In this document: piece by piece, positions 1-32,923 of the stretch
Position numbering within the stretch: the stretch's first letter is position 1
How the letters are laid out: each line of letters begins with the position of its first letter
Origin: a virus
Direction: 5' to 3' (one strand)
DNA: 32,923 bases
IMG/VR virus record: IMGVR_UViG_3300044712_001574
Coordinates: 1 to 32,923 of that record
Made by a program: the position numbers and the translations under genes
The notes under the pieces: generated by a model
The model's database searches: none
Told to the model about the DNA's origin: nothing
The model's input: the letters and a program-made list of their open reading frames with translations, nothing else

Positions 1-127
1 TCCTTCAGTATGCAGCCAGCGTATGTACACATCCAGTTCGGTGCGATACCTGCCACGGCTCTGCTCCTGTATATCCATTTCGGATAGCCAGCCTTCCACC
101 ATGCCGGTGATCGTTTTATCTTGTAAT
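1..127. repeat. Terminal direct repeat, left copy (contig overlap)
   Basis: These 127 bases are identical to 32797-32923. An exact 127-base overlap is what a k=127 de Bruijn assembler leaves on a circular molecule, so this is most simply an assembly artefact that proves circularity or terminal redundancy, not a biological repeat. Removing one copy gives a 32,796-bp circle and restores the recombinase gene that the contig ends cut. Confidence 0.93.
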
Positions 128-138
128 GTAAACTGCAT
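1..138 (-). CDS. Tyrosine recombinase, 5' end of the gene cut by the contig ends
   Basis: This is the N-terminal part of the recombinase whose main body is at 32014-32923. Bases 1-127 duplicate the end of the window, and only 128-138 are new. Read across the circle junction, the frame gains 12 codons before the ATG at 32898 and begins at the ATG at 138 (MQFTLQDKTITG...), giving 306 residues. An AGGAG Shine-Dalgarno-like sequence lies 8-9 bases upstream of this ATG, which is why I prefer it to the internal one. The start overlaps the 3' end of the 80-residue gene at 116-358, suggesting translational coupling within the early operon. Confidence 0.8.
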   Translation of the reverse strand, partial: MQFTLQDKTITGMVEGWLSEMDIQEQSRGRYRTELDVYIRWLHTEG

Positions 139-358
139 GCTCAAGTCTCCTGGTAATATCCATCTTCCTGATCTTCCTATTCACCCCTTTGAATACCTTA
201 CTGCTTAGTACGATATACCTGTACCCATCCTGGAATACATAGTACCGTTTGCCTGTTTGAGCGTGCAGAGCATCTGCACGCTGGATGGCCATCCACTTTT
301 TAAACTTTGCCCATTTACCTCCCAGGATCATGAGCATGGTGAATAAGATCTGCTTCAT
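116..358 (-). CDS. Small hypothetical protein with hydrophobic N-terminus
   Basis: An 80-residue protein that I do not recognise. It begins with a short hydrophobic stretch (MKQILFTMLMILGG) followed by a strongly basic body, so it may be membrane-attached or simply a small basic phage protein. Its ATG overlaps the TGA of the HNH gene in an ATGA arrangement, and its 3' end overlaps the start of the tyrosine recombinase. It therefore sits in a tightly coupled chain with HNH before it and recombinase after it. No function is assigned. Confidence 0.6.
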   Translation of the reverse strand: MKQILFTMLMILGGKWAKFKKWMAIQRADALHAQTGKRYYVFQDGYRYIVLSSKVFKGVNRKIRKMDITRRLEHAVYITR

Positions 359-699
359 TTTTTTTGTCTTTCTTTTCCTGTTTTCACAGCGTTATGATGA
401 TCGCACAGTGTTTGTAAGTTTTCCAGATCAGTAGGATGCCCGTACTTTCCATTCTGAAGATCCCATACATCGATTCGGTTAATAGGTTTCTTATGATCCA
501 CATACCTGCCGGGCCTTACTTTCCCTTCCTTTTCGCACTCCACACATAGCGGATGCGCCTTCAGGTGTGCTGCTCTGGTCTTCTTCCAGAGGGCTGTTTT
601 ATAAAACGGATTGATTACCAATCGCCCCTGCCCCTGCATAGTATTGTATTCTGGTTTGAATTCCCACGGGCGCTGGATAGTATCAATCTTTTTAGGCAT
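355..699 (-). CDS. HNH endonuclease
   Basis: 114 residues with the zinc-stabilised HNH layout: CVEC at about 52-55, the catalytic VDHKKP segment at 67-72, and NLQTLCDHHNAVK at 94-106 carrying the last metal ligands and the HNH asparagine/histidine. Stand-alone HNH proteins of this size are commonly encoded near terminase genes in cos-packaging HK97-like phages and take part in genome end processing. On the circle this gene lies upstream of the recombinase, TerS and TerL on the same strand, consistent with a packaging role. It overlaps the DUF4406 gene at its start and the 80-residue gene at its end. Confidence 0.88.
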   Translation of the reverse strand: MPKKIDTIQRPWEFKPEYNTMQGQGRLVINPFYKTALWKKTRAAHLKAHPLCVECEKEGKVRPGRYVDHKKPINRIDVWDLQNGKYGHPTDLENLQTLCDHHNAVKTGKERQKK

Positions 700-979
700 A
701 TATAACCTCCATGGTAAGTATATCCGCTATGGTATATTCCAGCTGAGCTCCCTTGCTGTCGTTCCAATCGGGGAGCAGGTAGATGGCATCGCATCCCACC
801 AGGTGGTAAAGGCAGATGCGCATGGAATCCTGCCATGAAATACCCTGCGGTACGATCTGGATCGGATTGGTTACAGCCCACCCCTTAGCACGGAGAAGAT
901 CCTCAGCTTGCTTAAATTTGCTTCTTACTTCGGCCAGGGGCAGACCGGTTACTTTTCCGGCTATGTAGATCCTGTTCAT
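692..979 (-). CDS. DUF4406 protein (nucleoside 2-deoxyribosyltransferase-like)
   Basis: 95 residues beginning MNRIYIAGKVTGLP, the characteristic start of the DUF4406 / nucleoside 2-deoxyribosyltransferase-like fold. Further family signs are the DSMRICLYHLVGCDAIYLLPDW segment near 51-72 and KGAQLEYTIADILTMEVIYA at the end, where SxGAxxE-type residues form the nucleoside pocket. Many temperate phages carry this family in early regions, and a role in nucleotide salvage or as a nucleotide sensor is possible but unproven. It overlaps both neighbours by a few bases, so it is part of the early operon. Confidence 0.8.
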   Translation of the reverse strand: MNRIYIAGKVTGLPLAEVRSKFKQAEDLLRAKGWAVTNPIQIVPQGISWQDSMRICLYHLVGCDAIYLLPDWNDSKGAQLEYTIADILTMEVIYA

Positions 980-1446
980 AATTTCATTCCGATTTTCAGT
1001 TCCTTGCCTTCAACATAAATCGCATACAGGGCAGGATATTCGCGCTTAAATTGTTCATCGCTCATACTTTTGCGCAGCTGCTCCAGGTTAATATCTCCAG
1101 GGCGCGGCTCATATGTTGGCCTTGTGTTTCTGGTTTCGGCTAATCCGGCCCGTAGCCAGAGGTTAATCTGCTGAATGCTGAGTACCTTGGCAGGACCATA
1201 CTCACCCAATGCTCCGAAGTTGATGATCTGTATAAACTTCTCATACTTCAAGGAATGGTGCTTATCCTGAAACAGCCAGAGCAACTGCTTACCTAACTTA
1301 GTAGCAGAATCCGCATCGAACTTGGCCGCCATTATATCTGCGGCATAGTTCAGGTCTTTCATCACCTGGCTCATGTTATTTGCCAGAACCGTTGCCGTTG
1401 ATTCTTCGAGCCACTTCGTCGAAGTCGATTGCTGGTTTTGTTCCAT
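976..1446 (-). CDS. Hypothetical early protein downstream of the replication gene
   Basis: 156 residues, no family recognised. It is predominantly helical-looking and soluble, with no metal motif. The ATG at 1446 would overlap the DUF4373 gene by 71 bases. An in-frame ATG at 1374, one base after the DUF4373 stop, would give a 132-residue protein starting MSQVMKDLNYAAD, and I cannot decide between them. Position directly after a replication-initiator-like gene is where helicase loaders or primosome proteins often sit, but the sequence shows no Walker motif, so that role is only a positional guess. Confidence 0.65.
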   Translation of the reverse strand: MEQNQQSTSTKWLEESTATVLANNMSQVMKDLNYAADIMAAKFDADSATKLGKQLLWLFQDKHHSLKYEKFIQIINFGALGEYGPAKVLSIQQINLWLRAGLAETRNTRPTYEPRPGDINLEQLRKSMSDEQFKREYPALYAIYVEGKELKIGMKL

Positions 1447-2125
1447 TGTTTGCTGTTTTATTAGTTACTGCCGCGGAGAGCCCCCACTTTAAAATGGCTG
1501 CGTAGTCGCTTTTATATTTTTTACCGGTCATTTGCTTGTGCAAGCTCACCTGTTGGATGGCCTCCTGATAGATGTCCGGATGTTCCGTTTTCAACTTTTC
1601 AAATTCATCATCCGAAAGGTGGAGGGAGGGAGCATACTCTTTCTTTTCTTTCTTATCCTTTTTTATACTATCCTTTACTATACTATCCTTTCCTATACTG
1701 CGATCAGGTTGTGATCGGGTAGCTGTCGCCTCGTGATCGGGTGGCGATGAATGAGCCTCTGGAAGAGCCTTATGCCATTTTGTTGCATTGCCTCTTTTCC
1801 CAGCTTCACTGAGTACCCTTCGGCGGTTGTCTATGTATTCCATTCTTCTGCAGAAAGACTCAGAAAAGAAAAATTCTTCCCCATGCACAGTGAACAGACT
1901 GTATTGTGTAATAACGCTCAGCACCTTTTCCTTACTGGTATACCAGCGGCGTGCCAGGGCGGAAACAGCTGCCAGAGGGTATCGGTATCCATCCTGCTCC
2001 CTAAGTACCTCCAGAAGCATCCAGTAGATACCAATTCCCTCGCATCCTAACTGCTCTAAAACCATGAGCAGCTTTGGATCGTTCTGCGCATTCGAATCGT
2101 GCTGGAAGTAGTAGGCGTCTTTCAT
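1376..2125 (-). CDS. DUF4373 / DnaD-like phage replication protein
   Basis: Starting at the ATG at 2125 (MKDAYYFQHDSNAQND) the protein has 249 residues. The first ~110 match the DUF4373 (Lin1244/Lin1753-like) N-terminal domain: KDAYYFxHDSNAxxDPK followed by GIGIYWMLLEVLREQ. A charged low-complexity linker with repeated KDSI units follows, then a C-terminal segment containing YKSDYAAILKWGL, as in DnaD-like replication initiators and primosome loaders. The start was chosen over upstream codons because the 41-residue gene before it ends in an ATGA overlap here. The linker DNA carries iteron-like repeats (1665-1742). It probably initiates or primes phage DNA replication. Confidence 0.8.
   Translation of the reverse strand: MKDAYYFQHDSNAQNDPKLLMVLEQLGCEGIGIYWMLLEVLREQDGYRYPLAAVSALARRWYTSKEKVLSVITQYSLFTVHGEEFFFSESFCRRMEYIDNRRRVLSEAGKRGNATKWHKALPEAHSSPPDHEATATRSQPDRSIGKDSIVKDSIKKDKKEKKEYAPSLHLSDDEFEKLKTEHPDIYQEAIQQVSLHKQMTGKKYKSDYAAILKWGLSAAVTNKTANNGTKPAIDFDEVARRINGNGSGK
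1665..1742. repeat. Iteron-like repeat cluster inside the replication gene (candidate origin)
   Basis: Two tandem 15-mers, ATACTATCCTTTACT (1665-1679) and ATACTATCCTTTCCT (1680-1694), lie next to three GATC(A/G)GGT octamers at 1702, 1713 and 1735, spaced 11 and 22 bases (one and two helical turns). The flanking DNA (about 1640-1700) is AT- and pyrimidine-rich. Repeats plus an AT-rich stretch inside an initiator gene is the arrangement known from lambda O. The repeats also encode a KDSI-type linker, so a purely protein-level cause is possible. Confidence 0.4.
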
Positions 2126-2247
2126 CGTAGAAAACAGTAAACAGTGTACACCACTCCACTCCAGAAAGCCAGCCAGAATGCCAACATAGCAAACCATACC
2201 AGGGTGCGCTGGTTTTCTTCCAGCCAGGTGAGAAGTTTGTTTTTCAT
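2122..2247 (-). CDS. 41-residue single-span membrane protein
   Basis: A short frame from the ATG at 2247 encodes MKNKLLTWLEENQRTLVW followed by a strongly hydrophobic, tryptophan-rich segment at about residues 16-39, and ends in a TGA that overlaps the ATG of the DUF4373 gene (ATGA). A purine-rich AAAGGA precedes its ATG. Composition and position point to a small early inner-membrane protein. No family is recognised. The overlapping stop/start junctions on both sides argue that it is a real gene. Confidence 0.6.
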   Translation of the reverse strand: MKNKLLTWLEENQRTLVWFAMLAFWLAFWSGVVYTVYCFLR

Positions 2248-2248
2248 A

Positions 2249-2407
2249 CTATCCTTTATTTTGCTTCATCAATTCCCTATATGCTTCACTGTACACCCGC
2301 TCATTCCGCTCATTGGATTCCCTGGCATTTCGGAATCCCTTATCCACAATCCTAAAGGCGATGTACAGGCATACTGCCAGGCCGAGTATTGGAAATATTG
2401 CGCTCAT
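2249..2407 (-). CDS. 52-residue membrane-anchored small protein
   Basis: From the ATG at 2407 the frame gives 52 residues: a hydrophobic N-terminal anchor (SAIFPILGLAVCLYIAF, residues 2-18) and a charged, helical tail rich in Arg, Glu and Asn. Its ATG overlaps the TGA of the OB-fold gene as ATGA, and its TAG is one base from the ATG of the next small membrane gene. That is coupling on both sides, hence likely real. Function is unknown. Two consecutive small membrane proteins in an early operon could be host-takeover or exclusion factors. Confidence 0.6.
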   Translation of the reverse strand: MSAIFPILGLAVCLYIAFRIVDKGFRNARESNERNERVYSEAYRELMKQNKG

Positions 2408-2721
2408 ACTTTTTCCTCCAGTACTTCTTTAAAACGTTTGAACCGCAGGTATTCGAACAGCATCTTTTCACCCTCCCGTTCTGCAATTACCGGGTTGCTG
2501 TAGCAATCTACCCGCAGGAAAGAACCGATGGAGATGGTGTCGAATTCTTCCATCTTATCGCTGCCAAAACGCACCCGGTGGGTATGCGGCCGGCCGATCA
2601 TTTTGCCCTCCAGGAAGGCGCCTGAAGTGGTAATTTCCACATCGGCATACTTGGAGCCGCTATACTGTTTAACCGGGCCTATTTTCGTTACAAAGCCCTG
2701 TACAATGGTGCAGGTGTTCAT
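2404..2721 (-). CDS. OB-fold / single-strand-binding-like protein
   Basis: 105 residues with the alternating beta pattern of a small OB fold: GFVTKIGPVKQYSGSKYADVEITT (9-32), HRVRFGSDKMEEFDTISIGSFLRVDCY (48-74) and a C-terminal strand-helix FEYLRFKRFKEVLEE. Hydrophobic/charged spacing and the position upstream of the replication gene suggest a single-stranded-DNA binding protein, but no exact family signature is visible. It lacks the acidic DDDIPF-type tail of canonical SSB. It overlaps the HTH gene before it and the 52-residue gene after it by ATGA junctions. Confidence 0.55.
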   Translation of the reverse strand: MNTCTIVQGFVTKIGPVKQYSGSKYADVEITTSGAFLEGKMIGRPHTHRVRFGSDKMEEFDTISIGSFLRVDCYSNPVIAEREGEKMLFEYLRFKRFKEVLEEKV

Positions 2722-2990
2722 CGGGTTTCGGGATTACGGATTACACAAGCGGTTTCAATATCGTGGCGCAGAAACAGGACCTTCCTTCCAATCATTTTAG
2801 TGGTAATGCCTCCTGATTCGCGGTATTTTTTGAGCGTTTTTTCAGATATGCGAAAAAGACGGCATGCATCGGCCTGGGTAATGTATTCCTCCTTCGGCTC
2901 CTGGCGAAGCTTTGCCTCAATAGTGCGCTCGATCATGCGTTGCAGATCTGCGAGTGGTACCACCACCACGGGGATTTCGTTTACTGGCAT
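2718..2990 (-). CDS. Excisionase/MerR-type helix-turn-helix protein
   Basis: Beginning at the ATG at 2990 (MPVNEIPVVVVPLADL) the protein has 90 residues. The C-terminal half, EYITQADACRLFRISEKTLKKYRESGGITTKMIGRKVLF, is a typical helix-turn-helix_17 domain with its wing, as in excisionases and MerR-like phage regulators. A short N-terminal helix (LQRMIERTIEAKL) may dimerise it. The longer upstream frame has arginine-rich out-of-frame composition, so I rejected it. The gene could be the directionality factor for one of the two recombinases or a transcriptional regulator of the early operon. Confidence 0.72.
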   Translation of the reverse strand: MPVNEIPVVVVPLADLQRMIERTIEAKLRQEPKEEYITQADACRLFRISEKTLKKYRESGGITTKMIGRKVLFLRHDIETACVIRNPETR

Positions 2991-3265
2991 ACGGCAGCGT
3001 GTTTGCGTTGGTATTTTGAGAGCTCTGCCATGAAGAGATAATCTTCCGTATCTTCTGCGATGCGCATGGCAGCATCTACCGATAGCAGGATGCCCGGACC
3101 GGGCCATGAGATGTAATCGCGCCGCTCGCGAAAGCCAAACAGCTGGCGTGTGCTCACCCACCAGGAGGGCATATCATCGATGCTATTGGACCGGCTGTGC
3201 AGCTCGGTTACCGGGATGGAGAAGGCTGAGCCTCCTGCTACAACGTGTTTAGGATGGAAAGACAT
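2981..3265 (-). CDS. Hypothetical early protein, possibly antirepressor-like
   Basis: 94 residues, no confident family. The segment WWVSTRQLFGFRERRDYISWPGPGILLSVDAAMRIAEDTEDYLFMAELSKYQRK loosely resembles the order of elements in AntA/BRO-type antirepressors (a DNA-contact loop, then a helix with conserved small and charged residues), but the similarity is too weak to assign. It starts at the ATG at 3265, 7 bases after the stop of a 42-residue frame, and overlaps the HTH gene at its end. Confidence 0.5.
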   Translation of the reverse strand: MSFHPKHVVAGGSAFSIPVTELHSRSNSIDDMPSWWVSTRQLFGFRERRDYISWPGPGILLSVDAAMRIAEDTEDYLFMAELSKYQRKHAAVCQ

Positions 3266-3271
3266 GGTTTT

Positions 3272-3400
3272 TCAGTTTATGTAAGGTTCATATTTCAATT
3301 GCCACAAAAGCCAGTTATTCATTTCCATTATACAATTCGCAGCATACTTATCGGTGCAGCTGTGAGTTTTATCTCTGTAATGAATGGCAGCTGCATGCAT
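3272..3400 (-). CDS. Possible 42-residue small protein
   Basis: The frame from the ATG at 3400 (MHAAAIHYRDKTHSCTDKYA...) runs 42 codons and stops 7 bases before the next gene. Its composition, with aromatic and polar residues and two cysteines, looks like ordinary protein rather than shadow sequence, and the spacing to the following gene fits the operon. The frame is open a little further upstream to near-cognate codons. It fills most of a 200-base gap otherwise without a gene; 3401-3465 shows nothing recognisable. Confidence 0.42.
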   Translation of the reverse strand: MHAAAIHYRDKTHSCTDKYAANCIMEMNNWLLWQLKYEPYIN

Positions 3401-3465
3401 TTTTGTGTTTACATCGTACAATAATACCTATGTGAAGCCAGGGTGAATAGCCTCTTCGATCATGT

Positions 3466-4095
3466 TTAAAATTCAGGGTTAAAAACAGAAGCCAAAACTG
3501 GCATAGGATATAGATTCACCCTTCCAAATCGCGGATCTGGCATAGTTTCAATTTTATATCCCATATTATTGCAAATCTGCCTTGCACTACGTCCGAGGCT
3601 TGCAGCTTCCTGAACACTCACATGCCGCTTATGCATAGAGGCATATCCCATTATAGTAAAGTAACCAGGCGTGTAGTTGCTGTTTACTGCTATTGCCTTC
3701 ACAGTAGCCTGTACATTATTAATTTCAGCCTGCTGCTTCTCCATGACTGCAATCATTGCCTTTAAAGCAGGAATACCAGTAAGGCTATTTTCATCAATTA
3801 TCCGCTTCTCCATAGCATTGAAAGCAGCGATATAATCTTCCTTAAAATTCATAGCATCCTTGCCCGTAAATCCCATAGCAAGAAGGGTGAATCCATCTCT
3901 TGTCATCTCATATTCAGGCTGAACCCTGCCTCTTGTATCAATATATGTAATCGGCGCAAAATTGCGCCGATTGAAATCTTCACTACATTCGATGTTCTGT
4001 ATTGCTTTAAGAACGTCTTTATGAAGCTTACCAAAAGTTTCAGCTACATCCCTACTGGATGTTACTGCGCGGTTATCTTTGCGTTGAATATTCAT
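3466..4095 (-). CDS. Rha-family antirepressor/regulatory protein
   Basis: 209 residues. The N-terminal ~95 match phage regulatory protein Rha (pRha): TSSRDVAETFGKLHKDVLKAIQNIECSEDFNRRNFAPITY, a DNA-binding-like segment, then the conserved YEMTRDGFTLLAMGFTGKDAMNFKEDYIAAFNAME. A coiled-coil-like linker (about 108-130) joins a C-terminal domain containing GYASMHKRHVSVQEAASLGRSARQICNNMG, probably a second HTH-like module. Rha proteins are phage early regulators that can interfere with lysogeny or superinfection. It is the second gene of the leftward early operon, and its ATG overlaps the stop of the 64-residue HTH gene. The DNA here is more AT-rich than in the structural genes. Confidence 0.85.
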   Translation of the reverse strand: MNIQRKDNRAVTSSRDVAETFGKLHKDVLKAIQNIECSEDFNRRNFAPITYIDTRGRVQPEYEMTRDGFTLLAMGFTGKDAMNFKEDYIAAFNAMEKRIIDENSLTGIPALKAMIAVMEKQQAEINNVQATVKAIAVNSNYTPGYFTIMGYASMHKRHVSVQEAASLGRSARQICNNMGYKIETMPDPRFGRVNLYPMPVLASVFNPEF

Positions 4096-4286
4096 ACTTC
4101 ATGCATTTTATATTTATTCTGATCTCTAATAATTCTACCCACTGTGCCTGGATGAATAAAGAATTCCTCAGAAAGGCGCTCAATAATAAATTCCCTCCGG
4201 AACCCTTTATCATAGAGGTCTTTAAATCTTTTATCTATCAGTTTATTTCGCTCCTTTCTGCGAAAATTGTTGCTTTGAGCTTCCAT
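4092..4286 (-). CDS. Small helix-turn-helix protein, first gene of the leftward operon (Cro-like position)
   Basis: 64 residues from the ATG at 4286 (MEAQSNNFRRKERN). The middle, RREFIIERLSEEFFIHPGTVGRIIRD, reads as a helix-turn-helix with a recognition helix starting near PGTVGRI. A longer frame exists from 4319, but the candidate -7 box of the leftward promoter lies at 4317-4324, so that upstream ATG would precede transcription; I therefore chose 4286. It is divergent from the plus-strand regulator at 4383 and shares its operator region, the position of cro in lambdoid phages. Confidence 0.7.
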   Translation of the reverse strand: MEAQSNNFRRKERNKLIDKRFKDLYDKGFRREFIIERLSEEFFIHPGTVGRIIRDQNKYKMHEV

Positions 4287-4309
4287 TTGTTGTATATTTG
4301 TTTCATAAT

Positions 4310-4369
4310 TGTAACACAAACATACAAAAAGTGTAACTAAAAATTACATAAATGTAACTAAAAGTTATT
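4310..4369. promoter_or_regulatory. Triple operator-like array in the divergent control region
   Basis: Three 17-base elements beginning TGTAAC start at 4310, 4332 and 4353. The second, TGTAACTAAAAATTACA, is a dyad with TGTAA/TTACA arms; the third has TAAC/GTTA symmetry; the first ends in TACA. Spacings of 22 and 21 bases place them on the same face of the helix. The leftward -7 candidate TATGTTTG (minus strand, 4324-4317) falls inside the first element. This is the layout expected for a repressor operator cluster between divergent lysogenic and lytic promoters. Confidence 0.6.
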
Positions 4370-4382
4370 AACATTTTTTAAA

Positions 4383-4715
4383 ATGGTGAATACACCCTTA
4401 ATAGTCAATAGGTTAATGGCAGAAAATGGATGGACAAAACAAAAGGTCTATGAAATTCTTAAGCCATTAAAGATTGGCCGACCGACTATAAACAAGTGGC
4501 TGAGCGGAGAATCTCATATAACATTGGAGCAATTACAAGTTCTTATAGATGCTGCTGCATTACAGAATAGACATTATAACCTTACACTTTCGGAAGATCG
4601 GGAAGTAGCTGAACCTATTCTTCCAAAGTATATTAAGCAGTTAGAGGATGAAAACCAGATGCTGAAGAAATTAGTTAAATTGCCTAGTGAAGAGCCATCT
4701 CGGAAACAGAAATAA
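4383..4715 (+). CDS. Small HTH regulator, candidate lysogeny repressor
   Basis: 110 residues. Residues about 5-58 form an HTH-like domain (VNRLMAENGWTKQKVYEILK, then GRPTINKWLSGESHITLEQLQVLIDAA) similar in pattern to Cro/C1-type repressors, where TINKWL would lie in the recognition helix. A C-terminal amphipathic segment near 80-99 (KYIKQLEDENQMLKKLVKL) is probably a short coiled coil for dimerisation. No protease-type C-terminal domain is present, so induction would not be by LexA-like self-cleavage. It is the first gene on the plus strand and lies directly beside the triple operator, which makes it the best repressor candidate. Confidence 0.65.
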   Translation: MVNTPLIVNRLMAENGWTKQKVYEILKPLKIGRPTINKWLSGESHITLEQLQVLIDAAALQNRHYNLTLSEDREVAEPILPKYIKQLEDENQMLKKLVKLPSEEPSRKQK

Positions 4716-4730
4716 AATACTTCTCCCTTG

Positions 4731-4752
4731 CCCCAAAGTCGCTAAACTTGGG
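4731..4752 (+). other. Hairpin after the regulator gene
   Basis: CCCCAAAGT and ACTTGGG form a 7-bp stem with one bulged base and a CGCTAA loop, 16 bases after the regulator stop. There is no T-run after it, so it is at best a weak terminator, RNA-processing or protein-binding site. Confidence 0.3.
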
Positions 4753-4793
4753 CGTGATTGTGTATAAGGTAATGAATATAACTGTTTATTTTA

Positions 4794-4821
4794 TTGGTTG
4801 TTTAAATATTTTATAAATTTG
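4794..4821 (+). promoter_or_regulatory. Candidate Bacteroidota-type promoter for the lipoprotein gene
   Basis: TAAATTTG (4814-4821) matches the TAnnTTTG -7 consensus of the Bacteroidota primary sigma factor, and a TTGG/TTG element lies about 20 bases upstream at 4794. Transcription would begin a little upstream of the ATG at 4841. Its own promoter implies that the lipoprotein can be expressed in the lysogen. Confidence 0.45.
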
Positions 4822-4840
4822 TTCAACAATCTTGAAAATT

Positions 4841-5434
4841 ATGAAGCAATTACTGATTTTTAGTTTGTTCATTGGCTTGGTAATATCATGCAATCAGCCA
4901 CAAGAATCTAAAATTGATTCAAATCTTATTGATTCAATAAACAAAGCCGATTCAATTAAGCTGGCTTTTGAGAATCGCCCGTGGCGAACGGATACTTTCG
5001 TGGATGATTTTGGGGATAAAACCGGAAATATATATATATACACTAAAGTACTGGGAACATTCTCTAATTCGGCTACTTCAAACTCTGCGGTATTCGTAAA
5101 AATTATAATAACTAAAAATATTGCTGGGCTGTTTCTTCATCAATATTCACCCGACAATCCAGCAGAAAAGTTTATTGGCCAGGGTAAAATTTCTATGAAA
5201 AATCAAGCTGGAACATTAAAGGGTATTTCAAGTATAGGTGAATGGAATAAGCAAGGCGGCTTATTAATTGAGAATACAGCCGGGTTTTGGAACTATTATA
5301 GTGATCTTGTGAATTTTATAAAGGCAAGTGAAGGTGAAATTAAATTCGTGGTAGTGGATAGTTACTCGAGCAAGTTTAATTTTAGTATAAATGCTAATGG
5401 ATTTGTGGAGGAATACAAAAAATTAAGGCAATAA
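4841..5434 (+). CDS. Lipoprotein, candidate lysogenic-conversion/exclusion gene
   Basis: 197 residues from the ATG at 4841 (MKQLLIFSLFIGLVISC); a TTG three codons earlier is less likely. The N-terminus is a signal peptide ending in the lipobox LVIS|C at about residues 14-18, so the mature protein would be lipid-anchored. The rest is a beta-rich, soluble-looking domain of no recognised family. DNA is much more AT-rich than the phage structural genes. Placement between repressor and integrase, with its own promoter, is typical of a moron expressed by the prophage, such as a superinfection-exclusion or host-fitness protein; that role is inferred only from context. Confidence 0.7.
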   Translation: MKQLLIFSLFIGLVISCNQPQESKIDSNLIDSINKADSIKLAFENRPWRTDTFVDDFGDKTGNIYIYTKVLGTFSNSATSNSAVFVKIIITKNIAGLFLHQYSPDNPAEKFIGQGKISMKNQAGTLKGISSIGEWNKQGGLLIENTAGFWNYYSDLVNFIKASEGEIKFVVVDSYSSKFNFSINANGFVEEYKKLRQ

Positions 5435-5447
5435 AAATAGTAATTCC

Positions 5448-5666
5448 GTCACCACTCCCGTCACCAGTAAAAATCTAACTAAGTGATATACTGCGAGGTA
5501 AAGCGATAAAATGCAGCCCTGGCAGGACAACCACTTTTTCCCCATCCGTCCAAGAAATTCCCGCTTTATGCGGGTTTTTTCGTTTTAGCGTGGTACATTT
5601 ACCATAGATTTCTATCATTTTATACACATATTCCGTCACCAATTGAGGCACCAGGTGTCACCAGTA
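5448..5666. repeat. GTCACCA direct repeats before the integrase (candidate arm-type sites)
   Basis: GTCACCA occurs at 5448, 5460, 5635 and 5657, with a one-mismatch GGCACCA at 5647. Two copies extend to GTCACCAGTA (5460-5469 and 5657-5666). Direct repeats in two clusters flanking a terminator just upstream of an arm-type integrase are what one expects for integrase arm sites of an attP region. The core site itself is not identified. The 230-base gap between the lipoprotein and integrase contains nothing else recognised except the terminator at 5560. Confidence 0.4.
5560..5580 (+). terminator. Rho-independent terminator
   Basis: CCCGC, five-base loop TTTAT, GCGGG, then six T residues. It lies 125 bases after the lipoprotein stop and 85 bases before the integrase, so it would end plus-strand transcripts entering from the regulator/lipoprotein side and insulate the integrase. 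Confidence 0.7.
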
Positions 5667-6916
5667 TGAACAAACTTGTTTTCTACCTCCGCTCACCCAA
5701 GGCTCAGGAGAGCATCGTAATGGTGAGGTATAATGCTTCCGGAAAAAGATTTGTAATCAGCACCGATATCAAAGTGCCATGTAGCAAGTGGGATACCGAG
5801 AATTACCGGGTGCGGGCAGGCAGGGATCCTCTGCTCGGAGATCTCAACATACGGCTTACGGTTTTCGAGAAGGCATTCAACGATGCCCTGCATCACATTC
5901 TCTATTCCCGCAAGCCACTCACCCCGGCAGCCATCCGCCGGGAAATGGAGGAGCATTACTCCGCCAGGGTGCCGCTGGTGGATCCTTCGGCATATGTTAC
6001 CCAGGTGATGGAGCAGATCCGCAAGGGAGATCGACTCACCTTGCGCGGATCCCGATACAGTTCCAGCTCGCTCATTGTATACAGCCAGGTGAAACGATTC
6101 TTCGAAAAGTACCAGGAGAAGCACGGCCGCTTCTCATGGGAGGACATCGATCAGAAGTTTTACACCCGCCTGCTTAATATGATGACTCAGGAACAGTACT
6201 CCACCAATTACATCGGTAGTGTGGTAAAAGGCATTAAAAGCATCTGCCACATGGCGGAGGTGGAGGGTTTGCATAGCTCCACCTGGTACCGGCAGGCATC
6301 CTTCCGGAAGCTGCAGGAAGATACCATCACCATCTACCTCACCATGGAGGAGATCGCGGCCCTTACCCGGGTAGAATTGAATGAGTACGATGCCCATGTG
6401 CGCGATGTATTTGTGTTCGCCTGTCTCACGGGCCTACGTTTCGGAGATCTGCAACAGGTGAATGCCCAGCTGGTGACGGATGGTATACTCACCCTCCGGC
6501 CATCGAAGACCGGCCGGCCGGTATCCATCCCCCTGCATCCGGCAGCGCAGGATATCATCGCCAGGTACATGGGGAAGCTGCCACGTGTATTATCTAACCA
6601 AAAGATGAACGAATATATTAAGGAGATCGGGCGACATGCAGGGATCACCACTTCCACCGAAGTGCACATCACCACAGGCGGTACGGACAAGACGTGTCTT
6701 GTCCCCAAGCACCAGCTAATCACCACCCACACCGCCCGCCGATCCTTTGCCACCAATGCCTACCTTGCCGGGGTGCCAGCTCAGAGCATAATGATGATCA
6801 CCGGGCATCGCACGGAGAAGGTTTTTCTCAAATATCTGAAGATGTCGGGGATGGATAATGCCCGAAAAATGCAGGGGCATGCGTTCTTTATGGTTTCCCC
6901 CGGATCTGCCACATAA
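5666..6916 (+). CDS. int: Tyrosine integrase with arm-binding and SAM-like domains
   Basis: 416 residues. The N-terminus (FYLRSPKAQESIVMVRYNASGKRFVISTDIKV) is the arm-binding domain common in Bacteroidota integrases, followed by a SAM-like core-binding domain (about 105-205) and a catalytic domain. Catalytic residues visible are R258 (LTGLRFG), H355-T-A-R358, H381 (TGHRTEK) and nucleophile Y390 (FLKYLK). It should integrate and excise the phage genome at an attachment site. It begins directly after GTCACCA repeats and is convergent with, and overlaps by 29 bases, the last minus-strand gene. A palindrome (6685-6704) encoding TDKTCLVP sits in a loop before the HxxR motif. Confidence 0.93.
   Translation: MNKLVFYLRSPKAQESIVMVRYNASGKRFVISTDIKVPCSKWDTENYRVRAGRDPLLGDLNIRLTVFEKAFNDALHHILYSRKPLTPAAIRREMEEHYSARVPLVDPSAYVTQVMEQIRKGDRLTLRGSRYSSSSLIVYSQVKRFFEKYQEKHGRFSWEDIDQKFYTRLLNMMTQEQYSTNYIGSVVKGIKSICHMAEVEGLHSSTWYRQASFRKLQEDTITIYLTMEEIAALTRVELNEYDAHVRDVFVFACLTGLRFGDLQQVNAQLVTDGILTLRPSKTGRPVSIPLHPAAQDIIARYMGKLPRVLSNQKMNEYIKEIGRHAGITTSTEVHITTGGTDKTCLVPKHQLITTHTARRSFATNAYLAGVPAQSIMMITGHRTEKVFLKYLKMSGMDNARKMQGHAFFMVSPGSAT
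6685..6704. repeat. GC-rich palindromic element inside the integrase gene
   Basis: GGACAAGAC and GTCTTGTCC form 9-bp perfect arms around a two-base centre. It lies in the coding frame of the integrase, in a region encoding a loop before the catalytic HxxR. It resembles in length and symmetry the other palindromes at 7044, 15323, 15750 and 16658. Confidence 0.6.
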
Positions 6917-7493
6917 TCCCCACCCTTACCCCATCCGTTCCGATGGCTCCGGTATACGATCGCCGGGTATCGGTTTGATGGTACGATCCCTGGAGGCCTA
7001 TGCCGAATTTTTCGTCATAGCCAATATAAGGGCCTGCGGATAGCGGCAAGGCATGCCTTGCCGGTACTATCGTTGTATTAATGGAAGTTGCCCGGAGATT
7101 TCGATGCCAGTATTCCCTTGTCAGTATTTTATTTTCCGTTACCTCGTCGTTAATAATGGCGAAGAAGGAAGTATCATCGGTGATGGTATCGCTGTAGTAG
7201 TAGCGGGAAAAATAATCAGCCAGGATGGCTGCGGTATCGATTTTCTGTGGCGAAAGGGCATGCTCTGTAGGTACTCCTATCTCCACCGTATCCCATCTCG
7301 GATAATAGCGGATCACCAGGTAAGGAGTTGAATCTCCCGGGATAGTATCGTGAATGATAATTGTATCCCATATTTGATTACAGGGCACAGGCTTGGAAAG
7401 CCATTTATATCCTATGCCTGCACCAATGGCAAGTAAAATTAATCCAAACAGCAACGCCTTGAGCGCTTCGTTAAAGGTCCCGTTCTTCCACAT
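6888..7493 (-). CDS. Membrane-anchored protein at the end of the lysis cassette (spanin-like position)
   Basis: 201 residues. A transmembrane segment at about 10-31 (ALKALLFGLILLAIGAGIGYKWL) follows a short cytoplasmic tail; the rest, rich in WDTIIIHDTIP-type repeats, would be periplasmic. The C-terminal third has alternating GPYIGYDEKFGIGLQGSYH and GVRVGIMWQ strands, reminiscent of beta-rich outer-membrane-interacting tails. Being the final gene after holin and amidase, it may complete lysis (spanin role), but no spanin family is recognised. Its start overlaps the amidase by 23 bases and its 3' end overlaps the convergent integrase. Confidence 0.6.
   Translation of the reverse strand: MWKNGTFNEALKALLFGLILLAIGAGIGYKWLSKPVPCNQIWDTIIIHDTIPGDSTPYLVIRYYPRWDTVEIGVPTEHALSPQKIDTAAILADYFSRYYYSDTITDDTSFFAIINDEVTENKILTREYWHRNLRATSINTTIVPARHALPLSAGPYIGYDEKFGIGLQGSYHQTDTRRSYTGAIGTDGVRVGIMWQIRGKP
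7044..7063. repeat. Perfect 20-bp palindrome in the last late gene
   Basis: CGGCAAGGCATGCCTTGCCG is perfectly self-complementary, with a GCATGC centre, and is followed by GTAC. It is inside the coding sequence of the 201-residue membrane protein, where it encodes the ARHALPLS region. Same structural family as the palindromes at 15750 and 16658. Confidence 0.7.
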
Positions 7494-8175
7494 AAGCGAA
7501 TATTTTATTGATTGCCGATATCATTGCCTTTCTCCATCTCCGCTGCCACTCTTCATCCAGCAGCTTAGCCACATCCTGTTTGTTCGTCATGAACATAGAT
7601 TCCTGCAGCACCCCGTAGTACTTCGGGATTATCCATCCCAGCTGGCCCTTATACCCGGCAATAATTGTAAAATCCTTTTCCCTGTCAGCATCGGTGCGAA
7701 TACCTTCCGCCAGTTCCTTGCCGTATTGCACGGTGTATCCCAGCCGAAATAATTCTTCCGGGAATTCCTTTTCATACGCTGCCGCCAATATTCCTGCATA
7801 TTCATCGGCAGGATCTTCGATGGTACGGGTCCACCATTCGAAGCCGGTGGCTTTTCCCCACTTTCCTACGGGCAATTGCTCGGCATTTACATGAATGGAA
7901 AGCAGCACGGTATGCTTACGGCTGGCAGCCATACGATTGTAAAAATTCACCCGCGATATAAGGCCAGGCTCCCGCTTCTCCGCATTCAATGGTGCAGCTA
8001 TGTCCCAATTTTTCACCCCGGGATCCAGCGCATGAATCCGTGCATTGAATTCCATCATCAGGCCCAGGATCATCTTCCGGCTCCATACATACTCCAGCAG
8101 CTTCCCATCCGGGGATCTCTTCCCGGGAATGTTATCCCCATGAGCAGGGTCGAATAGTAAAAGGAAGGGTTTCAT
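7471..8175 (-). CDS. N-acetylmuramoyl-L-alanine amidase (endolysin)
   Basis: 234 residues from the ATG at 8175 (MKPFLLLFDPAHGDNIPGKRSPDG). The fold is amidase_3: the zinc-ligand histidine in DPAHGDN near the start, a central LLSIHVNAEQ with the second histidine, and a later acidic residue in GVLQESMFMT. It should cleave the lactyl-amide bond of peptidoglycan for host lysis. There is no signal peptide, so release would depend on the preceding holin-like protein. The longer upstream frame (to 8310) lies in the holin gene and is not used. Overlaps the membrane protein gene downstream. Confidence 0.9.
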   Translation of the reverse strand: MKPFLLLFDPAHGDNIPGKRSPDGKLLEYVWSRKMILGLMMEFNARIHALDPGVKNWDIAAPLNAEKREPGLISRVNFYNRMAASRKHTVLLSIHVNAEQLPVGKWGKATGFEWWTRTIEDPADEYAGILAAAYEKEFPEELFRLGYTVQYGKELAEGIRTDADREKDFTIIAGYKGQLGWIIPKYYGVLQESMFMTNKQDVAKLLDEEWQRRWRKAMISAINKIFAYVEERDL

Positions 8176-8183
8176 GGAGTTGT

Positions 8184-8519
8184 TTACACCTTCGCCTTTT
8201 TCGAAACTACCTTGTAAATAACGGCTGTTCCGAACCAGCCTATAATGGCAGAGGAAGCAAGCCGTGGCAATATAACCACAATGAATGGCATATCCTGACT
8301 TTGCAGCCATTCGGCTATTTTAAATTCAAAAGCTCCCATCAGTAGCAGTATCATCACCATGGTGACCAATAAAGTGCTTATCACTAATTCTGGCCAATTA
8401 TCCGCCCACCAGAATTTCAGGGAGGGTTCTTTTACCTTGTCTGTTCTCCCGGAATATTTGGAAAGGAAAAAAGCTGCCATTCCGAGCAGGCATAGGAGAA
8501 TGCAAATGAGTGTTTCCAT
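8184..8519 (-). CDS. Holin-like membrane protein
   Basis: 111 residues with three hydrophobic segments: about 3-20 (TLICILLCLLGMAAFFL), 45-65 (LVISTLLVTMVMILLLMGAF) and 77-100 (MPFIVVILPRLASSAIIGWFGTAVIY), and a basic C-terminus (KVVSKKAKV). Size, topology and position 8 bases before the amidase gene fit a class I holin. No family signature is visible, so the assignment rests on topology and context. Confidence 0.7.
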   Translation of the reverse strand: METLICILLCLLGMAAFFLSKYSGRTDKVKEPSLKFWWADNWPELVISTLLVTMVMILLLMGAFEFKIAEWLQSQDMPFIVVILPRLASSAIIGWFGTAVIYKVVSKKAKV

Positions 8520-8523
8520 ATCT

Positions 8524-10323
8524 TCAGTTTTTTCTATATAAATTCCAAGAACTTGTCTGTGTGATTGTACTATTCAGCGTTGCCTTCATCAAATAGCAGT
8601 TACTTATCTTAGTAGTTACATCCCCGTCTATTCGCATGGAGGCCATTAGTGCAGCGGTAGGATTGTAGTGCATTTGGCGAATCGGAGCCGCGATGAATGA
8701 AGTATTGTAAACATTCATATACCCGTCGCTCCCAGAAGCTATTAAGCTGTGACAAGTAATAGGGTGGATTCCATACGCATAGCAGGAATTAAAATTCACT
8801 CTGAAATCAGTTACCATTCCCATTCCCAGAGGAGTTATACCTCCAGCCGTAAGAACAGCAACACCTCCTGCACTGTCAGGGTATGGTTGCCCGTGAGCAT
8901 CACGGTAAATCAAAACCGAATCCATTCCGTAATTGTAGAATGAGCATTTGTAAAATCGCATATCCTGAGAAGCCAGGGTGGAAGCATCAATGTGAACCGC
9001 GTATCTGCCATTTGTTTTCTTTATAATCAAATTCCTTGCCCCTCCGGTATAAAGAAAGTCCCCACATGCGGCTTTCCCCATCTGTTCATCTGTGCAGTCA
9101 TTTGGCAGCGTGCCCTCTATTGTTATTGGCGTGGCAGTGGCAGAACTTAAATACACATATCGTTTATCAACTGCAAAAATATTTTTAAACGTGGTAAATA
9201 TTGTCTTTGCAAATTCAGCATAAGCATCTGCCAGTACATTATCGTAAATATCTATCCTGTATCGATTTGTTGCCAGCGGAGCCGTACAAGCATCAATAGC
9301 AGCCTGGATATTGGCATAGGTTTTCCCTGCCCCGACCGTGAACACTACCTCACAGGAATTATATACCCAATCATTATCTATGAAGTTTTTTTCCAGCACA
9401 TAACGAGTGGTAACATCAGGAATTGATGGAGTTAAAACATACCGGCAATTTCCCCCGGTAAACATCTTCAGGTTATTTTCAACGGTAATATCTCCAATAT
9501 CATTCCTGAATGTACGTGGTATTCCTGCGCTGGTAAACACCCTGTATTGTGTATCAATGGATTTCAAAACAGAGTCATTTGCCATTATAACACCGATATT
9601 TGTTTTGCCGGTTATTGTAATAGATAAATCATCGAAAAAGAAACAAGTAGCCCCAGAAGTAACGTATGCCCGTATTTCAGCTTTACCCCCTCCATTTGCA
9701 TCAGTAAATTTACCCGTGTATTGAGTCCAGGTATTTACTGTTGGGGTTTTTAAGGCTTGGTAATTGGTTGATCCGTCACCATTCAAAACCTGTAATACAA
9801 GCCCTGCTGTAGTGGTTCTGTAAACCCAAATTGACCAGTTTACCTCTTCCCCGGGCCGCGTTCTGAAAAACTGAAACCTCATCCCTGAGTTATTCGCTGC
9901 GTTGGTAATATACTTGAACGAGTGAGATCCTGAGTGTACGGTATCTGCATCATTTGTAACCAAGCCAGTAGTCCACTGTACTAAAACGCTTCCCAGCTCT
10001 CCACCCGGATCAGTGACCAAGTTACTTGTCAAGGCTGCATGTCTGTTGTTACCGGACAGGTCTGTTAGTTGTGCGCCTGAAACCGTACTATCCGACCAGA
10101 ATGCAAAGTTCGATTTAACTGAGTTCATTGTTTCAGTATTGCAATTGTTCGAACCTATTACATTTACCCCACTACCATTTGCCATTAACACATTTCCTCC
10201 CGATACTGTCCCCTGCATAATTACATTACCTCCGGAGGTGGGGCATGCTCCGCTCTGGATAACGTTCTGCCCAAGCACATTCAATGCCATCAGTGGCAGC
10301 AGCAATAGAATCAGCTTTTTCAT
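8524..10323 (-). CDS. Secreted spike-like protein: carbohydrate-binding module plus beta-helix
   Basis: 599 residues. A Sec-type signal peptide (MKKLILLLLPLMALNVLGQ) comes first, then GGNV repeats (about 22-55). A jelly-roll region resembling CBM4/9 modules follows (about 105-235, with VHSGSHSFKY...WTQYTGKF...FFFDDLSI), then a right-handed beta-helix region that starts near 330 with GAGKTYANIQAAIDAC, the usual entry into pectate-lyase-like spikes. It probably recognises or degrades host surface glycans. The signal peptide is odd for a tail spike and could instead mean export to the cell surface. It is separated by 3 bases from a second signal-peptide gene. Confidence 0.75.
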   Translation of the reverse strand: MKKLILLLLPLMALNVLGQNVIQSGACPTSGGNVIMQGTVSGGNVLMANGSGVNVIGSNNCNTETMNSVKSNFAFWSDSTVSGAQLTDLSGNNRHAALTSNLVTDPGGELGSVLVQWTTGLVTNDADTVHSGSHSFKYITNAANNSGMRFQFFRTRPGEEVNWSIWVYRTTTAGLVLQVLNGDGSTNYQALKTPTVNTWTQYTGKFTDANGGGKAEIRAYVTSGATCFFFDDLSITITGKTNIGVIMANDSVLKSIDTQYRVFTSAGIPRTFRNDIGDITVENNLKMFTGGNCRYVLTPSIPDVTTRYVLEKNFIDNDWVYNSCEVVFTVGAGKTYANIQAAIDACTAPLATNRYRIDIYDNVLADAYAEFAKTIFTTFKNIFAVDKRYVYLSSATATPITIEGTLPNDCTDEQMGKAACGDFLYTGGARNLIIKKTNGRYAVHIDASTLASQDMRFYKCSFYNYGMDSVLIYRDAHGQPYPDSAGGVAVLTAGGITPLGMGMVTDFRVNFNSCYAYGIHPITCHSLIASGSDGYMNVYNTSFIAAPIRQMHYNPTAALMASMRIDGDVTTKISNCYLMKATLNSTITQTSSWNLYRKN

Positions 10324-10326
10324 GGT

Positions 10327-10767
10327 TTATTGGGTTCTTTGTAATACTATTTTTCCTACCAGGGTGCCTCCGGTTATTCCTCCCACCCGTACTTTTACCT
10401 GAAAGTTTTTAACAGATCCGTCGTCTGCATTAATCTGAAAACGATAGCTTTCGCTGGCGGCATCCATTACCAGGGAGTCGTTGGCAGCATAGTGATTGTA
10501 ATATGCCCAGGCGGTGTTGGTGGTGCTGAATAATTTGATCGATCCGGTCAGCGATCCGGTTACCGAACTGCTATGGCATTCTACCCATCCGGAATACCGT
10601 CTGTCGGGCATGGTGAAGGTTTGTACCGTATCTCCGTGTGCCAGGTTGTAAGTAAACAGGGTAGCTTCATACCTTGCATCGGTATACGGTGGATCGATTA
10701 CGGTTTGAGATTTGATGCCAGCCGCGAACAGTAGAGCGATGGCGAGGAATAATACTTTTGCTTTCAT
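10327..10767 (-). CDS. Small secreted beta-rich protein
   Basis: 146 residues starting with a clear signal peptide (MKAKVLFLAIALLFAAGIKSQ, cleavage near residue 21). The mature part is beta-rich (FTYNLAHGDTVQTFTMPDRRYSGWVECHS..., YRFQINADDGSVKNFQVKVRVGG), like a small adhesin or spike head. No family is recognised. It directly precedes the spike-like gene and overlaps the 123-residue gene before it, so the two secreted proteins are probably made together. Confidence 0.65.
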   Translation of the reverse strand: MKAKVLFLAIALLFAAGIKSQTVIDPPYTDARYEATLFTYNLAHGDTVQTFTMPDRRYSGWVECHSSSVTGSLTGSIKLFSTTNTAWAYYNHYAANDSLVMDAASESYRFQINADDGSVKNFQVKVRVGGITGGTLVGKIVLQRTQ

Positions 10768-11135
10768 ATACTATCTGTTTTTTTGGTGAAGTATTCAATT
10801 ATTGAGTTCTCCAGCTGCTCATTCCATACCGGATCGAGCATGAGCGACACATCTACCCGGCTGTTGCAGTTGAGCGCCACCAGGGTAAAGGTGTTTTCGC
10901 CTGGCATGAATACCGGGCATTCGACCTGATCGGTCCAAGGGTATTCGTTTTCGGAGATACGCTCTGCCACCATCAGTTCGATGGTGAACTCCGGATCCTC
11001 TTCCACCACTTCGTGGTTAAGGCGAGCCAGTGCAGCTGCAAGGTTTTGCTTGCGTTCTGCAACCCATGTTTCCTCATTGAACAGGTTATCGGGGCTCTGC
11101 CTGAATTCTCTGCCCGGAATGATTTGTATTTTCAT
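10764..11135 (-). CDS. Hypothetical protein of the tail-fibre/lysis junction
   Basis: 123 residues, acidic, no signal peptide and no membrane segment. Unrecognised. MKIQIIPGREF then a helical middle, then beta-like GENTFTLVALNCNSRVDVSLMLDP suggests a compact mixed domain. It is coupled by overlap to the coiled-coil membrane protein before it and to the secreted protein after it. Possible roles are a fibre chaperone or minor tail protein; neither is supported by a motif. Confidence 0.55.
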   Translation of the reverse strand: MKIQIIPGREFRQSPDNLFNEETWVAERKQNLAAALARLNHEVVEEDPEFTIELMVAERISENEYPWTDQVECPVFMPGENTFTLVALNCNSRVDVSLMLDPVWNEQLENSIIEYFTKKTDSI

Positions 11136-11452
11136 AATACCTTGGTTTTTTCGTTCAATACTCCTACCTCCACATTCAGTTCGTCGATCTGCTCTCCATG
11201 CTTATCCAGCCTCCTGTTCACCTGGCCATGGGTGCCCATGCACGATTTCTCCTGCGAGTCGATGATGGCTGTGAGCCGGGTTACCTGGTTGTTCAGGTTT
11301 TTGTTATTCTCCTGCAACTCCCGCACCTGCTCTGTGAGCCCTCCAATGAGTTTGCGGAGAAGGTAACCTGTTACTGCGCTGAATGCTGCGATTATGCTCA
11401 TGGCTATGGAGATAATAAGCATTACGATGTCGAAGGTGGTGGGTGTTTGCAT
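11132..11452 (-). CDS. Membrane-anchored coiled-coil protein
   Basis: 106 residues. One transmembrane segment at about 8-34 (DIVMLIISIAMSIIAAFSAVTGYLL) is followed by a long heptad-rich coiled coil (LTEQVRELQENNKNLNNQVTRLTAIIDSQ and RRLDKHGEQIDELNVEVGVLNEKT). The shape recalls haemolysin XhlA-like proteins and some spanins or holin partners. It lies between the tail hub gene and the fibre genes. The exact role is undetermined. Confidence 0.6.
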   Translation of the reverse strand: MQTPTTFDIVMLIISIAMSIIAAFSAVTGYLLRKLIGGLTEQVRELQENNKNLNNQVTRLTAIIDSQEKSCMGTHGQVNRRLDKHGEQIDELNVEVGVLNEKTKVL

Positions 11453-11455
11453 AGC

Positions 11456-13282
11456 TTATATTATTTGGAGCCAGTCGCCTGAGAACTCCCTGTTAGCAAC
11501 ATTGTATTCTAGGCGCATGGGCAGATAACACTTACTGGCATCGCTTGTATCTACCAATAGTTTTGATGCCGCAATATTGCCTTCAAAATCGCATGACAAT
11601 CTGAAGTATGGAAGAGAGAGCTGATTGTACATATCAGCTCTAAGTACATTTTGTATCTTTGTATCCTGTATTCCTCCTTTATATCCCCACATAGATGTTT
11701 GGTAAAGTCCTGAAGCATCTGCTCTCAACCAATTACGGCAGTGAGAATCATTATAATCAGAGCCAGTATAGTCCAGGTCTCCCATAAATAATTCAACCAC
11801 CTCATCACCACTTCTGTTAGCTGCATTAATTATTGATTGATAATCAATATAATCAGCAGGTTTGGGATAATATTCACTATTAATATGTTCAAGTTTGAAT
11901 TCATCAACATACAGGGGACCATTACTGGTTTGTGGATAGATGTAAATCTTTATATATTCAGTCCCTGGAGGTGGTACAAAGTTGAGTACATAATCAGTAT
12001 AATCATCTGATGGCACTACACTAGTAAATGTAATATCTGTTGGCGTAGTAGTCCATGCGATTGCTGATTGAAGATAATATCCTGCACCAGTCTGAACATA
12101 CACCCTTATGCTGAAACTTATATTAAATGTTCCGGCATTTCTATAACGAAAAGTTAATTTACTATTGTAGCTTAAAAGATTGTGCATATCACCCTTCGCA
12201 GCAGATGTGTATAGGTAATCTCCTGCTGTTTGAGCCGGAAGGCTGCATATAAATCCTGTATCTGGAGAACTTATTTTTGTAGGAGCATTTGTAAGGTTCA
12301 GCGTCCATCCTGTTGGAGTATTGGCATCGGACCAATCTGTAAACCCGCCGTATTGCATGGCATTTTCTTTAAAAGAACTTAGGTGGCGCACGATAATACT
12401 TTTTGGAGACATAACCGCAGTAAGTACTCCCATACCACCCAATGGAACAACACGCGTAGCCTTACTGGCAGTTGCACTTGTAATACTACTTTTAAGTACA
12501 GTGGTCCCTTTAGAAGAATACGCACCGGCTGAAGTGAATTTTACATACGGCACAGTGGAATTAGTATATTCAGATATACGAACAATACTCCATTCGCCAC
12601 CTGTCATAAAGAGTCTACTCCCTATTGTGCGCAAAATGGCTTTTAAAACATCCAGCTTCTTCCACGGTTCAGATGTTTCCGGATCATAAAATAATTCATT
12701 ATTTATATAAGTCTGTTCTAATAAGGTAGTGCTGTCACTGTCGGTAAAAGTATCTTCAATCAGATTATTGTACACACGCAGATAAGATGCTTCGTTCACA
12801 TCGTTGAGCATGCCTTGCATAATGGATAGCAGCGTGCTAAGCCCGTTAATCTTCAATCCTGCACCACTCAGATAATCAATATCTGCAAGGGAACTCAGCC
12901 CATCGGTGGCTAGTACATCTACCGTTGTGGGGTATGTATCGGTAAAAGATTCTGAATAATATCCTGGCAATACATATCCTTTAAAATTAACACTTCCACC
13001 TATATAGATAATTAGCCTGTATTGTTTTTCTGCAGAGGTGATGAGCTCCCTAAGCGATTCTCCGGAATTGGCAATGGAGAAACGGGCAACGCATGAGCTC
13101 TTAAATATCGGCGAGAACTTATCATCCGGGTCTTCGCACTCCCATCGTATGGTTACCGGATTATCAGGAACAGCATTTCGCGTATTTACAGATCCTGCAT
13201 ATCCATCGAGTTGCAAATCAACCTGAACCTGGCTTCCTCCAAGTTCATAAAAGGTATATCTATATTTTGTTGCGAATGCCAT
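11456..13282 (-). CDS. Tail hub/tip protein with inserted carbohydrate-binding-like domain
   Basis: 608 residues. It directly follows the tape measure gene, the usual place of distal-tail/hub (Tal-like) proteins. The N-terminal 1-130 region is beta-rich (VQVDLQLDGYAG... NPVTIRWECEDPDDKFSPIFKSS), as in baseplate-hub proteins. A middle section (about 325-470: GWTLNLTNAPTKISSPDTGF ... YIKIYIYPQTSNGPLYVDEFKLEHI) looks like a carbohydrate-binding jelly roll inserted in the hub, and the C-terminus resumes the hub fold. It likely contacts the host surface or anchors fibres. Assignment rests on position plus domain pattern. Confidence 0.65.
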   Translation of the reverse strand: MAFATKYRYTFYELGGSQVQVDLQLDGYAGSVNTRNAVPDNPVTIRWECEDPDDKFSPIFKSSCVARFSIANSGESLRELITSAEKQYRLIIYIGGSVNFKGYVLPGYYSESFTDTYPTTVDVLATDGLSSLADIDYLSGAGLKINGLSTLLSIMQGMLNDVNEASYLRVYNNLIEDTFTDSDSTTLLEQTYINNELFYDPETSEPWKKLDVLKAILRTIGSRLFMTGGEWSIVRISEYTNSTVPYVKFTSAGAYSSKGTTVLKSSITSATASKATRVVPLGGMGVLTAVMSPKSIIVRHLSSFKENAMQYGGFTDWSDANTPTGWTLNLTNAPTKISSPDTGFICSLPAQTAGDYLYTSAAKGDMHNLLSYNSKLTFRYRNAGTFNISFSIRVYVQTGAGYYLQSAIAWTTTPTDITFTSVVPSDDYTDYVLNFVPPPGTEYIKIYIYPQTSNGPLYVDEFKLEHINSEYYPKPADYIDYQSIINAANRSGDEVVELFMGDLDYTGSDYNDSHCRNWLRADASGLYQTSMWGYKGGIQDTKIQNVLRADMYNQLSLPYFRLSCDFEGNIAASKLLVDTSDASKCYLPMRLEYNVANREFSGDWLQII

Positions 13283-14943
13283 TACCTTGCATTTATTGCA
13301 TTATATCCACGGGCAGAACTCATGTATATATCCTCCCCCTTCAGCTTTCCATACACCTCCACCTTAATAGGTTCGTTTATTCCGGTGCCCGATATGTATT
13401 TATACTGTTTCGCATTTGATCCACCACCTCCGGATCCTGAAGAAGATCCACTCAATCCTGTTGAAGCCAGGGAGCTTATAGCACCTCCAATGGCTACCAG
13501 GGCAATACCTGCTGCAATCAATGCTTCAGGATGTTTGTAGGCGTTCTTAAAAACTTTCATGGCAACACCATAACCTATCATCATGGAGCCCATTTTTTTC
13601 GAGAATTGGCCTACTGCTTCTAGCACTGGAAGAAAAAAACTCTTATTCATCTTCATTTCCCCGGAGAATACTTTGCCAAGATTATCAGCCACCATTACAA
13701 TAAGATCGGATATAGCTGCGCTCAAGGCATCGTTAAGCGCATTAACCTGTTCCATCATTGAATCATTCAGATCGGTAAGATCATTTGTGGTTGTTCGCTT
13801 CGCTTCTAAAATTTTTCCTGTCCACCGGTCCAGCCACTTGCCGTCTTCTATTCCCTGCCCCATCATCCAGGGTTCCACCCCCTGCTGGGGATCTTGCTCC
13901 TGGTTATCAGAACCCATCCAGTTTCCAGATCCCTGACTATACCCACCGGTCATCCATCCTTCGAGCGCCACGGGGGCTTCCTTCTGAACGGCATCGTAGA
14001 AACTGGTAACTTTTGTCTTTAATTCATCAACAGCTCCACCGGCGTTCCATATCGGATTGATCAGTTTTTGCCAGCTTTCATTCCACACCGCGTTGGCTCC
14101 GGCAGCACCTTCGGCTCCATCTATTGCTTTCTTATAGATCTTATCAATCTCTTTTATATCAGTATCTCCCCAGAAAGCATGCAGCTTTTCGCCAAATGTA
14201 GTAGCATCACCACTTGCCAGGATGGTAAATATCTTAGTCCATCCACTTACCTGTTCCTGCACAAATTTGTTATTGGCAATGAATCCGCCAACAGCTTCCT
14301 TCAATTCATCCCATGCCTTGGCCATGTTTTTAATGGCACCAGCCGGAGAGTTGGCTGCGCCTTCGGCATATCCCTTGTAAGTGTCGAGAACATACTTTAC
14401 AGCTCCCCCATTGGCCAGCTGTTCCTTGGTAAGATTTTTGAGCTCAGGGATCATCTTACCCAGCTCGCGCACCTGTCCACCGTATGTACCGGTGAGCATC
14501 TGCACTACTGAGTTGAAGTCTTTGCCCGATACCGTGGAGTACTGAACGGAGGCATCGATGATATCATTGATCTGCTGCTCGGTTTTTCCGAGAGATGCCA
14601 GGAATGCTTGCTGAGCAATTATCTGATCATCATCGAACAGGGTTGTTGCTGCTATTCTTTTAGCCTGACTCAGAAGGCGTTTTTGCACATCCTCTCTGCC
14701 ACGCATGGCATTGGTGAGCATCTGCTCTCCCTTGCTGGCTTCCATATAGGCGGTAAGGCTTTGCTTTGCAAAGTTGGTAACCGCTGCGACGGAGAAGGCA
14801 GTGAGCAGCATATTCTTCATCTCGCTCACCACCTTGGTAAACTCCGAATTTTTCTTCTTCGCCTGGTCCATCTTTGCCATGTAATCGTTTACATTGGCTG
14901 TAAGAAGGGCCGTTAGGTTCCATATGGTTTTGCCTTCGCTCAT
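13282..14943 (-). CDS. Tail tape measure protein (short)
   Basis: 553 residues. The N-terminal ~300 residues are helical and typical of Bacteroidota phage tape measures (LTALLTANVNDYMAKMDQAKKKNSEFTK; SLGKTEQQINDIIDASVQYSTVSGKDF; QMLTGTYGGQVRELGKMIPELKNLTKEQL). Hydrophobic segments lie near 410-425 and 475-500 (ALIAAGIALVAIGGAISSLA), followed by a glycine/serine-rich tail (SSGSGGGGS). Tape length sets tail length, so this is a short siphovirus tail, roughly 80 nm if the usual 1.5 angstroms per residue applies. It follows the G/GT chaperone gene, as in lambda and HK97. Confidence 0.88.
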   Translation of the reverse strand: MSEGKTIWNLTALLTANVNDYMAKMDQAKKKNSEFTKVVSEMKNMLLTAFSVAAVTNFAKQSLTAYMEASKGEQMLTNAMRGREDVQKRLLSQAKRIAATTLFDDDQIIAQQAFLASLGKTEQQINDIIDASVQYSTVSGKDFNSVVQMLTGTYGGQVRELGKMIPELKNLTKEQLANGGAVKYVLDTYKGYAEGAANSPAGAIKNMAKAWDELKEAVGGFIANNKFVQEQVSGWTKIFTILASGDATTFGEKLHAFWGDTDIKEIDKIYKKAIDGAEGAAGANAVWNESWQKLINPIWNAGGAVDELKTKVTSFYDAVQKEAPVALEGWMTGGYSQGSGNWMGSDNQEQDPQQGVEPWMMGQGIEDGKWLDRWTGKILEAKRTTTNDLTDLNDSMMEQVNALNDALSAAISDLIVMVADNLGKVFSGEMKMNKSFFLPVLEAVGQFSKKMGSMMIGYGVAMKVFKNAYKHPEALIAAGIALVAIGGAISSLASTGLSGSSSGSGGGGSNAKQYKYISGTGINEPIKVEVYGKLKGEDIYMSSARGYNAINAR

Positions 14944-15377
14944 CCTTGATCTTTTATTTCAGGGGCATCGGTGGCGACAGGGCATTCCCTATCGGTATTG
15001 GCTGAATCAAATGATGGAAATCTGTTAAACATCTCTTCCAATTGTTCCGGAGTAATTACCTCCTGTTTTCTATCCTTGTCCCAGCTGAAGCGTATAAGCT
15101 TCTCCGGGGTTTTTACCATATTCTTTTTATCCAGATGCACGTTAAGCAGGTAGAAGGTTTGGAAGCGTGTGGCTTCCCACATCTCTCTAATCAGCTGCTC
15201 ATGCCTTCGGTTTCTCCCTTCGCGCATCAGGAGCAGCTCGCGCAATTCGAGGCTCCATAATTCATCGGGAAGCAAGGCACATTCGCCGAGGCCGATGATT
15301 TCAATATCTTCCCATAAAGTATGGGCAGCTCGCGAGCTGCCCGTATCGTCCTCTATGCCCCGGACTTCATCCCGGGG
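14940..15377 (-). CDS. Tail assembly chaperone T part, reached by -1 frameshift from G
   Basis: The frame is open from 15413 to the TGA at 14940, overlapping the 3' part of G (stop at 15353). No ATG precedes the coding-like stretch WEDIEIIGLGECALLPDELW; the first near-cognate start is a TTG at 15275. Relative to G the T frame is -1, as in lambda G/GT and HK97 gp13/gp14. The fused GT protein would recruit the tape measure protein through its T domain and the tube protein through G. T contains basic helical sequence (LLLMREGRNRRHEQLIREMWEATRFQ). A degenerate palindrome falls at its 3' end. Confidence 0.75.
   Translation of the reverse strand, partial: PRDEVRGIEDDTGSSRAAHTLWEDIEIIGLGECALLPDELWSLELRELLLMREGRNRRHEQLIREMWEATRFQTFYLLNVHLDKKNMVKTPEKLIRFSWDKDRKQEVITPEQLEEMFNRFPSFDSANTDRECPVATDAPEIKDQG
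14971..14990. repeat. Degenerate copy of the palindromic element
   Basis: The bases differ from the perfect palindrome at 16658-16677 (CGACAGGGCATGCCCTGTCG) at only a few positions in the right arm. It sits near the 3' end of the T reading frame. The near-identity of the left arm suggests a common origin with later decay of the right arm. Confidence 0.5.
15323..15342. repeat. Perfect 20-bp palindrome in the T frame
   Basis: GGGCAGCTCGCGAGCTGCCC is perfectly self-complementary; as RNA it could form an 8-bp stem with a CGCG loop. It lies just after the G stop codon and 28 bases after the candidate slippery site, within the T coding frame (GSSRAA). It may be a member of the scattered palindrome family, and a stimulator of frameshifting is also conceivable. 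Confidence 0.65.
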
Positions 15378-15721
15378 ATCTGAGGGTCCGATAATTTCGG
15401 GCGAGGCAATGATTCAATGAACGTATTCATTACGGCACCTACATCCAGGATGCCATCGGAGATCATATCCAGCACTTCATCTTCGGTAAGGGCGCATTCC
15501 TTCTTTTCCCGGCGGGCAGCATTATGTGCACCACACACTACCAGCAGAGCAATATCGCTGAAGAATTGCAGCGATGCCGTACTGGTGCTGTCGGGCTTGG
15601 TGAAGGCTTCCATCACCTGGAAGAATTCTATGCCCCGCTTCTGTGCAAACATGCGGAGAGCTCCAAGGCCGAAGTCGAGAGAAAGAGATTCTTTGGTAGA
15701 TAATTCGATTGTGCGTATCAT
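15353..15721 (-). CDS. Tail assembly chaperone G
   Basis: 122 residues from the ATG at 15721 (MIRTIELSTKESLSLDFGLGALRMFAQKRG), a start that fits the tail assembly chaperone pattern of a beta strand, then a helical body. It sits between the tail tube and tape measure genes and is followed by an overlapping -1 frame, the hallmark of this gene pair. An ATG at 15760 in the same frame lies in the palindrome at 15750-15769 and would add unlikely sequence, so I rejected it. Confidence 0.8.
   Translation of the reverse strand: MIRTIELSTKESLSLDFGLGALRMFAQKRGIEFFQVMEAFTKPDSTSTASLQFFSDIALLVVCGAHNAARREKKECALTEDEVLDMISDGILDVGAVMNTFIESLPRPKLSDPQIPGMKSGA
15371..15377 (-). other. Candidate -1 frameshift site for G/GT
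   Basis: On the minus strand the sequence is C CCC GGG in the G frame (codons ATC CCC GGG). A P-site tRNA on CCC can slip -1 onto an identical CCC; the A-site pairing after slippage is imperfect, so this is not a canonical X XXY YYZ heptamer. It lies in the overlap of G and T. A perfect 20-base palindrome starts 28 bases downstream. Confidence 0.4.
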
Positions 15722-15749
15722 GCGTATGAAGTATAATTCCGAACTGTAA

Positions 15750-15769
15750 GGCCATGCCATGGCATGGCC
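15750..15769. repeat. Perfect 20-bp palindrome between tail tube 2 and G
   Basis: GGCCATGCCATGGCATGGCC is perfectly self-complementary, and beyond one mismatched base on each side the flanks TGTA and TACA also pair. It occupies the intergenic space upstream of G. It could affect RNA stability or translation of G, but its likeness to the other palindromes suggests a dispersed element. Confidence 0.7.
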
Positions 15770-15787
15770 CTACATGTTCGGTAATGG

Positions 15788-16201
15788 TTAGGTGTTTGTT
15801 GTCTCTGTTACTGCTCCGGTACTCTCGATGGTTATGGAGATGGTGCCGCTTTCCTGATCGGGGAAGTCTGCTTCAAGCAAGGTGATAATTCCACTGAAGG
15901 AATAGTACTTGTTGCCTGCATTTGAGCTGTCCCATTTTACGGCTACCGCTGTGCGGGCAATCATAAGCCCAAACAGGTAAGAATAGCTGTAGGTGGTATC
16001 GAATCGGAAGAAGAATGAGCCGGATGCAGTTGCCGAGAGTCGCCCCTCCAGCTTAGCCTGCCAGGCTCCATCATCCTTGTTCGATGCTTCGCGGGGAGAA
16101 TGCGATATGCTCAGGCTCCCCCCGGTTGCCACGGCAATCTTCTGGGATGCTACATAGAGCGCCATAAGACCGCCATTAATTACGCCAACTGTTGCTGCCA
16201 T
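15788..16201 (-). CDS. Tail tube protein, paralogue 2
   Basis: 137 residues, roughly half identical along its whole length to the upstream 136-residue protein: shared GVINGG, KIAVATG, SHSPRE/SHAPRD, SNKDDG, YSYL, GLxxARTA, YYSF, DFPDQES and TGAVTE. Size, beta-rich pattern and position between tail terminator and chaperone G identify a major tail tube protein. Two tandem copies could give a mixed tube, or one could form the tail tip or a decorating layer. Confidence 0.82.
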   Translation of the reverse strand: MAATVGVINGGLMALYVASQKIAVATGGSLSISHSPREASNKDDGAWQAKLEGRLSATASGSFFFRFDTTYSYSYLFGLMIARTAVAVKWDSSNAGNKYYSFSGIITLLEADFPDQESGTISITIESTGAVTETTNT

Positions 16202-16212
16202 GGTATATTATC

Positions 16213-16623
16213 TTAATTGGTTGCTTCGGTAACTGCTCCGGTGGCCTCAACAGTGTAGCTGTAGGTGCTCGATTCCTGATCGGGAAAATCGCACTCCAGG
16301 CTGGTGAGGTACCCGGTGAATGAGTAGTACAAATCGCCCACAACTGCATTGCCTACCTTGATGGTAAGGGCAGTGCGTGCAGCGATGAGTCCCCACAGGT
16401 AGGAATAGTTGTAATTGGTATCGAACTTAAACAGCCCGCTACCACCGCATTGTGCCGATGTTCTTCCGGTACCCTTTGCGGTCCACTGCCCGTCGTCCTT
16501 ATTGGAGGTATCGCGGGGGGCATGCGAAAGGCTGAAGTTGCAGCCTGTTGCCACGGCAATTTTATTGGCACCATTATAGATCCCAATTATTCCGCCGTTA
16601 ATTACTCCTGTGGTCTGTGCCAT
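16213..16623 (-). CDS. Tail tube protein, paralogue 1
   Basis: 136 residues starting MAQTTGVINGGIIGIYNGANKIAVATG, with the central NYNYSYLWGLIAARTALT and DFPDQESSTYSYTVEATGAVTE shared with the next gene. It is the first gene after the tail terminator, the usual place of the major tail tube protein. The pair is separated by 11 bases. Compared with paralogue 2 it has two extra cysteines (near residues 28 and 59). Which copy is the main tube subunit cannot be told from sequence. Confidence 0.84.
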   Translation of the reverse strand: MAQTTGVINGGIIGIYNGANKIAVATGCNFSLSHAPRDTSNKDDGQWTAKGTGRTSAQCGGSGLFKFDTNYNYSYLWGLIAARTALTIKVGNAVVGDLYYSFTGYLTSLECDFPDQESSTYSYTVEATGAVTEATN

Positions 16624-16657
16624 GGTATTGAGATTTTAATTATTTTCTTTATCGTTG

Positions 16658-16677
16658 CGACAGGGCATGCCCTGTCG
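16658..16677. repeat. Perfect 20-bp palindrome between tail terminator and tail tube
   Basis: CGACAGGGCATGCCCTGTCG, perfectly self-complementary with a GCATGC centre, lies in the 62-base gap before tail tube 1. It has no T-run on the minus strand, so it is not a typical terminator, though an RNA hairpin here could protect the tube mRNA. It is closely similar to the degenerate copy at 14971. Confidence 0.7.
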
Positions 16678-16685
16678 TTACTTTA

Positions 16686-17051
16686 TTAAGCCCTGTATCT
16701 CACGTAATAATTCTGTGTGATGTAAAAAGCCTGCGCCTCTTCGCTCCAAAAATCCTGCTCATCGATGTAATCTATAAAGTCCACGGTTACGGTATTTATT
16801 ACTCCCGTCTGGCCATTCAATGCAGTGCGGCAGCTGTCGGCCAGGGTGCGGCATCCTTCCTTGGATTCGGTTACTATCTGCACCAGATATCTCCCGGTGC
16901 GGATACTGCTGTCGCCATCCTTGCTGTGTACTGCTGTTATGCTGCTTTTGTAATGATTCACATAAGGTAAATTCACTTCCTGAGGAACAGCACCCGGGTA
17001 GGTATCTGCTTCCACCGTTTTTAATAAGTGATATATGGCTTTGTGGATCAT
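16686..17051 (-). CDS. Tail terminator/completion protein (DUF3168-like)
   Basis: 121 residues: an N-terminal helix (IHKAIYHLLKTVEADTYPGAVPQ), then YVNHYKSSITAVHSKDGDSSIRTGRYLVQIVTESKEGCRTLADSCRTALNG, the strand-helix pattern of DUF3168/tail terminator proteins that cap the tail tube. It overlaps the HK97 gp10-like gene by 4 bases (ATGA) and is followed by the tube genes, in the conserved order of siphovirus neck-tail modules. Confidence 0.78.
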   Translation of the reverse strand: MIHKAIYHLLKTVEADTYPGAVPQEVNLPYVNHYKSSITAVHSKDGDSSIRTGRYLVQIVTESKEGCRTLADSCRTALNGQTGVINTVTVDFIDYIDEQDFWSEEAQAFYITQNYYVRYRA

Positions 17052-17566
17052 ACAATTTTTTTAATCTTGTTATTATAGCGCTTCACATAATTATCCAGTG
17101 CCTTTGCCAGGCTGGATGATAAGCGATTGCGCACTTCATCTTTCGTTTGCTCAATGGCCGGAACCATGAACGGGCGCGGGGCAATATCGGCACGGTACCT
17201 ACGGCGTAATGGTTGGCGACGCTTGCGATCTTTTCCACCACCGGTTTTAAATTTCCCTATGCCCTTCACTCCAAACTCAATGAAGTGAGCGTACCATCCG
17301 TCCTGGTTCTTTGGACCCCCGTAACGCGGACCTACCACCACGGCAGGCACATCAATACGTGTGGGAGCGGTACGTGCCTTAATGCTTCTGGAAAGGGTGC
17401 CGCTTTTCTTTGGCACATTTGCCTTAGCTCTGGAAGCCATGGGTTTCGCAGCATCGATGAGCGCTGAGTTGATTACCTTACGACTCAGGGCTTGCGGCAT
17501 ATTTTTGAGTACATGCTCAAATTCCTGCAATCCCTGAAACTCGATGGAAATATCAGCTTTTCCCAT
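17048..17566 (-). CDS. HK97 gp10-like tail completion protein
   Basis: 172 residues beginning MGKADISIEFQGLQEFEHVLKNMP, then SRKVINSALIDAAKPMASRAKANVPKKSGTLSRSIKAR, the characteristic HK97-gp10_like sequence. A basic stretch (KDRKRRQPLRRRYR) and ARPRPFMVPAIEQ-like motif follow near the C-terminus. Family members join head and tail at the neck. It overlaps both the head-closure gene before and the tail-terminator gene after. Confidence 0.85.
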   Translation of the reverse strand: MGKADISIEFQGLQEFEHVLKNMPQALSRKVINSALIDAAKPMASRAKANVPKKSGTLSRSIKARTAPTRIDVPAVVVGPRYGGPKNQDGWYAHFIEFGVKGIGKFKTGGGKDRKRRQPLRRRYRADIAPRPFMVPAIEQTKDEVRNRLSSSLAKALDNYVKRYNNKIKKIV

Positions 17567-17882
17567 TGTCTGTTTTGAAGGTATAAAGAGCAGTCATGCT
17601 GCCCCGGCCAATTTCTTCAATGAACGTTATGTTGTAATACTCCGAGTTATAGAGTATCCGCATACTTTCTTTTACTGTATCGTCGAAGCGGATTATCCAC
17701 TTCACTTCGCGCACTGCCTCTTCCTGTCCTACGCTGTTGCGTTCGCTCCCTCGCAGTGGTATTTTTTCTGCCCATACCGTGGCGTGCGTTACCCAGCTTT
17801 CTGTGTGTTCGCCACCGGCGCTTTTACTGGTGCCGGTATCTTTCTGTATGGTGATGCTCCAGTTAAGATTATACCCGGCCAT
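17553..17882 (-). CDS. Head closure protein (SPP1 gp16-like)
   Basis: 109 residues with the SPP1 gp16-like phage_H_T_join pattern: NLNWSITIQKDTGTSKSAGGEHTESWVTHATVWAEKIPLRGSE, then IIRFDDTVKESMRILYNSEYYNITFIEEIGRGSMTALYT. The WAEK and R-G-S-E segments and the I-R-Y/F beta strand are typical. It plugs the connector after packaging and links to the tail. It starts 2 bases after the connector gene stop. Confidence 0.83.
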   Translation of the reverse strand: MAGYNLNWSITIQKDTGTSKSAGGEHTESWVTHATVWAEKIPLRGSERNSVGQEEAVREVKWIIRFDDTVKESMRILYNSEYYNITFIEEIGRGSMTALYTFKTDNGKS

Positions 17883-17884
17883 AC

Positions 17885-18469
17885 TCAGATCCCCCTTACA
17901 TTATCGCTCACCAGGGCTTTGTATCCCATGGGAAGTTCGGTTACAATGGTGCCGGTAACTACCTGGCTGGGGTTCTGGAACCATGAATAGATGAGCAGCA
18001 ACATGGCCTGCTTGTATTTTGCAGGAATGAGCGCTGCAGATGTCCAACCGGTTACGTACAAAATTTCCACCGCATTCTTTTTATCGTAAGTGGTGGGCCA
18101 GCTGGATCCGGATACTGGTATCAGTCTGCCAGGGTTACTTACTGCATCTAACTGGTAGGTAGCCGAGCTCAGTGTTTGCAGGGTATTGGCTGCATCGTAA
18201 TACTTTACAGATGTTACCGATTGCACCGGGCCTTGTGTGAGTTCGATGAGATCTTCAGGAAACTCATCGAGGTACATGGTGAGCGTTTGGCTCATAAGCG
18301 ATAAACCGGTATCGTACTCCACCTGCTCGCGTGCGGCCTGGATAATCTGCGTAATAAGCGCATCTTGAGCCGACGAGGTTACCCTGCAGTGCAGCTTAGC
18401 GGTGGTAAGATCCACCGGTTCTGTTGCCGGAGCTGTGGTAAGTTTTATGCGGTAATCGCGGAAGGCCAT
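17885..18469 (-). CDS. Head-tail connector (phiE125 gp8 / HK97 gp6-like)
   Basis: 194 residues from the ATG at 18469 (MAFRDYRIKLTTAPATEPVDLTTAKLHCRV). The family pattern is clear: LTTAKLHCRVTSSAQDALITQIIQAAREQVEYDTGLSLMSQTLTMYLDEFP, then VQSVTSVKYYDAANTLQTLSSATYQLD, and AILLL-type C-terminal helices (KQAMLLLIYSWFQNP). It forms the ring below the portal. An upstream in-frame ATG at 18502 overlaps the previous gene by 23 bases; I prefer the internal one because the family begins close to it. Confidence 0.85.
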   Translation of the reverse strand: MAFRDYRIKLTTAPATEPVDLTTAKLHCRVTSSAQDALITQIIQAAREQVEYDTGLSLMSQTLTMYLDEFPEDLIELTQGPVQSVTSVKYYDAANTLQTLSSATYQLDAVSNPGRLIPVSGSSWPTTYDKKNAVEILYVTGWTSAALIPAKYKQAMLLLIYSWFQNPSQVVTGTIVTELPMGYKALVSDNVRGI

Positions 18470-18479
18470 GGGATATTGA

Positions 18480-18800
18480 TTATTCAATAATTCCTTCTTC
18501 AATCAAATAATTCTCGATTTTCTCGGCTGTTTTTTTACCGATTCCTTCGAGTGCGGAAAAATCTTCGATGCTCTTGAGATCCTCCTTTGTTTTGATGCCT
18601 GCCTTAAAGAGCAGATCGCGGGCGGGTAGATCCTCCGGAAGAGTATTCACCTCGTCCTCATCTACATCCGGAAGTGCGGCCACACCAAGGGCAATAAGCT
18701 CTTTGGCCTGCAGTTCCTCCAGCTCCACCGTATCGCCTGCGAAGTATGCAAGGCCAACACCAGGACCCGGTTTTGTAAGTACAACTTTCATTTTTGCCAT
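18480..18800 (-). CDS. HhH-containing small capsid-adjacent protein
   Basis: 106 residues. N-terminal beta-like segment (KMKVVLTKPGPGVGLAYFAGDTVELEELQAKELIALGVA) resembles the short decoration/completion proteins often found after major capsid genes. A C-terminal helix-hairpin-helix (FSALEGIGKKTAEKIENYL, about 81-99) is preceded by a second, weaker one (DLLFKAGIKTKEDL, 62-75). The HhH suggests DNA contact at the head vertex or during packaging. Located between capsid and connector genes, so a structural or head-completion role is likely. Confidence 0.6.
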   Translation of the reverse strand: MAKMKVVLTKPGPGVGLAYFAGDTVELEELQAKELIALGVAALPDVDEDEVNTLPEDLPARDLLFKAGIKTKEDLKSIEDFSALEGIGKKTAEKIENYLIEEGIIE

Positions 18801-18830
18801 TGCGTTGCCTCCTGTTTTTGGGTTTTAAAT

Positions 18831-18857
18831 ATGCCCGGCCGACGTGCGGCCGGGCAT
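18831..18857 (-). terminator. Strong hairpin after the major capsid gene
   Basis: ATGCCCGGCCG and CGGCCGGGCAT form an 11-bp stem with a five-base loop, 25 bases after the capsid stop. On the minus strand it is followed by ATTTAAAA, not a clean T-run, so it is probably a partial terminator or mRNA-stabilising hairpin that raises capsid mRNA relative to downstream genes. Confidence 0.5.
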
Positions 18858-18881
18858 TCATTTACGTTAAACAGGGAGTGC

Positions 18882-20315
18882 CTATGTTGCTATGGCATCG
18901 AGCATGGCTGCGTAGCTCTGAGCATGGCGTACAACCATATCCCAGTAGCTGTTTACCACCAGAACAATCTGTGCAGTTTTGGCTGCGGTAAGATCATCCA
19001 CAGTGATATCGAGTGCACCACCCCAGCTTCCGATTACCAGATCCTCGAAGTTGCCGAAGATGATAGCGGAGCAGGCAGTGTTCGATCCTTTGGTAAGGTT
19101 GCTCGGAACATTGGTAGTACAGAGTCCACGGTAGCCGTTAAGAGGATAAACAGGATCGCGGTCCCATACGAAGTTACCCACCACACCGGAAGAGTTCTTC
19201 TCGGTTTGTTTCAGTTTGGCACGTACTTTCGGATTCAGCAGGTATCCCAGCATGCCGAGGTCGGCATTGTCAATGGCCACTTCTTTTTCAAGATCTACGA
19301 TATCTGCCCAGTCGGGAGCTGCGCCGCTGGCGCCTCCAACTACTGAACCAATGCCTGCCACATTCAGAATTCCTTTCATTTCGCCGCTGGAGCCTACGCC
19401 GTAGATTATCTGAGCTTCCAACTTGGCAAGGGTGGCCCGGAGAAGATCCCTCTTAATACCGGCATCCACACCCACACTCTGCTGAATGAGCAGCTGCTTG
19501 CTGAATTCGGTATAAGCAGTGATACGTTTGGGGCTCAGGGTATTTCCTGCAACGGTTGCGGAAGATTCGTCTGCGGCTGCATTCTCGGTGGCAGCCATTC
19601 CAACGGTGGAGGCTACGGTGATACCAGGTACCGGTACATTGCCCACCAGATCATTCCATACAGGAACGTTATATCCATCGGGACCGAATACCGAACGAGC
19701 CAGGAGGCTGTCGAAGAATCCACGGGGATCGCTGGCAACGGCAGGAGAAGAACCTGCAACGATGTCGCGTTTTTCATAATCGAAACTTACCATGGAAGGA
19801 ACTCCGATACCGGTTATGGCCATTCCATGATCACGTGCTTCGCGGATAGCTTCGTCGTGCATTTCTTTTTCCAAACCTTCGAGGTTACCACTCAGGTATT
19901 CCCGTACTGCCTTAACAAGGCTGTAGGAATTGGCCTCGCGGGTTTCCTGTTTTTTGGTTTGTTTATTGATGTGACCGGCAGCCATGATCGCGCGGCGGTC
20001 TTCCACCTTCTGCACCAGGGCAATCTCATCGTCGAGCTTGCGCATGTTTTCCATGTACTGTGCCCTGTCTCTTACTTCTTCTTCGTTGAGTTCGCGTGTT
20101 TCGCCTTCTGCTTTCTGCAGCAGAGCTTCGAGGGAAGCCCATTGAGAAGCACGTAATTCGCGCAGCTTATCGCTGTTAAGTCCGGCAAAGGCCAGAGGAG
20201 CAACCACGCTCAGCATCACCGGAAAGGACGATGCGTCGGTGGACAATAAGGTGCCTGCCACCAGCAGCCCAACCAGGCCGAGCAGGATCATTCCGATAAA
20301 GTGTTGTTTCTTCAT
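18882..20315 (-). CDS. Major capsid protein, HK97 fold, with hydrophobic N-terminus
   Basis: 477 residues from the ATG at 20315; the longer frame to 20429 overlaps the protease. Residues about 48-110 are a charged coiled coil (LRELRASQWASLEALLQKAEGETRELNEEEV), the delta domain removed during maturation, followed by an HK97-type core (FGPDGYNVPVWNDLVG, YTEFSKQLLIQQS, NADLGMLGYLLNPKVRAKLKQ, VVNSYWDMVVRHAQSYAAMLDAI). Unusual: the first 46 residues are hydrophobic (FIGMILLGLVGLLVAGTLL, then FPVMLSVVAPLAFAGL), like a signal anchor. Confidence 0.9.
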   Translation of the reverse strand: MKKQHFIGMILLGLVGLLVAGTLLSTDASSFPVMLSVVAPLAFAGLNSDKLRELRASQWASLEALLQKAEGETRELNEEEVRDRAQYMENMRKLDDEIALVQKVEDRRAIMAAGHINKQTKKQETREANSYSLVKAVREYLSGNLEGLEKEMHDEAIREARDHGMAITGIGVPSMVSFDYEKRDIVAGSSPAVASDPRGFFDSLLARSVFGPDGYNVPVWNDLVGNVPVPGITVASTVGMAATENAAADESSATVAGNTLSPKRITAYTEFSKQLLIQQSVGVDAGIKRDLLRATLAKLEAQIIYGVGSSGEMKGILNVAGIGSVVGGASGAAPDWADIVDLEKEVAIDNADLGMLGYLLNPKVRAKLKQTEKNSSGVVGNFVWDRDPVYPLNGYRGLCTTNVPSNLTKGSNTACSAIIFGNFEDLVIGSWGGALDITVDDLTAAKTAQIVLVVNSYWDMVVRHAQSYAAMLDAIAT

Positions 20316-20337
20316 TGTGTTGTTTTTATTGGTTCGT

Positions 20338-20937
20338 TTATTTTTTATAATGTTCCAATCGCAGGCGGTCGAAGTACTGCGCCGAAAACGTGCGCTCTGC
20401 CACCGGGTGGAGTGTTTTTTTAAATTCATCGAGACTGCGGGTATCCACTTCGGTAGCCCAATAGGCAGGGTTATTTACCGGAGATACATCGTATAGTTTG
20501 CGGAATTTCTTAATGCTGCGGATGAAGCCCTGTTCTTTGTCTTCCACCCAGGTATCATCGGCTACCGTAAAGGCAAAGGATGAATGGCGGATATCCCGGC
20601 GGGCAATGGCCTCAGCAAGGTATTCTCCCACGCTGTGATTAGGTTTCTCGAATTCATAGGCCAATCCGCTATCGGTAACAGAGAGCGAAAGTGTTCCTTC
20701 GCCTTCGAACAAGCGGGCAAGGATCTGATCGCCGTTATGGTTGAACAGGCACTGCACATCGCTCATGTCGCAACCATCGAAGGCTCCTGGAAGAATCTGT
20801 TCGCGGAAGCCACCCAGATCGCGCGACAGGGTATTGAAAACGGCGGCCATGCCTGCAATCATGGTTTTGCCATCTACAGATCGCAGCTCCATGCCGGAGG
20901 TATAGATACGCCGCTCAAGTTTATTTGCTATTGCCAT
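20338..20937 (-). CDS. Prohead protease (HK97 family, S78/U35)
   Basis: 199 residues, MAIANKLERRIYTSGMELRSVDGKTMIAGMAAVFN at the start. The catalytic histidine lies in CLFNHNGDQILAR (H67) and the serine in RHSSFAF (about 119-120), with a downstream acidic residue in the DVSPVNNPAYWATEVDTRSL segment. It cleaves the capsid delta domain during maturation. Its ATG overlaps the portal gene by 17 bases and it precedes the capsid gene, in canonical order. Confidence 0.93.
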   Translation of the reverse strand: MAIANKLERRIYTSGMELRSVDGKTMIAGMAAVFNTLSRDLGGFREQILPGAFDGCDMSDVQCLFNHNGDQILARLFEGEGTLSLSVTDSGLAYEFEKPNHSVGEYLAEAIARRDIRHSSFAFTVADDTWVEDKEQGFIRSIKKFRKLYDVSPVNNPAYWATEVDTRSLDEFKKTLHPVAERTFSAQYFDRLRLEHYKK

Positions 20938-22183
20938 TGGGATCGGGGTTTTTAAGTTCCATTTTTTCGCGCTGTAAATCGGTTACCAGGTTGGCAGGGG
21001 TGAGGTAGGCATCTCCACCATCGCGCGGATTTGTATCTTCCAGGTTGCGTACTTCGTTGGGTGAAAGCACCCCGTGCTGTATCATATCCTTGTACCAAGT
21101 TGAACGCCCGGCCATGTCGCCGCGCATGAGTGCATTCACATTGAACTTGGTGTACCTGCGGCCCCGGTCGGCATCGCTGAAGAGTTTATCATCCAGTTCA
21201 GTTTCCCAGCGGGCGAGGCGTGGCATCATGGTATCGGTAACAAACTCGATGCCCTGGTGCTCGATGTTGTTGTTCGTTGAACGATCGAGGCTCTGCAGCT
21301 TGTGCGGAGGTATGCGGAAGAACCGTGCAATCTCTTCCACCGAGAACTTGCGCTGCTCGATGAACTGGGCATCGGCCGGATCCATACCAATTTCGGTAAG
21401 TTCCATGCCTCCTTCCAGTAGTGCCGGTGATTGGTTATTATCGAGTCCGGAGTATTTGTTTTCCCAGTCTTTTTTGAGACGGTTGTAAACGATATCGTTC
21501 ATCACCCCTGGTACCTTTATGGCGGTACGCTTCGAAGCACCTGAGCGGAATACCTTATTCGCGTAATCCTGCATGGCAATGGCACCGCCAATGGTATCGC
21601 GGGCCACGGTGAGAACACTTTTACCTTTGAGGCCGTCGAAGCCGGGACCTTTGATGTGGATGATATCGCGGCTGGGGAATGGCAGGTTATACCCTTCCAC
21701 CTTGTACCACAGCTCATAATCGTACATGAACGGGGTTACCAGTGTGGGATGGCTGATGGCCTGCAGCTCTGCAGGCTTACCATCCACTCCCCGGCGGATA
21801 ATTGAATACCCGTTACCCCACAGCTCCACATGTGCCTGCAGCATTTCGCGCCATGCGAAGGATGTAAGCCAGGCATTGGGCTTATTGTGGATCATGAAGT
21901 GTATATTGCTTTCGGAAGCAATACGGCGATTCCCGGCTGAATCCTTTTCGAATTCGCTGAGCGGCAGCATGGCCACCGATTCTGCAGTAATACGAACAGC
22001 AGCGAATACAGCGCTGAACGTGTTCGCGTTTTTTTCCGTTACATGGATTCCTGAATTTGAGGTGATACCCTTAAGTTGATCGATGAGATCCTGGTTGATC
22101 TTAAGCGAGCGCTCTTCCTGACCACCGGAAGTTATTCTCCGATCGTAGACTGTAATGCCCAGAATCTTTCGTGTCTCTCTCAT
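20921..22183 (-). CDS. Portal protein (HK97 family)
   Basis: 420 residues. Motifs of phage_portal proteins include VFAAVRITAESVAMLPLSEFE (about 59-79), AWREMLQAHVELWGNGYSIIRR, GYNLPFPSRDIIHIKGPGFDGLKGKSVLTVARDTIGGAIAMQDYANKVFRSGAS and FSVEEIARFFRIPPHKLQSL near 280-300. It forms the dodecameric DNA channel. It is the first structural gene after the 22184-22401 control region, whose promoter-like features would drive it. It overlaps the protease by 17 bases. Confidence 0.95.
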   Translation of the reverse strand: MRETRKILGITVYDRRITSGGQEERSLKINQDLIDQLKGITSNSGIHVTEKNANTFSAVFAAVRITAESVAMLPLSEFEKDSAGNRRIASESNIHFMIHNKPNAWLTSFAWREMLQAHVELWGNGYSIIRRGVDGKPAELQAISHPTLVTPFMYDYELWYKVEGYNLPFPSRDIIHIKGPGFDGLKGKSVLTVARDTIGGAIAMQDYANKVFRSGASKRTAIKVPGVMNDIVYNRLKKDWENKYSGLDNNQSPALLEGGMELTEIGMDPADAQFIEQRKFSVEEIARFFRIPPHKLQSLDRSTNNNIEHQGIEFVTDTMMPRLARWETELDDKLFSDADRGRRYTKFNVNALMRGDMAGRSTWYKDMIQHGVLSPNEVRNLEDTNPRDGGDAYLTPANLVTDLQREKMELKNPDPNGNSK

Positions 22184-22232
22184 TCGGCATAATTTGCAGG
22201 TACAAAGTTTTTAAATCTGCAAACAGCAAGCC

Positions 22233-22289
22233 GTTGCGATTGACAACTTTCTTAAGAGAGAGCGTAATTAAGTTGCGATTGACAACTTT
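22233..22289 (-). promoter_or_regulatory. 18-bp direct repeats upstream of the structural operon
   Basis: GTTGCGATTGACAACTTT occurs exactly at 22233-22250 and 22272-22289, 39 bases apart. Each copy has inner GTTG/CAAC symmetry. They lie 50-106 bases upstream of the portal ATG and just downstream of a terminator on the same strand, so they are candidate activator or antiterminator sites or tandem promoters controlling late genes. No exact TAnnTTTG box is present nearby; the closest is AAACTTTG about 22204-22211. Confidence 0.5.
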
Positions 22290-22305
22290 TTAAATGCTGA
22301 AACGT

Positions 22306-22339
22306 GCGGAAAAAAAGAAAGCCGCAAAAATATGCGGCT
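22306..22339 (-). terminator. Rho-independent terminator closing the DGR/cargo block
   Basis: On the minus strand AGCCGCA, six-base loop, TGCGGCT (stem 22320-22339) is followed by TTCTTTTTTT (22319-22306). It lies 62 bases after the zinc-ribbon gene stop and ends transcripts arriving from TerL, glycosyltransferases and the retroelement before the portal operon. Confidence 0.75.
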
Positions 22340-22401
22340 GGGGGTATTGCAAAAAACAAATATATTTTTAGATGTTGATTAGAATGCTGAATGAATTGGA
22401 G

Positions 22402-22905
22402 TTAAATAACATTTTTACGCTTTAATGCTTCAGCTATCGATTCATATTCTACCTCACAGCAATTCCATTTTTGACATTTAGGGCAGATAGTGTTGCTATA
22501 AAAATCATCAATCGAATCTGCCTCAAGCTCTTCGTGATCAAACTCTTCTTTACACCGGGAGCACTTAACTAATGTATCTTCATACTCATACAGATAATCC
22601 GGTTCAGGATGAATTAACTGAACATGTTGATGATCTTGCGAAATTGTTAAATTAACTCCCGCATTAATACAAGCTTCCACTATTTCAGGATCGTTTATAT
22701 ATCCTTCATATTCTACATTCCATAGTGGATTACAATTAAAAACCTTAGTTGAAATTATCGTGTTATTCTCATTCATAAACTCCGGAAGTTCCCCTTTATG
22801 GGTAAAGGTTATCGTTTTGCCGCATGGAATGTAATAATCTGTTTCGCCAGCATGGGGATTTGGCCTCATAGAACTCAGATCAATACAAACTAAATACTTT
22901 TTCAT
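22402..22905 (-). CDS. Zinc-ribbon-like hypothetical protein next to the DGR
   Basis: 167 residues, acidic. Two CxxC pairs near the C-terminus (C115-SR-C118 and C141-PK-C144) form a likely zinc ribbon. The N-terminal part (YLVCIDLSSMRPNPHAGETDYYIPCGKTITFTH) is beta-like. DNA is markedly AT-rich compared with the portal gene, a sign of separate acquisition. It is the last gene before the terminator and lies 79 bases after the OB-like gene, so it may be part of the retroelement cassette or an independent cargo gene. No family is recognised. Confidence 0.6.
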   Translation of the reverse strand: MKKYLVCIDLSSMRPNPHAGETDYYIPCGKTITFTHKGELPEFMNENNTIISTKVFNCNPLWNVEYEGYINDPEIVEACINAGVNLTISQDHQHVQLIHPEPDYLYEYEDTLVKCSRCKEEFDHEELEADSIDDFYSNTICPKCQKWNCCEVEYESIAEALKRKNVI

Positions 22906-22984
22906 GGTGGTATATTTATGTAAATTTAATCAAAACCCAATCAGGCACATCTGTTCCATACACTTTTTTGCGCTGTTCTTTCTG

Positions 22985-23290
22985 TCAAGTAAACATAAAC
23001 CTCTCACTATCCTGCACAATTGTAGTAGTAAATGGAAACCCAGCCTCCGGCACCTGGAGAATGCTCTCTATAAGTCCCCTGGAGGAAGTAAAAATCACAT
23101 GCTTCTGGCCGTTAATGGAGATCTGCAGGTGCAGGCACTTGCCTGATCCACGTTCCTTAAACACCTTCGAATCCTCCACCTTGAAGTGATGCACCACAAT
23201 TTCACGGTTTAGGACCTTTGACATCTTGATCTTATCGCCTTCAAATCCCTTTGTACTGGACTTGATGTTAAACTGACTGAAACTATTCAT
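22985..23290 (-). CDS. Small OB-like protein coupled to the DGR reverse transcriptase (candidate accessory factor)
   Basis: 101 residues. The start at 23290 overlaps the RT stop by 8 bases, so the two are translationally coupled. A beta-rich pattern (KMSKVLNREIVVHHFKVEDSKVF..., KCLHLQISINGQKHVIFTSSRGLIESILQVP, FPFTTTIVQDSERFMFT) is suggestive of a small OB fold able to bind single-stranded nucleic acid. It is not the four-helix Avd protein of the Bordetella phage DGR, and no Avd gene is recognisable nearby. A role in template cDNA handling is inferred from position and fold pattern alone. Confidence 0.6.
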   Translation of the reverse strand: MNSFSQFNIKSSTKGFEGDKIKMSKVLNREIVVHHFKVEDSKVFKERGSGKCLHLQISINGQKHVIFTSSRGLIESILQVPEAGFPFTTTIVQDSERFMFT

Positions 23291-24236
23291 TCAGAAGCTT
23301 TTTTAATAAGTTTTTACTATTGCAATGTGAGGCCCAGCCGTTATATGAGGCAATGGATTGAAGATTGCTATTCTTCGCGATCATCCGGGCAAAATTTTGC
23401 TTAATTGATTTTCTGAGCCGTATATGGGAATGCCTGAAAACGTACCCAACGAAGTCGATTCCCCTGGCATCAACCGGGAATACCTGGTAGTTATCCTTTA
23501 CGGATAAATTAAGATTCTCGGCCAGATATGTACGGATCTCAAACAGGAGCTCGTGCAGGTACTGTTTATCACTGGAAAGGATCACCATGTCATCGGCATA
23601 CCTGAAGTAGTACTTCACTCCAATTTGTTCCTTTAGCCAATGGTCAAAATACGAGAGGTAAAAATTAGCCAGGTACTGGCTCAGGTAGTTTCCTATCGGA
23701 AGCCCATCGGTACTATCAATTATCTCATCGAGCAGCCAAAGCAGATCCAGGTCCTTAAACTTTCTTCTTAGCAGCTGCTTCAGAATGCCATGATCCACGG
23801 ATGGGTAGAACTTCTTTATATCGAGTTTCAGGCAGTACTGGGTGCCTGAAATATCTTTCAGTGCTGTCTTTACTGCATTTGCTGCAGCATGTATTCCCCT
23901 GCGTTTGATGCAGCTGTAGGTATCTGAAGTAAATGTTGCCACAAATATTGGCTCAAGGATGGTCATTACTGCATGGTGAGTGATCCGGTCGGGAAAGTAT
24001 GGGAGCCTGAAAATAAGCCGTTCCTTCGGCTCATATATCGTAAACGTGGTATATTCTGAGGTTCTATAAGTCTTCTTCTTCAGAAGCTCATGGAGTAGCT
24101 GAATGTTTGCATCCTTGTTTTGATCATGCAATAGGACTCCCGGCTGTTTCAGTTTGCCTTTGCGGGCAATTGAATCAGCCAGTTGTAGATTTTCTATGTT
24201 GTAGATCCGGTGGTACAAGTTGTTTATTCGTTTCAT
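23283..24236 (-). CDS. Diversity-generating retroelement reverse transcriptase
   Basis: 317 residues from the ATG at 24236; a TTG at 24275 in the same frame is less likely. RT motifs in order: fingers RLIFRLPYFPDRITHHAV (73-90), palm aspartate in LKLDIKKFYPSV (136-147), IGNYLSQ at 181-187, the DGR-type variant of motif 4 in place of the QG of retroviral or intron RTs, and catalytic YADD at 213-216. A thumb-like C-terminus contains RGIDFVGYVF. There is no maturase, endonuclease or ncRNA-type retron feature. It reverse-transcribes the template repeat RNA with adenine-specific errors. TR lies about 94 bases upstream on the same strand. Confidence 0.95.
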   Translation of the reverse strand: MKRINNLYHRIYNIENLQLADSIARKGKLKQPGVLLHDQNKDANIQLLHELLKKKTYRTSEYTTFTIYEPKERLIFRLPYFPDRITHHAVMTILEPIFVATFTSDTYSCIKRRGIHAAANAVKTALKDISGTQYCLKLDIKKFYPSVDHGILKQLLRRKFKDLDLLWLLDEIIDSTDGLPIGNYLSQYLANFYLSYFDHWLKEQIGVKYYFRYADDMVILSSDKQYLHELLFEIRTYLAENLNLSVKDNYQVFPVDARGIDFVGYVFRHSHIRLRKSIKQNFARMIAKNSNLQSIASYNGWASHCNSKNLLKKLLNE

Positions 24237-24332
24237 GCCTTTGCTTTTATAGGATCGCCTTCCCTGTGGTACCAACGCTCCCGAAAAAATGTTTGTTTTT
24301 TGCCATGTGGGCAGGGTTTACGCTATCAATTA

Positions 24333-24410
24333 GCTTAGGTGAGAGCTGACATTCGTATTCGTGTTCGTATAGTTGTAATTCGAATTCGAAAAACTGAACC
24401 TGGAAGACAG
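24333..24410 (-). repeat. DGR template repeat (TR)
   Basis: 78-base core read on the minus strand between target 1 and RT. In the target frame it reads mostly AAT/AAC, ACG and TAC/TAT codons (TCG AAT TCG AAT TAC AAC then repeated AAC/AAT-ACG), the adenine-rich design that lets AAY codons become many residues. Aligned without gaps to VR1 and VR2 it differs at 17 and 15 positions, all at TR adenines. The match to VR1 extends three more bases to 24413. Confidence 0.95.
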
Positions 24411-24443
24411 AACTGGCAGCATTCTAGCGTACAACCTAATTTT

Positions 24444-24851
24444 TTATTCAGAATAGATTAGCCATTCCTTGTATTCTGCCTCGAATTGAGAGGCTATATA
24501 CAGAGCCTTCTCTGAGGTATCAGTGCAAAGGCGAGAGCCGACAGTCGCAGCCGTGTGCGGATAGCGGTAAGCCGAATACGAAAAACCGAACCCGGAAGAC
24601 AGAACCCCAAACCATGGGTAGTACTTATACTGGGAGTAATTGTTCCAATCGGGTTTCCAGCCATCGTTTATGGCCTTAAAGATTACCATCAGTTTGAATC
24701 CGGCCACCAACGCTTTACGAAACTCTTCCGGAATACTGGATACCTCAGGCAGTGCTGAAGGATCGATACCTAATTTTTTGCAGGCATCTTCGAACGACTT
24801 GATTGTTTTGTAGTCGAATGCCGTTTTTGATTTTGCAGTTTTCTTTGCCAT
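24444..24851 (-). CDS. DGR target protein 1 (C-type-lectin-like variable protein)
   Basis: 135 residues. An N-terminal helical domain has IKSFEDACKKLGIDPSALP and LMVIFKAINDGWKPDWN, followed by YYPWFG, which introduces the variable region (83-109), and GSRLC, which ends it. SSGFGFS...VGSRLC is the usual frame of Bacteroidota DGR targets with a C-type-lectin fold. Diversified positions are about 92-103 (YSAYRYPHTAAT). There is no signal peptide and no fibre domain. It is a paralogue of the upstream target and lies closest to TR. It probably binds a host ligand on the virion or in the infected cell. Confidence 0.9.
   Translation of the reverse strand: MAKKTAKSKTAFDYKTIKSFEDACKKLGIDPSALPEVSSIPEEFRKALVAGFKLMVIFKAINDGWKPDWNNYSQYKYYPWFGVLSSGFGFSYSAYRYPHTAATVGSRLCTDTSEKALYIASQFEAEYKEWLIYSE
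24525..24602 (-). repeat. DGR variable repeat 1 (VR1)
   Basis: Gapless alignment with TR over 78 bases shows 17 differences, each at a TR adenine (changes to G, C and T). It encodes residues ~84-109 of target 1. Six of the differences, two at the 5' edge and four at the 3' edge, are shared with VR2; the central ones differ between the two VRs. Confidence 0.93.
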
Positions 24852-24855
24852 GTGA

Positions 24856-25335
24856 TTATTTGGTTAAGGTTAGTAAATCCTTGTACAGTTGTTCAAATTG
24901 TTTCCCGGCATAATTTGCCTTCTCTTCTGATTCAAAGCAAAGGCGAGAGCCGACAGACGTAGACGTGCGCGTATAGTGGTAATACGAACTCGAAAAACCG
25001 AACCCGGAAGACAGCTTAAACCAGGGGTACCACTTAGGCTGATCCGTGTCGGTCCAATTTGGAGTCCATCCCTGATTGATTGCCTGGGCAATTACCTTCA
25101 GTTTTTTGTAGGCAATTTCATCAACCGTGTCTAAATCACGGATAATGTCCTCCGGTTTTACCTGCATGGCCTCACAGGCATCCTCAAAGGATTTAATATC
25201 CTTAAAGGAAATGGGTTTGAATGCATTCTCTCCGAATTGATCAATAAGATCCTGCTTGAACCAATCCGGGGATTCGTTAAACAGCTTTTTCATTTTATCT
25301 CTCCGTAAAGAGATTCCGATTGTGTCTTTACTCAT
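24856..25335 (-). CDS. DGR target protein 2 (C-type-lectin-like variable protein)
   Basis: 159 residues. Same domain plan as target 1: IKSFEDACEAMQVKPEDI at about 47-64, VIAQAINQGWTPNW, KWYPWFKL, variable region 108-133 (SSGFGFSSSYYHYTRTSTSVGSRLC), then EEKANYAGKQFEQLYKDLL, which closes the lectin fold. It has about 25 extra N-terminal residues with an amphipathic helix (DKMKKLFNESPDWFKQDLIDQFG). Target 1 begins 4 bases after its stop, so the pair is co-expressed. No signal peptide. It is likely functionally redundant with, or a partner of, target 1. Confidence 0.9.
   Translation of the reverse strand: MSKDTIGISLRRDKMKKLFNESPDWFKQDLIDQFGENAFKPISFKDIKSFEDACEAMQVKPEDIIRDLDTVDEIAYKKLKVIAQAINQGWTPNWTDTDQPKWYPWFKLSSGFGFSSSYYHYTRTSTSVGSRLCFESEEKANYAGKQFEQLYKDLLTLTK
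24937..25014 (-). repeat. DGR variable repeat 2 (VR2)
   Basis: Gapless with TR over 78 bases: 15 differences, all at TR adenines. Central codons differ from VR1: AAT became AGT, TAT, TCT and TCT, and AAC became CAC and CGC. This shows independent mutagenic homing from the same TR. It encodes residues ~108-133 of target 2. Confidence 0.93.
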
Positions 25336-25350
25336 ACGTTCTATTTTAAG

Positions 25351-26007
25351 TTACCATTTAAATATCTCCCTAAACTGTTCCAGCTCCACATTCACCGGAA
25401 GCTGTCCCAGGTAGTCAACTGCCATATTTCCTTTCTTTACAAACGATTCAAGCACATGCGGCTCCCCGATGCGATCGCCATTAAACTGCTTTTCCACGTG
25501 GGTGAATGGCAGGATGTGCTCGGCTAAACGAGGGAAGGAATAGTTCGATAATACCGCCTGCTGGTAGATCCTCCGGTATGCTTCAAAGGAATCCTTACAG
25601 ATAACCTGAATGGCAGTTTCGGGGAAGTCGTAATACTGGCAGTACATGGCAGTCCACCCGGATGAGAGGCTTGCAAGGTATTCGAGCATGCGCGGGCTGA
25701 GCACGAAGAAGTCGCTCTCGATGTGGATGAGCTTGTCGAAGCCATGTTCCTCGGCAATACGAACCATACTGGAAAAGCTTCGCCACCAGCCCGGGTAATC
25801 TTTAATTGATTGGCGCCCCAGGTGATTGGTCCATGTTAATAATAAGTCAGGATTAACAAGATCTGTACAAGGACTGCCATCATCCAGCATCACGATCTTG
25901 TCTGCTTTCAGCTGCGAGAGCAAAGGGCGATAATACTTCAGCCATCGCTGGTAACGATGGGCGGTTTCAGGGGTGATGTAGGAGGTGCAGAAGAGGGCGG
26001 TTTTCAT
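25351..26007 (-). CDS. GT-A-like glycosyltransferase
   Basis: 218 residues starting MKTALFCTSYITPETAHRYQRWLKYYRPLL. Features of a nucleotide-sugar GT-A fold are DKIVMLDDGSP (about 36-46), where DDGS would bind the nucleotide, and DKLIHIESDFFVLSPR near 90-105, where ESD stands in for a DxD metal site. C-terminal HVEKQFNGDR could be part of the acceptor side. No family-specific signature is certain. It lies immediately before the DGR targets on the same strand, so it may modify phage or host surface glycans. Overlaps the upstream membrane protein by ATGA. Confidence 0.65.
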   Translation of the reverse strand: MKTALFCTSYITPETAHRYQRWLKYYRPLLSQLKADKIVMLDDGSPCTDLVNPDLLLTWTNHLGRQSIKDYPGWWRSFSSMVRIAEEHGFDKLIHIESDFFVLSPRMLEYLASLSSGWTAMYCQYYDFPETAIQVICKDSFEAYRRIYQQAVLSNYSFPRLAEHILPFTHVEKQFNGDRIGEPHVLESFVKKGNMAVDYLGQLPVNVELEQFREIFKW

Positions 26008-26276
26008 ATCTCAGGATATTCTTTAGAAATAACTGAAATAGATGTGATAAATAGATCCACCAATGCTAGAATAAATAATATAGTCATGGTCCAGAAGTAC
26101 CAGTAGTGTCTGGTTCCCCAATCCCATGCGGGATCAATGCCGTACGGAGTCGGGTCAGTCGTAGGTATATCTCCAAAATACCCGCGGAGTTGTTCGGGAA
26201 GAAAACTCATCAGGCTTCCGATGATTCCTAAAATCAGTATCCTGATTGCAATAGTGTAAAATACTTTCCTTTTCAT
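26004..26276 (-). CDS. Two-span membrane protein
   Basis: 90 residues. The first membrane segment is at about 5-26 (VFYTIAIRILILGIIGSLMSFL) and the second at about 60-82 (YWYFWTMTILFILALVDLFITSI), joined by a proline- and aspartate-rich loop. Unrecognised. It is ATGA-coupled to the glycosyltransferase-like gene that follows, so a role in presenting or transporting a glycan precursor is possible but not shown. Confidence 0.6.
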   Translation of the reverse strand: MKRKVFYTIAIRILILGIIGSLMSFLPEQLRGYFGDIPTTDPTPYGIDPAWDWGTRHYWYFWTMTILFILALVDLFITSISVISKEYPEI

Positions 26277-26277
26277 A

Positions 26278-26946
26278 TTATTTAAGTTCAGGGTAATACC
26301 TCAAAATATTATCTTTATAATAAACCTTCTCATGCTTCACGGATAGCGCCCATTCCTTCTGCGGCACCAGCGGCTTGCTGCCTCCGGTCATTGCGCCAAC
26401 CACTACAAATTCCATCCCGGAGAAGTTTACCTGGTCGAAGCGGCTCATAAGCGGTTCCACGGATACCCATTTGCGGCCACGGAATTCACGTAGGTCTTTA
26501 ATCCTTTTGCCAAGGCTGGCTTTTTCTATGGAAGTTCCACAGATGCAGTTATCCGGGATCGCAATATCACACATCTGATCCACCAGGTTGAAGCATCCAG
26601 GATTCTTTGAGAGAAACAGAAAGGTATGGTTGGGATGGTCGTGAGCCACATCCATAATGTCATAAATCCATTCAGACTCAACCTCATTACTGAAAATATC
26701 ACACATACTCCCGACAAAGATCACCGGCTTATCAGGGCTTATAATCTGTGCAATTCGGTTCCGCTTCTTCGGCATTCCGGGGAACTTCTCTTTCAGTCTC
26801 TCCGGGTGAAATTCAGGCACGCTGAAATTCTTCTGCAGCTTATACCGGTCTGAAAACTTCCGGGCATAGCAGAACGGGCAGCCAAAAGAACAGCCGGTGA
26901 TGGGGTTCCAGGTGAAGTCACAGAATTCAATGGTGGATCGGTTCAT
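26278..26946 (-). CDS. DUF5131 / phage Gp37-Gp68 family radical-SAM-like protein
   Basis: 222 residues beginning MNRSTIEFCDFTWNPITGCSFGCPFCYARKFSDRY. The C19-x3-C23-x2-C26 arrangement is the radical-SAM iron-sulfur motif, embedded in the WNPITGCxxGCxxCYA signature of DUF5131. IFVGSMCDIFSNEVESEWIYDIMDVA and GRKWVSVEPLMSRFDQ are also conserved in this family. These proteins are frequent in phages, but their substrate is not known. It starts just before the 98-residue gene's stop (ATGA) and ends one base before the membrane protein gene. Confidence 0.88.
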   Translation of the reverse strand: MNRSTIEFCDFTWNPITGCSFGCPFCYARKFSDRYKLQKNFSVPEFHPERLKEKFPGMPKKRNRIAQIISPDKPVIFVGSMCDIFSNEVESEWIYDIMDVAHDHPNHTFLFLSKNPGCFNLVDQMCDIAIPDNCICGTSIEKASLGKRIKDLREFRGRKWVSVEPLMSRFDQVNFSGMEFVVVGAMTGGSKPLVPQKEWALSVKHEKVYYKDNILRYYPELK

Positions 26947-27239
26947 ATCCTCATTTCCTCCACTTTAAGTATCAACATTTCGAAAACGCTTGGCACATAA
27001 ATTACTAACCCTTTCTCCCCTCTAAAATCATCCTGTTGTTGCAATTCCAAAGGGGCAATTCTCCTATTGCGCGCATTAATTACATCCAGGCCAGAACTCA
27101 ATTCTTTAATAAATTGCTGACAATCATTAAACAAAACATGATTCAGTGTCCTCGCCAATTGTTTAGCTTCAAAGGCTGACCTATTTTTTTCCTTCCAATA
27201 ATCAGCGCGAATGTGAGAGAAGAATATTTGTTTATTCAT
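26943..27239 (-). CDS. Hypothetical cargo protein
   Basis: 98 residues, no family recognised. MNKQIFFSHIRADYWKEKNRSAFEAKQLARTLNHVLFNDCQQFIKEL suggests a helical N-terminal half with a central cysteine; the C-terminal half, KGLVIYVPSVFEMLILKVEEM, looks like strand-helix. It is one base from the gene upstream and coupled to the DUF5131 gene downstream. Slightly more AT-rich than the surrounding phage genes. Confidence 0.5.
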   Translation of the reverse strand: MNKQIFFSHIRADYWKEKNRSAFEAKQLARTLNHVLFNDCQQFIKELSSGLDVINARNRRIAPLELQQQDDFRGEKGLVIYVPSVFEMLILKVEEMRI

Positions 27240-27240
27240 A

Positions 27241-27468
27241 TCAAAAGAGTGTTAATTGATCAGCGTGTTTCCATAAAACTTTATCTGCTAGGTGGCTCAT
27301 TGCTTCGTCAAAAGAATTTTCAAGGTGATATTGACATATCAATTTCGGATGCGTTGCCCAGTAGTCTCCCCGGTGCTCACCAGAGTATTGCCAGAATATT
27401 AAAAATCCATTTGCACGCAATATGGCCGCAGCTGCCTTCTCTTTGTTATTCATTGCCCTGAGTGCCAT
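27241..27468 (-). CDS. Hypothetical cargo protein
   Basis: 75 residues, unrecognised. It has a helical N-terminus (NNKEKAAAAILRANGFLIFWQYSGEHRG) and an aromatic, charged C-terminus (SFDEAMSHLADKVLWKHADQLTLF). Start overlaps the preceding gene's TAA (TAATG). Belongs to the run of small co-oriented genes between the two glycosyltransferases. Confidence 0.5.
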   Translation of the reverse strand: MALRAMNNKEKAAAAILRANGFLIFWQYSGEHRGDYWATHPKLICQYHLENSFDEAMSHLADKVLWKHADQLTLF

Positions 27469-27713
27469 TATTCAATCATTCTACTTATCAATTCCCTCAC
27501 TGCCCAGCGCTCGCCTAAATTCGGCATCCATTCATTTTTCTCGAAGGAGGCGAAGATCATAAACTGGCTGGGGTGCTGTATTCTGTAAATGGCAATCCGA
27601 TCGGGCATGGCCGATGATTTACGCTCCAGTTCCGTGAATTGCCCCTGCACGCGGAACTCCATAAACGGCTCGCCATACAATGCTACCAGGTGCTCACGGG
27701 TATAGGTGATCAT
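27468..27713 (-). CDS. Hypothetical cargo protein
   Basis: 81 residues: MITYTREHLVALYGEPFMEFRVQGQFTELE, then FMIFASFEKNEWMPNLGERWAVRELISRM. A compact alpha/beta composition of no recognised family. Its ATG overlaps the glycosyltransferase gene stop (ATGA), so it is translationally coupled and could be an accessory to that enzyme, which is only positional reasoning. Confidence 0.5.
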   Translation of the reverse strand: MITYTREHLVALYGEPFMEFRVQGQFTELERKSSAMPDRIAIYRIQHPSQFMIFASFEKNEWMPNLGERWAVRELISRMIE

Positions 27714-28825
27714 TTGCCTATGTGTTTCAGTACATAATCTTTCATTCCTTCCACCAGCTGGCGGCGTATGCTCACGGTTGCCAACCGGCTCAGGCAGGGT
27801 GCCACGTTAAGCGAGGTGGTACCAAAGGCACATACATCGGGAGTGAGGGCCGGACCATGTTTAAAACAGGGCTGGTACTGGCACGAGCTTTTGATATCGA
27901 AAGCCATAATGTGCTTGTAATACTTCACCCGGCTTTCAGTGGTGAAGGAACTATAAATACCGATGGCTGGCTTTTCAACTCCCTCGCGGAAATGGATGGC
28001 AGCCGTATCTACCGATATCACCAGCGTAGCATCGTACAGATCGAGCAGGTACTCGCCTACGGAGCGGGATGGAATGATGTGCAGGCGCTCATCATCATCC
28101 TTCACTATCTGCGCAATGTCTTCGGATGATAATCCTTTGTAATGGGTGTACAGGTTTACATCTGCATCCTTCCCCAGTATCTCATTAATCGCATTGTACA
28201 AGGTGGAAAATGCCATGGTGCGATTCGGGGAGGATGCCTTGTGGCAGATCATGATCGATGGCTTTGCCGGATCGATAATGGAGGGGGCGGAGCTTACCCG
28301 GGCGGGAGTCATGGCCGGACGGTACCAGGTGGGATCCACTTCACGGCCCAGCTTTTCAAACCATACCTCGTACCAGTTGCGTGGAGATCCATCTTCCACC
28401 TCGGTGGTGGTATGTGCCCGGCGGATGGTTTGCAGAAACTTTTTGAGGGGCAGAAGTGTTTTCCTGAAAATTGGCTGCCTGGCATCGCATACTTCAATCT
28501 GTTTATGCTGAAGCCATGGGAGCGCCCCGGCATTGGCCGGAGTGGTAATGTACTTTACCGGAAGGCCGATGTGAGCGATGGGACTGCTCATGGCGAACAG
28601 ATCTCCCAGGGCACCATCGCGCATGAAGATGAGCCAGCTGGCTTTGTCTCCTGAATGGTACTGGGGGATATCCAGGTAGTCGGCTTCCTCGATCATGCCT
28701 ATAAGCATCTTTTTACGGAATGCTTCTTTGATGGCATTCATGGTATTCTCATGGGTGACATATATATCCCCCTGCTTGTAATGGTGAATGGATTGTGTAA
28801 ACCGGAAAATCTTTACATCACTCAT
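27710..28825 (-). CDS. Glycosyltransferase family 9-like (heptosyltransferase-like)
   Basis: 371 residues. The N-terminal domain has WLIFMRDGALGDLFAMSSPIAHIG (about 64-87), like the GxGDxxxxxP nucleotide-sugar start of GT9 heptosyltransferases. The C-terminal domain has PSIMICHKASSPNRTMAFSTLYNAI and VISVDTAAIHFREGVEKPAIGIYSSF (about 268-293), the donor-binding D-T-A-x-x-H-x-A-like segment of the family. GT9 enzymes add heptose or similar sugars to LPS cores. Carried by a phage, it could change the host surface after lysogeny, or decorate virion proteins. It is co-oriented with the DGR. Confidence 0.75.
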   Translation of the reverse strand: MSDVKIFRFTQSIHHYKQGDIYVTHENTMNAIKEAFRKKMLIGMIEEADYLDIPQYHSGDKASWLIFMRDGALGDLFAMSSPIAHIGLPVKYITTPANAGALPWLQHKQIEVCDARQPIFRKTLLPLKKFLQTIRRAHTTTEVEDGSPRNWYEVWFEKLGREVDPTWYRPAMTPARVSSAPSIIDPAKPSIMICHKASSPNRTMAFSTLYNAINEILGKDADVNLYTHYKGLSSEDIAQIVKDDDERLHIIPSRSVGEYLLDLYDATLVISVDTAAIHFREGVEKPAIGIYSSFTTESRVKYYKHIMAFDIKSSCQYQPCFKHGPALTPDVCAFGTTSLNVAPCLSRLATVSIRRQLVEGMKDYVLKHIGK

Positions 28826-28827
28826 GA

Positions 28828-29505
28828 TCAGAAGTATTGTAGTTCGTAAGGCTTGCCGTTTTCATCCTCGATAGTTACCGCATAGTCGTTGGCTCCAATG
28901 CCGGAATCGATGGAGGCTCGTGCAGGCTTGCGCTTTTTGCGTTCTGCTGGGATAGCAGGCTGCACATCCCCGAAAAGTCCGATTATTCCAATAGGCTGCT
29001 TCGGAATAGTTGATCCGATACAAGCAACCTCAACAGCTCGCTCAACAACTTCAATTATTAATTTTCTTTCATCTTTCGTGCGGCTACTCTTTTTAGTACG
29101 CATATGAGCGGCTTTCTTTTCAAACCGTCGCTTCACCACCGGGGCAATAACTGCGCTGGTACTGGTACCATTGCGCAAGCACTGGCATAGCTGCAGGAAA
29201 AATTTAGCAAAAGGCTCATCCAGATCGAGCATCCGGTGGCAGGTGGAGATGAGCATCCAGAGATCGGACCGCTCACCCATCAGGAACTTAATATCCACAT
29301 TCCGGAGCAGCGTGAGATCCTTCAGGATGGATGCTGCCACCATGCGTGCCTGGAATACCACTGGATCTTCGCAAGGGGTGAGCAACCTGGTAAGGCTCAT
29401 GCGGTAACTCGCTGCCACTGCGCTTATGTACTTGCGCCCGGTATACGTATCGTTGGCAATGATCTCCGGCTGGCGAAAGCGGTGTATTTCATTTGCTGTT
29501 CTCAT
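28828..29505 (-). CDS. Hypothetical protein after the terminase block
   Basis: 225 residues from the ATG at 29505 (MRTANEIHRFRQPEIIANDTYTG); an upstream frame to 29628 overlaps the 64-residue gene and is not needed. The first ~120 residues are helical with cysteines (LTPCEDP, STCHRML, LQLCQCL). A basic helical region follows (KRRFEKKAAHMRTKKSSRTKDERK), then a KKRKPARAS stretch and a short acidic tail. Unrecognised. The basic part could bind nucleic acid. It starts within the end of the 64-residue gene. Confidence 0.55.
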   Translation of the reverse strand: MRTANEIHRFRQPEIIANDTYTGRKYISAVAASYRMSLTRLLTPCEDPVVFQARMVAASILKDLTLLRNVDIKFLMGERSDLWMLISTCHRMLDLDEPFAKFFLQLCQCLRNGTSTSAVIAPVVKRRFEKKAAHMRTKKSSRTKDERKLIIEVVERAVEVACIGSTIPKQPIGIIGLFGDVQPAIPAERKKRKPARASIDSGIGANDYAVTIEDENGKPYELQYF

Positions 29506-29683
29506 ATCTGCTTTTTGCTGATTTAAAACTTTCGTAAGATGAATAAAGCCTGATCCTTCCTTTTTTTTCGTATTCCCGTTCTGCTTCTTCGTATGCCATG
29601 CGATTTGTTTTGTTGCAAGAATTTCCAAGCGCCCTCCAATACAGGGGCAGAAACTCTTTCATGTTTTCGTCTCTATTTTTCAT
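29489..29683 (-). CDS. 64-residue protein coupled to TerL
   Basis: The ATG at 29683 overlaps the TerL TGA (ATGA), giving MKNRDENMKEFLPLYWRALG..., a highly charged helical protein ending in YSSYESFKSAKSRYENSK. A longer frame to 29755 lies within TerL and is rejected. Small proteins in this position are common after terminase genes but have no known function. The tight coupling supports a real gene. Confidence 0.6.
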   Translation of the reverse strand: MKNRDENMKEFLPLYWRALGNSCNKTNRMAYEEAEREYEKKGRIRLYSSYESFKSAKSRYENSK

Positions 29684-31356
29684 AGGCTGCGAAGTCCCCG
29701 GGTTGCGTATATAGCGTTGATATCTGTTTCGTCTTTGGCGCGCATAGTCATCCACTCGCCTATGGCCATCACAGCAGCCACCATACCATCCACCTTGCGC
29801 TTAACATCCGACTTATCGATCTTGATGTTTCCAGCCGGATCGCGTTTAATCTCCACGTTTGAGTTCATCCAGCGGAGGACCGGGTTGCCAAAGTGGTTGA
29901 TCTGTTTACCAAGGATCATCTTTTCAAGTTCCTTGGTGGGAGCATCCATCGAAATGAATCCCTGCCGGAACTGGTTAAGTTGAATCTCATGTTCCTGCAG
30001 TTCCTGCGCCACACCATGGTGCGCACGTGCCGGGTCTATGGCTATGCTCTTAATCTTGTAATTTGAATTGATATCCAGAATATCGTGTACCAGAAATTTG
30101 GGATCTGTAACATTGCCGGGAGTGGTGCGCAGGAAATTCTGATCCTTCCAAATATCATAATCCACCCGGTCCTTGTTTTCGGTAACCTTATCTTCCGGAA
30201 CCCAAAAGAACATGAGCAGGTTATGTGGCGGCTCCACTTCCGGGAAAAATAATGCGAGCGCATTGATGTCAATGTGCGAAGCTAAGTCCAGCCCTCCGTA
30301 ACATTCCTTACCCACCAGGGTGGAAGGATCGAACGGGAAAGAACACTTCATCCAATCTTCATCGCGTATCCATTGCTGTGATGCATTGGTCCAGATGTTC
30401 AGGTTCTTTGTCATGAAGTTCACCACCTCCCGCTCGTTGTTTTTGGCAGAAAGAAACTCGGCTTGCATTTTAGAGATGTTCACGGAGATACCCATGTTCG
30501 GGTTGGACTTGATCCATACAGATGAATCCTGCCAGTTATCGCCTTCATCCAGGGTGAAGATCAGAACGAACTTATTGTTCTGCTGCTTAATGCCATTGAG
30601 TATATCGATGCAGGTCTTCCGTTCATAATAGCATGGAGATTCTTTCCGGAATCCTGCGGTGGTGATCATGAAGATGAGCGGGTTCTTTCTTGATACAGTA
30701 CCCGATTTGATGTTGTTAATAAGCTCATCCGTACGGTGGGCATGATACTCATCGATGATGGCACAATGAGGATTCAGCCCGTCCTGCTTTTCTGAATCGG
30801 AAGCAAGGGCTTCAAACTTGCTGGCCGTTTCTTCCCGGTGCAGATTGTACCGGTACACGGATATTTTTTTCAGGAGCTCAGGGGACATCTTCACGATCTG
30901 CCTGGCAGTATCGAATACGATAGATGCCTGCTTGTGATTGGTTGCGGCAGAATAAACTTCAGCACCAGCCTCACCATCTGCGATCATCATATACAGAGCG
31001 ATGCCAGCTGCCCAGGTACTCTTTCCATTCTTCTTACCAACCTCACAGTATGCGTAATTAAACCGGCGGGTGCCATCGGCATTATACCATCCGAACAAGC
31101 TCCAGATTACAAAAGCTTGCCAACCGGAAAGTTCAAAGCGCTCACCTGCATGCTCACCTTTGAAATGCCGGAGGAAGCGAAAGAAGTCAATGGCACGCTG
31201 GCCCTTCTCCCGGCTGAAGTATATTCCATGGTCGCGGTAGTTTTTCAGATCATCCAGGTGGCGATCCACAGCCATACGGGCAAGCTTACCTGTTACGATC
31301 CGGCCGGCAACCACATCATTTACCCACTGCTCCGCTATGTTCAGCTGTTTCTTCAT
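29680..31356 (-). CDS. terL: Terminase large subunit
   Basis: 558 residues. ATPase domain: Walker A GKKNGKST at about 107-114, Walker B with catalytic carboxylate HCAIIDE at 197-203, and coupling-motif-like MITTAG near 230-235. Nuclease domain: GGLDLAS at 354-360 for the first metal aspartate, IAIDPARAHHG later, and a final DGMVAAVMAIGEW with another likely ligand. It pumps and cuts DNA during packaging, of the HK97/Terminase_1 type. Starts in an overlap with TerS (ATGA) and ends in an ATGA with the next gene. With HNH and P27-type TerS it points to cos packaging, though no cos site is identified. Confidence 0.96.
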   Translation of the reverse strand: MKKQLNIAEQWVNDVVAGRIVTGKLARMAVDRHLDDLKNYRDHGIYFSREKGQRAIDFFRFLRHFKGEHAGERFELSGWQAFVIWSLFGWYNADGTRRFNYAYCEVGKKNGKSTWAAGIALYMMIADGEAGAEVYSAATNHKQASIVFDTARQIVKMSPELLKKISVYRYNLHREETASKFEALASDSEKQDGLNPHCAIIDEYHAHRTDELINNIKSGTVSRKNPLIFMITTAGFRKESPCYYERKTCIDILNGIKQQNNKFVLIFTLDEGDNWQDSSVWIKSNPNMGISVNISKMQAEFLSAKNNEREVVNFMTKNLNIWTNASQQWIRDEDWMKCSFPFDPSTLVGKECYGGLDLASHIDINALALFFPEVEPPHNLLMFFWVPEDKVTENKDRVDYDIWKDQNFLRTTPGNVTDPKFLVHDILDINSNYKIKSIAIDPARAHHGVAQELQEHEIQLNQFRQGFISMDAPTKELEKMILGKQINHFGNPVLRWMNSNVEIKRDPAGNIKIDKSDVKRKVDGMVAAVMAIGEWMTMRAKDETDINAIYATRGLRSL

Positions 31357-31835
31357 CCTAGGAAATTATCGAATTCATCTTTACTATCATTCGTTCGCCT
31401 AATCTTTCCCTCAGTTGCCGGGGTAATTCCGAACTGGCTGGCCAGCATCACAGCCTTTTCCAGAGAATCCTTTGATATTTTGTGAAGTGCTTTCGGTATA
31501 GTGTAGTTTCCAGATGCATTTCCCATATTATGAATCCGCTCATCTACCATTTGCGCTTCGGCTTCAAAGTGTGTTCCAAGCTGCTGAGCATATGCCACAA
31601 ACAGATTGAAGTTGATCGGATTCAAAATTTTAAGAGCAATCAATGAGTTACCGGTTTCTTTGTAAATGGTTTTGCTGTACTGATTCATCCACTCCGGAGG
31701 TTTCGGCAACTTCACAATGGATGGGATCTCCATAGTTCCTTTCATCCTCGCTGGCTGATCCGTTCCTCTAAGCTTTTTTACCTGGTCTGGTAATGCCTTT
31801 CTGCCCATTTTCAGATTATTGGATTTTGCACGCAT
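31353..31835 (-). CDS. terS: Terminase small subunit (P27 family)
   Basis: 160 residues from the ATG at 31835. The P27-family pattern is GRKALPDQVKKLRGTDQPARMKGTMEIPSIVKLPKPPEWMNQYSKTIYKETGNSLIALKILNPINFNLFVAYAQQLG, with the conserved LRGTxQPxR and PxxPxWM segments, and a C-terminal SLEKAVMLASQFGITPATEGKIR. It recognises the packaging site and regulates TerL. Immediately upstream of TerL with an ATGA overlap. Confidence 0.92.
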   Translation of the reverse strand: MRAKSNNLKMGRKALPDQVKKLRGTDQPARMKGTMEIPSIVKLPKPPEWMNQYSKTIYKETGNSLIALKILNPINFNLFVAYAQQLGTHFEAEAQMVDERIHNMGNASGNYTIPKALHKISKDSLEKAVMLASQFGITPATEGKIRRTNDSKDEFDNFLG

Positions 31836-31898
31836 CAAAAATTAACTCCAAACCGATACCCAGCAAGTGATGTTTTAAGGATTTATACCCATATCCCC

Positions 31899-31920
31899 TT
31901 TGCGCAATTTTTCGCGCAAA
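31899..31920. other. Inverted repeat between recombinase and TerS (candidate recombination core or operator)
   Basis: TTTGCGC and GCGCAAA are perfect 7-bp arms around an 8-base spacer. Spacing and symmetry suit a tyrosine recombinase core site with an 8-bp crossover region; no T-run follows on either strand, so it is not a terminator. It lies about 94 bases after the stop of the recombinase at 32014. A second short inverted repeat (GTAATT/AATTAC, 31984-31999) lies between. The rest of 31836-32013 shows nothing recognisable. Confidence 0.35.
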
Positions 31921-32013
31921 TTCATTGGTGTTTGAGGTTCCTATCATCATTTTTGCAAAAGCATTTAAATATCAGTGTATCAAGTAATTAACCAATTACG
32001 CTAATCATAAGTA

Positions 32014-32923
32014 TTAGTATTTAAGTCGTTGATTCATGAGGTTAGCGATGTATCCATCGTTAGCACGGAAGTGATCAACTGCCTTTAGGTAGAGCTGAGT
32101 GGTGGATATACTGTTGTGCCGTAAGAATTCCCGCACGCGGTAGATATCCTTGGTCTGCTCCCATACTATCATGGCGCCGGTGTGTCTGAGCGAATGACAT
32201 GAATAAGTTCCGGACCCTACCACCTTACCCATGTATTGCTTAACAATTACCGATACTGTGGTGGGCAGCAGGCGGCGCCTTGGTTTACTTACGAACAGTG
32301 GATCTTCCATATCCATGTTGTAACCATCGGATAGTTTGTTCAGGTACATCTCGATGGCATCGATTGACCTGGTGGATAGTTCTACTTTAACCTTATCGCT
32401 GATGGCTGATCCTTTACCCCATACCATGATGAACCAGCGATCTGCCTCACGTTGTATGTCTCCAATGATTAAGCGCGATATCTCGATCCTTCTCATGCCA
32501 CACTCAATCATGAGTACTACCATCGCATAGTCCCTTAATGCTTTGAATGTTTGTGTTCCGATTACTTCGTACAGTTTCAGTATGTGTGACTCACTGAGTG
32601 GGGTGCGCTTCATGCCAAGATCGGGGGAGGGGCGGCGGATGCCTATCATTGGATTGGGAAGGTTATGTACAGTGGACCACTTGTAGAACAGGTTGAGCGT
32701 GGATATGTAATTGCGGATGCTGCTGGCCTTATGGTCCTTCTGCAGGAATGCCTTAAACCGGATCACATCACCCTTGCGCACATTGAAGAAGTTTATTCCT
32801 TCAGTATGCAGCCAGCGTATGTACACATCCAGTTCGGTGCGATACCTGCCACGGCTCTGCTCCTGTATATCCATTTCGGATAGCCAGCCTTCCACCATGC
32901 CGGTGATCGTTTTATCTTGTAAT
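32014..32923 (-). CDS. Second tyrosine recombinase (XerC/D-like), cut by the contig ends
   Basis: On the circle the gene spans 138 back through the junction to 32014 and encodes 306 residues. The core-binding domain is about 13-100 (VEGWLSEMDIQEQSRGRYRTELDVYIRWL; SSIRNYISTLNLFYKW); the catalytic domain has R148 in ECGMRRIEIS, K174 in VWGKG, H247-S-L-R250, H273 in LRHNSI and nucleophile Y282 in QLYLK. It lacks the arm-binding domain of the plus-strand integrase. It sits in the leftward operon between HNH and TerS. Possible roles are dimer resolution, integration at a dif-like site, or DNA inversion. Only the right-hand part lies in this interval. Confidence 0.9.
   Translation of the reverse strand, partial: LQDKTITGMVEGWLSEMDIQEQSRGRYRTELDVYIRWLHTEGINFFNVRKGDVIRFKAFLQKDHKASSIRNYISTLNLFYKWSTVHNLPNPMIGIRRPSPDLGMKRTPLSESHILKLYEVIGTQTFKALRDYAMVVLMIECGMRRIEISRLIIGDIQREADRWFIMVWGKGSAISDKVKVELSTRSIDAIEMYLNKLSDGYNMDMEDPLFVSKPRRRLLPTTVSVIVKQYMGKVVGSGTYSCHSLRHTGAMIVWEQTKDIYRVREFLRHNSISTTQLYLKAVDHFRANDGYIANLMNQRLKY
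32797..32923. repeat. Terminal direct repeat, right copy (contig overlap)
   Basis: Exact copy of bases 1-127. It lies inside the 5' part of the minus-strand tyrosine recombinase gene. Joining it to the left copy continues that reading frame without a stop to a well-placed ATG at 138, which supports the circular interpretation. Confidence 0.93.

Follow-up and report, generated by a model that had tools for sequence, protein, structure and literature searches.

A diversity-generating retroelement of a temperate phage without a recognised Avd, with two small target genes and a predicted OB-fold protein encoded beside its reverse transcriptase

Avd is described as essential for retrohoming and is present in most known diversity-generating retroelements (DGRs) (PMC10053308), so the question arises how DGRs without Avd work. 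Avd is usual rather than universal, HRDC and MSL being known alternatives (PMC10053308). This question applies to a cassette in the IMG/VR record IMGVR_UViG_3300044712_001574, a stretch of 32,923 bases called the window here. The genes of this record include an integrase, a terminase large subunit, a portal, a head protease and a major head protein, which identify it as a temperate tailed phage. Closely related cassettes were found in Prolixibacteraceae MAGs, and the host is therefore likely a member of the Bacteroidota. The initial annotation had described a complete DGR in which one template serves two tandem paralogous targets. The template repeat (TR), both variable repeats (VRs) and the reverse transcriptase (RT) gene lie on the minus strand, as follows.

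24856..25335, minus strand: target gene 2 (159 aa, distal), carrying VR2; open reading frame with a match to phrog_11581
24937..25014, minus strand: VR2, which departs from TR at 15 positions, each a TR adenine, and ends ~25 codons before the stop; from repeat comparison
24937..24951, minus strand: IMH-like 3' end of VR2, GGCTCTCGCCTTTGC; from family conservation, putative function
24444..24851, minus strand: target gene 1 (135 aa, proximal), a paralogue of target 2, carrying VR1; from open reading frame and paralogy
24525..24602, minus strand: VR1, which departs from TR at 17 positions, each a TR adenine; from repeat comparison
24525..24539, minus strand: IMH-like 3' end of VR1, GGCTCTCGCCTTTGC; from family conservation, putative function
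24333..24410, minus strand: TR, with 23 adenines (17 in the core, 6 in fixed flanks); from repeat comparison
24333..24347, minus strand: IMH*-like 3' end of TR, AGCTCTCACCTAAGC (family consensus AGYTCNCACCTATGC); from family conservation, putative function
24240..24332, minus strand: structured TR-RT spacer RNA with covarying helices; Rfam RT-17 match at 24240-24318, 33.1 bits (gathering 40.4)
23283..24239, minus strand: DGR-type RT of 318 aa when read from its likely ATG; the open frame reaches back to 24275
22985..23290, minus strand: accessory ORF, 101 aa, which overlaps the stop of the RT gene; matches phrog_19665 and is predicted to adopt an OB fold

A DUF5131 (radical-SAM-like) ORF also lies near the cassette (window 26278-26946), and weak relatives of it were seen near the cassette in loci L019, L020, L035, L068 and L162.

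We compared the repeats without gaps. The single 78-nt TR and the two VRs were confirmed, and the TR is single-copy in the record. As had been claimed, every difference falls on a TR adenine: 17/17 in VR1 (A>G 8, A>C 6, A>T 3) and 15/15 in VR2 (A>G 6, A>T 5, A>C 4). Given the 23 TR adenines, the hypergeometric probability that all differences fall on A by chance is 1.6e-12 for VR1 and 1.1e-10 for VR2. Both VRs lie inside protein-coding target genes, which are paralogous and encode 135 and 159 aa. A search of IMG/VR with the RT gave a family of 80 relatives at 69-81% identity. Scanning for repeat pairs with an A bias then turned up a TR and VRs in 75 loci, the window among them. Two VRs were present in 65 of these loci, three in 4 and one in 6, and in four of the six one-VR loci the TR lies near the contig start. 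The two-target layout is a family trait, in support of the arrangement initially proposed; two targets per template have already been described (PMC10743442, PMC8143477). Over 148 TR-VR pairs from the 75 loci, 2158 of 2183 mismatches were at TR adenines and 25 elsewhere, a count that leans towards the adenine pattern because the scan penalises non-A mismatches. The pattern recurs at matching positions in nearly every locus, which is beyond what the scan scoring produces. The cassette is a genuine DGR, well within the known kind.

Six of the 23 TR adenines (window 24401, 24395, 24347, 24340, 24336 and 24335) lie in flanks where the VRs of relatives are near-fixed for another base. This was quantified in 28 loci with equal-length TRs, comprising 55 distinct VRs. 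The VR base was G at positions 12 (35/35), 18 (43/45), 66 (52/53) and 73 (55/55), and T at positions 77 (49/49) and 78 (8/8); the non-A base is thus fixed at 98-100% for most sites, and in 43/45 at one. At the 17 central adenines the bases varied among the VRs of the same set. The near-fixed other base opposite the six flank adenines indicates that diversification spans the 17 core adenines, of which 11 are changed in VR1 and 9 in VR2; the raw counts of 17 and 15 overstate it.

The 3' ends of the repeats are distinct across the family, with a near-fixed CGCCTTTGC in the VR and CACCTATGC in the TR. Position 77 is silent (Leu CTN), yet it is T in all VRs, even opposite a TR C. The Leu codon is CTT in 123/125 VRs and CTA in 55/60 TRs of the family, and the Arg codon in the VR 3' end is CGC in 122/125. 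At the silent third positions 68 and 71, VR equals TR in 55/55 VRs. Since sites 68 and 71 track the TR and site 77 is always T in the VRs, the simplest reading of these alignments is that copying stops somewhere from 71 to 77, with CGCCTTTGC serving as the IMH and CACCTATGC as the IMH*. The glycines at VR positions 12, 18 and 66 may be held by selection, and one VR (of L009) retains A at position 66, which fits a site within the copied tract. No consensus stem-loop was found after the VR in 64 T1 and 59 T2 sequences; a hairpin downstream of the VR is not strictly required (PMC12875486). The description of the DGR as complete should be qualified, as neither Avd nor a conserved post-VR hairpin was found. 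It also left out two conserved parts, the 101-aa accessory ORF and the structured spacer RNA.

The target proteins of the family are small, with medians of 136 and 155 aa and a range of 122-180 aa. Their VR ends ~25 codons before the stop, and the usual position of a VR is the target C-terminus (PMC8144416). The model of target 2 (pLDDT 85.5, falling to 60-70 in the VR) combines helices with a beta hairpin at the VR, followed by a C-terminal pair of helices. A C-type lectin was not among the fold matches reported for this model with its low-pLDDT VR. Profile comparison with the LMMB, vir525 and Mtd targets, made for a C-type lectin, gave no significant match, and Pfam gave no credible match for 55 targets. 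The VR-end motif GSRLC resembles GSRLAF and GGRACA of other DGR targets, which leaves room for a reduced C-type lectin. The same likeness would suit tail or receptor-binding proteins, which are the usual targets of viral DGRs (PMC8144416) and may be the targets here as in most phage DGRs. Several observations point the other way. The targets are short and match no tail family, and the cassette sits with the terminase on one side and the portal on the other. Ten large neighbour genes in relatives had matches to primase-like, head, methyltransferase or unknown families, none of them tail. The LoVEphage homologue of the targets (L203:5992-6576) lies apart from the tail gene and the RT, among non-structural genes. 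We consider a tail or receptor-binding function a real possibility at somewhat below even odds; it bears on what is diversified and would leave the mechanism unaffected.

The RT carries both motifs named in the initial annotation, YADD and IGNYLSQ. Among PDB sequences, its best phmmer match was 8ub7-8ube, named 'Reverse transcriptase' (1.1e-42, 149 bits), which leads the best other RT (64 bits) by about 86 bits. We take these chains to be the BPP-1 bRT. In an RT phylogeny, a check proposed earlier, the window RT groups with DGR RTs and apart from QG..SP-motif RTs. In the maximum-likelihood tree it falls in a 20-row clade (98/89) with the RTs of crAss, Perkons, LBR48, Arawn, hankyphage, vir525 and ANMV-1; long branches (hankyphage, Bacuni F2) make the exact placement of those RTs unsure. 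The open frame of the window RT begins at TTG 24275. The frame upstream has stops in most relatives, which makes ATG 24239 the probable start. The cr52_1 RT (L082:4016-5041) has several in-frame stops, read through under table 11. Stop recoding is known in crAss-like phages, and these stops are in keeping with it.

We searched for Avd with the profile NF033474. There was no match in the cassette, elsewhere in the window phage genome or in 34 of the 35 other family records. The single Avd-bearing record is that of the L050 phage, in which a second, separate RT lies beside the Avd. This DGR-like RT with its own Avd (L216:369-1978) shares its contig with the OB-type DGR, so that one phage holds two DGR types. 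The profile scored above its cut-off in BPP-1, BalMu-1, VP58.5, FP_Lagaffe and YPCBV-1 and below it in Bacuni F2. It found no Avd in ANMV-1, hankyphage, vir525, LMMB, LBR48, Arawn, LoVEphage, cr52 or Perkons, although the hankyphage paper labels an Avd (PMC12135933). In the tree, the 20-row clade takes in every placed Avd-less RT, and every RT with an adjacent Avd falls outside it.

The accessory ORF (22985-23290) overlaps the end of the RT gene by 8 nt. An ORF of this kind directly follows the RT in 79 of the 80 relatives, and in the exception, L013, the contig ends 13 nt past the RT. The other neighbouring window genes tested were mostly without a match near the RT of relatives. When the search was seeded with the OB gene, an RT lay within 60 nt in 77 of 79 loci and the remaining two were cut there by the contig end; this set overlaps the RT-seeded set of 80 relatives. 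In a separate draw of 395 Bacteroidota genomes the OB profile had 6 matches, each close to a DGR-like RT, in one case at ~0.6 kb. The OB gene without a DGR-like RT was seen at contig ends only, and in no element examined did the OB gene and Avd occur together at a single RT. Homologues directly follow the RT in the archaeal viruses ANMV-1 (profile E 2e-21) and vir525 (5e-24). The domain is fused to the hankyphage RT as a C-terminal domain (residues 327-422, E 1e-11) and to the fragmented RT of LoVEphage (E 3e-8). The latter RT (L214:2390-3933) is spread over more than one frame, its last piece ending in the OB-like domain, and may be a broken or frameshifted gene. A Prolixibacteraceae contig (L172:3498-5436) carries a further RT and OB gene ~40 kb from the first, with ~0.6 kb between the RT and the OB ORF and its own TR/VR with 19 A-only differences.

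The 101-aa protein had no match in NCBIfam or Pfam, and its profile had none among PDB sequences. An AlphaFold2 model (pLDDT 89) shows the order beta-beta-beta-alpha-beta-beta, which fits an OB fold (a five-strand barrel with a helix between strands 3 and 4). Many OB domains were among the VIA-align neighbours listed (RuvBL2 external domain, HIN, PriB, POT1, Teb1), at individually weak Z scores of 4 to 6.4, and the best Foldseek match was weak (E 0.2). The protein does not fit the Avd family, having no match to NF033474 and a model that is mainly beta as opposed to a helical bundle. On this model the protein is predicted to adopt an OB fold and to bind nucleic acid. Its linkage to the RT, its fusion to RTs and its predicted fold together suggest that it probably works with the RT in place of Avd. 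PMC10053308 cites an accessory without a Pfam family from Wu et al. 2018, and the OB ORF may already be mentioned in that work. A literature search on OB folds and DGRs, whose reach did not extend to Wu et al. 2018, found nothing relevant.

Alternatively, the DGR could be an ordinary one and the 101-aa ORF a phage gene that hitchhikes beside it without a role in retrohoming, the RT and RNA acting alone or with a host factor. The RTs of LBR48, Arawn, Perkons and cr52 fit such an account, being of the same clade and without a recognisable OB gene or Avd. The OB gene was likewise not recognised in LMMB. The LMMB RT (L206:3506-3796) has a C-terminal extension of ~95 aa that appears OB-like by eye, and the profile comparison for an OB domain in it was negative. 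A mere passenger would sit poorly with the retention of the OB gene beside the RT in every relative long enough, where other neighbours are mostly not kept, with its place beside the RT in archaeal-virus DGRs and its fusion to the RT in two Bacteroides phage lineages, and with its occurrence apart from a DGR-like RT at contig ends only. We regard the passenger account as unlikely.

The structure of the TR-RT spacer was tested on 51 sequences against shuffles and slid controls. Paired cells made up 95.9% in the spacer, compared to 82.9% in shuffles and 34-49% when slid. Changes on both sides of a pair were found in 88 cells, compared to 19 in shuffles and 5-17 when slid, and the covariation score was 0.475 versus 0.212. 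One three-pair helix is invariant and hence uninformative for covariation. The Rfam family RT-17 (RF03020) matched the window spacer over its full length at 33.1 bits, below the gathering score of 40.4. The L026 spacer scored 40.7, just above it, and none of the 14 further family loci tested did so. The window spacer RNA appears related to RT-17. The BPP-1 spacer folds and recruits bRT-Avd (PMC12875486), and by analogy the window spacer may have a similar role.

Near-identical relatives bear on whether the family is active. The contigs of L003, L006 and L007 are 99.7-99.96% identical and come from separate metagenome records. The pairs L003/L007 and L006/L007 are 99.7-99.8% identical overall and showed 12 VR differences, all at TR adenines, compared with 1 difference outside the VRs, over 4356 and 5660 bases. 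L005 and L007 differed in the VRs at 21 TR adenines and 2 other positions, and at 2 positions outside the VRs. Several further near-identical contig pairs had no VR change. Because near-identical contigs differ almost solely in their VRs, the family appears active now or recently, which supports recent retrohoming in relatives rather than in the window phage itself. That the cassette is instead a decayed DGR whose repeats are relics of past diversification would suit the unchanged contig pairs and the single genome of the window phage examined, but is very improbable given the intact RT with YADD and motif 4, the conservation of TR, VRs and spacer across the family, and these adenine-restricted differences.

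Collectively, these results point to a DGR of a temperate Bacteroidota phage, working as set out here, a reading to which we assign a probability of about 0.85. A single transcript would span the two targets (2, then 1), the TR, the spacer, the RT gene and the OB gene, and would supply a template RNA comprising the TR and the folded spacer. This spacer would be recognised by the RT, which most likely forms a complex with the OB-fold protein in place of Avd. The cDNA would be primed near the TR 3' end, and the RT would misincorporate opposite adenines. The mutated cDNA would then replace the matching segment in either target gene, with the IMH-like CGCCTTTGC setting the 3' edge and staying distinct from the CACCTATGC of the TR.

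The DGR of Bordetella phage BPP-1 (bRT-Avd, Mtd) shares with the window the RT family, the adenine-specific TR/VR differences, distinct 3' ends of VR and TR that are IMH/IMH*-like in the window, and a structured TR-RT spacer (PMC12875486). The window differs in having an OB-fold ORF downstream of the RT and no Avd, two small targets with internal VRs, and no conserved post-VR hairpin. The DGRs of ANMV-1 and Methanosarcinales virus vir525 share the RT clade, the homologous small ORF after the RT and the lack of an NF033474 Avd. They differ in their one target, annotated adtA or tail protein, and in their archaeal hosts, as given in the records. The Bacteroides hankyphage p00 DGR, which has been shown to be active (PMC12135933), shares the accessory domain and, on a long branch, the RT clade. 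Its domain is fused to the RT C-terminus, in contrast to the window, and its one target is a tail fibre (PMC12135933) with the VR near the C-terminus. The RTs of the Crassvirales DGRs (cr52_1, LMMB) are among the closest annotated ones (49-58% identity), with IGNYLSQ and no Avd, whereas their target is a tail or tail-collar protein and the OB gene was not recognised.

What is unusual here is an Avd-less lineage with an OB-like partner and paired small targets with internal VRs. We tentatively suggest, at a little short of even odds, that Bacteroidota phages and archaeal viruses share an Avd-less DGR lineage in which an OB-fold single-strand nucleic-acid binder, free or fused to the RT, replaces Avd, and that the sub-family of the window diversifies sets of two or three small proteins other than tail fibres. 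The candidate partner is small, consistently linked and also fused to the RT of the active hankyphage DGR, which makes the question of how Avd-less DGRs work testable. If it works with the RT, it would be an alternative component with which to engineer targeted diversification. Should the targets not be tail proteins, they would point to phages using DGRs beyond host-receptor switching.
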